From positions 952,360-1,016,359 of the forward strand of contig LLEY01000001.1 in assembly GCA_001414485.1 (NCBI GenBank): a DNA stretch of 64,000 nucleotides. The letters run 5' to 3'. Position numbers and translations under genes: made by a program. This DNA comes from Calycina herbarum. Lineage: Eukaryota; Ascomycota; Leotiomycetes; Helotiales; Pezizellaceae. The notes under the pieces are model-generated. The model did not search any database. It was given only the letters and a program-made list of their open reading frames with translations, and was not told where the DNA came from. How positions within the stretch are numbered: the first letter of the stretch is position 1; the number at the start of each line of letters is the position of its first letter. Below, piece after piece: positions 1 to 64,000 of the stretch.

Positions 1-1174
1 CCTAAGGGAGGTCTCCATAGAAGGAAATCGGCTTATTAAGTGCGAGTAGATGAGAGCGAGTGATTTAGAACAAAAAATTCGATCTACGAAAAAAGGTGGA
101 TGATGCCCCTATGTGTCTATTATCTTCAATCAACTTCCCTACAGTAATAAAGTCGCTTTGTATAGGTGTGCACTCCTAATCCGCCGGGTATTAGTACACT
201 TAGTGTATTTTCCTAAGATACCTCGATCTATCATTAGTGTCTATGTAACGCTTCACCCGGTTACTGACGGGGATGAGCAAGGAAAGCAATATATTAAGGA
301 GGTCAGAAAATGGGAAGAAGGATTATCAACCAGTGTTTCCAATTAAGGAACTGAAAAAATGCGATTTTCATTCGGTCCTACTGTAATTTTCAAGATATAA
401 TTTTAGACGATCGAACTTTGGTACATTCAAGGTTTTAGTTGTTTGAAAAATAATAGAAAGATATTAGAATCTTTAAATCAAATATAAAATAAATTATATA
501 CTCTACTAAACTCTTACTTCACCTCCTTAAAAAATGACCTTGCTATTAACAACCTCACTAGGAAGTTTCGGTCGTTCCTCTTCTGGCAATTGACGAGTCC
601 GAATGGCGGGGTTGCGATGCTCCGGGTAGGTCCCGCTTCATCGGCTCGGATAAACTAAGGGCTAGGCATCGCTCACAAACGGCCTCTGATTGGCCAGCTT
701 TACCCACAATGCCATCGCTTTCGATTTAATTATCTAAGCACAAATTTTACATACGCTCCCGTCTTGCGGATGAGTGGCTCATTTGGTTAATGTATACTGG
801 GACATTAAATGAGGGCGAGTTCTTGAATCTGCCATTGAGACACGTGACTGACCTACTGTTTACGGTAGTATTGATAGCCCTTGGTTAGCTTGTATTACAG
901 GCGCTAGGGGAGCAGGGGCGGCCCTCAAAAGCCTTCAAATTCGTAGTTCACTGGACTATTACGCCTCCATCACACCTTACAAATTTGCAGGCCTATTAAT
1001 TACCCGTGCTGGGTGGTGAAGAGTAGCAATGAAGTTAGGTGTGATTAAAGTTTTGCCTAGGCTAGCTGAACTTTTGCTCACCGATCATACAGTCGCAATT
1101 CTCGAGTATCGCTACTTTTTTGCGGTCGCATCCTTTGCCTCCTAATGTAGTAGTATGCGGGGTCATTATCCAGA

Positions 1175-1223
1175 GGGTAGGGTAGGGTAGGGTAGGGTAG
1201 GGTGGGGTGGGGTGGGGTGGGGA
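1175..1223 (+). repeat. G-rich pentanucleotide microsatellite (GGGTA)5(GGGTG)4
   Basis: Five GGGTA units are followed by four GGGTG units and GGGA. The + strand has nine GGG runs separated by one or two bases, a textbook G-quadruplex-forming pattern. The 5-bp period differs from the 6-bp TTAGGG telomere repeat of filamentous ascomycetes, so this is better read as an internal microsatellite than a telomere. Confidence 0.9.
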
Positions 1224-1526
1224 GAGGAGACAGGGTTGCTCCCCAGTCTTCTCCAATTTGTATTCTGAACATCGGGAAAAGAAACATAATGATATCTTTA
1301 TCTTTTGCTGTCGCAATATTTGAATGCGCAACATTTCAATACACAATATTTCAGTACGATACGCGATGTTTTAATATGCGGAGTCTCCTCTAGTACGCAA
1401 ATTATATTTTTTCTAAGAGGAAGTACTAACCTTTTCTAAAGCAAGTGTTACGGCGCTGGTCCGTAACCTGGAAGAATACACGTGACCTCGGTAATCACCT
1501 CGGTGATGAGGATGTGTAGATCCATG

Positions 1527-1629
1527 ACGAGAGCTATGACGAGAGCCATGACGAGATCTCAGCTCCTTACAGCTCCTACGAGATTCCAGCTCTTATAGCT
1601 CTTACGAGATTTCAGCTCCTTACAGCTCA
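1527..1629 (+). repeat. Short compound tandem repeat
   Basis: Three degenerate copies of a 12-bp unit resembling CATGACGAGAGC are followed by about three copies of a 26-27 bp unit containing TCAGCTCCTTACAGCTC and TACGAGAT. Copies differ by a few substitutions. No function is evident. Confidence 0.75.
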
Positions 1630-2431
1630 CACTTACTAAGCAACCCCTTTTCTCTGGGTATAAACCGCGTTGCCCTCGTAGATAGAACTGTAGCTTTAAA
1701 TTCTCGTATTTACACACATATACTCTTGTGCCTTTGCCTTTAGTTGTGGATCGTGACAGCAAGTATCTTAATATACATAGTAAACTATATCTTTGCCCTT
1801 ATTATCAATACGCAGCTGTAATATCTAGAGATCTTACACGCTATATAAGATCTTATAGGCTTAGCTATAAGGCGACCGTGTACTACTGTCCCTACAACTC
1901 ATGTTCGTATTCGATAGGCGGTTATAACCCGTCTTTTATCAAACAAACACATCCTACTTCGACTTCGGACCCGATCGTGAACTTAAACCACGAATAATTA
2001 TATAGGGAGGCAAACCACAACGCAATTCATTTGAAATTAGCAAGCGAGGCTACTTATTAGATCAATACGCTGCCTTATCTGGCGTCGAACTTTGTTTACT
2101 TCGTATCAAAGACTACAAGAAAACTAGATACTATTATTAACAATAACCAGATCTAAAAATGACTAACTACTTTACTTTCTTTTTTTAGTTATACAAAGAG
2201 ATGAAAGAAGTTTCCTTTGAATAACAACAGCCAAAACTATAGCGGTGCAATCAAAAGCAGAGGACTCTCTTTGTTCAATAGGACAAAAATCATTGCTTTG
2301 AACAAGTTATTTCAAAGTGTCATTTAAACAGAATTTCTACACACTGAAACATGAAATAAAAAAGCTTACAATTGCAAATCATTGAGCAGAAGTAAGAAAC
2401 GTATTACACAAACACGAATAAAACGAGCAAA

Positions 2432-3901
2432 ATGGACGCCTTAAGAAGATTTATATGCGGAAACCTGTTTGAAAATCCTCGTAATGACTCTAACCTTCCA
2501 ATCAGCGAGGATTCAACAGGGTCGAGTAGTCAAGGTACGAATAGTAGGAGACTAGAAACACAAGAGCCACAAACAGAGGGACCACTTGACTCGCAAGCTT
2601 CCCACGGTATTGTTCAGCCTACGGAACATTCTGTTGACGAGTATACTAGGAAAAACGCCGATCAACATCTGGAAGCGCTAATAGATTCATTCGCTAAACC
2701 TCAGTTATCCGCACACGATCTTGAAATGTTCTTGTACCCGGACGAAGGGGAGATCAGGTGGGGAGACACTGGCACTGCCATGACGTTAACGGAGGGGTTT
2801 GTCTGCGAAGTGAACACAATTCTCAGATACGAAAATAAGATTACTAGATACACAAAGGACCTTAACCATGTCGAAAAGCAGATAAGAGAGGCGACGGAAT
2901 TGGTGTCACGACTCGAGCAGCAAATCAGTGAGCTCGCGGATGATGAACACGAAGAGCGGGCCTCGAAGAATAATTTGCTTAACTATGGTATGACCCTCTA
3001 CACGGAGCTGAACAATAAAAGAGGTACTTTGGCCGAAAAGCTGGACAAAGCAACACACGAGGTGGATCGGCCGAAAAAGGACATGTTCCGAAGCTTGAAA
3101 AGAGTGTTCCAAAAGTACAATCTTCTCAAGGATATCTCTGGAAATAGCGATTCAGGCCACGTAGAAGCATCCAATGTTCCAAAACAAGAAGAGCCTGTAG
3201 CACCAAGAGCTCCACCAACTCCAACTGCAAGTGAAGCAGCACGAGCGGCCGAAGAAGAAGCTCGTTATGCGGCTTACGATCGAAAAGAGCAATTGGAGGG
3301 TCGGGTATACGAACTTCATCAAAGACTCGACAACTGGTATCAAGAATACGACGACACTCTTCGGAACTACAAGGAAGCTTTCACACGGGGGGATACGGAT
3401 GACACCAAGACCATCTTCGATAACCACATGTTTTATATACAGCAAGAGATTGTTCAAGACCTCGTCCTATCCGAACGTGAACTCCAGGAAGCCATCGACG
3501 ATGCGAGAGGTATCGGTATCATCTTTGGTGGTTCCGAGCAAGAATCACACTTCCAAGATTATGCCGACGATGGATATCGGATCTCACATGAACAAGAATG
3601 GATCCAAGATCTAGATCGTAGCAAAATCGAGAAGTGGGTTCAAGGTTTACCTGATGACGAACCTCCTAGTCCCCTCGAAGCCCTAAAAGGTTATGCTGAT
3701 GAGTGGGACGTTCGAAGTGTTGACTTTGGGGAAAGCATCAGTGTCATTGCTGAGGGCAAGCCTAGAGTTAGGATCGATCGCTGGCGGTCGACCCTTAAGC
3801 ATGAACACTTTGCCCGTTTTGATAGAGATGTTGATATAGAAGTTGAGCATCATCTACATAGCTATCAGAAGCGCCGCTGTAGAAGAACCAACACGTTGTA
3901 A
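2432..3901 (+). CDS. Uncharacterised acidic coiled-coil protein, 489 aa
   Basis: I do not recognise a named family. The single exon starts at an ATG in a good context (CAAAATGG), the first in frame. The N-terminal 60 residues are rich in Ser, Gln and Glu and look disordered. Residues about 120-210 are heptad-like with many Glu, Lys and Leu (coiled coil), a Pro/Ala/Glu linker follows near 250-280, and a second helical, charged block spans about 285-360. The C-terminus has an Asp/Glu-rich segment and ends in a basic RRCRR stretch. No signal peptide or membrane segment is visible. Base composition is normal and there are no RIP stops, so it is probably a real gene, perhaps lineage-restricted. 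A coiled-coil scaffold is only a guess from composition. Confidence 0.7.
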   Translation: MDALRRFICGNLFENPRNDSNLPISEDSTGSSSQGTNSRRLETQEPQTEGPLDSQASHGIVQPTEHSVDEYTRKNADQHLEALIDSFAKPQLSAHDLEMFLYPDEGEIRWGDTGTAMTLTEGFVCEVNTILRYENKITRYTKDLNHVEKQIREATELVSRLEQQISELADDEHEERASKNNLLNYGMTLYTELNNKRGTLAEKLDKATHEVDRPKKDMFRSLKRVFQKYNLLKDISGNSDSGHVEASNVPKQEEPVAPRAPPTPTASEAARAAEEEARYAAYDRKEQLEGRVYELHQRLDNWYQEYDDTLRNYKEAFTRGDTDDTKTIFDNHMFYIQQEIVQDLVLSERELQEAIDDARGIGIIFGGSEQESHFQDYADDGYRISHEQEWIQDLDRSKIEKWVQGLPDDEPPSPLEALKGYADEWDVRSVDFGESISVIAEGKPRVRIDRWRSTLKHEHFARFDRDVDIEVEHHLHSYQKRRCRRTNTL

Positions 3902-3910
3902 CGTGTTGTT
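3891..3910 (+). other. Inverted repeat spanning the stop codon of the 489-aa gene
   Basis: AACACGTT and AACGTGTT are perfect 8-bp arms separated by GT, and the TAA stop lies inside. In RNA this would form a compact hairpin. No specific role is known to me. Confidence 0.6.
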
Positions 3911-4729
3911 TGAAGCGGAAGGAGCTACGAACAGCGACGGAGTTTATAATGATTTCTTGACGAAATATATTCTCTTAAATACATAGAGGCGAATTTGATA
4001 CCACATAGACAGTTTAAAGCATAATTAAGAGCAAATTTAAAAACAAAACCAAAAGCAAAATCCTGTGAAACTAAATGACGCGCGAATAACGCGTAGAAGT
4101 GAAAACACTTCAGCAAATGATGAACTAAGAAATGAACTGAGGCCTACCACTCTAAAGTAATAAAACTAAACATAACAAAACAATTTCATTAGGAGAGGCG
4201 ATCAAGGTTCTGAAGTTACCGACCATACACACGGGTCAGGTCACGTGCCATTACCAAGTAGATAAACGTGATATATAAATCCTAAGGAGAGATTGAAGTA
4301 AATGCTAAAAGTTTTCTTAAAATACAAGTATGTCTTACATTCAAAAACCAGGATTGAATAAGTGGCGATAACATGAACTACGGGGCGGAACGAGGGCGGA
4401 ACAGCGCCGCAGCAGAAAGATCCACGATACTTACCCCGGGATTATAAGAAACAGGTCTATACTAGGCAACATGAAAAAATTAATATAGTTTCTTCAATTT
4501 TTCACAAGTACACGAGCATAGAAACTTAGAAGTTACGTTGAATGTTTTCAAGATAGAGCTTAGCCGCTTTCATTCCGAGAACATCGGTTACAGACGGCCC
4601 CGCTTTAATTCGTATTCACCTTGTACCACAAAGTCTCTCTCAAATCCCATCTCACGACTCCATCGACAACGACCCCGCTTTTCATTTCCTCTCCATCTTC
4701 ATATCAAAATTCAACCCCTCGCAACGAAA
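3902..4729. promoter_or_regulatory. Intergenic region and promoter of the fumarylacetoacetase gene
   Basis: This holds the 3' flank of the upstream gene and the 5' flank of the hydrolase gene. A CACGTG palindrome occurs near 4242. The last 100 bases are C/T-rich, as in many fungal leaders. No additional gene is seen. Confidence 0.45.
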
Positions 4730-6080
4730 ATGGCAACCCCAAAATCCTGGGTATCGATTCCTCAAGACAGTGACTTCTCACTAGCTAACATCCCATTCGG
4801 AATCATCATCAGCAAAAACTCACAAACCACTAAAAGGCCCGCCATCCCTATCGGAGATCACGTTCTTGATCTCAAAGCATTCACAGAGGGAAATGGCTTC
4901 TCCGGACTGACATCTTTTCCACCAGAGCAGCTTTCAGTATTCTCGCAACCAACACTTAATGCTTTCGCTGCTCTAGGTCAAGAAACTCATAGTTCTGTTC
5001 GAGAGTATATCCAAGATGTGTTTTCGGAGACAACTTCTCGCCCTGAGATATTGAAAGACAACCCAACGTTGCAAAAGGGAGCTTTGTTGCCGAAACATAA
5101 GACGAAACCTCAAATGCCTATGCAGATTGGAGATTATACGGACTTCTATGCAGGATATAATCATGCTTTCAATGCTGGGTATGAACTTTTCCAACCATAT
5201 TTTCAGATATTAGGTTTACTAACTCGGTACCAGTGTGCTTTTCCGTGGACCCGAAAATGCCTTCCAACCAAATTATCTCCATCTCCCAGTAGGCTACCAC
5301 GGTCGTGCCTCCTCCATTGTGGTCTCAGGAACATCTATTATCCGGCCTAGTGGACAAATTCTCCTCGACCCAACAGCCACCCCGAAAGTCCCCATTTTCT
5401 CTCCCTCCCGAAAACTAGATATTGAGCTTGAACTCGGCTGTTTTCTCTGCAAATCCAATTCTATGGGTTCATCCCTCCCTCTCAACTCCTCCGCCGAGAA
5501 AGCCATTTTCGGTTACGTTCTCTTGAACGATTGGTCTGCAAGAGATATCCAAGGCTGGGAATACGTACCACTGGGTCCATTCAATGGGAAGAATTTCGGA
5601 ACCACGATTAGTCCTTGGGTTGTCCTTCCTTCGGCTTTGGAACCATTTCGAGCGAAGAAACTAGAGAATACCACGGAACTTCTTCTATATCTTCAAGAAT
5701 CGCGGTCGGATACAGTTCATGATATCACCCTCTCGGTTGATTTGACAACTCCAGAGCAAGATACGACAACTATTTCAACTGTCTCTTCCTCGAATCTCAT
5801 CTGGTCATTCCCTCAAATGATAGCTCATCACTCCGTTGGTGGTTGCCCTATGAACGTTGGAGATCTACTTGGGAGTGGTACGATCAGTGGAACGAATAAG
5901 AAGGAACTGGGGAGTCTCTTAGAGATGAGCGAGGGAGGAAAGAAGGAAATTATGCTAGCTGGGATGGATGTTAGGAAGTTCTTGAAGGATGGTGATACGA
6001 TTACCTTGAGGGGAAAATGTGGGGAGGGCGTTGGCTTTGGAGAATGCACGGGAAAGATTTTTGGTGCTGTTCAATCTTGA
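4730..6080 (+). CDS. fahA: Fumarylacetoacetase (fumarylacetoacetate hydrolase), 431 aa
   Basis: Last enzyme of the tyrosine/phenylalanine (homogentisate) catabolic pathway; it cleaves 4-fumarylacetoacetate to fumarate and acetoacetate. Exons are 4730-5178 and 5234-6080; the 55-bp intron (GTATGA...CCAG) restores the motif NAGVLFRGPENAF across the junction. The start is the first in-frame ATG at the family N-terminus (GAAAATGG context). Visible family features: DYTDFYAG near residue 135, a His at about 145 matching the catalytic His of the mammalian enzyme, the metal-ligand E-x-E in DIELELG (about 214 and 216), and NDWSARDIQGWEYVPLGPF around 248-267 with its conserved Asp. Length fits the usual 415-430 aa. 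The neighbouring pathway genes (homogentisate dioxygenase, maleylacetoacetate isomerase), often clustered with it in ascomycetes, are not in the window. Intact, no RIP. Confidence 0.96.
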
Positions 6081-7042
6081 GCTATGTGATGGAAGATCGT
6101 ACGAAAGAGCAAATAAGAAAAATGTTGATTCTAGTATAAATATGTATCCCTTTTTCTTCGATATTTCTTCCCTGTTGAAAAAAAGACAAAATTATCATCA
6201 ACTTTGCAATAGGCTTTCAAGCATAATAGCAGGTTTCTAGAAAAGTGTTCGTATTACTTCTTAAGTAGCTAGCCTTAATAATGTTATTCAAGGATAGTTA
6301 AGATAATCAACTTAATCAAACAGAGGTCCAAGTCCGGAATTCGACAACAAACACCCTTTTCACAGCAGATCCCGCTTCATCTTCCCTAACCAGTCTATCC
6401 TCAAAGCTGTCTACCCCAAAACCAGCAACACGTCACCAATCCTGTTTCCTCCTTCTCTACAAACACCCTTAAGTCAAAAGCTAAGAGCCACAGCTCCCCG
6501 CCCAGAAACTCATTTTTCCAGTGATATATATATATTCGTTCTAGATAAATAGAGTCTAGTAGCAAACGAGTCCGAGCAAACACTAGCTCAAAGAATAACA
6601 AATGCTAAGATAGCATTCATGACAACTAAATTTCGAAGAAAGCAGGCAACGACGCTAAGTTTTTACTGCCGCATTTTCTATCCGTCGCAAGCGACTATAT
6701 AGAAAATCGCATCAAATTCCACGAAACAACCTAGGCTTTCGCATTCAGTATTCTATTATGGAACCGGTAGTAACAAATTTCTTCTATCCTTTGTTCACAT
6801 TGTTTCCGTCTTAAAAATTGCATTTCATTCCGTTTTACTATCTAATCAATCGCTGCTTTCATTCCTTGCTCCCGTCGCATGGAATGTAAACCTGCCCCCT
6901 CTCTTTGTTGACCCCAGCCCCTTTCAACGCCCCCTATCGCGGAAACACCTATTATGACTGTCGCAATCGCAATCGCAAAGTCATCGAAACTTCGGTTCCT
7001 TTTCTCAAATCCACACTATCGCCAGCTGAGAAACCAGCAGCC
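6081..7042. promoter_or_regulatory. Intergenic region between the hydrolase and the basic-protein gene
   Basis: No gene is supported. A TATATATATATT run lies near 6525 and pyrimidine-rich tracts precede the ATG at 7043, compatible with a promoter and leader. The frame of the next gene stays open upstream of 7043 but contains no earlier ATG. Confidence 0.45.
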
Positions 7043-9688
7043 ATGTCGCGAACAAGAATATTAGGAGACATTACTCCCTTGAACACAGACACCGAAACAG
7101 GCGAAACAGGCTCAGGAACAGATACAAGAGACTTTGTCACCCCTCGAACACATCCCAAAACCCCCGCATCCCGGCCCTCTCAAATACGCACTACAGGGGG
7201 GAAAATATTAGGGTCAGGGCACTACTCGTCACCTAAGAAGAAAACCCCTAAGAAGAAGTCTCAGAAATCTCCCAAGAAAGGAGTCAAGTTTGTCGATATA
7301 CCCACCGACTCTGGCGTAACTGACGACTCCGGAACTGATGTACCGCCTCCTCGCCGTCCCTCGCAGGCAAGCGCAAGAGGTCCCAGTAGATCACCAATTC
7401 AGAAAGGCTCGCCACGCTTAAGACACTCCAGCGGTTCATCAACCAGAAGAGGTTCTACTGAATCAAAAAGATCTAGTAAATCAACAAGCAAAAGTTCCCT
7501 ACCCAGCGGCTCCAAAAGACCCTCTGCCGGTGTGATCTCCAGTGCATACAATGTCCTAACAAGTCGGGGCGTTGAGAATCAGGCTCCTGTAGAAGAGGGA
7601 GGAGAGAATACGGGACTCACGACTACGAAGAGAAAGAGTCCCAAGAAACCTTTGGATAAAAACAGGCGGGCGGTACAGATAAGGAATAGGGCTGCGAAGG
7701 CTTATAACCAGTTAGCCAATTCTGGTAAGGTGGTTAAGAAGAAGAAGAGTAGTAGCTATGAGAACCAGAAGGCATTTAATCAGATTTTTACTGCTAGTAT
7801 AGGACAGCTGATGGAGGTATGTTTCTCTCTCTTATCTTTCTTGTGCTTTTTTCTTTTGTGTTTGGAAGAGGATGAAGAGGATAGAAGCCTTTGAGTTCTT
7901 ACTTATGGACCCCGTTGTACTGCTTTTCGCCTAAAGAGAGATTCCTAAGTAAGGACTTGGACTCTTGTCTTTGGGAATCGAAAGCACACTCTTCCTCATG
8001 TTTCTATTCCGTTTAGCTAGATTTTATGTCTTAGGTATTCTTAGAAGAAAAGAGGATACTGTAACGAAAAGACCGGGAAATAAGAAGCAAAAATCAACTA
8101 ACATCTAAACAGGGAAATAAAAGCCTTACCAAAAAATCAACCGCCGAAGACAAACGAACAGCTGAAGGCAAAAAGCCACCCAAATACACCAACCACCCAA
8201 TCCAGGACATAGACCTTATCAAAAATGTTCCTGAACCAGTACGAAAAATCTACGACCCCCATCCTCTAGAAGACAGAGACGATCGATTCTTCATCGACCA
8301 ATTCTTCAATCTCTACACACACATCCGCGTCTGGGCAGACACCTACTTCGGAGACCCAAATCTCAATGACCCCGAATGGCTAGAGCTAAAACTAATTGAT
8401 GGAAGCCCTTGGAGTCAAATTAGCGAGATGAAGGAGTTTTACGAATGGGCAGATATGGTTGCGGAGGCAGACCCGGTTGTTGGAGGTTGGGATGAGATGC
8501 TTTTGAATGGGACTAGTAGAAAGTGGCTTATTGCTGCTGTTTTGATAAAGATTATTAAGATAAAGATTTTTGACGAGGGTTTGTTCGGGAGTAATAAGCA
8601 GGAGAAGGAATTGATGTTTGCGATTGAGAGGGCGATGTTTGAACGTGAAGGTTAGTTTATCTTCTTCCCCTCTACTCGTTTGAAGTGAGATGGAAAAGAA
8701 GCGAGAACTTACTAACACACCCACAGGATTCCAGCGACAAGCCCTCCGCTCTAAACAAGCACGATCAATCATAACCACCTGCCCTGTAACCTCGGAATTC
8801 TACCCCGATGTAGCAACCCAGACAGCCCAAGTCTTTCAACTCCTCAAACCTATAATAGACTTCCTCTACGGCCTTCCCGCAAAGAACGGCATGGAACTCC
8901 CCCCCTCCACACTCCTCTACCAAGAACTCCATGATATAATCTCCGACGCTGCTTACCTCGCCCTCTGCGTCCGCCTGTCTCCTACAATCTTCCATTGGCA
9001 AGAACTCCGCCCTGGCGAGCCCTTCAACTTAAAGGAACACACAAACGTTGACAGCAACTCTTGGAAGAAAAGCAGAAACATACAAATTCAGATCCACATG
9101 AACACCACCGAAGAATACAAGAAACAGAAAAATGCCGCACTGAAAGAAGTGCAAAAGTACCTCGACGCCGGAACAATCGCCTCCGCAATAGGAAGACAAG
9201 CCGTCGAGAATCGTGAAAAGTTGAGAGCCAGCCCCCCAGACATAGCAGCCAACACCTTCCGCGCCAAAGCAAAAATCGCTACCTGGCCCTTAATCAATCG
9301 TTTCAAAGCAGGAAGTTATAAAGACGACGGCAAAGATATTCCGCACTGGCAAAAACGAGGATCGCGAGAAATTTCTATTCAGAGTCCTTTGATGCTTTGT
9401 TATTACGACCGCGTAAAGGCTGATCCCGGAGAGTTCCTTGAACCGAAAGTGCCACTTTCGAAATATGTGAGCAAGCTCCAGCAGGAAGGTAATGAAGAGA
9501 AAACTGCCAGGACAGTGGCGAAGACGCTCGGGATAGCTACAACTCTAGGCGCGGCAGCGGTGGCCGGCCAAAAGTATAGCCCTAAGCTCGTGGGGGCAAT
9601 GGGCAACGTTGGTGCCTTGGGAGGGTTGGCCGAGAAGGGTACTGAGATGGCTGCGAATGTCGTGAATTTCTTTACCGGGGGCGCATAA
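7043..9688 (+). CDS. Uncharacterised basic, probably nuclear protein, 757 aa, three exons
   Basis: Exons are 7043-7816, 8113-8650 and 8727-9688 (donors GTATGT and GTTAGT, acceptors AACAG and CACAG); phases agree at both junctions and the total is exactly 758 codons. The N-terminal third is low-complexity with TP/SP motifs, a Lys-rich block around residues 60-78 (SPKKKTPKKK) and Ser/Arg-rich stretches, followed by a basic segment RRAVQIRNRAAKAYNQLA near 215, which suggests nucleic-acid or chromatin binding and nuclear targeting (inference). Exons 2-3 encode a globular, mostly helical region with motifs such as EDRDDRFFIDQFFNLY and VWADTYFGD, then an Ala/Gly-rich tail. I recognise no named domain. 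The first intron is 296 bp, long for this genome. Function unknown. Confidence 0.75.
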
Positions 9689-10256
9689 GATAGTAGTTGC
9701 TGAATTCTGTTGAATATTAAGTGTGACAGTCACACACGTCTAGATCACGTGTGACCACGTGACCAGGTTTTCCCGAGGTTCTACCGAGGACTCGCTCCTC
9801 TTCTCTCTTTAGTTTAGTTTTCATTAATACAAGGTACCATTCTTTAAGCACTTCTCTTGTACATTTGTAGAGAGCCGTCACAACAAGGGAACGGGCTTGG
9901 CAGAATCAGCGGGGAAAGTGTAAGAGTTTTTGATTTAGTGAATAAGCTTGCTTTTGAGCTCGCTTTTGAGTGGCTCGCTAAGCGAGATTGCGGATGCATC
10001 CTTCCACAGATGTATAAATAGCCAGGGAAGAGCTTCTCTCTTCCCTCTTTCCTTGCAAACAATCTATTCTTTGATCCCCACTATAACATTTGCCTTTTCT
10101 ATAAGTAGAGGCTTCTTTGTCTTATAAAGATTCAGGGGTAGGTGACTAGAAAGGATTAAGGCGTGTAGAGCGTCCTATATTAAGAGTTTAGATAGTTGTT
10201 TACAATTTTAAGAGTCGCGGCAGCTAGCTAATGATTATGATTAACCTCCAAACCAA
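9689..10256. other. Convergent intergenic region with a possible solo LTR
   Basis: This lies between the 3' ends of the basic-protein gene (+) and the polymerase gene (-). It holds a candidate 161-bp LTR (9722-9882, separate entry), a GCTCGCTAAGCGAG palindrome near 9972 and a TATAAATA box near 10013 followed by a pyrimidine-rich tract. No gene is supported. Confidence 0.5.
9722..9882. mobile_element. Candidate short solo LTR (TGTGACAGT...CCGTCACA)
   Basis: The segment begins TGTGACAGTCACAC and ends GAGCCGTCACA, the inverted TG...CA termini of an LTR, and contains two CACGTG motifs. Similar termini bound segments at 54586-54740 and 63527-63717. Flanking 5-mers (TTAAG and ACAAG) match at only three of five positions, so a target duplication is not demonstrated. 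Confidence 0.4.
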
Positions 10257-12119
10257 TCAGTCTGTACATCTTTCCGTCGGCTCTCTCCATTCCAGATTCA
10301 ACCCCTTGAAGACCAACTTCTCCTTGGTTAACAAATCCTCTCCCCCCTTCTCCAAATCTACCCACGAACCATCTACCAAGTTTCTGACCCCACTGCTGTC
10401 GAATTTCCATTTCAATTCCCCTCTTGTATATGCTCTCAAGTCTCTCTCGAACATCGTGCCCCCAGTCCATCCAATTACTGCGCAACCAGCAGTCTTCCAA
10501 GGGGAAACAATGATATCCACTCTCCTATGCGGATTGGGATTCTCATCCTTTGGATCACGCCGGAGATCTTCGGCTTTGGTCGGCCAGTCTTGTTTTTGCA
10601 TGGCTACGAAAGCTTTGTCGAGAGTATCGAAGCCGCTTCCGGGAGTGCTTGAGTTTCCTCTTGAAAGCAGAGTCTGTTGATCTCTTTCGCTGTTCGAAGT
10701 GAAAAGTCTCAACGTATGTGTAACACTAAGAGCATTGTCATTTTCTAAGCTATGAAGGAGGTGTTCATCGAGGAAGAATTTCGTGACCATCTCGTCAGGG
10801 TGGCTTAAAATCACATCAACATCTCCAGAGTCGTCCTTCCCGCATCTATAGCTCCCACATATTACCATCTGCCAACCATGGTGGATTTTGTTGGCATGGT
10901 TCAAGATGTGGTTTGCGATTTCTTCCACTTCGGTTCGAGGGATCCGCAGGGCGAACTGGTCATAGAATTTGGTGCCGATTTGCTGAGATCTAGTCAAAGA
11001 GCCCCATCCATAATGGACAACGTCGGCTAGATCTCGCCATCCCTTGTTGTAAAACTCTTTGGCCCCCTTTTCACCCACATCGTAAATTCCATTGAAGATA
11101 TCAAGGGCGCGGAACCTCACATTATCCTTGATGTCGTCAACTTGCTGAATTCGACCAGTTTCATTCCATTCACGAAATAGCTCCGCTGTCGTATCACCGC
11201 AACCTCTGATGCCATGAATTTCTTGCGTGGACTTTAAAGGATACGGATAAGATGCAAGAGCTGCAATAGCTTTGTTGTATGCACGAGGCCCATGCCTGTG
11301 GCCGACTTCATCCTCGCCTTGCAGAGTACGAGCTGTTTTAATTATCCTCAATTGAGCAATGAAGGCATCGTTCGGTGTTTGGGAGAAGCAAGGGCGTTGG
11401 CAGCAATATTTTGCCTTCATATAATCGGGTAACGGGGGCAAGTTGGCCATGTATTCGTGGTCCTCGGTTGTTTCCTGAATCAGGTGTGCTGGGAGATCCT
11501 GAGATAGGCGTGTTTGATTTTCGGATCTAGCTCTTTTGTGTTTGTGTAAAGTGTTTAGGGGAGGCATTTCGTCGGCTTTTGCGCGGGCAAGAATTTCTGC
11601 ATCAGAGTCCTGTTTCCTTTTACCAAGAACAGGCTGTGTTTGAGGTTCCACCACCGAGGTGATTCTCCCTTCATAGACCAAATACGCATTCACTGGAAGT
11701 ATCTTTCCTGCTTTGAGTGAATCGGTATACCAGTCGAGTTTGAGAACTCTGATCGTTTTACCACTGTCCTTTTCTTTTGTCTGGGTTTGGTGGGTAGAAG
11801 CTGAATCAGAATCATCTTCCGTCTCTGTGTCGGAATCCAGATTGATGACATCTTCTCCATTACCATTTTTCGTCACCTTTCGTCGCTTCCGAGGGCGAGA
11901 TGATGGTTGGCTATCATCATTTACCACCTCTTCCGTGTACAAACCCAAATGTCGAAGGTCACTTTCAGCACGACGGGGGCTCTTGGTTTTCCCAAGCACC
12001 AGCTCTGCTTGGTTGATATTGCGAACAGTATTAATCCTTCGTTTCCATTCGTGGAGTTCTTTTGGCTTTCGCTCGAAGCCAACTTTGAGGAGGTAAATGC
12101 GTGGAAATCGCAGCGCCAT
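10257..12119 (-). CDS. Family X DNA polymerase (pol lambda/mu/Pol4-like), 620 aa
   Basis: Gap-filling nuclear polymerase expected to act in non-homologous end joining and base-excision repair. The N-terminus (about residues 3-150) looks like a BRCT domain, ending in the LDWYTDSLKAG strand-helix, with an inserted acidic patch (VINLDSDTETEDD, 91-103) resembling a SUMO-interacting motif. Residues about 245-325 are the 8-kDa helix-hairpin-helix domain (IRGCGDTTAELF). The palm has GSYRCGKDDSGDVDV (422-436) with catalytic Asp433 and Asp435, and the third Asp in RRVDIIVSP (Asp535). The C-terminus carries the thumb motif GWTGGTMFERDLR. Single exon with a good start context (AAAATGG). Odd point: Cys426 occupies the position of the second Arg in the usual G-S-[FY]-R-R-G motif, which contacts the incoming nucleotide in pol beta. 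It is otherwise complete and in the usual size range. Confidence 0.93.
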   Translation of the reverse strand: MALRFPRIYLLKVGFERKPKELHEWKRRINTVRNINQAELVLGKTKSPRRAESDLRHLGLYTEEVVNDDSQPSSRPRKRRKVTKNGNGEDVINLDSDTETEDDSDSASTHQTQTKEKDSGKTIRVLKLDWYTDSLKAGKILPVNAYLVYEGRITSVVEPQTQPVLGKRKQDSDAEILARAKADEMPPLNTLHKHKRARSENQTRLSQDLPAHLIQETTEDHEYMANLPPLPDYMKAKYCCQRPCFSQTPNDAFIAQLRIIKTARTLQGEDEVGHRHGPRAYNKAIAALASYPYPLKSTQEIHGIRGCGDTTAELFREWNETGRIQQVDDIKDNVRFRALDIFNGIYDVGEKGAKEFYNKGWRDLADVVHYGWGSLTRSQQIGTKFYDQFALRIPRTEVEEIANHILNHANKIHHGWQMVICGSYRCGKDDSGDVDVILSHPDEMVTKFFLDEHLLHSLENDNALSVTHTLRLFTSNSERDQQTLLSRGNSSTPGSGFDTLDKAFVAMQKQDWPTKAEDLRRDPKDENPNPHRRVDIIVSPWKTAGCAVIGWTGGTMFERDLRAYTRGELKWKFDSSGVRNLVDGSWVDLEKGGEDLLTKEKLVFKGLNLEWREPTERCTD

Positions 12120-13264
12120 TTTCTCTAGCGCTGAAGCCAGTCATGGGGCGGTATGCTCGGAAAGGAAGCGTCCTTTGGGGATGATTAGCAAGTAGAAGTT
12201 GAGATAACAACTCAATCTACCTGGTGTTCTTTTTTGCTGTTCATACTCAAAGATGAAGTTTGATGTTTTCTGGCTGCTACAATGATTTTCGAAGTCGCTG
12301 GTGAAACAAAAAGGAAGTCACGAGGAAAGATAGTGACGATGTCTTGATTATGTAACATTGCTTGGCATTAACAAGGGAGGAAGCAACGACCAAATATCCC
12401 CATCCACATATCCCTCATATCCCTCATAGTCGAGTTAATTCTTGAAGTGTCAAAAGCCTCAATTTCCAACCAGAAATCTAGGTACTATTTTTAATCTAAA
12501 TTCCAAACACATCAACGTGACTGTGTCGTAAGTGAATTTAGCTTCTAGCCGAGGTACCGTCTTTGTCCGACTCGGGTCCTTCCCCGCAAAATCACAAGCC
12601 GAAGTGAAGCATCACTTACGACCAACGTCACTAACAACCACCCTCCACCCAAACCTGACGGGAAAGTTCCATTCAGCATGTGCTCAAGCACATGAAAACA
12701 GAGCATCCATGGTCGTGGCAAATGTCAACCAATTATCCCTCTGCTATCCCCTCAACTCCCGAGATCGGGTGATCTCTCAAACGCCCTCCCAAGCTTGCCA
12801 GGCGTCTGAGAAGGCGGCTCCATCTGCCCGAGCTAAAGAAGGTGAATCTCAGCAAGTGCAAAGTCCGGTTCCGCATGTCCCTTTTCCCCTTACTGCTAGT
12901 TTCCCAGCTGAACGGACACACCCAAAGACCCTTGCCAAGATGGGCATAAGGGTCAGAGGAATGCTGCGGTTAGAGAGGGATGGACGACTGGACCGCGGGT
13001 CGCTTTCGGGAAGGGATGGGGAGCTGCTGCTAACATAACACCACCGAGGGTAGCTGATCAACTTCTTCCTTTCTTTCTGTTCTGCTTCCTCTATACATTG
13101 AATTGGATTCTGTTGCTTTTGTCCTCATACTGCTTACTTCTTGCACATTCCTGTTATTATACCCTTACTTCGAGCTTCTCTATTGGCATTGGAACGTGGT
13201 AGTTTGAGGGGAAAACAAGTGCCTTTGCTCTCATACATCTGCCAGGCGCAAATATTCATCCAAG
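12120..13264. promoter_or_regulatory. Divergent intergenic region, polymerase gene to carrier gene
   Basis: This should contain both promoters. A GACCGCGGGTC partial palindrome lies near 12990, and pyrimidine-rich tracts (about 13060-13140) precede the carrier start. An open frame at 12532-13038 is present but is not supported as a gene. Confidence 0.4.
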
Positions 13265-14635
13265 ATGGCTTCCAAAAATGGTGTAAACGGCAAGAAACCA
13301 ACATCTGCTGCAACGAATCTGATAGGTATTTCCCTCACGTACTTCCCATAATTTACTACCACTAATACCCAATTCTCAGCTGGTGGAACAGCAGGCATGA
13401 TGGAAGCACTCGTATGCCATCCCCTAGGTTCGTTCACTTGCCTCTTTCTCCTCTTTTATCTGCAAACTAATTTGTAGAACCACAGATACAATCAAAGTAC
13501 GAATGCAACTTTCCACCCGAGCCCGAGCGAAAAATGCCCCCAAACGCGGTTTCGTAAAGACGGGCATGGAAATCGCACGAAAAGAAACACCCTTAGCATT
13601 ATACAAAGGACTCGGTGCAGTAATGACGGGTATCGTTCCCAAGATGGCAATAAGGTTCACAAGTTTCGAAGCCTACAAGCGAATGTTGGCAGATAAACAA
13701 ACCGGTGTTGTGAGTGGGAAATCTACATTTCTTGGTAAGTCAAAAAAACACTCCACTACTTTCCTCTATAACGTCTACGAAAGAAATTGAGAATGGCTTC
13801 AACTAACGCAATTTACAAACAGCCGGTCTAGCAGCAGGAGTCACAGAAGCAGTCGCAGTAGTAACCCCAATGGAAGTAATCAAAATCCGCCTCCAAGCCC
13901 AACACCACTCCATGGCCGACCCCCTCGACATCCCCAAATATCGCAACGCAGCCCACGCCCTTTACACCGTTATAAAAGAAGAAGGATTCCTCGCCCTCTA
14001 CCGCGGCGTCTCTCTCACCGCTTTGCGACAAGGTTCCAACCAAGCTGTGAATTTCACCGCCTATACAAAATTCAAAGAAATTCTACAGGAGTATCAAGGT
14101 CTGGATGGTTTGGATACTATTGGGGGGACCAAGAATTTACCGAGTTATCAGACTACGGTTATTGGGTTGGTGTCGGGGGCTATGGGACCATTGAGTAATG
14201 CGCCGATTGATACTATTAAGACGAGGCTGCAGAAGACGCCGAAGGGGGTGGGTGAGACGGCTTTGGGGAGAATGGTTGCTATTGCTAGGGATATGTTTAA
14301 GTGAGTTCTCTTTTCTTTCCCCCCTTTCCCCCTTGTTTCCCCTGGTACTCTACCAAAATTCGAGAGAATCCTGGGTCAAGTGGGCGTGGAACCATTACTA
14401 CTGGGAAAGATCACCCACTCTGTCGAGCCCCCAATAATACGGAGAAGCAAAGAAAAGATTCTAACAGATTTGAAAAAAAAGACAAGAAGGATTCCATGCT
14501 TTTTATAAGGGAATCACGCCTCGAATCATGCGAGTTGCACCCGGTCAAGCGGTTACCTTTACCGTTTACGAGTACCTGAAAGATAAACTAGAACATTCCA
14601 CCATGCCTTTCGTTGGCGGGGAGTTTGAGGAATAA
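13265..14635 (+). CDS. acuL: Mitochondrial succinate/fumarate carrier (Acr1/Sfc1/AcuL type), 329 aa
   Basis: Inner-membrane antiporter that takes glyoxylate-cycle succinate into mitochondria in exchange for fumarate; needed for growth on acetate and fatty acids in yeast and Aspergillus. Exons: 13265-13325, 13380-13427, 13486-13734, 13823-14300, 14482-14635; all junction phases agree, giving exactly 330 codons. The three tandem carrier repeats each have the Px[DE]xx[KR] signature: HPLDTIKVRMQ (split across intron 2), TPMEVIKIRLQ and APIDTIKTRLQ. The tail HAFYKGITPRIMRVAPGQ is characteristic of the succinate/fumarate subgroup. The last intron (181 bp) is much longer than the others (54-88 bp). 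ATG context AAGATGG. Intact, no RIP. Assignment to this subfamily rather than another carrier rests on my reading of family motifs. Confidence 0.92.
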
Positions 14636-15371
14636 ATCCGAGGAGATGGGCAGTAGGATGGTTTTACGAGTTTGCATATTTATATCAGTGGAGGAATTGG
14701 ATAGGTTTACCTCGAGGAAGGAAATCTTATATATAGGAAGGGGGATGTGAAATAAGCATTTAGATGATGAGGAATATACTTACTTGGTTTAGCTGCTTTC
14801 TTTGTTGATAATTATTCTTAAATTCTAGGTCTGGTACATCGGGTTTTTGATGAGTTGAGACGATTCGTATATAAGTTGGTGGGCAGCCTCAGTCGGACTG
14901 ACCAAAATGCTGGCTTGGCTGGACCGACAGTCGGAGAACACGGTCTACAACAAAACCCCCGTTCGACCAACATACTTGCAATGTAGCGACCCGAGAGCGA
15001 CCAGTGGAAGCACATAGCTCGATATTTTCATCGATAACTGGAATCATGGAAATCGGTTCGGGGCGCATTGCTGTGGTGAGAATTGTAAATTGGGCCTGGA
15101 GAAATGGCGACATAGGAAGAACTAGAGGGAACGAATAATAAGGCAACAGTACGTCCAAAAGAAATGCAGAAAAACTCCGCAGAAAATATGGAATGAGTGT
15201 TTAAAAGGTGATTGATGTTAGAGCGAAGTTTTACTTGGTTTGGTGTGTAGATTGTGGTTTGATTTCAAGTTTACGAGTGCCAGAAACGAAGCTCCCCGGG
15301 AAGGAAAAAATGTCCGTGTTTCTACCTCCTAGAAAGTGTGTTAGCAAACTAACGGGCAAAACATCAATCAG
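14636..15371. other. Intergenic DNA, end of the gene-rich part
   Basis: This holds the carrier 3' flank, then about 600 bp in which I see no supported gene. Overlapping short frames on the minus strand (about 14818-15158) have no recognisable motif. The region ends where the LINE 3' tail begins. Confidence 0.45.
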
Positions 15372-16910
15372 TTTTTATTTATTTATTTCTATTTAACGTC
15401 AAGCGGAAAATAGCTCGCGTGTGCTAAGTCCTAAAAGAGTCCCAAAAGAGGGCAAATGACGCTAGGGGGGTGCCCTAGGCTACAGGGATAGTAAATGAGT
15501 AAGCTAATTTACAAGAGACAGTTTAAAGAGAAGCTCCACTTTCGGAACAGCCTTGTTCTTAATTACTTTATAGAATCAGGGAAAGACAAAGGGAATATAT
15601 ATATAAAGAAAAAGAAAGGAAAGGAAAGAAGAGTTAAGCTATCTCGAAGGACAGATTTTCGTAAAGAACTTGGTTTTAGCGTAGACCTTGCTAAAGAGTT
15701 CCTCGCAGCCGGGTCCGAATAGAAGATGAGGTTTTCCCTCCGCCTTAGCTAATAGCCTTGGATCTTTGTTATTAGCTAGCCTACAGAAGAGTAGGTGGAA
15801 TTGTGTTTTAGCTCTTTTACACTTGCAATTCCCTGCTTCTAGTAACGTATCAAGGTGGAAGAAGCGAAGGTGGTATGCTGTGAAGTCTCCGTGGCCAGTT
15901 CGAGCTGCAATTAGCCGAGCTAGGACCTCTCTTGGTAGCTGGAGAGTCTTAGGTTTTGAAAGCTAGGAAGTAAGTCCTAGGTTTTTATAGGTATCTGGGA
16001 GCGTTGTCTGCCAGAGCTGATTTACGAGCTTGATCCCTGTCTCTTTAACCTCTCTCTTAAGTGTAGCAGTACAGAGTAGAGGGGAACCAGAAGGGGGTGT
16101 TCGAGCCGCTTTTCCTACAGCTTTGTCGGCTATTTCGTTGCCGCGGATTCCTATATGACTAGGGTACCACCTTGTCTGAATCTTCCCCGGGTATAGCTGA
16201 GTGAAGCTGTATACCTTATTAAAGGTCTCTTACGACGTGCTGCAAGACCGGTAGGTCAGTTGTAGTATAGCTTCGAGGTTGTCGAGGCAAATCTAGCACT
16301 TCGTAGCCGAGGCCTAGAAAGGGGAGTCTAGGGCTAGTTCTAGACCATGTAAGGCAGCTTTGGCTTCTGCGTCGTATATCTCTAATATTTTACCGAAGGG
16401 GAAGAGCCTTGTGTTTAGAACAACCCCTCCTCTTATAAGACATACGCCGCTACTAGTACTTTTGTCGTCTAAGCGAGAGCCGTCGGTAAATATAACCAGG
16501 TCTGTAGGCAAGACAGAGGCAAGGAATTCAAGGAATTCAGCTTTATAGGAGTCCTTATTACTACCAGGGCTTGGACCTGCTACCTCGAGAAGGCAGGCCT
16601 GCCGGTTAAACCCTCTATTCCACGGGGGGTCTTATATTAGGTCGATTTCTTCTAAGGGAGAGAGGGGTTTAGAAGAGCGGTAAATAAGCCTAGCCTTTAA
16701 GCAAGGGTTATTTACACATCGTTTAAGCGGGTGAGCCGAGTCGAGTCGGCGAGTTCTAGCCTTAAATGCTCTGCTTTTTGCTATAAGAGCGATTTCAGCG
16801 GCTAAGAGGCTAGATTCTATAAGGAGTGCCGAGGTAGGGGTGGTCTTGTAGACTGGGAGGATGATCCTAGCACACTTTGATACTACTCTATCTAAGAGAG
16901 TTAGGTGGCG
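15372..16910 (-). mobile_element. 5'-truncated non-LTR retrotransposon (Tad/I-like LINE), 3' end with (TAAA)n tail
   Basis: The minus strand encodes the C-terminal part of a LINE ORF2: a post-RT region (SLLAAEIALIAKSRAFKAR) followed by an RNase H domain beginning VIFTDGSRLDDK near 16500 and continuing IYDAEAKAALHGLELAL. Only a few stops interrupt it, so it is less decayed than its neighbours. Downstream on the minus strand are a 3' UTR and a terminal TTTATTTATTTATTT (+ strand) repeat, the usual LINE 3' tail, at 15372-15390. The 5' part (reverse transcriptase, endonuclease, ORF1) is absent, the normal outcome of incomplete target-primed reverse transcription. The same 3' end recurs at 63874-64000. 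Confidence 0.8.
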
Positions 16911-17498
16911 GCCGATCCGATTGTTTACAGAGCCTGCTTAGCCTGTTACACCACCGGAATGTTTGCTCTTCCTAATCCTATGTATCACGTAAGCAGCGCC
17001 GCCCTTGCTCAGGCTCGGCTCAGGCCAAGCTCACCCTCGGCTCAGGTCTGCTCACCCCCTATAACGCAACGCAGCACAGCTAAGAATATTCTCACTAAAA
17101 ATCATCAACTTTTAACGAGGGGCCCTTTCCAGCCCTTTGTAACAAACCAGTCGTGCGTGGGTTGCGAAGGGCAGTTATTTCTGATTGGTTGGTCGGTAGG
17201 CAGGGACGCTGTCACGATCGAGAGAGAGGTAATAAGGTATAAGACTTCGTTACTAAGTATGTTCGATACTGTATTTGAGTTGAGCACAAAGCTCCTATCT
17301 AATGGCAGACGTGCCAGTCTTATATAGAACCTCTTGTGTTACGGGGAGTCCCTCGCTTAGTGTTTCGAGGGAGTCCCTCGAGGACTCCCATTTCGGGTCA
17401 CGTGTGAACTCCCATTGTATAATCACGTGACCTAGGGTCTCCTGTGGTGCTTGGCACCTCTGAGCCTATGGAAAACTTCACAAACAGCGAGAACAAAA
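16911..17498. repeat. Patchwork with an LTR-derived block
   Basis: Bases about 16995-17050 are a GGCTCAGG/GCTCACC-rich stretch resembling, in reverse, bases about 23000-23070. Bases 17279-17330 (GTTGAGCAC...TATATAGAAC) match an internal block of the Gypsy LTRs at 23685 and 30500, so a related LTR remnant lies here. CACGTGA motifs occur downstream. No gene is supported. Confidence 0.5.
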
Positions 17499-17598
17499 TT
17501 TTTTGAAATTAAGCAACGAAAACCACATCTAGCAGCCCTCCTTTTGGTCAGTTGAGAAGCCTGAGCCTGTGTGCATTGCCTAGTGTAACATAGGTATC

Positions 17599-19190
17599 AT
17601 GGTGACACCGTGGCCTTAAGCGGCAGCATGGCCTAACGATATCCGCGAGTACGCTATATACCTCAGCGACTACCTTAGGAAAGCACTTGCCTATATCGAG
17701 TCTAATGGAGACCAGCCGGTGCCAAAGCCCTTAATCAGAACTATGATCGCGTCCATGAGCGTCTTTATTGCCAAATTCCAAAGTACCCCAGACGTCAGAA
17801 CTATTATATAAGCTATTACGACTATCTAAAATAACCTCGAAACTACAGCAGAAACGGTATAATCTACAGCGACAAGGGTTTAACAAAACACAGTCATATA
17901 CTAACAAGCCGTTATACTTAGCCAGGAGACCAACTAAGCTATGAAAGAAGCCGCCGAATCGAGAAGAACTGTCAAGGGTTACACCCGTGGAATAAGTCTC
18001 GGAGTACTCCAGCGACGCATTCACGTGACCTCGCTTGGCAACGCATGGACGTGACAGAACCTTCGAGAGTACTCTTGGCAGAACCCTCTAGAATGAGCTG
18101 ACTGAGTATATAAGTTGGCAAGGACTCTGGCTTGGAAAGGACAATCGAATCTTCTTATACATAGACAGCCTCTGTAGTTCAATTCATCAGCACTTGCTAC
18201 AAGCCCTGACAAGAACAACCACCGCACTTATATAAGAGACGAACGACATAGCGAAAGCAACAAATGATATTGCGAATGCTATCTAGACTATACTATCCTC
18301 TAAGGCTTCATATGCGTCGGTATTGAGTAGCAATACCGTCCTACTAAATAAGCCAATTACAATCTCTATATAAACATCTTTATTTATCTAAGCATAACGT
18401 GAGATTATTATAAAGATCACAGACCTATCCACTATTGAAAGTCTCTGTGTAAAAAACCCTAGAAACCTACAGAGCCACGTTAATCGAGCGATTAAACAGA
18501 GTAAAAACCAATATATTAAACAGATATATGTTATATCAGCTAACTAATTGAAGAGCGGAGACCTTAGTATTAAAACATTAAACAAAAACGAAGCAGACGT
18601 ACTAAAGCAATTCGCGAACGACTGGATAAATCGAATTAGGAGAGGCACAAATATATAACTACCTATATACGGGGTTCTTATATACGGGATTAGAATATGC
18701 ACGCTAGACATAGAGAAGTTTGATAAGATTAAAGCAGAGCTACTATATAATAACCGACCATTTATTCCAAACGCGGACATTAAATACATTAGATAGCTAT
18801 CTAGAGCTATACGTATAAAGACAGCTTCAACTATTATAGTTGAGTTTACTAGCCTAGAAGACGCGAACAAGATCATTGATAAAGGCCTCATTTAGCAAGG
18901 CGAGGTGTTTTAATACGAGAGATATGATAGGCAGTGCTAACTAAAGCAATGCTATAAATGCTAAAGATATAGCTACATCGGAACCCAGTGTAAAGCGAAC
19001 ATAGTATGTAGCTATTGCGCAGAGGCGCACGACTCGAAAGATTGCCCGACAAAGGTCGATAAGACAGTGGCTAGGAAATGCGCCATATGTAAAGGAGCAT
19101 ATAAGACGTGGAATAACCGATGCCTAGTTAGGAAAGTCGAACTAGCGAAGGTAAAGGCGGCATATGATACTCGATAACTATATTATTTTA
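17599..19190 (+). pseudogene. LINE ORF1 (Gag-like, CCHC zinc knuckles), RIP-mutated
   Basis: From the ATG at 17599 the frame reads a helical region, jumps the 242-bp LTR, and continues to a zinc-finger block at about 18938-19130 (CYKC...IGTQCKANIVC, then CSYCAEAHDSKDCPTK and CAICKGAYKTW), typical RNA-binding knuckles of fungal LINE ORF1 proteins. Many TAG/TAA codons replace Gln. It cannot encode a functional protein. Confidence 0.8.
17970..18211. mobile_element. Solo LTR, 242 bp, target duplication AGAAC
   Basis: It starts TGTCAAGGG and ends CCCTGACA, inverted LTR termini. It is flanked on both sides by AGAAC (17965-17969 and 18212-18216), a perfect 5-bp target duplication, inside LINE ORF1. 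Near-identical copies of the same length sit at 22549-22790 (opposite orientation) and 51179-51420. No internal region of this retrotransposon occurs in the window. Confidence 0.92.
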
Positions 19191-19243
19191 TCCTAACTAT
19201 AAGATAAAAACAGATAAACAAAAGCTTTACTTTTAGTATAGTA

Positions 19244-22200
19244 ATGGTAGAACCAAACAGAAATCAGAGAGGACGACCAAGCTCTACGGCCGCTAGTATA
19301 ATACCTACGGTATATTTTCCTACCCCCGGTAGGCAGAGCACCAGAAGCAAGTCACTGACGAAGGGCAGAGCACTGAAAAGAATCAATATAGGGAGTACAC
19401 TAGACAGCATATAGGACGAAAATGAGGATATCGTTATAGGAGAGAGTAGTTAGAGGTTAAGAAGACTATACGTGCCTTTAAGACGAGCGATGGAATCGAT
19501 TACAACGAACTTAATACTTAGCTCCTAGTTTAATATAGAGGAGTTATAAGTTATAACAAAAGCAGCCTGAAAATACTATAGTACAACGTTATAAAATCAA
19601 AGAACGTAGTAATAGCCTCACTATTACGAGACCCAAAGATTTAAGAATACGATATCCTAGCTCTCTAAGAGCCATAGAGGAACCCTTTTTCTCCGACTAC
19701 TTACAACCCAATCCTACACATCTTTTAACTATGCTTCTCTAGAGATAGCAGAGAAGCGCTAGCAAGGGTATGCTTCTTTATTAACAAGAAGATTAGCCTA
19801 TACAAATAGATATTTATAGAACATACCTAAGACCTAATTATACTAGAAATTACTATAACAAATAAATCCATAGACAAAACGACAAAGATTATAATATATA
19901 ATATATACAATCCCTCGAGGAGAACAGAATATAGGACGAGCTACCTACCACAACTTTAAGTAGCACTATCAACACACTAAGGCGAAGAACAGGTTATTCT
20001 AGGAGATTTTAACCTATATCACGAACTCTAGGGCGGACTAGTAATACGAGAAAGAGACCCAGAATCCGACGATCTAATCAACATCATCGACGAATTTTAG
20101 CTCAGTAGCACCCTACTAGCAAACACAGTTACCTATAACGATAAAAACGTACAAACTTGTATTAACCTCTGTTACAGTATATAAGATCTCGTAGACAAAG
20201 TTATTATATATAGAATAGACGAGAGGATAGATCACAACTCCGACTATCTTCTAATTATAACTCATCTAGACCTTAGAATAATAAACCGACTACAGGGAGA
20301 GACACGAGACTGGTCTAACACCGACAAGAAAGAGCTCTAGAAAAGACTATCAAAAGAGCTACCTATACAACGTTCCCCCAAAACCTGGACCGCGTTAGAC
20401 AGATATGTAGATGAAGTAATAACTGCTATACAATCAGCTATTAATCACGCTACACCCCTGAAAAAGTGGTCCCTAAGAGCGAGAGCTAGTTAGACGATAG
20501 AATGTAAAGAGATATAAGCACAAGTTAGAAGGTTAAAACGTCAGAACAGCCGATTACACACGGAGGAGAGCTGGGAGGCCTACCGAATAGCCCGCAACCA
20601 AAAGGGAAGAGTAATACGTAGATCTCTACGTCAAGGATTTAGAGAGCAGATAGAAAGCGCTATAGAAAGCCCAGAGAGCATGTAGAAACTAGCAAAGTGG
20701 GCTAGAAATCGAAGCGAGATAAGAGCAGCAGTAACAACCCTAACACTCAAAGATCCTATAACGTACGTTAAGTGCAAAGAAGCATAAGAAAAAGCACAAC
20801 TTCTTAAGACAACCTTCTTCCTAGCCCTACCAGAACCTGATTTACAGGATATAAACGAGACTATATACTAAGATCACATTCCATTCCTAGACATTACAGA
20901 GAAAGAGGTACTCTAGACAATCACTACGACGCCTCTAATAAAAGCCGCAGGACCAGATAGCATAATAAACCGAATCCTTCACATCACTGCCACCCAAATA
21001 GCCCCACACCTTACAAGGATATTTAACTAGAGTCTTCGCCTAGAATACTACCTAATACATTTCCAGCAGTCTACAACGATTGTCCTCCGTAAGCCTAGCA
21101 AAGACGACTACACTATACCTAAGGCATATCGACCAATTACATTAATAAATACGATAGGCAAGATCATAGACGCTATTATTACGAAGAGAATCAGTTACGT
21201 AACAGAGGTACACCAACTACTTCCAAGCACTCACATAGGAGGACGGAAGGGGAGATCAACAGAGCACGCTGTCTATGCTGTTATCGAAAAGATTTATACG
21301 GCTTGGAATTCACCTAAGCCACAGGTAGCAAGCCTTCTCCTACTCGACGTCTTAGAGGCTTTTGACAACGTTTCACACACGAGGCTGCTTCACAACCTAC
21401 ACAAGCGTAGAATAGACGAGAGAACGGTCAGATAGATAGCCAGCTTCTTAACAGACCGGAACACAGCCATAACCTTTAACGCATTTAAATCAGACACCTA
21501 CTAAATAACAACGGGCATCCCTCAAGGATCACCACTCTCGCTGATACTATACCTATACTACAATGCCGATCTAATCGACATCTGTAATCAAGAAAACAAT
21601 ACCCTTGCGACAGGATATATCGATAATATTACAATCTTACGGTAGGGAAGCTCAATAGAAGAGACATGCAAAAGCCTGGAAAGGACAATGGAACAGGCTA
21701 TAATATGGGCAAAGAGACATGCATCAGTGTTCGCCCTAAGCAAATTCTAACTCACTCACTACACAAGAAAGCGGCAAGCACCAAACATAGACATAGACCG
21801 CAAAATATAAGTAGACTAGATAGAAGTCTGCCCTCAACCAAGTTACAGATACCTAGGCATCACACTCGACACAGTATTAAACTAGAGACAACATATCTAA
21901 GATATCAGAATAAAAGTATCGAATTCTATCAGTGCGCTAGCTAGTCTAGCCGGCTCTACATAGGGAATGGGAATTAACGAACTCAGAAGGATCTATTAGG
22001 CAGTAGTTATCCCGCAGATGATGTACGGCTGTTCTATATGGTCAGTCGCATAGGAACGCGGAGAAGGTTATACTATAGAAACAATCAATTCTCTTAAAAG
22101 ACTTTAAGCAAAAGCGGCCAGAACCATAGGAGGGGCGTACAAAGCAATATCAGGTCCAGCCCTCAACGTAGAGCTCTATCTCCTCCCTATAGAACAGCAG

Positions 22201-22955
22201 ATCTGGAAGACTAGTACCGAGACAATTAGAAGAATCCTCGCCACGGATAAGATACCAGCCCTAGAAGGGTTCCGTTCTGATAATTTAAATCAAGGGAGCC
22301 AGGTACCATATATAAGTCTACTAAGACACATTTATAGACGTTTATACCTACGTCGAGGTACATTAATCATAGAGTAAGAGACAATCCCACTATATATTAT
22401 ACCACTATAGTAGCGAGGACCAAGCATATCTATTGCACTAGACGTAGAAATGGCAAAGACACAATATAAGAACTTCTTAAAGCATCCCTTAAATAGTATC
22501 TTTATCTATACCGATGGAAGCGGCATAGATAATTATATAGGGGCTGCTTGTCAGGGCTTGTAGCAAGTGCTGATGAATTGAACTACAGAGGCTGTCTATG
22601 TACAAGAAGATTCGATTGTCCTTTCCAAGCCAGAGTCCTTGCCAACTTATATACTCAGTTAGCTCTTTCTAGAGGGTTCTGCCAAGGGTACTCTCGAAGG
22701 TTCTGTTACGTCCATGCGTTGCCAAGCGAGGTCACGTGAATGCGTCGCTGGAGTACTCCGAGACTTATTCCACGGGTGTAACCCTTGACACTGCTGTAAT
22801 ATCGCCCCTGACCAGATGTATAAGGATGGCGTATATAGGAAATAGCGAAACGTCAACGGTATACGCCGCAGAACTCCAAGGAATTAAGCTAGCTCTACAG
22901 ATCGCAGTCTAGGACTAAGAGAGTAGGAACAAAAGAAACAGTGTATTCGATATCG
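19244..22955 (+). pseudogene. LINE ORF2 (endonuclease, reverse transcriptase, RNase H), RIP-mutated
   Basis: From about 19244 the frame reads an apurinic-like endonuclease (VILGDFNLYHE near 19995; RIDHNSDYLLI near 20230), then a reverse transcriptase with LLLLDVLEAFDNVSH (about 21337), GIPQGSPLSLILYLYYNADL (about 21511) and GYIDNITIL, where the catalytic Y-x-D-D has become Y-I-D-N by a G-to-A change. RNase H starts IYTDGSGIDN (about 22508) and resumes after the solo LTR with YAAELQGIKLALQ. Dozens of TAG/TAA codons. Confidence 0.85.
22549..22790. mobile_element. Solo LTR, 242 bp, target duplication CTGCT
   Basis: Reverse-oriented copy of the 17970-18211 LTR (starts TGTCAGGGC, ends CCCTTGACA). 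CTGCT occurs immediately before (22544-22548) and after (22791-22795). Removing the insertion and one CTGCT restores the RNase H reading of the host LINE. Confidence 0.92.
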
Positions 22956-23684
22956 GAATCTCGACATGAGCAATTTCCGTTTCCATCTTTGGACCTGAGC
23001 TGTTGCTGCTATAGCCTGAGTGGTGGGTGAGCCAAACCTGAGCAAGGCTGAGCAAGTGAGCTAAGGAGGTGAGCCCACGGTGGACAGGGGCGACCCGTTT
23101 GGGCTCCTCGGCTACGACTGCCGCCGGCTTAAATTAGAAAGAGTAAGGCAGGAGAGTTCTTTCGGAGCCGATTCTGGATCCCTGTTTGCAAGAGGCGTAC
23201 TAAACGACTTACCGAACCTTGTAAAATTTAACTTTAACAATATATATAAGCACATACTAATCTATTAAGTACTCATTTAACTCTTATCTGTTATAAGACG
23301 TTGTACTTAAATACTACACCTTACTAGCAATCGATTAACAATTCTATATAATTTCAAAGGTTTAAAAGGATAATAATACAGATCCTGGGAGTCGATAGAT
23401 AACGCTCCTTATAAGTATGCTACCTATCATATAACGCTACTAAATTCTTTCTCTAAGCAACGTATTATTCATCTAAGAATGTGTAACAAGGCACGGTATA
23501 GCAGTTATATTAAGGGTTCGACAGCTGGTGTGTAACAGGCATAGTAAGATTTATATAAATACGAAATTATACTAAGGGTCTATTTACCTAAGGAGCGGAG
23601 AATTCCATGTAATTAAGGCAAGGTAAGACAAGGTAAGTTAGATCGCTGGTAAAGTTACATTAATTAGAGGGGCGGATACCTGAT
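22956..23684. other. Unclassified repeat-derived DNA between LINE and Gypsy element
   Basis: The first 230 bp are GC-balanced with TGAGC-rich repeats (about 23000-23070) resembling the reverse of 16995-17050; the rest is AT-rich. The frame at 23080-23268 has no recognisable feature. I see no gene. Confidence 0.4.
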
Positions 23685-24116
23685 TGTAACGAAACTCAAA
23701 CGAACTAAACAAAGATGACTAAGTCTCGAAGGTTGGTATACGAATAAGAAGTACAGATGCGCCGGGTTGTTCACTTGGAAGTGAACTCGTTACTTGTATC
23801 AAAGATGTTAAACAAGATGATAAGATTGATAACTAAAGTTGAGCACGAAGCTCCTATCTAGATAGCAGACGTGCTAGTATATATAGAACCTTCGTTCCCC
23901 TAGGTAGCTAACTCGCTTGTCGAGCTGGCGATCCAACGAGCTGGTTCGCCTAGCGATCCAGCGGTCCCTTTCGTCACGTGATCAACATAATGAAATCCTT
24001 AGATCGCTTAGCTAACCTAACCGATCCTTATCTACTATAAGAGTATTCCGATAGTGCTTAACCTGTTAGGACGCCGCCTGGTCTTCACTTATCACGTATG
24101 TACGTGATTCGTGACA
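23685..24116 (-). repeat. Gypsy LTR (3' LTR in element orientation)
   Basis: On the + strand it begins TGTAACGAAAC and ends ATTCGTGACA. It aligns with 30500-30938 over its length apart from a variable central part. It contains the shared block GTTGAGCACGAAGCTCCTAT and two CACGTGAT-like motifs. Confidence 0.9.
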
Positions 24117-24206
24117 CTATCCCCTTCTTAGCTTAGCGTGTCCCTACGCTTAAGTACGACCTAAGAAATATCGTTAGAAGGCTAACAGCCTTCTTCTCTT
24201 TTCACC

Positions 24207-24812
24207 ATGCCACCCGATCGTTCAGCGAAACGCACCGAGTATATTACTCTTAGAAAAGAAATCAACTTGTCTAGAATAAAAATAGCACCCTATACCCGAT
24301 GTTTGAAAGCTGGTTTTGCAAATAAATGTGTCGCCCCTCGAGATAAAAGTCTAAATCGCTATAGTCGTTATACAAAGAACGGCAAGACTTGCGACGTTCG
24401 CGAGGTGAACCGTATACCGACCATTCGAGATTAGGAGTCCGTGGATGCTCAGATCCAACGACTAGAGGACGAGGCTGATAAGGCCATGGCGAAAGTCCTC
24501 TAGGTCAATAAGCAGAAGAAGCTGCTTTACACCTAGAAGCAGAGAATGATAGCAGCTGGTCTTAACTCTCTTAAGGAGCTGGATACTACTGAAGAATTAG
24601 AAAGAAAGGAAAAGGAGAAGGAGGAAGAAAAGAAGCGGATAGAAGAAGAGGCTGCTAGGCTGGCCGCCCTTCCTACGCCCGACGTTTCCGACCCTGCCCT
24701 CGCTCTAGGCCTCGACCCAGCCTTTCTTAAGTCCTTTCCTGCTAACCACGCGATGTAGGTAGACTTGGGTTTCGACGGTGGAACTCCTGAAGTTCCTCTA
24801 AGTACTGGCTGA
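24207..24812 (+). pseudogene. Antisense gene carried by the Gypsy element (MPP...SAKR, Cys-rich plus coiled coil), RIP-mutated
   Basis: The + strand, opposite to gag-pol, reads from MPPDRSAKRTEYITLRKE through four TAG codons (at 24432 and three more downstream) to TGA at 24810. After the basic start comes a region that in intact relatives known to me is Cys-rich (CxxC pairs); here some cysteines are Tyr (YTRC, RYSRYTKNGKTCD), each explained by G-to-A. A charged coiled coil follows (DEADKAMAKVL, then a Glu/Lys run around 24600-24650), and an Asp-Pro-rich tail (SDPALALGLDPAFLKSF). Proteins of this design are frequent in fungal genomes and often annotated as host hypotheticals; the position inside the LTRs argues it belongs to the retrotransposon. 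Function unknown. Confidence 0.7.
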
Positions 24813-27800
24813 TATTTTTCCTAGGTTCCTAAGTGTTTTCTAAATATAGGTAATCCAACTATTTTATTAAATACTTAACCTATCCTCTAACAAGTCTATA
24901 GTTAAGAATCCTCTCGACTTCATACTTAGCGTTTAGGTTTACCGGTTGAATTTCTATAAGTAGGGCTAGTAGTGCTCCTAGTAGTACTAGTTCGAGTAAG
25001 GATATATAGAATACTAGATGGATATTCATCGTTCTTAGTAGCGCTAATTTATAATTCAAAGGTCCTTTAACACGTTTGATTTTAAATAGTCTGAGTTTTT
25101 TATAATCTAGTTTATTACTTAGTCTTTTTATATCGATGTTCTTTTGTACTAAGTAGACTTTATCCCCCTCTTTTAGTATTAGCTCCTAACTACGTCGTTT
25201 GTTATAGTAGTATACGTTTCTTTCTACTACAAATTATAGATCCTCTATAAGTTCCTTATATAAACTCTTGATTTTTAAGACCTAAACACGAGCAAGTTGG
25301 TTGTCGATAGTCGTAGACAGTGGTTCTTAATACGCTGATAATTTATACCTAAAGTTGGCATAGAATAGTGTAACAAGTGTTATTTCCGTTACTAAACTGT
25401 TATAGGCAAACTATGCTAAAGGCAGCAGCTCTACCTAGTTGTCTTACTAGTAGTTTATATAATAACGAAGGTATGTTTCAACTACTTAATTCATCTGTTC
25501 GTTTCCTCTATTTGTTTAAAGGTAGAAAGCTGTAGAGAGCTTTCTTTTTACACCTAATCGTTTTATAAGAGCGATCTAAAATTTCAAAGTAAAGAGCTTG
25601 TCTCTATCCGAGAGTATTTCTTCTAGTAGTCTATGTCTTAAGACTACTTCTCTAAGGAATACAAATGCTAATTCCTTAGCTATACTTAACTCTATATATG
25701 CTATTAGAATTATATACTTTGTAAGTTATTTTATAATAACTAGGATCGTATTATATTTAACTCCTGTTATTAGATCTTTAGATTTTAGTAATTTAATAAT
25801 AAAATCTATAGATATTAATTTCTAAGGTAATTATAGTATCGGAGTAGTGTTCATCTGCTTATAAGGAGTATAGCAGGAAGCCTTATTCCTAGTATAGGTA
25901 TCACATTCCGCTATTACTTCCTTAACTATCGCGGATAACCGATCAATATAGTAGTGTTGTCTTATCCTCTAGAGGGTTCTACGAATTCCTTAGTAACTGT
26001 AAGCGGGCGCAGCATAGTATTCCTATATAAACTCTTTTGTGTACGAGCTAGGAACCTATAATTTCCCTTTTATATATTAATTATAACCTTTGTATATATT
26101 CTAAATCTTATCTATCCAGATATCGTTTATTACTGCTATCTCGTATATAGTAGGTACTAAGTCTCTATTCTTAAGAGTTTTTAAGATCGCAATCTTCTTA
26201 TACTTCTTATTTCCCTCGTATCCGGGTTTCCGGCTAAGAGCATCGGCTCGCGCATTCAACGTTCCTTTTATATACCGAATAACAATGTCAAATCCTTCTA
26301 ATATCTCTAACTATCTAGCTAATCGTCTTATCGTAAGTTCCTTAGTAGTTGTAAATGTCCTAAGGTTCTCGTAGTCGAATAAAACTATAACTAGGTATTT
26401 CGCTAGCTGTAAATAAATTCTCTAGTATTCTAAAGCTAATACTATAGTAAGCAGTTCCTTGTCGAAGATGCTATAGTTTTATTATACTAGGTTAAATGTT
26501 TTAGAATAGTATACGATAGGTATAAGTTTCCCCTTATTATTTAGTTATAGGTGAATCGCACCTACTGCTATATCTAAGGCGTCTGTTTTAATCGTACTAG
26601 GCTTGTCTATATCGAAATCGTATAGAATAGGCTTCTCTATAAACTTTGCTTTGATTTTCTAAAAAGCACCCTCCGCCTATTTATTCTATATAAACTTAAT
26701 AGCTTTCTTAACCAGTACCGACATTAGTTTAGCAATCTTTATATAATCTCGTATAAACGAGCAGCAAAAGTTTACAAATCTAAGAAAGGACTATACATCT
26801 TTTACATTCTCTAGTATTTTCCAGTTTAAGATGTCTTAGATCTTTGCTAGATCTATTTCTATTTTTCCTAAGCTAAATACCTATTCTAGGAAAAGTGTCC
26901 GAGTTACTCTAAACTCGTATTTCGAGAGTTTTAACTAAGAGTTTACTTTTATAAGTCGTCGTAAAACTTCTCTAATATGTCCCTTATATTCTTCTTCTTT
27001 TTCTAAGAAGATTAGGATATTATCTAGGTAATAAATTACTATTACCCCTAGAAGATCTCCTAAAATGTTATTATTTTGTCTCTAATATATAGCTGGTATA
27101 TTACATAGTCTAAATAGCATAACTGTATATTTGTAAAGGCTCGATAGTAAGGCAAATACTATCTTCTATTCGTCTCTGACTTTTATTCGTATAAGTCTAT
27201 AGGCGTTTCATTAATCTAGTTTTGTAAATCGTACTACCTTACCTAACTTGTCCTACAAGTATTAGCTAGGTAGCAGCGGATAAGCGTCCTTAACTATAGT
27301 ATGATTTACTTCTCGATAATTAATATATACTCTCCTATCTAGGTTGTCTTTCTTCTTAATAATAAGTATGTTTAAGGTAATTAGCGACTTAGATTTTCTA
27401 ATATATCTCTTCTTAATACCTTCTTTTATATAACTTTCTATTCTTTATAAGCTTTTCCAGTTATATAACCGAAGTTTCTACTTCAAGAGGTGATAACCCT
27501 CTTTTAATTTAATCTTATAATCCTATAAGCGATGTTTTAGCAAGGCTCGTAAGTCTTCCAGGTTTTTAAATAAAGCCCTAAATTCTCTGTACTATATAGG
27601 TATTTCGTTATTAGCTTTCTTACTAACCTATAGAGGACCCTAGGCAAGGTGTCCTAGTACTTTAGAAGAGGTAGCGCTAACCTTATTCCAGCCTTAAAGT
27701 TATAAATACGAACCTATATATTTATATTAACTAAAGGTTATTATTCTAGCCTTCTAGTCGATTTCTAGATTATATTCTTAAATCTATAGTATACCAAGTA

Positions 27801-29500
27801 TTACTTCCTTACTCCCTATTTCAACGATATCGAATTATATATTTAAATAGTGTTCTTTGATATTAACTCTTATTAGAATAGTTTACTAATTAATAATTCT
27901 ATTTTAATACATAATATCTATTTTATCGACTACTCCTAGTTAATATAGTCTTATCCCTTTAATTAGAACGTTTAGCTTCTCCTAAGCTATTAAAGAGATA
28001 AAGTTACTCGTTACTCCTAAGTCTATTATAACTTATAACTTTTTCCCCCTTATTTCTATAGTTATTACTAACTGTCTTTCTCTTAAAGTAGTATCTAATT
28101 TTACTTTAATATATCAGACTTCGAAAGATCGATTCTCTTAATTATAATCCTTTCTCTCTTCGTCCTTATACTATAGAAAGAATCTTACTCTTTCTTTGTC
28201 AGCATATACTACCTCGTATACTAATCTATATTCTACGATTCCTATAGTTTTAGGAATTCCTCTTATAAATTGCTTTAGTATTTATTCGTAGTTATATTAG
28301 ATCTATTCGTAACTAGTTTCTAAAATGGCTTCTATAGACTATAGTTCTCCTATATATAGATAATCTAAAGTAGCCTCTAGTATACTTATCTCTAGTTTTA
28401 TATAGTAAACTTTAAATATATAATCTCTTAAATTCTTTTCTTTAACAGCTCTAATCCAGGACTAAGGAAAGAATACTACTCCTTCTTTATTTGATGATAC
28501 TATTTCATATATCTAATAATATTCTATTATTCTAGTAGGCTCTAGTAATATTCCTTTGAATCGTTTTTGCAATAACTAGTCTAAGGTCAGACTTAGTTCG
28601 CATCTTATCTATCGTACTATTATCTCTTAAACTATTTCTATAAACCATAGTTCTCCTACTAATAGATAGTATAATTCCTCTAGTTCTGTCTCAGCCTACC
28701 TAGTTATATTAAGCTCTCTTCGCTCCTAGAATAGTATATTAAATAGTTATTATAAGTCGTATTTCCTAAATACTAACCTATTATTTCTAATTAATATAAT
28801 AATAATATATTACTCGAATTCCTTTAGTATAATATCTTTAGGCAGTGTCCTAAGAAAAGGAGTTTTAATTCGTCCCTTAAATCCTATTAGAACTTACTAT
28901 ATCTATGTACTGATTTTATCTAACATATCGTATATTTTCTATATATCTCCTACTTTAGAGTAGCTGGATTTTTTAACTAGTTAACATTCCTGTTCTAGTT
29001 CCTTCTCTTTAATAGTTTTCTGTCTAGTAATTAGACTAATTAGAGTTATTATTTTAGAGTTATTACTTATAACTATATACGTTATTAAGATAGTTAGATT
29101 AACTCCTTATATTATATAAGGACTCTAGAAATCTAGTTTCTAATTATCAATATATACCTATTAATTTCCTTGTTTAAAGATTCTAAGGAAAGCCTAAGTT
29201 TCTCTAACTTTAGGGTCCTTATTTTTTATTTCTCCTTCTAAACTAGAAGATAAATCCGATGTCTCTAAAGAACTAGTCGATAGTAGTGATTCGTATTCTA
29301 CTTAAAAAAGTTGCTTAGATTCTATTATCGATTATATATTATAATATTCTTTAAAGAGTAGATCCCTATTATTATTAGTGTCTTATACTCTACTGATTTC
29401 TTTATTATTTTCAATCTAGGTTCTATATCCTCGTACTTTAAGCTCCTTATCTATAAGTTTAATACGATTAGTTAAAGCTACCTATTATTAAATAGTAGTA
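24813..29500 (-). pseudogene. Gypsy pol (protease, reverse transcriptase, RNase H, integrase), RIP-mutated
   Basis: Read on the minus strand through stops. A protease-like IDLGVTSNFISL lies near 28010. Reverse transcriptase has YLDNILIFLEKEEEYKGHI around 27030 (the Y-x-D-D now Y-L-D-N) followed by LRRLIKVNS and LKLSKYEF. RNase H lies around 26250-26700. The integrase at about 25480-25990 includes HYYIDRLSAIVKEVIAECD, LSDRDKLFTLKF and RLGVKRKLSTAF. The domain order defines Ty3/Gypsy. Non-functional. Confidence 0.85.
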
Positions 29501-30480
29501 TTAATTTGTTTCTTTCCCTTAGAGTTTTTCTTCTTACTATACTTATTTACTCTATAACCTAGAAGGCTATAGTTATAATACAAGTTCTACTTACGTCGAT
29601 GATTTCGCTCCTCTTAGGAAAGTCCTCCTTTCTTTAGAAAGGTTTTCCTCTACGTAGCGTTTGCCTCCTTACTATGCTTACTAGCGTAAGAGTACTTCCA
29701 CTTTCCTAACCCTTTACTCTTCTCTCTATATCTAGGGTTACTCTTTCTAAATTCGTATAGGCGGTTGTCTAGTTAGACGACTTCCTTAATTATACCTATA
29801 ATAGTTAAGAATTATATATTCTACTTAGCTATTTCCTTACAGATATATATCTTTAATCCTTAACAAAAGAGTTCTATAAGAGCGATCGCATCCTATCCCG
29901 ACTTCGTTCTATAACGTTAAAATTTATTAGCGTAATCTATTACTAATCCAGTCTAGTGTAATTCCAAAAGCTTATATACAGCTATTCGGATCGTATCGAA
30001 GTCTTTAAAGACTTTTCTAATAGTTGCCTTAAATCCTCTCTAAGATTTAAACATAATCTTAGTTAATTCTATCTTTCTGTCTTTATCCTTATTTTTAAAG
30101 AAGTCCTCTAAGTATAGCTAAGCCTATTCTAATACTGATCCCCTAAGGTAGAAGATAGCAAAGATAGTTCATAAGTTATAATTGCTTTCGAACTTGTTAG
30201 AATTAAAGTTGAAGTAAATATCTATTTAGAGAAGGAATAAGTCGAGTTCCTTTCGCTTCCTATGATACGTATCTAGTATCTTAACTTTAATAGATTTAAG
30301 TGCTTCGACCTTATAGGGCTCGGGGGCGTCCAGCATACTAACATTGTCGTCGTTCTTAGTTAACTGTGTACTAGCAGGTGTTCTTCCGGTCACACTTCTA
30401 GATATTCCTACGACGTTGACTCGACTAGTATTTAGGCTAGCTACTGTAGCGAGGGTTGCTAGGGCTATAGCGACTGAACT
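29501..30480 (-). pseudogene. Gypsy gag, RIP-mutated
   Basis: The minus strand reads MLDAPEPYKVEALKSIKV near 30336, then FNFNSNKFESNYNL, IFAIFYLRGSVLE and LYLEDFFKNKDKDRK, the retrotransposon Gag fold. Near 29590 a knuckle-like YYNYSLLGYRVNK is consistent with a CCHC zinc knuckle whose Cys and His codons became Tyr by G-to-A changes. Stops replace Gln. Confidence 0.8.
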
Positions 30481-30499
30481 TCTAAGTAGGTGCTCAAAG

Positions 30500-30938
30500 T
30501 ATAACGAAACTTAAACGAACTAAACAAAGATGACTAAGTCTCGAAGGTTAGTATGTAGGTAAGAAGTATAGATGCGCCGGATTGTTTACTTAGAAGTGAA
30601 CTCGTTACTTATATTAAAGATGTTAAATAAGATAATAAGATTAATAACTAAAGTTGAGCACGAAGCTCCTATCTAATAGCAGACGTGCCGGTCTTATATA
30701 GAACTGTAGTCTCCCGTTCCAGTCGCTCTAGTCGCTCGCCCTAATCGCTTCAGTCGACAGGCGACTCAGGCGACTCAGGCGACTAGGTCACGTGATGCTT
30801 CTTACCAAAGGAAATCCATGGATCGCTTAGCTAGTCTAAGGATCCCTCTTTTTGCTTATAAGAGTTTCCGATAGTGCTTAACCTGTCAGGGCGCCGCCTG
30901 GTCTTCACTCATCACATGTTTACACGTGATTCGTGACA
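30500..30938 (-). repeat. Gypsy LTR (5' LTR in element orientation)
   Basis: On the + strand it begins TATAACGAAAC (the first TG now TA) and ends GATTCGTGACA. It pairs with 23685-24116. The central part has a CGACTCAGGCGACTCAGG-like duplication absent from the other LTR. Confidence 0.9.
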
Positions 30939-32260
30939 TTTACTTATATACTCCCCCTTTTCCTACCAAGCTCCTCTGATCGGCTACGCCGCAGCTCTAA
31001 AGGTCGCGCGAGGGTAGTGTGGGGCAGCTTCGACTATAATTCATATCCTACCTCGCTGACTCTTACACGACTAGCAGCTGCTCTATATACGCTTCCTTCT
31101 CTCGAATATCCTTATAACCTTCTTCCTCTATGACCAGGCTACTGCGACTAGTGCTCTTTGTTCTCTTTTTATTCTAGATTAGATCGTCTTAATTAAAGTA
31201 ATAGTATTATAGAACAGCTTTTAGCTTCCTGCCAGCTTCCCGCTATAGCAAAACTTCCTACTATAGTAAAACTTCTCGCTGTAGCAAAACTTCCCGCTGT
31301 AGTAAAATTTCCTATTTAAGTAAGCCTTACTATAACCTCGAAAATCAAACAAAGATAATAATTTTTCCTTATCGATTAAAGATTAGTTTAAACCAGAATA
31401 CCTTAGAAGTCCCTATATATAATGTCGTCGCTAGATTTATCTAGCGTTGACACGCTCTTAATTCTTCAACATAAGTAGAAGAATCGCATTAATAAAAAGC
31501 CGATAAGGAATAGGTTTATTCCTATTAAACAATAAAATACGTCGACAAACAGGTAAGGTGTCAGGTATCGGCGTAAGGCCTGCCGCCTAGCCTGCCTATA
31601 TAATACCGTGCTCTTGTAGATTATCATAGCTGAGTTTGAGGATATCGAGGTAGCACGAGCTGCGCGTGCTGTAAAAGAGGTTATTAAGGGAAAGGGAAAA
31701 CGTGGTCGGAAGTGTAAAAGTGCTAAACAAGAGGCAGATGGGCCAGAGCCAGGGTAAGAAGTAGTATAAACGATTGGAGTGCCAGAGCTATAGAGTGCAC
31801 CAGCGGCACTTATATACTAAAGTGCTGATTACGGAGAATAAGTTTGCTAGAAGAAGAATATAATTCGAGTAGGTTTCTTGAAGTATACTTACGCAGGACC
31901 TGCGACTAATTACTATACTAGATGTAGCTATTGTATTATTAGCGTAAAAGAAGCGATGAGATGCCGCTTATCAGAGTTGTAATATATTAGGTTAAGAAAG
32001 TACTTAGTACTACCGGTGATTATATAACCGATTAAGGGGGCAGATTATATAGTGGATCTATGTGGGGATAGACGATGGGGAAAGTAGTAGATCAAATGCG
32101 GGGATATATATAGATCTAGTATAACATAATATTATAATCGTAATCGTGAATAATAAAGGCGAGAAAAGGATACTGAAATTTCTATCTATATAATCTACCA
32201 ATTTTACGCTAGTATACATAAGCATCCACTCCTTTACAAAAATGGCTTGATTTTTTTTGA
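30939..32260 (+). pseudogene. Repeat-derived region with the tail of a pogo/Fot1-type transposase
   Basis: Within about 31400-31790 the + strand, read through stops, gives NTLEVPIYNVVARFI, a stop-rich Gln/Ser stretch and EVARAARAVKEVIKGKGKRG followed by RKCKSAKQEADGPEP. This resembles the basic C-terminal tail of fungal pogo/Fot1-type DDE transposases. The catalytic core is not recognisable. The rest of the interval is AT-rich decay. The assignment is from memory of the family's tail and is tentative. Confidence 0.45.
31236..31307 (+). repeat. 18-bp tandem repeat, four copies
   Basis: The unit CTTCCCGCTATAGCAAAA occurs four times in a row with C/T and G/A differences only, the substitution type produced by RIP or deamination. 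Confidence 0.85.
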
Positions 32261-32309
32261 TTCTGTTCTATATATATAAGTTAGTCGTTAAGCTGGTACT
32301 TATTACTGC

Positions 32310-33242
32310 TATGTTTGCTAACCTTTCATTTATTACGCTGTCTAAGCACCGCCGCAAAAGACGCAGCATCCAATTGCCCCTGTACGGCTTGACTACCACG
32401 GTTGGATTCCTGGTCCCTAAAGACCTGTTTAAGCCTAGGTTATACTAGCCTAACGCTACCCTGGAATGCTAGCGATTGACCTGTGGCCTTGTTCGAGCCA
32501 AATTTTTGATTAGTGCGCTTCGCAACTGTGGTCGAGAGAGCCTCCTCGCTAACCTTTCGAAGTTCGTTTATAAAGGATATAGTGCTCTCTTGATCGGTAG
32601 CAGTGAAGGGTATAATTTCGTCATTGGCTTCAGGTTCTTGAGTAGGGAATGTGCTAATACGATTTTCCGCTCTCTATAAATATTAATCGTTATATTTAAG
32701 TGTAGATTTATTATTAATAAGAAGCTGTTTAACGTCTTTACTTAACTGCTGACTTATATTACTAGTTAAATAGTTAGTATAAGATCAAGAGTGTAAGAAC
32801 ATAAGTGAGTTAGAAGTGTTTCCGAGCTATAGGGGTAGTTTTTATACTAGGTGCGACACGTGACTGTTAAGTTCAATGTTTCCTTACAACGGTCTAGCTG
32901 AAGCTTAAAAGCGTTGATCTTGTCTTTATAAAACCAAACTATCGCGCTGTCTCTCTTACTAAACTTTTCCGAAGTCGAGCGCTTCGTATATACTCTAAGT
33001 AAAGTGGCGAAATCGTCGTATTAAGCCTTATACATATGTAATGCTATTGTAATATTAATAGGTTATAATAGTAGTGGTGCCTAAATTATAGGATTCAAGA
33101 CACTGTCTAGCGCTTTTAAATCGTCTTTGATGCTAGTAATTGCCTTAGGAGCGTTCTAGAGACTGTTAATAAGGTTGTATAAAGCCTTACTGCTTTTCGC
33201 GGCGACAGTAGCGAATACAACGATAGACGTAGCAGCTTCCAT
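32310..33242 (-). pseudogene. HeLo-like N-terminal domain of a fungal STAND/NLR-type protein, RIP-mutated
   Basis: From an ATG at 33242 the minus strand reads MEAATSIVVFATVAAKSSKA, LYNLINSL, APKAITSIKDDLKALDSVLN, then RSTSEKFSKRDSAIVWF and KINAFKLQLDRCKETLNL, interrupted by stops that replace Gln. This is the pattern of the HeLo-like/'fungal N-terminal domain of STAND proteins' found at the start of NACHT or ankyrin receptors in ascomycetes. A second open stretch (about 32680-32310; SFINELRKVSEEALSTTVAK) fits the linker after it. No NACHT domain or repeats follow, so it is a truncated gene. Intact relatives act in allorecognition and cell-death signalling; this copy cannot. Confidence 0.65.
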
Positions 33243-36200
33243 CGTAAATCGTTTAGGAAGATGTTCTCCTTTAGTGCTTCTAATAAGTTTATTAAATATA
33301 GTCCCTTATCAATGAATATGTAAATCTATAGGCATCCTCTACGCTTATATGTTGTTAACATCTCTTTCGTAGCTTACCTTATGCCTCTAATCCTTCCGTA
33401 TAATTGTGTCGCTGCGCCCCTAGCTGAATATTTCCAGCCTTATTACGCAACTGAATCGCCGATCTCCTGTTTAGTAGTAAATCATCAAAGCCCTTATCTT
33501 GATTTTGCAGGCCACAGCCTATTCTAATCTATTTACGTAGGTCTAGGCTAGGCTAGGCGCCTGAAAACACTGCTACGGTGATATACCAAGTCGCAAAATC
33601 AAGCTATAATAGGATCTATTAATAGCAACCAGCCGTAGTTACAGCTTTATTCGCACTCTCTTCGACTAAAAAATAACCTGTCCTAACGATATATTAAAGT
33701 ATTTTATAGAGTAACTTCGTTAAACAAGGGAGACTATAATTGCTAATTTATCTTTAAGTCCTAACTACCTATATAGCGACCTAATAGGAAATGAAGTTAC
33801 TAGCTTTAGAACCGGCCCCCTCTTTTAAATAACAGATAGACGTTATATATTCTATAAAATACTATAATAAATGCTATTTAATATATTATATAATTTTTAG
33901 ACCACTTGTTCCTTTATTATTTAATAGTTATTATTCTTACTCAATTAAGAAATACATAAGGACTATATACATGTAAGCTCTTGCTCCTTATATAAAGAGA
34001 GCAAGAGTTTCTGGAATCTTCTAGGAACCTACTTAACAAAGAATAGAAAAGAGTAGAATAGAAAAGAATAGATTAGAAGAGAACACTTAGCAGTGAAGGT
34101 CTTAGCCAGTGCTTAGTAAGAGCATGGCCTAAGCATCTATCAAGGGTTCTAACCCTTATATTAAGTATAATTTTGTTAAGTAAGCGCTCTATTATAAGGT
34201 GTTTTTATCTTCTCCAAAATCTAGTTATTATATACTAAGTATAACATAGACATATTTCCTGTATATAAACCAATAATAATAATAGTAATCTTAGTAGTAA
34301 CTGACTAGTACCTACCTTAGGTAGTGTAGATGTTAATAAGGGTTGTAATAAGTCTGATAAGCGAATAAAGTAGGCTAGGTCTTTAGATCAGCTAGTTAGT
34401 ACTCTGCTTATTTTAGGATAGTTGCGAGAAACTTACAAAAATATATATCTAACCAGCTAAATAGTATTCTCTTACTAAGTCTACTATAGCTAGTTTGTCC
34501 CAATTGTTCTAAGAAGGAAGCAGACAGATGCGATGGCTAGGAGTGGCATATTTTTAATTATATCTTGAATAACTCTTCTACTACTGCTGTTTGCAAGAGT
34601 CTATGAATCTTTAAGAGATGTGAATGTCCTAGAGAACATAACATACCTAGCTAATATAAGCTATAAGAAAAGTGCAGCCCAGAAGTTGTTCTAAGCTAGT
34701 GCCTCGTTCGTCTGGATAGATTTAGCTATATAGGGTATGTGTGTAGAAGATAGCTTCTAAGGATCGTTGTTAATATCTTTGTTAGATAGTTCTATGGTTT
34801 TAGGCATAGTTGTAGATGAGGTGCTTATTATAGTTAGATTTATCAAGTCTAGAGTACGCCTTTTAATATTTCTAGCTGATACTATTTCAGGAAGAGGGCC
34901 GGTTTTAGCTCGCTATATCCCTATATATAAATGCTAGCTGGGCTTCCTAGGGCTGTATTCGGTTCCTAGAAGAAATTAGCACTTATGTGATTGTAGTTTA
35001 ATCTAAAATAGAACACTATATCAGCAGATTACCTTAGCTGATTATAGTTCTTAATAGAGCCTACTCTCCTGTCTAACTTGCTTATATACTATCTACTCTA
35101 TAGCTTAATTGTTTGTGAAGATACGTGCCTACTAAAGTATTATCTTAACATCTTTTATAATCTAGGAATGCGAGTAGAGGGCTGAACGGTTAGGTTGGGA
35201 ATAGAGGGAATAGATATAATAGGTTAATTTATTAAGTAATGCTTCCCGTTCCTAGGCCCATGGCTGAGAGTTTATAGATCGAGCTAAGGGAGCCGGGAAT
35301 AGAGGCAAAGTATAAGAGAAAAGTCTAATATTATAGAAATCAGTATTATAAATAGCCTAGTAGCCTAGGAATTGGTTTCTAGGAGAAAATTCGATTCTCG
35401 ATCTCGTATAAAGGATTAAGAGGAATGACGTATAAAGAGCCGTATCTTTTTAAGGCTCCCTATTTAACATTCTAGGTTTATAAGATTCTTAGGACTATAT
35501 AGCTCTTAGGAGAGCTTGGTTCCTAGAAGGAATATCTTAGGAGCCGTGCTCTCTTAAGCTAATTTTTACAGGACCTGTTATCTCTTAAGAGATTTCTCCT
35601 AGGACTTTTCTCCTAGAATAGTATTTCTAGGATAATTATCTTAGGACTTTATAGCTTATAGGATTCTATAGCTCTTAGGATAATACTCTTAGAGCCGTAG
35701 ATATTATAGGAGAATTCTACTAAGAGTCTTAGAGTCTTAAGAGAAATAATGTCCTAAGATACTTATTTTAGGAGTAATACTCTAATAGGAGCTGTAGATG
35801 TAGTAATAATAGTAGGAAATTCGTTGTAACTAGATTTATATAGACTATCTAGAACGGAAAAAGTCTTCCTACTCTAAAGAAGTTTAAAGGTTAAAAAGCA
35901 AGGTAAAGAGAACAAGAAAGGCTAATAGTAAGTCTTATAGTATAATTACTTATATATACGCGTATATAATATTAAGCTTCGTACCTGTTATAAGAAGAGA
36001 GTGAGTAGTTCTTATATAGGCTTTTTATATATATAGAGAGGAAAATTAGAGGCAAATAAATGTTATACTGCTTTAATCTAAATACTAGACGTAACCTACT
36101 ACTTGCTTTATATATTCTTCCGTAAATAGGTCTCGTAATTACGCTGACTAACAGTCCCATTCCTATAAGATTACCGCTGGCTGGTATTCCAACTCCTACA

Positions 36201-36650
36201 GGCTTATCTTATCATCTAGGTACTTACGTATATTATCCTGTAGTTGATCTCTTAGCTGGCCGGTTCCTAATACTGAAACTAGTTAGCGAAATAAAAATGA
36301 TTTAGTAAGAAAAGACAACTTATCTATTACTAATATTCCCCCCTGCTCTCTCGTCTTGTCTTATACTTTTATAATGAATTTTCCTGCTGCCTCTTCTCGA
36401 AGAACCGTTGTTAGATCGGCGGTACTACTATATACTATAGCACGTTGACTAAAAGGTACTAGGTCCTCCTTTCCTAATTTGATATAAATTAAGATACTGA
36501 GAATCTAATCTAAGTTAGAAGATTAATAGGGTTCCCGGGGGTAGGGGTAACTAACATAGCTTTCATCTAGAGTGTCGTTATTTAAGGCGTTGTTAAGTAA
36601 AGACTACACTGTAATCCTAAGATCTATTCGAGGTTAGCTTAAATTTATAA
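33243..36650. other. AT-rich decayed repeat DNA, mostly unclassified
   Basis: No intact gene. About 33960-34160 has an A/G-rich tract and TGT-like ends reminiscent of an LTR. A minus-strand relic around 34400-34620 reads HLLKIHRLLQTAVVEELFK and SYSRLSKRILFSWLDIYF through stops; I cannot name it. Bases 35380-35830 are crowded with short palindromes (separate entry). Confidence 0.4.
35380..35830. repeat. Cluster of short palindromic motifs (TCCTAGGA / TCTTAAGA type)
   Basis: Variants of TCCTAGGA, TCTTAGGA, CTCTTAAGAG and AGGAGCTGTAG recur every 15-40 bp, in both orientations. It does not read as coding DNA. Confidence 0.55.
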
Positions 36651-38400
36651 TCTAATCTAATTCTAACTTACCTAGAGTCTCTAACTGCTATACCAAATGA
36701 ATACAGCGAGTGCGCGTTTTACAGGCATTATACCTATATATTAGCTGCCTTAGGTAAGGTAGCTGCGCGGCTATGCCAAAGCTACTCGCTACTATAAGAA
36801 CGGTCTTGTAATCGCCTACTAGCGCGCTGGTACTATGTAGCCTACTGAACAAAGCTAGGCAGGGCGAATGATTAGACTTACTATATTATAGGAGTTTTTA
36901 AGTAAAGCCTTAGCGAGGCTCTATAAACAGATCTAAAGCGCTTTACGGTCCCTTAGACTAGGATGTTATAACGAAGGGATAGCTTTGCTAAAAGAACTAG
37001 AAATTTACTAGGACCTATAGTTCAACGTACTATCCTACTTTAACTTCTAACGGTTAAGACAAAGTTAAATAGATCTTAACTATGTTGTTAATATTACTAA
37101 TAGAAGCTTTAGGAAAACCATCTATACCTATGTTTCACTAGATAATAAATCTATATTAGTAGAGAAACGTGGAAAGGAATATTCTTATAAAGATGTAGAC
37201 ATATAAGCGGGGAAGATACGGCGCTAATACTAAATACTACTAAATAGAATAGGCAGACAATACTACTAATGCTTAATATATACAGAGAAAGATTTCGTAT
37301 AAGAGCGCTCGGAGAAGAGGCAGAGAGAGTATAAGAAGACATAGCGACGATGCTCCCTATATAAAGTTAGATATAGCTAATATATAGTAGGACTAATTAA
37401 AGCTTACGACTACTCCTTATAGATTCTCTAGTATGTGTATAGAGAAAGTATTCTGATTTAGCATAGCTGTAATTACGTGGAAGACTAGAAGGACGAACGA
37501 CATTACCTCTACTAAGCGGTGGAATTTTTAGAACATATATAAGGAGATGCTGAGAAGATCTCCTAGAACGTTAAAAGAAGGGCTAAAAAGAAGCAGGACG
37601 AGGTAGATTAATAAGAGATTTGCGGCCCACAGACCAGCCTTCTATATAGCCGATACTTCATATTTAAGATAGAAAAAAATTACCCTAAAGTAAACAGATT
37701 ATAAAAAAACATCGGCTCGACTCCACAGACCTAGGTATTGATAACGGCGAAGAAGCAGCAGATAAATAAAATGCTTATTTATCTAAAGCAAAAATGCTTT
37801 AATAAAATGCCTAATATAGTAGCGTAGCTTAAATAGTACGAGGGAAAGGAAGACGCTGCCGACGACGATGCTAAACGCTAGAATAATCTCTATCGTAAAG
37901 CGAGTATAGGATATATATAAGGAATAAGTAGAAGAGGCGAAAGGAATCATATAAAGAGGCTAAGATAATAGAGGGAATATATATAGAAATTAGACGAGTG
38001 TTAGAGATAGACCCCGGAGCTAAAAATAGGAGGGAGGTAGAACAGGTCCTCTGAAATCAAAAAGAGGTAGTGGACAGAAACGGTCCTCTTAGAGCCGGAA
38101 ATAAACAGTAAAATACCAAGCTTTACAGATGCCGCTGCTTTGAAAGCTATAGTAAATTTATTTAGAATAGTAATTACTACGCTACTCTAGCATAGACAAA
38201 TAGCTTACTGAGGCTTAAAGTGTGCTTATAACATTGTACGCTTCTATGAAAACCACCTAACTTGGTGTATACTTATAGTCTCTACGCGCCTAGAGGTTAG
38301 CGAGAGATACTAGGCCTCTAAGCTTTTCTTTTTACTAGGGAAGTTATATTAGCAGGTGCTAGAAAATATTAGATCATGACGTAGAAGTTAGGCCTTTAAC
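36651..38400 (+). pseudogene. Unrecognised RIP-degraded coding relic
   Basis: The + strand has long stretches that read as protein when TAG/TAA are taken as Gln, for example RLYKQI-SALRSLRLGCYNEG near 36920, QTSLLYSRYFIFKIEKNYPK near 37640 and an Arg/Lys-rich stretch after 37900. I do not recognise the family, and frames change several times. It may be one or more transposon genes. Confidence 0.4.
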
Positions 38401-39396
38401 TTACCTTTATTAACTCGTTCACCGAACTAGCAGATGTTGTCTCTAAGAGGAAGCCGACGGTATCGGAGCCTTCAGGCCAACGATGTAGATCGTCTATACT
38501 AATAGCTCCGTCGTCCTTAGTATACCCTTATATCAACTCTATAGTAATAACGCCTAGTGCTCTTATATCGTAAGGTTTAGCGCTTTCCGTAAAACGGGTA
38601 TAACAGCATTCTTAGTACGCTATTATTTTAGGTTAATAATTTAACTCTTAAGAGAAGGAGTATTACTAACCAATTTTGACATCTCTATTAGAGTAAATGA
38701 GAATACTTAAACAAGTTAATAAGCTATGTTCTAATCCTTTCAACGCTAGGTAGGTAAGGCTCTTAAGTATCTACTAGAGTTAGTAATTGTTATATGTTTA
38801 TTACTCTACCTAAACTTACCTATCTAAGTATTAAAGCTAATCAAAGTTCGTTTATATAAAGGTTGCTGGCGATATACCGAAGAGAAAGGGGTATATGCTT
38901 AAAAACGATATATAGCAATTACTTAAATTTAAAAGCCTTAACGACTGAGACGAAATTAGTATAGCGGATTTGTTATAGTATACGAAGCTCATCCTTAGTA
39001 TATAGCTCTAAGAAGCTTCTGAATATAATAATATTAAATAGGTAGCTCTTACGCTCTGCTACGGTGACACGATTGCCGATGCTAAGCTGTAACTGATAGA
39101 TCTTCTCGTAGCTCTCCTACGGAGACTCCTCTTTTGTTATTATGTATTCATATGCTCTAACTCTAGAGTTAGCGGCTTCTAGAAGCCTAAGACGTACTAG
39201 GCCTGACTCGGGATCGATAGCCTCTAGGAGCGGGGTTCTCTCCCTAGCCGGCCTCTCTATAGCTGTGCGATCACTAGTGCTTACCTGCTCCGTAACTCTC
39301 CTAGACTACAGATGTGGCTAAGGTCCCTTTAACGTGTTAAAGAAGATCTACATATAGCGTTTGTCGGGGTTGGAAGTTATTCTAAGGGTACGCGAT
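38401..39396. other. AT-rich decayed DNA without a recognisable gene
   Basis: I see only short, interrupted frames; part may belong to the 5' end of the DUF3723 pseudogene that follows. Confidence 0.35.
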
Positions 39397-42300
39397 ATAA
39401 CGAGATAGGCCTGAAGATGTCGTTAGTAAGAAAACAGGTAAGAGAGTAGGTTTTAACTTATACCTCTTATAAGGAAGCTCGAGGCTTAGACGTAAGACCG
39501 ACGGGAGCTAGAATAGGCTCTCGTTGCTATTTATCGCAGCGTATATCAACTTTGATAGGAAGTAGTATTAGAGACGGGCTACTAAGAAGTAATAAGTGGT
39601 AAGTGAGCCTTATCCTTCTAGGAAAGAATAAGATATTATATATCACTTATCTCGAGATACAGCGCGCACGATTTATAGAACAGGAGCGAAGACAAGAGGC
39701 CGAGAAGAGAATCAAGTACAGAGGTACAGCTAGTATCAAACTCGACGTGCTTTATTTTCTATATAAAGAATTAAGAGAGCTAGATAAGAAGAATGTAAAA
39801 AGGCTAAGCAATTTGTTTTAGGGAAAAGAAGGTTGTCGTCGACTAGACCTTTATAATCACATTCTAGCCGTTATCAGCTAGCCGGAGCTAGAGGCTGTAA
39901 TAGAAGCTTCTAGAACATCCGCTAAGCGGCTCCTTAATAATATATATAATAGCTATCAAAGGTTAGATTTTCCGCCTAGTTATCAGTTAGAGTGTCTCTA
40001 CAGGCGCTACCGAGTACTGGCGGCAGCCTAAGTTCTTCCCTTAGAGGATAGGTGTTAGACAGTAGACCTATATCTTAATCTTACCTCGGAATTAAAGACG
40101 ACTCTAATCGAAGAGTACTCGGCTGAGAAAGAACTCGACGATAGCGAGATCTATAGTAAAATCCGTGAATACTAAGGATACTAGGGAGTAGGGAATCTAT
40201 ATTTCGAGAAACGATGGTAGGCTCTTTTAGCTACTATATCGAACTATAAGAAGGAGAACCTTAAATAGGTTTTCCGCTATATAGATTATAGGGCGGCATT
40301 CGATGTTTAACTAGACGTTCCTGGACTGGTAGGGGGGATAAGGCTTAGTATAACATATAAAATTTTAGCTACGAGATGCTATAAGGTAAGCTCTATATCT
40401 GCGTGTAGTTCGAAGTACTAACTGTACTAAATAGGAAAATCTCTACTATTTAGATAATATTCGGGATTTCTAGACTAAGATCTTCTAAGGAGATAGAGAG
40501 GTAATATAGAAAGTGGACCGAACTACGGTAAAATCCCTAGAGCTTACCATACCAGGAGCCTGCAGGGCGGATTTCTAGGATCTATATAGCAAAGTACGAC
40601 ATAGTAAGATCTTCAGCGCTTTTAACGAGTAAGAGCGCGAGTATATATAGAGTAGAGTACTTTCTGCCTCTGTTAACCGTTTAATCCCTTCTCTCTTTAG
40701 CTTCTTCGAGGATGTTAACTACTTTAAAAACGTCGCCGACTATGTGAAACGCTTGGTCCCGCTCTTGCCTTAGAGTATAGTCTCCTCTACCCTAGAAGAT
40801 ACATTCTCTAATACGAACCATAGAGCCGGTTAGTGCTTGATCTAAGAATTAGAGTTCTCCGACGTATTCCGGTCTAGGAGTGTAGCGGAACAGGTAGACC
40901 TTAGACGACGATAGATATAGATGTGTACGATACGTAATAACCTACAAATGCCTTAGGAGCCGAAGAGGAAGAACTTGTTAGTAAAGCCTATTATTAAGAA
41001 GGCAGATAAGGTTGTCTTATGTGAGTTTGCTACTCTTGCCTACTAGCTAGGATATAAGTCTAAGCCGATTCATAGCCTAATCCAGCGGTTAGCTGATAGG
41101 GAGATTGCTCGCAGTATACTACTAAAGGCTTAGAAACTAGACTGCTACAAATATATCGAAGCGGCGTTTGAGAACTACGTATAGTAAATAGTAGGTTTTT
41201 TCTCTGCGGCCTAGCTAGTAACGGTAGATTAGGCGAGAGCTGCTATCGAGATAGACTATTCTAACAGACCACTAAAAAGATACGGGATTCTATATATAAA
41301 AGACTATAAACGAGATAAATTGTCCCTTTTCTTAGATAAGTTATATAATACTAACGAGGAATAATTCGATAAGATATTATCTTTCTTCATCTATAGGTCT
41401 GTATACCTTGTATTTTTCGGTAAGCCGAGTCGCCCTACTCCTCGCTCTCCTATAGAGATGTCGCTATTAGATTCTCTAATTTCAGCTCCTCTAGGAGACG
41501 ATCAAGGAAGAGAGGAGCAGGAGTAGCTTACACAGGATGAGCAAGAGAGACTTGTAAGGGAGGAACAAGAGCGATTAATAGGAGCAGAACAAGAGCAGCT
41601 TACAAGAGAATAGGAAAGACTTGCTCGAGAGGAGCAGGAGAGGCTGGCGAGGGAGGAGCAAGAGCGACTAGCAAGAGAAGAACAAGAAAGACTTATAAGA
41701 GAGGAACAAGAGCGATTAGCGAGAGAATAAGAAAGACTTGCGAGAAAAGAACAAGAAAGACTCGCGAGAAAAGAATAAGAAAGACTTGCAAGAGAGGGAC
41801 AAGAGCGATTAGCGAGAGAAGAAGAAAGACTTGCGAGAGAAGAACAAGAAAGACTCGTAAGAGAGAGACAAGAGCGATTAGTGAGAGAATAAGAAAGACT
41901 TGCGAGAGAGGAACAAGAGCGATTAGCGAGAGAAGAAGAAAGACTCGCGAGAGAAGAACAAGAAAGACTTGTAAGAGAGGGACAAGAGCGATTAGCGAGA
42001 GAATAAGAAAGACTCGTAAGAGAGGAACAAGAGCGATTAGCGAGAGAATAAGAAAGACTCGTGAGAGAGGAACAAGAGCGATTAGCGAGAGAAGAAGAAA
42101 GACTCGCGAGAAAAGAACAAGAAAGACTTGTAAGAGAGGAACGAGAGCGATTAGCGAGAGAATAAGAAAGACTCGCGAGAGAGGAACAAGACCGTGCCGA
42201 GAGAGAACGATTAGCAAGAGAAGAATAAGAGCGAGTTATACAGGAAGAGCAGGAGAGACTGGTAGAGAATCTTATTAAGTAATGAAAAGACAGGCCTAAG

Positions 42301-42660
42301 TAAAAGAAACCCGGTAAGAATTAGTAGAAGGGATCTAAGACGCTAAGAAGCTAAAGCGTCGTGCGAAGAGGTTTAGGTACGAAAAGGAGAGAAAGGCCAA
42401 TTACTCAGTTCGCACTTAAGACCCTTAGAGACGCGGAGCCTCAAGAACTTACATAAGGTCGATCACCCTAGCCTACGGCGAACGAACGTTAAACTACAGC
42501 AGACCAAGAAGTCGTCGGAAATCTTACCTACAGTATATAGCCTGGCACGGTTTCTTCGGAAACTAATAATAGTAACTTAATATCTGCCTTAGGTAAGGTA
42601 CTATATTATGTTACTAAGTCTAAAGAATAGATTCAGGCTATGGAGCTGTAGGTAAGGGGT
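39397..42660 (+). pseudogene. DUF3723-type protein with long QERLAREE repeat, RIP-mutated
   Basis: Reading TAG/TAA as Gln, the + strand gives the DUF3723 core: RRLDLYNHILAVIS, SYQLECLYRRYRVLAAA and TVDLYLNLTSELKTTLIEEY around 39840-40140, KIREY then, after a frame change, SRVLSASVNRLIPSLFSFFE (about 40660), SVAEQVDLRRR, KADKVVLCEFATLAY, DREIARSILLKA (about 41100), and VYLVFFGKPSRPTP (about 41400). Next comes a 0.75-kb run of QERLAREE heptad-like repeats (41510-42260) and a tail (NLISALGKVLYYVTKSKE) as in intact relatives. Dozens of stops, most at Gln codons. DUF3723 genes are common fungal accessory genes and recurrent cargo of Starship giant transposons (published observation); no tyrosine-recombinase captain was recognised here. 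Confidence 0.8.
41510..42260 (+). repeat. Coding tandem repeat, about 24-bp unit (QERLAREE)
   Basis: About thirty imperfect copies of an 8-codon unit reading [QE]ERLAREE, with Gly, Val, Lys and stop variants, forming a highly charged, helical Glu/Arg repeat at the C-terminal side of the DUF3723 pseudogene. The minus strand happens to stay open for 174 codons across it, which is a by-product of the repeat. Confidence 0.85.
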
Positions 42661-43378
42661 TGAGTTCTCTTTTATTTATAGCTAAGCTTATATATCTGTA
42701 GACTATAAGATACTCGAGTAGCTAGGGACTAGACCTTCCAAGGGTTTGTATAGAATATAAGACCCGTGACCGCGGCGTTTAGAAGGTTGTACATACTCTT
42801 TTAGTTAATCCTTCTAACCTATCAAAGGTTAGTTAGGTAGTAATAAAGTATAAGAGAAAACAGATTCTCATATTTAACATAAGCTTCTGTATACTAACAC
42901 CTTAAACGTGTTTTGAGGATGTTACTACAGATGGTATAAACATAATACTTTTAATTCTAGAATAGGACATTAACATAGACAATCTCCTAGCTTCTATATC
43001 TAAGGGGCGCCCTAATTTACAGACGAATTTAGAAGCGGACCCCTCTATTCTAGAGCCTAATCTAGAGGATGGTTTAGTAGGTGAAGAGACTGTTTGTAAG
43101 AGAGTTGCTAGGCACGATTCAAGGTAAGTCTTAGCTTAGAAAAATATAGTTTAAACTACATAGTCTAGTTAGGTAGTAGTATTCTCTATTAGCGTCTTTA
43201 GTAGTAGAAAAGTTAAAATCTTTACTGCCTTCTATTTATTATAAATCTTCAAGATTACGCTACTGGGCTTACTTAAATTGCCACTTATATTAACGGAAGT
43301 AAAGTGACCCGTTCTACTAGCTATAAAGTATATCTTATTAGTTATACACCTGATCTCACCTAAGAGACAGGTGTAAAG
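42661..43378. other. AT-rich decayed DNA without a recognisable gene
   Basis: Short frames only; CCTAATCTAGAGG-like motifs near 43060. Nothing recognisable is seen. Confidence 0.35.
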
Positions 43379-43615
43379 TATTACGAATCACGTATACACG
43401 TGATATAGTTAGTCTAGACGGTGTTATATAAGACTAACATATCTGCTATTAGATAGGAGCTTTGTGCTTAACTTAGTTTATTAATCTTATTATCTTGTTT
43501 AACATCTTTGATTTAAGTAATAAGTTCACTTCTAAGTAAACAACCTAGCGCGTCTATACCTCTTTTCGCATACTAATTATCGAGACTCGATACCTTAGTT
43601 AGATAGTTTAAGTTT
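43379..43615 (+). repeat. Diverged solo LTR related to the 23.7/30.5-kb Gypsy LTRs, opposite orientation
   Basis: It starts TATTACGAATCACGTATAC (from TGTCACGAATCACGTG...) and contains, inverted relative to the Gypsy copy, AGGAGCTTTGTGCTTAAC and AAGTTCACTTCTAAGTAAAC. It is about 237 bp, so internally deleted. No retrotransposon body is attached. Confidence 0.65.
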
Positions 43616-44247
43616 ACAGGTATAAGGACATAGGGTAGAAACTTCTTAGTCTAAACTTAGGTACCCTATTCAGCTCCCTTACTAAATTCTAATTATATCT
43701 AGGATGAGGATAGAGCCGTATCAGGCCCTAAATCGTCTAATAGAGATAAGAGTGCTTAAGTAATTTTCCTGCCTCTTTCTAATTATAGCCTTTAAGATCG
43801 ACAGGAATAACAGAGAGCGGGATCGGCTCGTAAGCGTCTAACAGCTCTTATGTGAATTCTTCTAGAAGAAAATAATAGGAGATAGATCTAGAGCAAATGT
43901 CAATTTTTCCTTACGATATATATTATAGCTTATATTATATATATTAATACCTACATTTTCTTGTGCTTACTATAAAGGCGATTTATAGGAAGTAGGTAGG
44001 TGAAGTTTTTAGTGAAATAGGCTAGAAGTTGAGTAGATAATAAGAAGATAGATAGCGAGATTAGAAGTAGTTTATTTAAGAGATAAGACAAATACCGAAG
44101 AGGAAAGAGGCGGCCTCTAGCTATAGTAGTAAAAGAAACGAATTACTAGATATATATGTCACTCTTAAAGCAAAGCTGCTAGGAGCAATACATAATTATA
44201 ACTTAGTAAGGCTAATCAGCAGCTGAATAAATTATATACCCTATTAT
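43616..44247. other. AT-rich decayed DNA without a recognisable gene
   Basis: Interrupted short frames only; nothing recognised. Confidence 0.35.
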
Positions 44248-45262
44248 TTATTTTACTTGCTTCTCGGAGTTTTGAACGTTTATCAACCACTTATCTTTCG
44301 CTAGATCTGCAACTGACATTCTCTTCTTCGGATCTTCTTAGAGTAATACTTCTAGTATCTATATAAAGTTTGTTTTATAATCTAAGGATATCTCTGGAGA
44401 GTACTCTCTTAATAGTTCTCGAATTCGGCTACGATTCTCCTTTATCTGCTCTAGGAGCCTTATAGTATCCCACGTATTAAATAATTCCCTACTACTACTT
44501 AAGATAAAGTAGATCTAGTTAGAAGAGGTTAGTAACTACTTATTCAAAGATAAGAAAGTGTATTTGGATTTCTATATACCAATAGCGCTATTAACCAACT
44601 ATCGACCTTTTAAGGCTATTAGGTACGACCTTTCTTACTAAGAATTTCTGGTGGTTACTAGTACTTCCTAATACTAAAGTCTTTAGCACTCTAAAATAGG
44701 CTACTATTTATAAGTAAGAACGATGACCTAAAATCTATTATTCTCGTATAGCCAATTCCCTTTTTAAGGGGTATCGGCTCTATAACGCTTTTAGGAAGAT
44801 TTTTAGAAAGAGGGTTTTTATCTCTATAGTAGATAAATGTAGGCTCTGAGGGTAGTAAAAGGTATTAATCAATAAACTTTGCTTTAGATGTAGGAAGGCA
44901 AAGGTTACTAGGATGTAGATCTAAAGGCTGTTTAATAAATATATTCCTAAGTAGTTAGTCAACTAACCTGCGTGAACTCTACCTAGTTTATACTAATAGG
45001 CCACGTCTTAAACTATACTTCGGATACAGTCCTTCTAGTCACCAGTAGACAACACGCTGCCCTCCTTATAATATCGCTGTAGGCTAGGACCCATCGCTGG
45101 TAACACTAGCATAGAGAATTCGTCCTTAAACCTCTCATCTACTCTATAGTATAGTATCTTAAAATCGCTAATCATAGTAGCGATGCTAGAATCGCGTAGC
45201 TACTGCTTTAAAAATCGGTATATCTTAAGCTCTTAGTAACCAGATGCTGTATGTAGTAGCAT
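44248..45262 (-). pseudogene. SRPK-like fungal protein kinase, RIP-mutated
   Basis: The minus strand, read through stops and at least one frame change, gives the kinase lobes in order: HTASGY-ELKIYRFLK and DFKILYYRVDERFKDEFSML then LPAMGPSLQRYY (hinge region), DLHPSNLCL-like catalytic-loop sequence (about 44930), a spacer with SKNLPKSVIEPIPLKKGIG and TRIIDFRSSF (DFG-loop position, already DFR), and the C-lobe LFNTWDTIRLLEQIKENRS and EDPKKRMSVADLAKDKWL (about 44320). The insert between catalytic loop and DFG is typical of fungal SRPK-like accessory kinases. Non-functional. Confidence 0.7.
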
Positions 45263-46799
45263 TTTTAAGACTATGTAACTGCTTACATATAATTAGCATT
45301 TATAAGCAATAAGAGACGGCTAATTACTTAGATTTTAGATCCTTTATCAACTAGACGAAGTTGCTAAGCCTCTGTAGGAGCTTATAACTATTGAGGACGT
45401 TTCCTATATAAACAACAGGCTATAATAACAATTCCTATTAATCTAATTATAGATAATCGCGCTAGTAGTTCTCACTATAGCCGAAGGGTAAGTATTGTTC
45501 ACGAAGGGTCTGAGATAGTTTTAGCCCTATATTCGCTATAGAGTGAAGATTAAACCTCTTGGTTATTAGAAACAAGCACGCTAGATATAGCGAGAGTATT
45601 ATTAAGTACACCTAGGATAATAGATATAAGTGATACAGCGCCGCAGGATCACACTATAGGAAGTAGATAGAGATGGTTGTTGTTAAGAAAGACTATGAGT
45701 GGGTATAGAGGGCATTTGGTAAGATTAAAAGTACTAGGAATTTATAGAGCATAGGCTGATTATATCAGCGCTCGTAGCCTAACGTAAACAGGGATATTTT
45801 TAGCCACCTTTAGGCTGCTTCTACGTAAGACTCTGATTACTTTAAAAAAAATTAAGATAAAGTAATTAATAGTAGGGATTTATCTAAAGCGACGGCGATA
45901 AGTTAGTTGTCTAGCCTTTACCAGCTCCGCTAATAACGTCATACCACGCTACCCAGCCTCTAATATTTAAAGCCAGCGATAACTTTATCAGAGGCGTTTC
46001 TCTCTCTTCTTACGTAGCGCATCTTTACCACTTCACCTATCCTACGTAATATAGCTTTGTTCTAAAGAGCTCTCCTATACGCAGATACGATCTTTCTTTA
46101 GCCTTATATATATCAGCATCTTACTCTGCTTAACCCTATAATTCGCACGTCCTAAATATTTTAGAGCTAAGGTAAATACTAGATTAACAGTTTAGGTCTA
46201 TCTACTTATACTTTATAGGCGCTATCTAAGGACCTGTTCCCTTATATTGTTTACTGCCTTTGACGATTGTTTATAATTACGCCTATAATCGATTACAACT
46301 ATACCTCTGTCTTATGTTAGGAAACGTAAGCTCTAGAAGGATCCGAATTTGCTAGAGAGCTTGATATTACAACTTTGGTAGACAACCCTTCTAGTACACT
46401 CTTGGTTCACACTATTCTAGACTATACAAATAGTTAGGAATCATAGGTAATAGTACTCCCGTTGAGGATATTATTATATATAGCGACTAGGAGTTGGAGA
46501 AGGTAGCAGAATTAGAGAAGAAGGTAGTAGAATTAGTAAGGCTTCTAAAGATTATAGCTGGTATTCTGATTAAAAACTATCTAGTGTAGGTATAAGGTTA
46601 ACATAGACCCTAAGTAGACAGTTGGAACTGATTTTGAAAAGGTAGACTCGTCAGTTTATATAGCCCTTATTAAGAAACACGGCAGTGAAGGGGCTCTTTA
46701 AGTCAACAGTTCTCTAATGAAAAATATTATAGTAGGCCTGAAACAAGGTATAAGATATGTTATTATCGTTATAAAACCAGGTAAAACTTACAAGTTATT
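45263..46799. other. AT-rich decayed DNA, no recognisable gene
   Basis: It probably includes the 5' end of the kinase pseudogene and the 3' end of the next one, but no motif I can name. A Glu/Lys-rich + frame near 46480-46550 (LEKVAELEKKVVELVRLLK) suggests a short coiled-coil relic. Confidence 0.35.
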
Positions 46800-47826
46800 A
46801 GGAAGCCCGTTAGTACGGTACTTTTGCCGCCGTCTCTCTTGAAACTAAAATGTATTCGAGAAACCGTGCTCCTAGCTTATAAGATAACTCGATTTTTGTT
46901 TTTAATTTAATAGACGATCTAAGGTCGATAGTAATAGATGGTAATCGGATCCTGTCCTAGGGATATATCATTTTCAGCTTTAGATAGCTGGCTTTATACT
47001 GCTGGAGGAAGTAGAGTATATATATAAGTTTAAAGTTAACAACTGATTCATCTGGTTAGTTTGCTAGTCGGTCAGGTATTTTAACATTAGAAGGAGTACT
47101 ATATACTATATTTAGACCTAATAAGTATCGTATTTGATCTAGTAGAGGATGAAGATTTTATACCTAGGGAATTTTGCTCGTTTAGCGAATAAGTAAAGTC
47201 AGTTTGCGTTAAATTCCTTCCTACTATAATTTAGTTATTTATATCTTAAGGCTGATTAGTAGTGTCTATACTAATAGTGCTATTTTTAAACTGCGATTGA
47301 ATTGGTAAAACATCCTCTAGAGAGTAGTACTCTATGTGCCTATTAGGTAAGGAAACTTTCCCTATGTTAGTATTTCGTCCTTTAACATAGTAAAGGTATT
47401 CTGACTAGTATTAATATAGTGTTCTAGAATTAGAATCAATCTACTGATCGAATTCGTCTTACAGATTTCTTAAGCAGTCTTAGTTAATCTATTTAGATAT
47501 ACGACTCCCTTCCACCATATGTGGAGTGATAGAACGAGGCCTTTTGTGGGAATGGTAGCTAGCGCTAAGATACTAATAGTTAAGGTATATAAGTAAAATA
47601 ATTTATAACCTAAACTAGTGAAAACATCTTCTAAAAGGCTGCGCGCTTTCAGCCTCACGCTGTAGCGTTATTTTAATCGTTTAGCCAAAGATGCCGCGTC
47701 TTTATACAACAGTTTATAACATAATTGGAATGCCTTTCTTTAGGGTTTAGAAAGCGAGTAGGTAATATTATCAAACGTGGCTCTCTAGCTCTCGAGCTGC
47801 TGGATAAACTGTGTATAAGATAGCAT
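46800..47826 (-). pseudogene. Unrecognised RIP-degraded gene
   Basis: From an ATG at 47826 the minus strand reads as one coherent protein if TAG/TAA are taken as Gln: MLSYTQFIQQLESQRATFDN, KLLYKDAASLAKRLK, LILILEHYINTSQNTFTMLK and LIYILYFLQQYKAS, then LSYKLGARFLEYILVSRET. Roughly 340 codons with about 20 stops. Mostly helical; I do not recognise the family. Confidence 0.5.
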
Positions 47827-47869
47827 TGTGGCATTGGTATGTCGCTGAAGAATAGGGAGATATTAAAAA

Positions 47870-47985
47870 TAAAGGGGACGAGGAGAGAGGGGACGAGGAG
47901 AGAGGGAACGAGACGAGACGAGACGAGAGGGACCGGGATGGGACGGGACGAGACGGGACAGGACGGGATAAGACGTGATAAGGTA
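47870..47985 (+). repeat. GGGACGAG-type purine-rich minisatellite
   Basis: Degenerate copies of GGGACGAGGAGAGA pass into GACGAGACGAGACGAG and GGGACGGGACGAGACGGGACAG, a strand-biased G/A-rich tract in an otherwise AT-rich region. It lacks the C-to-T decay of its surroundings. Confidence 0.8.
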
Positions 47986-48639
47986 AATGATTTATTTCTA
48001 TTTTTATCAGTTTCGCTTATTAATATCTGTCTTTCTATATATTAGCTATAACTGGTCAACGTCTACACTTTCGCGAATTTCCGGTCTAAGCCAGAGAACC
48101 TGGTCTCTAAATATATGATATCTCTTTAATAAATGTTACGTATACTACAGTAGTGATTGTTGGTTTATTCTTCCCTAAAGTAGATAGTCTGACAATTATG
48201 CGGTTGTGAAAACCGACCATTCTTATAGAAGCTAAAAAGACTAAAATAGTAATAATCGCCTAGCTTATACTAGTACTCTGGAGAGTGTATCTCTAATCTA
48301 TATAAGGAGCAGTAGTATATATCTAAACCTATATACCTCTTTCTTAGCAGCTCTCTCGACACCTCTTATCTTGAGTTTGATCTTGTTATTAAGTAACAAA
48401 ATAAAATAAACAATCTCACACAATTCCTTAAACTAGACTAATAAATCCCTCTCTTATAAGTATAGTATACTTATCCTTATAATTTATATAAGCTAATCAG
48501 CTAATCTAAAGTCTATCATAGCTAGTAAGCTTGCTATATTAAGTACGGCGAGAACCATTTTCCCCTAAGGTATAAGATATCTTATAACATAGCTCAGCAA
48601 TTCGGCGAAACCTAGTAATAAGCAGAAACGGTGAATAGA
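47986..48639. other. AT-rich decayed DNA without a recognisable gene
   Basis: Short interrupted frames only. Confidence 0.35.
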
Positions 48640-49560
48640 CGAGCACATTACACAGCTAGGCCTGAATTAAGAAAACACGATAAGAATTCAATTATAATAA
48701 CTATTGTTTAAGTACGCTACTATTATATAAGTTCTAGGACCCTTTCTAGGAGCAGTGTCTAATGAATTTCAGGACTGGGATATACTATAGTAGCTAAAAG
48801 TAGAAGAATGCTAATCTAGATCCTTATATAATACTTTGAGTAGTAACATCAAATATGAGATAGAGAGAAGAGTCTATTATTCTTTATACCTGCGTTTAGT
48901 CTTAGGATAATCCTATCTATATCGGAAGTGAGGCTTACCCGGATCTAACTCTAGACGGTAATACGTAAAGAATTTCATATCTTAACCTAGGCCCTAAAGC
49001 CAAGTACGACTAAGTCCGATCTTTACTGTTTTTTGAAGATGATCCCGAAAGTACTCTTATAGGTTATATAGTCTTCGAAGGCTAAACTAAGTGGTACGTG
49101 GTCGACAGTTTAGGTAATCTTAATTTCCTGCCTAAAGGGAGAGATAGGAAGTTCTTTAGAGCTAGAGAAGGTGAAGATAAGTACTTAAGATTCTAGGATC
49201 TACTTAAAAATCGTACCTCTCGAGCAGTTTTCCTTAGAGTAGAGCGCTCTAACGCTACTTCGCCGCAGCAAAGCCTATATAACGCTATTATAGAAGGGGT
49301 TAGTAAATTCCACTTCTAGACTCCTAAAGAAGATAAGGGTAAAAAGGCTAAGACTGTCCTAGGAACACTAGTAGATGGAAGCTAGAGTAAGTGGATTTGG
49401 GAGGAGCAGTTCAGCCGTTATATAAGCTCCTATAAGAAACCAGATAGCACCTTAGAATATGACTATCGGCCTGTCGATACACCTAACACATCGTTCCTAT
49501 ACCTAAAGAGTACAACCTAGGCAGATCCGGAAGGTACCTAGTCGACAGCTGCCCTTTAAT
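48640..49560 (+). pseudogene. Unrecognised RIP-degraded gene
   Basis: The + strand reads as protein through stops, in two frames: first VLGPFLGAVSNEFQDWDIL and YEIERRVYYSLYLRLVLG (48730-48910), then SYLNLGPKAKYD, VRSLLFFEDDPESTLIGYIV, TKWYVVDSLGNLNFLPKGRD and WIWEEQFSRYISSYKKPDST (49000-49450). Soluble and charged; I do not recognise the family. Confidence 0.5.
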
Positions 49561-51178
49561 CGTCTTTATATATCTATATCAAGGTTAAATCAATGTCGTA
49601 GATAGGTGGCGAATATTGCTATCGCTGCGCTCTACCCTAAGAGAAAGATATTAAAATACGTAGACAGGGTTAGTACTAATCTACGATTAACTATTAAGGA
49701 AATACTATTCTCTACTAGGTATATATAGGAAAAAGTGGAACTATATATTAATATATAGAATTTAGAAGTATAAGGAAAGGAGAAGGGTCGGTATAAGAAG
49801 ACTAAAAGGTAAGAATATGTTATACTAGATTTACTATATTATACTAGATTTATAACATTATCTAACCTTCCTTATTCTCAAACTCTACACTAATCTACTA
49901 TTTAATTTACTATACTAATCTACTGTTTTATCTGCTAACGTCTCTCCCTATGTCCCGAGACGTGCCCCGTAATAAGACAAATTATAGGTACTTTAAGTTT
50001 AAGTAACTTTAAATCTATAAAAGCGTTTAAATTTCTATTTATTTATATTTATAATTATATTATATTCCTCCCCTAAACACTCTTAACCTATTAACTCCGA
50101 AAATTTTCATTACGTCGTCGCCGCCCTCTTAAATTCATAGCAAGCCTCCTTTTATACTATATTAGGACCCTTCAACTTATAACACTACTATTATAATTTT
50201 TCGCCTCTTAACTTAGAGAACGATAAGATATAGATCTCCGAGTTTTATTACAATACTAAAAAGTTATTCTTAGTATTATAGCGGCCAGAGCGCGCCATGT
50301 CATACGCCATTGCCACATAAGCTGATACCTCCTCCAATTAAGCGATCAAAGACCCTAGTCAGTAGCGGTGTGATTATAGTAACCTCGGTTAAACTTCTGT
50401 AAATTTATAGTCGAGCGTCAGCCTCGCAAGCGTCAAACCAACAATTAATCGCTTTAAGTTGACTTTATATCCTCTACTATAACTCCAGCAAAGCCCAGCG
50501 TTCTTAGACGATCATATCAACGAGCATCAATCACAGCGAAAGCCATTTTCAAGCTGTCTATTTTTTCTTATAGTATAGGTTTACATCGTTACTATTATCT
50601 ATTACAGATACCTTTCAGCTACGGCACTATGTTATGACTTCATTACGAATATCGGTCTCTTCATCGCTCTAGCATGGTTCCTAATTTTCTAGCTATTAAC
50701 TCCTTAGCTAGATAAGCAAGACCTACAAACTAAGCGACTGTCGCAGAAGATTTCACCGTCGCGCTACTAGCTACAATTGCGGTGTTAAGACCTATAAGCC
50801 AAGAAAATCCTATAATAATAAATTCAAGAGCACTTACCTATCCTACTACGCTTATAGAATCTATCTACTAGTTACATTGTTATATATTGTAAGATTCTAG
50901 TGGGTTTTAGTGCAATAGCTGGGATTTCCTATTCTTAGAGTCTTAAACTTACCGCTTCTTACAGACCTTGGATTAACACCCCCTTCGTGATTCTACACAC
51001 GCTCTTTATTAGTTTGCTTAACTGGATATAGTTAGGGATTGGTCTAGTCGCGATATATTAGCTATAGGAGTTTGTCTAGGTTATTATAGGCGTAATACTC
51101 GAGGATTTCTATAGCAATGTTTATCGCAAGATAGAACAGGAATTTAACATATAGCAGGCTTGTTAAACTACCTAATAG

Positions 51179-51420
51179 TGTCAAGGGTTGCACCCGTGGA
51201 ATAAGTCTCGGAGTACTCCAGCGACGCATTCACGTGACCTCGCTTGGCAACGCATAGACGTGACAGAACCTTCGAGAGTACTCTTAGCAGAACACTCTAG
51301 AATGAGTAGTCTAAGTATATAAGTTGGCAAGGACTCTGCTCTGGAAAGGACAATCGAATCTTCTTATACATAGACAGCCTCTGTAGTTCAATTCATCAGC
51401 ACTTGCTACAAGCCCTGATA
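51179..51420. mobile_element. Solo LTR, 242 bp, target duplication AATAG
   Basis: Third copy of the 17970 LTR, same orientation: starts TGTCAAGGG, ends CCCTGATA (CA to TA). AATAG lies directly on both sides (51174-51178 and 51421-51425). Nested in element A. Confidence 0.92.
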
Positions 51421-53210
51421 AATAGATGTCTTTAGACAATTCCTATAGACTATGTTAGTAGAAGGAGCAGCCTTAGGCCGTAACATCGGTCAAAGGAGGA
51501 AAGAAGTGGCTCTTCAATGTAACAATAAGCGGCCTCTACCCTTCCTACGAAGACAAATAGGACCCTTTCGATAAAGATAGCTTTAGCTAACATTCTCTAA
51601 TTAAGTTAGAGCGGAAAGTAGCCCTTTACACAGCTAACAACATCGGCCGTCCGCTAACTAGGGAAAGAAACGCTTCTATATAGCAAACTTCCAACTATTT
51701 ACTTCTAGCTTCTACTTCTCTCTTTACACTCTACCTAGAACAAACCTCTTCAATTTTTAGCTAAAGCCTCTAAGGGGAATCTGCTCTTCTTATAAAATTG
51801 CTAACGACTTCGAAGATAACCTTATAGATAACAGAGTCTACAAAGGTCGAGAGACTGCCGAGAGAGGCCTGTAAAGAGTTTTACAGTCAGCAGCTATAGC
51901 TAGCAAGTTACCAGCAATTCACAAATAGTTTTTAGTTACCTAGCTAAATTCGGCTTCTGTTTTAAACATTCTAGAATTTATATATACCACTTTGCTTACT
52001 ACCCCGCCGCTACTAAGTATAAATGGTTTAGGTCCCTTTTCAGCAATCTAAGCTAATAAGAAATAAGCGTAAGATAGTTAGAAGTATTAGTTTAAACTAA
52101 GCTTATAAAGTTTCTATAACGCCGTTTTATCGACGAGTTCACGTATCTTTGCTATAACGTCTTCAGACAATTCAGTTATAAAACCCTAAAATTATAACCC
52201 TAGCTTAAGAACCAGCTTAATTAGCAGGAAAAGAAGATCGTCTTATTACCTAATTAAAACCTTCCTAAACTCGACGATCCTCTGATAGATATCTTCTAGC
52301 TTAATATATTCTTCTTATATTTCTTACATCTATTTACAATACTTTCCAAGGGTATAAGCCCTCTTAAAGCACTTCTTTATATAGAGGGGGTTTAGAAGCG
52401 ATAGATATAGTTCTCTCTACACAACCCACCTTACTAATCTATCATTAGGAATTTTACCTACTAATACATACTCGTCGCAGTTCCGCGCCTATTCTTAGAG
52501 GTTCTGTTCGATGAGAGAGTCCTTACCTTCGCCTACGAGAAACTTAAGGACATCCGAGACACTAAAAATGGTCGTACCCGAGTTCTGCCACAGTTTCTTA
52601 ACGTTGAATATAGCAAGACCGACTACTTCATCCCTACCTCTAGCATTCCATTTTTATCCCGTTGTATAAATTGCCCATTCGAGTATTAGACTCGTTGAAA
52701 CGAAATACGTCTCTATCTTCTTCCCAATCTCTTTCCCCTTCTATGTCTTGCCCAGATGCTCGGCTAAGTCCGCTACGAATTCCTCAACAGAGAGAGTGCG
52801 TCTGAATTCGAGGTCGAAAGGCACATCCAGGTCCGGGACGAACATAGGCTAGCTCGCACCCACGTACTTATACGCGTAGAAGAGAAAATCTAGATGGGAA
52901 GGTGCTGTCTTAATAGTATTAAGAACTGCGACAACATGTTAGCTCAGCCCTAGAAAGTCAAACGTGTAGTCGACGAACACTTAGTCCACGTAAGCACATT
53001 CCTTTTTCCTTTTACTGTAATGTAGAGATCCGTCTCCTGCCCTCGTGCACTGATATCTGCTAAGACAGACTCATAAGCGCTGGTTAAAGTAGAGAGCGTC
53101 TCAGTTATGGTCCTCAAATCATCGAGGGTATTCGTGCGCAGGGCTTCCGAAAGTCGATCTTGGACTAGACAGTATCGCTCATTTAATATTAGTAGAGGGT
53201 CGCTAAACAC
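51421..53210 (-). pseudogene. Unrecognised gene inside element A, RIP-mutated
   Basis: From an ATG at 53210 the minus strand reads FSDPLLILNERYCLVQDRLS, DDLRTITETLSTLTSAYESV, then VPDLDVPFDLEFRRTLSVEE, FVADLAEHLGKT, KEIGKKIETYFVSTSLILEW, TIFSVSDVLKFLVGEGKDSL and VLVGKIPNDRLVRWVV, with few stops, followed by a more damaged part with LTVKLFTGLSRQSLDLCRLC and QFYKKSRFPLEALA. At least 450 codons. I cannot name the family; it is not a HET domain. It occupies the same place and orientation as the HET gene of element B. Confidence 0.5.
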
Positions 53211-53804
53211 GGTTCGTATTCCTACTATACTTTAATACAAAGCTTGGTTTCAATTCACAATACCGTTTTAGTTTCGCGCTTGACACGACGGCTAAAGCGG
53301 AGTATAGTAAGACCTGGTATAGGGTTGGCCGCTAAGCTAGTTTTCCGATCATTCTCAAAATATAGCAAGCCCAGGCGTGAACATAGTAAATTTTATCTTA
53401 GCTAATGTATATTACTCAGCACCGTAATATATAGACCCCCTCATCGTACCGGCGTAATTCCCAGACTATATTCTTTTCCTCTCTAAGTGTTTTTAAAATT
53501 TAGAGCTATAATACTTTATAACAGGACCTTTCTTTAAGTACTCTAAATTTGGAAATGACTTTAACAGTCCCGATTAAACAGGGGGGTTTAGCAGAAGCGG
53601 CGATCGGTGGCTTAATTAATTCGATCGACAGAATAGTAAACTACAATCTTTTTCTTATTCTTAAGTAGTCTCCTTAAGGAAGAATAGCTAAAGAAAACGA
53701 TATTTAAACAATAACTTTATAGACTTACTAAGGAAATGTTTATGATTCTAAAACTATAGATTTGTCTCGTGACAGGGTACGTCTCGGCACACAGGGACAG
53801 ACGT

Positions 53805-54032
53805 TATTTTAATCATTTGTATAATAACTAATATCAATCACTCGTTTTATATCACCTGTTCAAAGCGCTACCATAGCGTAATACTCTCCTTTTATCAGTA
53901 TTCACTCTTTATATATAGACCTAGCTAGCCTACCTCTACAAAGGAGATCAATTCTCCATAACTTACGTTACCCTATACCTTTCCAAACCCAATAGAACAA
54001 TATAAGGCCCAATTACATCGGGTTCAAAGCTA
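53805..54032. other. Spacer between elements A and B
   Basis: 228 bp of AT-rich sequence, including the TA target dinucleotides of both elements; no gene. Confidence 0.5.
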
Positions 54033-54585
54033 ACGTGCATCCCTGCATCGAGAGACGCACCGCGTAACAAGACAAACTATTAGTACTTTAAATTCAATTA
54101 AATCTAAATTTCTGGATCTATTGAAAATTCTAGTATTTTTGTGTCAGTCATGTTGTGTAACCACTCCTGAACAGTCTAAACCCCGGCTACTCTAAAATTT
54201 ACGATCACATCGTTGCTATCGCGCCTGATTGCGAGGGATATCAATCCGTAGTATAATAGAACCCCTCAACCTATAGTACTACTACAAGCTCTTCGCGCCT
54301 TTCAAAACTCATATAATACTATGATCTGGGTTTCCAACCCTCACTACAATGCTGAAAAATCATTTTCAGTGTTGTGGTGACCAGGAAGTGCTATGTCATG
54401 CGATATCGCTACATAGGTTGGTACCTCCAGATTAAACGATCAAGGATCCCTGGTCGCTTGGTAATAAAAGTGGAGAGTGGTTACGGTAATTACAATATGT
54501 ATCTTATAGAATAAAGCTCGTGGCTGCTTAGCTGTGGCTGTGTGGCGGACTACCGCAAAATTCCGTTTTCCCGATATACTCCGAC

Positions 54586-54740
54586 TGTGACAGTTCTGGT
54601 TCCAGACCTGCCTGCCAGATGACCTTCACCGCCTGGCAGAATCCTGTATAATAGCATTACTCAGAGCTGTCTCAGCTCTTCAACCTAGCATTCTAAGAAT
54701 GGATCAATTCTACTATCAAACGTCGTTCAGGTCCGTCACA
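54586..54740. mobile_element. Short solo LTR, 155 bp, near-perfect target duplication
   Basis: It starts TGTGACAGTTCTGG and ends CAGGTCCGTCACA. Flanking 5-mers are CCGAC and CCGAG (4 of 5). A TATAATAG-like signal lies inside. Termini match the segments at 9722-9882 and, inverted, 63527-63717. Confidence 0.55.
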
Positions 54741-54902
54741 CCGAGTTATGCCTTCGGGTTCAAACCCCCCTATGCCTCACCGAGACTTGCGTTTACTTTA
54801 TGTTTATTAAACGTGTTTAATCTGCTAAGAGAAGGAAGAAGAAAGGAATCTAGCCTTCGTTCAAGAAAAAAAAAGGAAAAATCGAAGTGCGAGAAGAAAA
54901 CA

Positions 54903-57797
54903 TTAGAGGATTCGTGCCTTATCATCTTGACCGTCAAACAGTATAAAACGCTTCTGGATCAAACCCATTCCAACCCTCTTAAAACATTCGCGCTGCCAAG
55001 ACGTCGTCGCGCATTTAACAAACAGCACATAATATTTCCGGTTCCCATCCTCTGCTATACGCTTTCTTCCCATTATAGCACACCGTACTTCAGGTAGTAC
55101 GCTGTCAGGTTGAGTATCAAACCACAGCTGCCCAACTTCGTTGTCCTCCTTGTCGAGTATAACGCCCTCAGGTTTGATCTTGCAATCTCGAAGCCGTCTT
55201 ACTCGAGCCTTTAAGGCATAATTACTCAGAATCACAGATTGCAAGGCCTTCGGAAATCGGAAGGTATCCACAAGTTGAACACTACAATCCCATTCAACGT
55301 CTTCATATTCGATTGGCAAATACTGGATCTTCCCGTGATACGCCATCCAAGACCACGATGGAGGCGCCTTGGATGGAGGCGCCTTGAATAGAGCCACCTT
55401 GAATAGAGGCACCTTCTTATCATAATCTATCTGCGTCAGGGTATTCTGTGCCGGTTGCCACAGAAGACTTCGGTGTAGGAAGAACTCAAAGATCCCATAA
55501 CTGACCTCGGTCTTGAGGGCTTTGGCCAACGCCTTAGCTAGTGACTCGATTGCTACGGGCCTGTCTGTCTCGTATGTGAGGTGGAGTGTCGAGTAATCCG
55601 CAAAGAGAGATTGAATAAGCATGATTTGAGCTGACCGAGTACGATCAGTAATAGAATGAGGAAATTCTGGATCACTTCGAAAAGACAATTTCTCACTGGT
55701 TTTATTAGAAATTAGTAATGTTGTAAGTGCTCGGTAATGAATAAAGAAAAGCGATCTAGAAAGACGAAAAGCGTCTTTAAAACTAAGCCCTAGATCGGGA
55801 CTTACTTCTTCATATAAGTCAGCGTTTCGCACCGCACCCCACCGCCACACTCCCAGTACGTTTGCCTCCGCGTAAAATGGATTGTTCGGCGTGACAAGGC
55901 TCGTTCCTGTAACACCCATGCTCGCGTATTCAAGGCCCCCTCTAGCACGTCGCGATCCAAATCATCGATTGATGTACAAATGTAGACTTTGCCATGTGAG
56001 GACTCGGGCACCATCACATATTGCGAATCTTCCTCTTGCGGCGGCCGGTTAAGAAATCCTTTAGTTGAGTCTTCAGCGGAGGTGGCAGCAATCGTACAGT
56101 AGGCGTTCTTGAAGACCGCTTCCATCTTCTTAGATTCGGTAGCCCAGTCCCTTGGGTCATCCTGAATAATACAAAGCGAATCGATCCAGAGGTATCGCTG
56201 GCCAAGTTCTCGAGTGACTGTGATTGCATCTTGAAATGTCTGCGGCAATTCTGTAATCAGAAATCCTTGCGCTCTCCTCTCCTTGTTGCTGGTAGTAGTA
56301 CTCCAGTTCCAATTCTTCTTCTGTTCTTTCGATAGCTCCTTCTGTTCTTTTGCTGTTTCCTCCTGTTTTTCTGGTGGCTTGCCCCAGCAATGGGATAGAG
56401 CAACGTAGTGTGCTCCTTGATTGATGTTCTTTTTCGACCTAAGGTACACGGTGGGGCCATCTTCCACATCAATAACGCGGGTTGGCATTCCAGCTCTATC
56501 GGGATTAGGACAGCATCCATCGCCTTGCGAGCATTTGCCTGTATTACAAAATCGAATCCATTCCTTAATTAGCTTGAAATAGAGCTGGCTACCCGATTGC
56601 AGAAATCCGGGAAGTCCGTGTTGTATTGGCTTCGACCTTCTAGCTTTGGGATCTAAATAGCATTAGCGGTCTATTCCAGGAAAACAAAAGCAGTGCAGTT
56701 TCACATACCCGGCACAGCACAAATTCTTACGTATTGCCGAGCTTCAAGAAGTCGTCTCTTAGGCTCCTTGTTCCTGGCTTCCTCGGGGATTTTGGAAAGG
56801 ATTTGACATAGATCACAACCCTTTTCTATATCATGTAACGAAGAGAGATAGGCATTTAGGTCGATATTACGACAGGGAATACATAACTCCGAAGAAGGTT
56901 TATAAGTAAATAGAGAATTTGACCCAGTTTCTACTTCGAGAGATTCCGAAAATGCATTAAATGGCGGGTAAGTCCACTTGTCCTCAGCATACTAGATTTG
57001 TCGATCTATATTAGTATTATATACAACAGAAGAGTATATAAGCCAACTTACAATCTAGAAAAGTAATAGAAAAAATACTAGTTAGTAATATTATTAAGTA
57101 AATATAATAATACGTACTCTCTAAGATATAATATTAGCGAGTCTCTTCTATTAATTATTAACATATCTGCTACTTACGTCCTAAAACCACCACCAAGACA
57201 CCCGGTCAGCGACTCTCTTCTCTTCATCATCAACGCAGCTGCTACTTACAATCTAAAACCACCACCAAGACACCTGGTCAGCGACTCTCTTCTCTTCATC
57301 ATCAACGCAGCTGCTACTTACGTCCTAAAACCACCACCAAGACCCTCGGTCAGCGACTCTCTTCTCTTTATCATCAACATAGCTGCTACTTACGTCCTAA
57401 AACCACCACCAAGACCCTCGGTCAGCGACTCTCTTCTCTTCATCATCAACGCAGCTACTACTTACCATCTAAAACCACCACCAAGACACCCGGTCAGCAA
57501 CTCTCTTCTCTTCATCATCAACATAGCTACTACTTACCCGCTAAAACCACCACCAAGACACCCGGTCAGCGACTCTCTTCTCTTCATCATCAACGCAGCT
57601 GCTACTTACCATCTAAAACCACCACCAAGACACCCAGTCAGCGACTCTCTTCTCTTCATCATCAACACAGCTGCTACTTACCTCCTATATTAATATCATT
57701 ATTAGCAACAGATGTTGTTCCAGATCATAGCACTTACTATATTATATTCACCATTGTCCTCCCCGCTATCTGAAAAGTAGGATGATTTCGTCGCCAT
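54903..57797 (-). CDS. HET-domain (heterokaryon-incompatibility) protein, 690 aa, with a chain of one-codon exons
   Basis: Probable allorecognition/cell-death protein. Exons 5' to 3': 57797-57738; ten single codons ending at 57682, 57610, 57538, 57466, 57394, 57322, 57250, 57178, 57118 and 57052; 56991-56709; 56652-55806; 55755-54903. Every junction is GT...AG, phases agree and the sum is exactly 691 codons. Exon 1 encodes 20 residues (MATKSSYFSDSGEDNGEYNI); the triplets add E-M-R-M-D-D-I-D-R-I; then YAEDKWTYPPFNAF, a Cys pair region (LCIPC...GCDLC), LIKEWIRFC and the HET domain from about residue 207 (YVALSHCWG, LPQTFQDAITVTRELGQ, YLWIDSLCIIQDD, AYCTIAATSAEDSTKGF) to RAWVLQERALSRR. No internal stops, normal base composition. 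A 57935 start is possible. Whether the triplets are truly retained in mRNA needs RNA data; the coding body is certain. Confidence 0.85.
57052..57737 (-). repeat. Intron chain: seven tandem 69-nt intron copies plus diverged introns, each separated by exactly 3 nt
   Basis: Bases 57181-57684 are seven exact-length 72-bp units. On the minus strand each is a 69-nt canonical intron (GTAAGTAG start, CTGAC branch-like site about 25 nt from the end, GGTTTTAG end) plus one triplet. Upstream an unrelated 53-nt intron (57737-57685) precedes the first triplet. Downstream are a decayed relative (57177-57121, 57 nt), then 57117-57055 (GTACGT, TACTAAC, TTTCTAG) and 57051-56992 (GTAAGT, ACTAAT, TCTAG), again spaced by 3 nt. 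The seven introns differ at only a few sites, almost all C/T or G/A; the triplets on the minus strand are GAG, ATG, CGG, ATG, GAC, GAC, ATT, GAC, AGA, ATT. The + strand of the 72-bp array is also open (24-residue repeat LKPPPRHPVSDSLLFIINAA...), but has no ATG. Confidence 0.85.
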
Positions 57798-57967
57798 TAG
57801 AAGGGCTTTAGTACTAGAGGTCGCAGAAGGTGACAGTGATGTGACGAGGGCGAGTGAGATGCAGCGGTAGGCAACAGCGTACTGCCGGGCACGTGCCCAT
57901 AGAAAGTTCGAGAAACCTGCTCTTACGCCACACATATGACTTGAGAATAGTGGCTGAGTAAAATATA

Positions 57968-59290
57968 CCTTTGTCCATGGATAAATAAACGCACCCCTGA
58001 GGGTTTATGACCTCAGACCCACTCTAGTGCTGCTTTATGCACATTTCTCAACCAAAACATTAATTTTCCTACTATACAACTAGTATTTTGTATGCCATCC
58101 TCGAGTCTCAATCACAGCCTGACATCTCTCTGGCATGCTCCTCACCAAATCTAGTATATCCTCATGTGCCACTGCATTCCAAGCTTCTACTACTGCAGCC
58201 CTTAACCGTGGATAAGACCTATGGATCTCTGGGTAGTGTTCTTCAATATAATCCTTTACTTTCTCCCACACATCTTCAATAGGATTAAGATCTGGTGAGT
58301 TTGCAGGCCAAAAGATAGGGTATAGTCCTTTCTGAGCCATATATGCAATTGTGTCTTTTGCAGCATGCCCAGTAGCGTTGTCCTGCATTAGTATAAGCCC
58401 TGTTCTTCTACAATACTCCCCTAGAACTGGCACAATATGTTCACAATAGCTAGCAGAGCTAATTATGCCCCATCTTTTCTCCCAGAATATGCCAGGTCCT
58501 TTCCCAAATGCTCCTGATATACAGCCCCAAAACATCCACCCAATCTTGCGTTGTACTCGCGGCTCTACGCAATCAGGATGCAATGCTTCTCCCTTTCTCC
58601 TTGTAACCTTCACCTTTCTATGTCTTCCAGGTTGCACCCAACTCTCGTCTGTCCACAGGACTTTGAACCACTGATCTTCCGTCCAATACTCATACTCTTT
58701 AGCCCATTGCAGACGAATATCAGCCTGTTCTGGAGTCAGTTTAGGTTTTCTAAGAGCTGAGTAGCGGCTAAATCCTTCTCTTTTAAATGCTGCTGCAATA
58801 GCATAGACCTTGCATTCCCAGCCAAAGATGCTAGGAATCCGCTCCCATGGTGTCCTCCTATTTGCCTTACTAGCGCACACCCATTCTATTAACTGCTTTC
58901 TCTCTTGAGGGCCGAGTAAAGGACGTCTCCCAGAGCGTGTCTTTTGAGGAGTAATTCGATGGCGAAGGGCATATTTGACTTGATCGATAGTAAGGTTTTG
59001 CTGTAAAGCAATGTCGTCTATGCTCCAATTGGCATCAAAATAGAGGGTATAGACTTTTAATCGCTGGTCGCGGGTGCATTCTTTAGCTCGAGTAGGTGTT
59101 TTTGGCGTAGGAACATTGTATAATCACTCCATGATGACTATAGTGGTAGTTCTGCTATGAAATTGAGTGAGAAGTGACCTAAAGCAGCATGCGGGAAGCA
59201 TTGAAGTTATTGGTGGAACCCCTGGTCTCACAGAAGGTACTAGAACCACTCCAACCCTCAGGGGTGCGTTTATTTATCCATGGACAAAGG
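57968..59290 (-). mobile_element. Tc1/mariner-type transposon, 1,323 bp, complete ends
   Basis: Inverted terminal repeats of about 37 bp: the left starts CCTTTGTCCATGGATAAATA at 57968 and the right is its reverse complement ending at 59290, nearly identical. TA flanks both sides (57966-57967, 59291-59292). It encodes one transposase on the minus strand. It sits about 170 bp upstream of the HET gene's predicted ATG, inside the right arm of element B. Confidence 0.93.
58080..59132 (-). pseudogene. Tc1-like DD34E transposase, intact except for a stop at codon 3
   Basis: 350 codons from the ATG at 59132. N-terminal paired-type helix-turn-helix DNA-binding region (RDQRLKVYTLYFDANWSIDD, VKYALRHRITPQKTRSGRRP), then the DDE core: first Asp in LWTDESWVQPGRH, second in LILMQDNATGHAA, and Glu in SPDLNPIEDVWEK, with the 34-residue D-E spacing of Tc1-like enzymes. 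Only one lesion is seen: ATG GAG TGA, where TGA is explained by one C-to-T change from CGA. No other in-frame ATG occurs before WMFWG in the core, so a downstream restart would lose the DNA-binding domain. Expected to be inactive unless the start lies elsewhere or the stop is read through. Confidence 0.85.
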
Positions 59291-59752
59291 TAGCGAGCCC
59301 GGACTTGAATACAGTATATCGTGACTAGGCTAATGCACATTACTAAGTACTAAACCCTGAAGCCAAAACATGTGGCGTTTATATCCCTCTCCTCGCACGG
59401 CGTAACTCCCGGACAGCATTATTTTTCTTTCTGATTCTCTTCAAAATTTAGAGCCATATTCTTTCTTCATAAAACCTCTCCCCGAGTGCTCTAAAATTTG
59501 AATAGGCTTGAATGGTCGCGATTAAGCAGGGGGGAATAGTAGAAGCGGCAATCAGTGGTGTAATTGAAACGATCGACAGCATGATCAGCTATAGTATTTT
59601 TCTTATTATTAAGTGATCTTTTTAAAGATAAATAGTTAAAGAAAGTGACTTATTAATAAAAACTTCATAGACTTGCTAAGAAAAAATTTATGATTCTAAA
59701 ACTATAAACTTGTCTCGTGACACAGTGCGTCTTGGGACGCAGGGACAGACGT

Positions 59753-60655
59753 TAATAATAATTTTATAAGTCCTCGCTAAAAGCGACTTATTCTTCGACA
59801 ATAGTAACTTAGTTGACTATCTTTATTCCTTGTTCGGAGTTTCGCTGCCTTTATAAGACTTTTCTTCCGCCATAGTTTCTACTGATGGAGCACTGGATCG
59901 TCTTTAACGAGATCTGTCGCGGGACCTCCTGGCATAGAATCGCTTAATAAATTCGCCAGGATTAAATTTGTACTGGTTAAACAATACGAGTGCCTCGGGC
60001 AACCCGTTGGGGCTGCTTTTATTATTAATATAGCTAGGAAGGGGCTCTTCGGAAGACAAGTCGCCGTCGGGTACTACGCTTAATCTCTTCCTACGGGACA
60101 TAAATTTCGGCTATCGCAACTTCATAGTAAAACTACAGTATACTTTCGGCCCTGGTCTGCTATACGATTTCCTTAGCCCTACGACCATAATCCCACAGCC
60201 CAGAAGCATTTTAGCAGTAGTAGGTCACTATTCTATCGCTAGAACACTTACTAGTTTAAGACAGTAGAGAAAATTTCTTAGAATTAACTTACTTTCGAGA
60301 GAAGTTCCAGGGCAGATTAATTTCTAGTTATTAGGAGTAAGCTAGACAGTTGTAGCTGATATAGGTAGCTGGCTGGTACGGGATCTATTTATAGGCCTAT
60401 CTCACTAGGATCTGCTCTTTAGAGTTAGACTTACCTAGGTGCTCGGTCTAGTCGCTTAACGAGAGCTTAAATAGACTCCCCCTTTTATTATTAGCTTTCG
60501 CTAGAAATGTATCCTTCGGGAGCTAGAATAGGCCCCTACTGTACTGCTAGAAGATGTTAATAAAGCTAGGCGATATGCTACTCTTCTATACCTCTAATTA
60601 TAAGTTTCGTTCTTTTCATTTTATTACCATTATAATTATACGCTCTTTCGTCGAC
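59753..60655. other. Repeat-derived DNA with a small minus-strand open frame
   Basis: An open frame 60101-59904 (-) starts MSRRKRLSVVPDGDLSSEEP and ends RRSRDRSR; it is free of stops and has a basic N- and C-terminus, but I do not recognise it and it may be a fragment. The rest is AT-rich with interrupted frames. Confidence 0.35.
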
Positions 60656-61661
60656 ATGAAGGCTCTTATTTACGTGTCTTCCATCGCTATCAGCCTTGTA
60701 GCCGCTGGCCCTCTCTGCTCCAACGTTACAAATATAGTAGAGGGTGGTCTACTAAATAGTTTTAAGCCACTATCATTATCTCTCGCTACTGTTAAGGATC
60801 TTTAACTAGTACTCTTCCTTAAAAACTTAGAGTTTTCCTACTTCTTAAGTGGTTTATCGAATATTATAACGTAGGGTACTAATAGTTATCTAAACGATAC
60901 TATTAAGATTATAAACAAAATTACTACTATAAGTAGAGTACTTTCTATTCCTAGAATACTAACTAATATCTATATAATAAGAAAAGGTCTATATTATAAC
61001 AATCATCGACCTTCTTAAAGCTAATAACGAGGTTTCTATTCCGCCTTGTAATTACTCCTTCCTAGTTAACTCTATAGAGTAATTTTTTAAGCTTACCGAC
61101 ATCATTACCTCAGTAGGCATCAGCGCTACTATTGGCCTTGCTAAGCGTCTCACATTTACAGATCCTCTGCTAGTTAAATCGGTATCATCAATACTTGTAG
61201 TTGAGTCCTGCTATAACGCATTCTTTCGGCATATCGAGGGTAGAGTGTCTAACCTAGCTCCGTTTGATACAGGCATTAGTAACATATAGGCATATAACCT
61301 TGCTCTGTCTTTTATTATACCTAGATCTTGCTCTGTCGAAGTCTTATTACCTATTCTCCTAACTGTAACTGTATCTATAAATTCTATAGTAACTGAGTCT
61401 TTTTAAGAATTTACTTAGGACCATTCACAAATGACGTTTGTTATTAAGGCCTGTAAGTAATTACTAGTTAGGTAGGTTAACCAGTTAAATATGCCAGTAT
61501 ATACACTGCTGAACATTACAGTAGAGGGGAAAGGAACCGTACCAGTGCCATAAGGAATGAATAGCATAGCGTTCGCTATAGTAACAACACAATACTCTGA
61601 TAATAGCGATGATCTAGCTCTTGCTACATTAGCGGGGCCCGTTCTTATAAAGCTGTCTTAA
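60656..61661 (+). pseudogene. Secreted ferritin-like domain protein (late-sexual-development type), RIP-mutated
   Basis: The ATG at 60656 begins a clear signal peptide (MKALIYVSSIAISLVAAGPL). Reading through stops and frame changes gives NLEFSYFLSGLSNI, IIDLLKANNEVSIPPCNYSF, FFKLTDIITSVGISATIGLA, RLTFTDPLLVKSVSSILVVE, NAFFRHIEGRVSNLAPFDTG and the tail DDLALATLAGPVLIKLS at 61659. These are landmarks of the fungal ferritin-like/late sexual development proteins. Gln codons are TAA/TAG; the helix-2 Glu and the E-x-x-H-like motif are damaged (VESCYNAFF where relatives have ESRHNAFF). Non-functional copy. Confidence 0.7.
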
Positions 61662-61770
61662 ATCGTAGTTGGAATTTTTATTAAGTTATTTTAGCATCTG
61701 ATTTATAGTATCTAATATTAGGTATTTTATTATAAAATTGAATTAGATTTTTGATTTTACAGCTCTGTTA

Positions 61771-61999
61771 ACGTCCGTCCCTAAGTAGCGGAAAAACCGG
61801 GTATGCCGAAAACCGCTAATAAGATTATAAGGATCGCGGATTCTTCTCTACAACATCCTCTTTAAATCAACTATAATAAAAAGTTTTTATATTTCAAGTT
61901 AGTAATAGGTTTAACTTATTACACTATCCTATTTATATAATAACTTGATTTGTCTAATTTTCTAACACGCTAGGTTTTCTGCTACGTAGGAACGGACGT
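61771..61999. mobile_element. MITE, 229 bp, TA target duplication
   Basis: Terminal inverted repeats: left ACGTCCGTCCCTAAGTAGCG, right (inverted) ACGTCCGTTCCTACGTAGCA, about 27 bp with few mismatches; TA on both sides (61769-61770, 62000-62001). No coding capacity. Its first 12 bp match the ends of elements A and B, pointing to the same transposase family. Confidence 0.85.
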
Positions 62000-62331
62000 T
62001 ATATTTATTTGAGGCTTTATATAAGTGATTCAAATATGACCTGCTTTCTATTACTATGTACAGTAGGGATATCATATATGTTCGCGCTTAAGCAGTTATA
62101 GTCGATGATAGACCGGAAATATATCCTTGATATTGAAGATCCGCTTCGCGTCTGACCGGTTGTTTTGTAATCTAAATAAAGGGTTGACTCTACGTCACCA
62201 CATCCGGCACTCTCTTACATCTAGAGGTCGACTCGGCTCTCTTATATTATCTAAACGTTGTTTACCTATAAAAGAAAGTTAGTATTAGGAATATACTATA
62301 AGTCTAAACTATGCTACGTCTTCTATTCGTT

Positions 62332-62998
62332 ATGCTTCACAGCTTTATTCTATTTCCTAAATTGCCTATTAAGCTCTAAAATATTATATAGCAGATTACT
62401 TTATTAAACCCCCGTAGTATTAGTAGAGAAGATTGCTTCTATGAATATTAGCACGGCAGGCTCGTACGCTTCCTATTACTAGTGGCTTTGCACGTGTGCT
62501 ACTACTCCCGCTCGTTGACGAAGAAGATTCTAAGGCGTATCGTAGTATATATTCCTAGCCTTCTTAGGTAGAGAATACTTTATATCAACTAAGTATACGA
62601 CTTTGTCTATACTACGAAATGGGAGTTTTAAATCAACACTAAGATCTCGAGTTTTATCGCCGATCCAAAGCTTATAAATCGACTTATGTTATCTGGGATT
62701 GTTAGAGATAAAGGATGGTTTAAGAAGGGTATGATACACTATTTTAACTAGTTTCCTAGGATTGAAGAGGTAGTCTTAACTAACCGAGGGCGCCTTTACC
62801 TTATCTAAAGGCGAGACTTCCTAAGCATCGATTGCTATAACCTATTAATAAGCACGCCGCAGCTCGCTTTAAAGGTTCACCAGTTCTTTAAAGATAGGGG
62901 GAGGAGTATCCTAGTTAGTTCTTCTTAGTTCGATAGAAATTGAAAATATACTTACTCTACTTTTACTAGCGTGAGGGGAAGTATTAATGTAACTTAGC
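62332..62998 (+). pseudogene. 2EXR-domain protein, RIP-mutated
   Basis: From an ATG at 62332 the + strand reads MLHSFILFPKLPIKL followed by NII-QITLLNPRSISRE, with TAG where relatives have Trp/Gln. This is the F-x-x-F-P-K-L-P-x-E-[IL] opening of the fungal 2EXR family. VYDFVYTTKWEF, LSGIVRDKGWFKKGMIHYF and FPRIEEVVLTNRGRLYLI follow. About eight stops. 2EXR proteins are numerous in Leotiomycetes and of unknown function. Confidence 0.6.
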
Positions 62999-63000
62999 TA

Positions 63001-63224
63001 ACGTCTGTCCTTGAATCGAGAGACGTACCTTGTTATAAGACGAATCTATAGTTTAGGAATCTTAAATGTTTTCTTAGTAATTCTACAAAGTAATTACAAA
63101 GACTTTATATTAAAATAAAATAAACTTTTCATTATTTTCTTTACCTCTTTTACCTAGGGCTAACCCTTACTAAATCATATACCATAGATCTACTTAACTT
63201 ATATTTTCATACTAGTTATATCTA
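63001..63224. mobile_element. Inverted right-end fragment of the element A/B family
   Basis: It starts ACGTCTGTCCTTGAATCGAG after a TA and continues with the sequence seen, reversed, at the right ends of elements A and B (AATCTATAG, then a TTTCTTAG stretch). Homology fades after about 180 bp. Confidence 0.6.
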
Positions 63225-63526
63225 ACGTATATCCCTACGTCGAGAGACCCTATAACGAGATAAATTATTAGTACTTTGAATTTAATTTGAATCTAAATAT
63301 GTGAATTTATTAAAAATTCTAGTATTTTTGTGTTAGTTATGTTCTATAACTACTACTCCTGAACAGTCTAAGCCCCGGCTACTCTGAAATTTATAATCAT
63401 GTTGTTGCTGTCGCGCCTGATTGAGGAGGGTGTTAATTTGTAATATAATAGAACCCCTTGACCTATAGTACTACTATAAGCTCTTTGTGCCTTTTAATAC
63501 TTTGATCTAGGTTTCTAAGCCTTACT
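63225..63526. mobile_element. Left-end fragment of the element A/B family
   Basis: It starts ACGTATATCCCTACGTCGAG after TA (63223-63224) and aligns with the left end of element B for about 300 bp (CCTGAACAGTCTAAGCCCCG, GTCGCGCCTGATTG). It is cut by the LTR-like segment at 63527. Confidence 0.7.
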
Positions 63527-63717
63527 TGTGACGACACGTACGATATGTTGCCCGAGGGCGTCCAAGGTGTAGGTTATGGAATCGTAGAACTGTCTTATTG
63601 AAGATTCTAAGCTGAGGAGAAGAGGAGAGCTCGAGAGAGCTCGAGTCTAAATACAAAATGTGGTTCGCTAAGGTAGCCACGTGATATGAATGGCACGTGA
63701 CGGTCAGAACCGTCACA
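63527..63717. mobile_element. Candidate short solo LTR (TGTGACGA...CCGTCACA)
   Basis: Bounded by TGTGACGACACG and GGTCAGAACCGTCACA; contains GCCACGTGATATG and GGCACGTGACGG. Reverse-complemented, its start (TGTGACGGTTCTG) resembles that of the LTR at 54586. Flanking 5-mers do not match, so the boundaries are tentative. Confidence 0.45.
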
Positions 63718-63873
63718 TTTGCTCTCTGTTATATCTTATTAGTATTAAGCAAATTCCGTTATCTATAGGAGCGTAGATCTTACTAATATACTCTAAAAGC
63801 CTTTTACGACATTCCGTCCTCTATCTAGCGCGGTCTAGGTTACTTGGTCGAGGCAAAGCTATTTTATAATAGG
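63718..63873. other. Short AT-rich spacer
   Basis: No feature recognised between the LTR-like segment and the LINE tail. Confidence 0.4.
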
Positions 63874-64000
63874 TTATTTATTTATTTATTTCTATTTAAC
63901 GTCAGGCGGAGTCTAGATCGCGTGGTCTAGGTCCTAAAAAGTCCCAAAGGAGGGCAAATGACGCTAGGGGGGTGCCCTAGGCTACAGGGGGTGTAAACGA
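63874..64000 (-). mobile_element. 3' end of a second LINE copy, continuing beyond the window
   Basis: TTATTTATTTATTTATTTC followed by the same 3'-UTR sequence as at 15372-15496 (CTATTTAACGTCAGGCGGA, then GAGGGCAAATGACGCTAGGG). Same orientation as the first copy. The body of the element lies to the right of the window. Confidence 0.85.

Follow-up and report, generated by a model that had tools for sequence, protein, structure and literature searches.

The HET-domain gene and its chain of introns

The window, by which we mean the whole 64,000-nt stretch of DNA that was analysed (positions are counted from its first letter), carries on its minus strand a HET-domain gene (57797-54903) whose model encodes 670 aa, not the 690 aa given in a preliminary description of this DNA. 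At the start of the gene, between 57737 and 56992, lie eleven canonical introns that are spaced 3 nt apart ten times in a row, in phase. The ten triplets between them, which are located between GAATATAATATA and TATGCTGAG, read in order GAG ATG CGG ATG GAC GAC ATT GAC AGA ATT, or E M R M D D I D R I if translated. The features of the gene are as follows.

57738..57797, minus strand: exon 1, 60 nt or 20 codons (MATKSSYFSDSGEDNGEYNI), ending in phase 0
57685..57737, minus strand: intron 1, 53 nt, GTAAGT...ATATAG; the counterpart in the C312 paralogue is also 53 nt
57178..57684, minus strand: core array, seven 69-nt introns (57681 to 57181) alternating with eight candidate one-codon exons, GAG ATG CGG ATG GAC GAC ATT GAC
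57121..57177, minus strand: intron 9, 57 nt, a diverged relative of the 69-mers
57118..57120, minus strand: candidate one-codon exon AGA, common to C312 and C127
57055..57117, minus strand: intron 10, 63 nt
57052..57054, minus strand: candidate one-codon exon ATT, TTA in C312 and C127
56992..57051, minus strand: intron 11, 60 nt
56709..56991, minus strand: first long exon, beginning YAEDKW, in phase 0 with the triplets
55806..56652, minus strand: exon holding the HET domain
55904..56407, minus strand: HET domain (Pfam PF06985, E 9.9e-35, 120.5 bits versus a gathering cut-off of 22.5)
54903..55695, minus strand: last coding exon and stop

On re-reading of the minus strand, the intron coordinates and the ten triplets that had been reported earlier proved exact, and the gene model bears out that exon 1 ends and the first long exon starts in phase 0. 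The start of exon 1 resembles the first residues of the annotated relatives P0001 (where the match is internal), P0005 and P0006, and the best-scoring named match of the HET protein is from Cudoniella acicularis (62%). A DNA polymerase X encoded in the window has its closest named match in Hymenoscyphus fraxineus (69% identity; metagenome matches reach 81%), and on the strength of these two matches the fungus probably belongs to Helotiales. A Pfam search of the three frames covering the long exons returned the HET domain only, with no NLR, WD40 or NACHT-ANK domain.

Ten of the window introns were found by scan, and the eleventh by eye, to have a donor, a branch-like motif and an acceptor of their own. 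Each intron is thus complete and none is nested in another, and a stwintron was rejected as a description of the region. Both strands of the window were scanned for chains of donor-branch-acceptor introns at spacings of 0, 1, 2, 3, 4, 5, 6 and 9 nt; the only chain of at least two links was the present one, at 3 nt, with ten links. Since a third-order Markov simulation of 7.68 Mb yielded 75 one-link chains and no chain with two or more links, chance is excluded as the source of the 3-nt spacing. As to the introns at the edges of the array, which had been called diverged from or unrelated to the 69-mers, the 57-nt intron is indeed a diverged relative (64% identity, better than in 300 of 300 shuffles), and the score of the 63-nt intron was matched by 15 of 300 shuffles.

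Other arrays in the same genome

When the window array was used to search the DNA of its own genome (68.8 Mb in 379 contigs), two relatives were found, at C312 and C127. A pattern describing two complete introns 3 nt apart had 65 matches genome-wide, versus one for the reversed control, and by hand count 55 of the 65 fall in nine arrays: those of the window, C312, C127, C52, C68, C101, C224, C359 and C1:761 kb, the last six of which have intron families that differ from that of the window. In all, 114 triplets could be read from the nine arrays. The ten matches that were not counted as arrays come from C3, C124, C204, C268, C209 and C351; inspection of the first four of these regions revealed no chain of three links, and the matches at C209 and C351 were set aside from the match listing alone. 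A candidate pair of introns 3 nt apart was noted at C3:82333-82450. A second pattern (GTAAGT, then GTATGT) had a single match, in C312, versus one in the control. When three of the intron families were searched for in the DNA of the genome, the matches listed lay only at arrays.

The array at C312 comprises 27 introns with 3-nt spacing throughout, and the 26 triplets between them would translate as E A R R L H E E R R E L R Q L R L H A A L R L N R L. Its introns are mostly 69 nt long, some being 68 or 72 nt, and one of 59 nt includes an assembly N; the spacing is unaffected. The array at C1:761 kb retains six triplets among introns that have no detectable kinship, in that the best score among the 10 pairs formed by the five introns between its triplets was equalled by at least 11 of 300 shuffles. 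By eye, the first introns of the C101 and C224 arrays (118 nt) may conceal an extra GAG triplet with a GTTAGT or GTTAAT donor.

The arrays were classed by an independent measure of RIP, the composite index, which ranges from 1.34 to 1.72 in C127, C52 and C68 and from -0.57 to 0.33 in the other six. All six of the non-RIP arrays (window, C312, C101, C224, C359 and C1:761 kb) are found upstream of a HET domain. They adjoin, as judged by eye, a stretch that resembles W..(Y/F)..(D)N.FA, and the long exon that follows the last triplet begins, again by eye, with YAEDKWTYPPFNAF in the window, PQEWKIIFDNTFA in C224, SDEWVYAFDNSFA in C101, LDGQWIYIQANSF in C359 and LNEEWDHIFDNSFA in C1:761 kb. A similar W..Y..DN.FA stretch stands before a CxxC pair in many annotated HET proteins among the relatives listed. 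With a HET domain downstream and such a stretch adjoining, the arrays are therefore similarly placed within their genes. Immediately upstream of the C1:761 kb array, a frame encodes a protein kinase domain (PF00069, 72.5 bits versus a cut-off of 31.7), and kinase-HET fusions are present among the relatives. Two of the six host genes of non-RIP arrays are damaged, that of C312 by a 5-nt duplication leading to an early stop and that of C101 by an in-frame stop that splits the HET domain. No HET domain emerged for the three RIP arrays: C52 has no Pfam family in its two longer frames, C68 has no frame of 120 aa within the 10 kb examined, and the similarity of C127 to the window stops where the array ends.

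The triplets as probable codons

If the triplets were never exons, 57737-56992 would be one large intron that happens to contain a minisatellite. Such an arrangement, which we consider unlikely, would accommodate the fact that the 72-bp unit makes a good tandem repeat and that the reading frame survives omission of the ten triplets, each being one codon. It leaves unexplained, first of all, why each of the 77 triplets in the six non-RIP arrays is a sense codon, with no stop among them; stops account for 1 of 14 triplets in C127, 1 of 6 in C68 and 0 of 17 in C52. For the 94 triplets of seven arrays (the six non-RIP arrays and C52), the absence of stops has a P of 0.001 under the composition of the introns and 0.019 under the pooled composition of the triplets, the test being weak (P = 0.18) under position-specific composition.

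The second point against a single large intron is that the variation is focused on the three bases flanked by AG and GT. Mean pairwise diversity was 0.71 for the triplet versus 0.053 for the intron in the window (7 aligned units), and 0.60 versus 0.089 in C312 (22 units). The most variable three consecutive columns of the unit are those of the triplet in both arrays; as variation is not even across the unit, we rejected a plain minisatellite. The kind of change differs too, intron differences being mainly transitions (transition:transversion 66:10 in the window and 1053:351 in C312, over unit pairs) and triplet differences mainly transversions (15:30 and 86:327, respectively, over unit pairs). 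With the count restricted to units whose introns measure 60 to 75 nt, as in the synonymous counts below, and with neighbour pairs that are not independent, the ratio of triplet to intron divergence between nearest neighbours is 12 in the window (8 units), 8.6 in C312 (23), 9.2 in C101 (12) and 6.9 in C359 (14), and in the RIP arrays 3.6 in C52 (15 units) and 8.7 in C127 (12); the value of 65 for C224 comes from three usable units only.

Introns that are identical and yet have different triplets beside them (see below) also argue against a single large intron, as do the intron indels of C312, which leave the 3-nt spacing unchanged, and the persistence of six triplets among the kinless introns at C1:761 kb. 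The earlier preference for one-codon exons over a minisatellite is thus reinforced by the last of these points, by the additional arrays at a similar place in the gene, by the confinement of hypervariability to the codon and by the 77 sense codons, while the splicing itself stays a prediction.

The splice signals add less. Of the introns that lie between triplets, 71 of 71 in the non-RIP arrays have kept the donor GT, versus 24 of 34 in the three RIP arrays, a comparison that is partly circular because the parse requires a donor or ATAAG, the search for arrays relied on a GTAAGT pattern and RIP makes G-to-A changes. In none of the four arrays tested did conservation of the columns holding splice signals significantly exceed that of other intron columns (P from 0.07 to 0.76).

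Duplication of units

Slightly less probable again is an account in which the one-codon exons are real but the introns have been copied or replaced precisely, as RNA, by reverse splicing in the manner of introner-like elements, leaving untouched the codons of an older, continuous exon. Identical introns beside wholly different codons would follow directly from it, and there are two such cases: window introns 3 and 8 are identical (69 of 69 positions) although preceded by ATG and ATT and followed by CGG and GAC, respectively, and C224 introns 3 and 5 are identical (65 of 65) although preceded by GCC and GAC and followed by TTT and CGT. In addition, fungal introner-like elements have been argued, in the source consulted, to move by reverse splicing (PMC8469720).

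The distribution of the introns speaks against copying of this kind, as the three intron families searched for occur only in arrays, among the matches listed, and insertion would leave the exact 3-nt spacing without a reason. Nor are the introns unusually structured (folding z between -1.56 and 1.34; of the six entries folded, two are identical in sequence). Furthermore, C312 and C101 contain duplicated blocks, two or three units long, whose triplets are mostly unchanged. Introns 3 and 5 of C101 are identical and have identical triplets, and introns 13, 16 and 22 of C312, which are one base apart, have triplets in common. Pairs of units with the same triplet have flanks that are more alike, in C312 (P = 0.004 and 0.04) and C359 (P = 0.016 and 0.0015) on both sides, which also counts against RNA copying, and in C101 downstream only; such a linkage of triplet to flank was absent in the window array and in C52. 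In a duplicated two-unit block of C359, the introns are 97% kept and both triplets have changed. Together, the duplication of blocks with their triplets and the likeness of the flanks indicate that DNA duplication carries the codons, which then change faster than the introns.

Probable selection on the triplets

The rapid change of the triplets could reflect a mutation hot spot, connected for example with splicing, R-loops or recombination, in the absence of selection for diversity, an explanation that we regard as improbable. The five non-RIP arrays whose introns are repeated yield 45 distinct pairs of neighbours: the triplet is identical in 12, differs at one base in 9 and differs at two or three bases in 24. 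One of the nine single-base changes is synonymous, compared with an expectation of 23 to 31%, and none of the 24 larger ones is; the weakness of the test on single changes leaves room for a hot spot, as does the damage to two of the six non-RIP host genes. Such a hot spot, however, would have to be exactly three bases wide, spare the adjoining AG and GT and produce no stop in 77 triplets. It would also have to account for the bias in the encoded residues, as R (21), E (15), D (12), L (12), N (7) and F (6) make up 73 of the 94 triplets of seven arrays (C52 included). V, T, W and C do not occur among the 94, and A is rare at the third position (5 of 94). An amphipathic helix or strand was rejected for the triplet peptides, since no helical or strand periodicity was found: hydrophobic moments at 100, 160 and 180 degrees lay within those of permutations for the five peptides (lowest P = 0.12).

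It is very improbable that the opposite strand encodes a protein with 24-aa repeats and that the intron signals are accidental, for although an open frame of 203 aa, in which one residue varies per repeat, runs along the plus strand at 57082-57693, the opposite-strand frames are full of stops in the C101, C224, C359, C52, C68 and C1:761 kb arrays, and the RIP-decayed C127 retains an open opposite-strand frame of 289 codons, so that openness follows from the unit and not from function.

Probable one-codon exons under diversification

We estimate a probability of about three in four that the region is an array of one-codon exons within the HET-domain gene, in which each 72-bp unit would consist of a codon and a complete spliceosomal intron; the splicing is predicted from the DNA. 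A consideration against it is that 3-nt exons are hard for a spliceosome. We read these data as codon-sized exons that are probably under diversifying selection and are carried by recombining intron repeats, and the much greater variation of the codons than of the introns suggests a DNA-level route to variable recognition proteins.

In the proposed mechanism, units and blocks of units would be duplicated, as is seen in the DNA, with the result that the number of codons varies (10 in the window versus 26 in C312) and the introns of an array stay alike. Through unequal exchange between these near-identical introns, the codons would change in number and order. Within a unit, the codon changes at many times the rate of the surrounding intron, a pattern whose likely cause is selection for new amino acids. 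The introns would then be removed from the pre-mRNA one by one, so that the codons are joined into a short charged/hydrophobic peptide in front of the HET domain, and this variable peptide may act in the recognition or specificity of a putative cell-death protein, comparable to the repeat codons of Podospora HNWD. HET domains have been linked to fungal incompatibility and cell death (PMC10197012), which makes a role in specificity plausible. Because the junctions are in phase 0, exon skipping would stay in frame, and mixtures of isoforms are possible, by simple arithmetic up to 2^10 combinations.

Comparison with known systems

The preliminary description had stated that no described gene with such a run of 3-nt exons was known to it. 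This does not hold, as the nank (NACHT-ANK) genes of Tuber melanosporum (Iotti et al., 2012) are cited as having tens of codon-sized (3-bp) microexons that are alternatively spliced (PMC3689799, PMC4986451, PMC10197012). As they are portrayed in the citing papers, the truffle genes share with ours the many consecutive 3-nt exons between complete introns (10 in the window and 26 in C312, here at the DNA level) and the setting, in an ascomycete, within an expanded gene family with a putative role in nonself recognition. They differ in being NACHT-ANK receptors, whereas the arrays described here are in HET-domain genes, so that the same layout is found in another gene family. Codon-sized microexons are thus already known from the truffle, and the arrays in HET genes are new as far as the literature search shows: codon-sized exons in HET-domain genes were encountered in none of the titles and abstract openings listed, most subscription papers lying outside that search. 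The abstract of the truffle study is said to compare the nank genes with the micro-exon genes of Schistosoma. Functional microexons have been called, in the text available, not previously described in filamentous fungi (PMC11121469).

The HNWD genes of Podospora (het-d, het-e) encode incompatibility proteins with WD40 repeats that, according to the account consulted, undergo concerted evolution, contain hypervariable codons under diversifying selection and change in number (PMC12222747). The arrays resemble the HNWD repeats, as described there, in having near-identical units with hypervariable codons and may work like them. Unlike in HNWD, where the repeat itself is coding (WD40), the uniform part here is an intron and only the variable codon would be coding.

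Fungal introner-like elements and the sister stwintrons of Hypoxylon are likewise near-identical spliceosomal introns in many copies, as far as these sources describe them (PMC8469720, PMC4457414). Unlike the introner-like elements so described, the present introns occur, among the matches listed, only in tandem within one gene family and, at the folding z values given above, have no stable structure; unlike the Hypoxylon sister stwintrons (PMC4457414), they are complete introns lying side by side and not nested. Single exons of 3 bp or 1 nt have been cited for Drosophila hth (PMC7392893) and Arabidopsis (PMC4674806), so exons no longer than 3 nt can be included by spliceosomes; in the cases cited these are single exons, whereas here they would form arrays.

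Distribution and implications

The HET family of this genome is large: among the 318 HET candidates, 150 matches were scored, and five of the 150 are array genes. At twelve other HET loci, for each of which one 1.5-kb upstream stretch was scanned, no 3-nt chain of at least two links was found, and the arrays may therefore be a minority feature; two two-link chains at other spacings (6 and 1 nt) were taken as chance.

In five annotated HET proteins among the 120 relatives listed, two from Phaeosphaeriaceae PMI808 (P0105 and P0074) and one each from Diaporthe (P0018), Fusarium solani (P0016) and Macroventuria (P0073), the N-terminus has stretches or repeats that read, by eye, like a translated intron from branch site to acceptor. 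An example is provided by AAANASVLGGV repeats, consistent with a GCTAAC branch site and a GGTGTAG acceptor. Read from protein letters, these N-termini hint at arrays in Dothideomycetes and Sordariomycetes. A protein search with the N-terminal stretch of P0105 found no match except itself.

We would tentatively extend the reading further, without quite considering it an even bet: HET genes across filamentous ascomycetes may carry codon-by-codon diversification cassettes, in which each intron repeat brings one codon, the codons are reshuffled and multiplied by recombination between introns and are spliced into a hypervariable recognition peptide, and the whole has been overlooked since gene finders cannot place 3-nt exons. 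Within a short stretch of DNA, each intron serves as a built-in, near-neutral yardstick for the adjoining codon, making selection on single amino acids directly measurable. If the arrays are spliced as drawn, some HET gene models in the databases would be wrong at their N-termini. The arrays would then also put the spliceosome to an extreme test, as many as 26 exons of three nucleotides following one another, and would offer a simple means of altering a recognition protein by single residues through unequal crossing-over, perhaps also through the choice of splicing.

Surroundings of the window gene and its paralogues

A Tc1/mariner-like transposase frame is found upstream of the HET gene in the window, about 280 bp from its ATG. 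The element to which it belongs appears to have been inserted at this locus, because the matching flank of the paralogous C312 copy skips a segment of the window, the alignment breaking at 57967 and resuming at 59291. The C312 gene is itself preceded, directly ahead of its ATG, by an insertion of ~200 bp with TTCTA at each side, which is absent from the window gene copy. A stretch of ~350 bp recurs, complete or partial, close to the window HET gene and its paralogues. Near the window end, 63222-63526 is similar (78%) to sequence flanking the C312 gene copy on its 3' side, which suggests the remains of another duplicate.

Window 58080-59123, minus strand: Tc1/mariner-like transposase frame (DDE_3 match; HTH_Tnp_Tc3_2 slightly below its cut-off)
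L008 (stretch with the C312 copy) 7135-7335: ~200-bp insertion
Window 53450-53806, 59379-59754: ~350-bp repeat, whole or part
L008 5423-5798: ~350-bp repeat, whole or part
L010 (stretch with the C127 array) 1824-1955, 3774-4108: ~350-bp repeat, whole or part
Window 41510-42208: imperfect tandem repeat array, periods 45/69/114/117 bp
L046 3003-4349, plus strand: C1:761 kb array, with a protein kinase frame on one side and a HET frame on the other

Other arrays and annotated relatives

The array copies of C127, C52 and C68 (stretches L010, L041 and L042) carry a strong RIP signature, with high RIP indices and lost donors; ahead of the array, 43 of the 62 differences between C127 and the window are G-to-A or C-to-T. 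An intron pair with a 3-nt gap (ATA) occurs on C3 (G000:C3:82333-82450, minus strand; stretch L047), with no HET match nearby among those listed for the genome, and could represent either an isolated one-codon exon or a chance occurrence. The annotated proteins P0001 and P0005, both relatives, run straight from an exon-1-like start into the xDKW stretch (YAEDKW in the window) that opens the first long exon, or into sequence beyond it, as expected if gene finders pass over an in-frame array.
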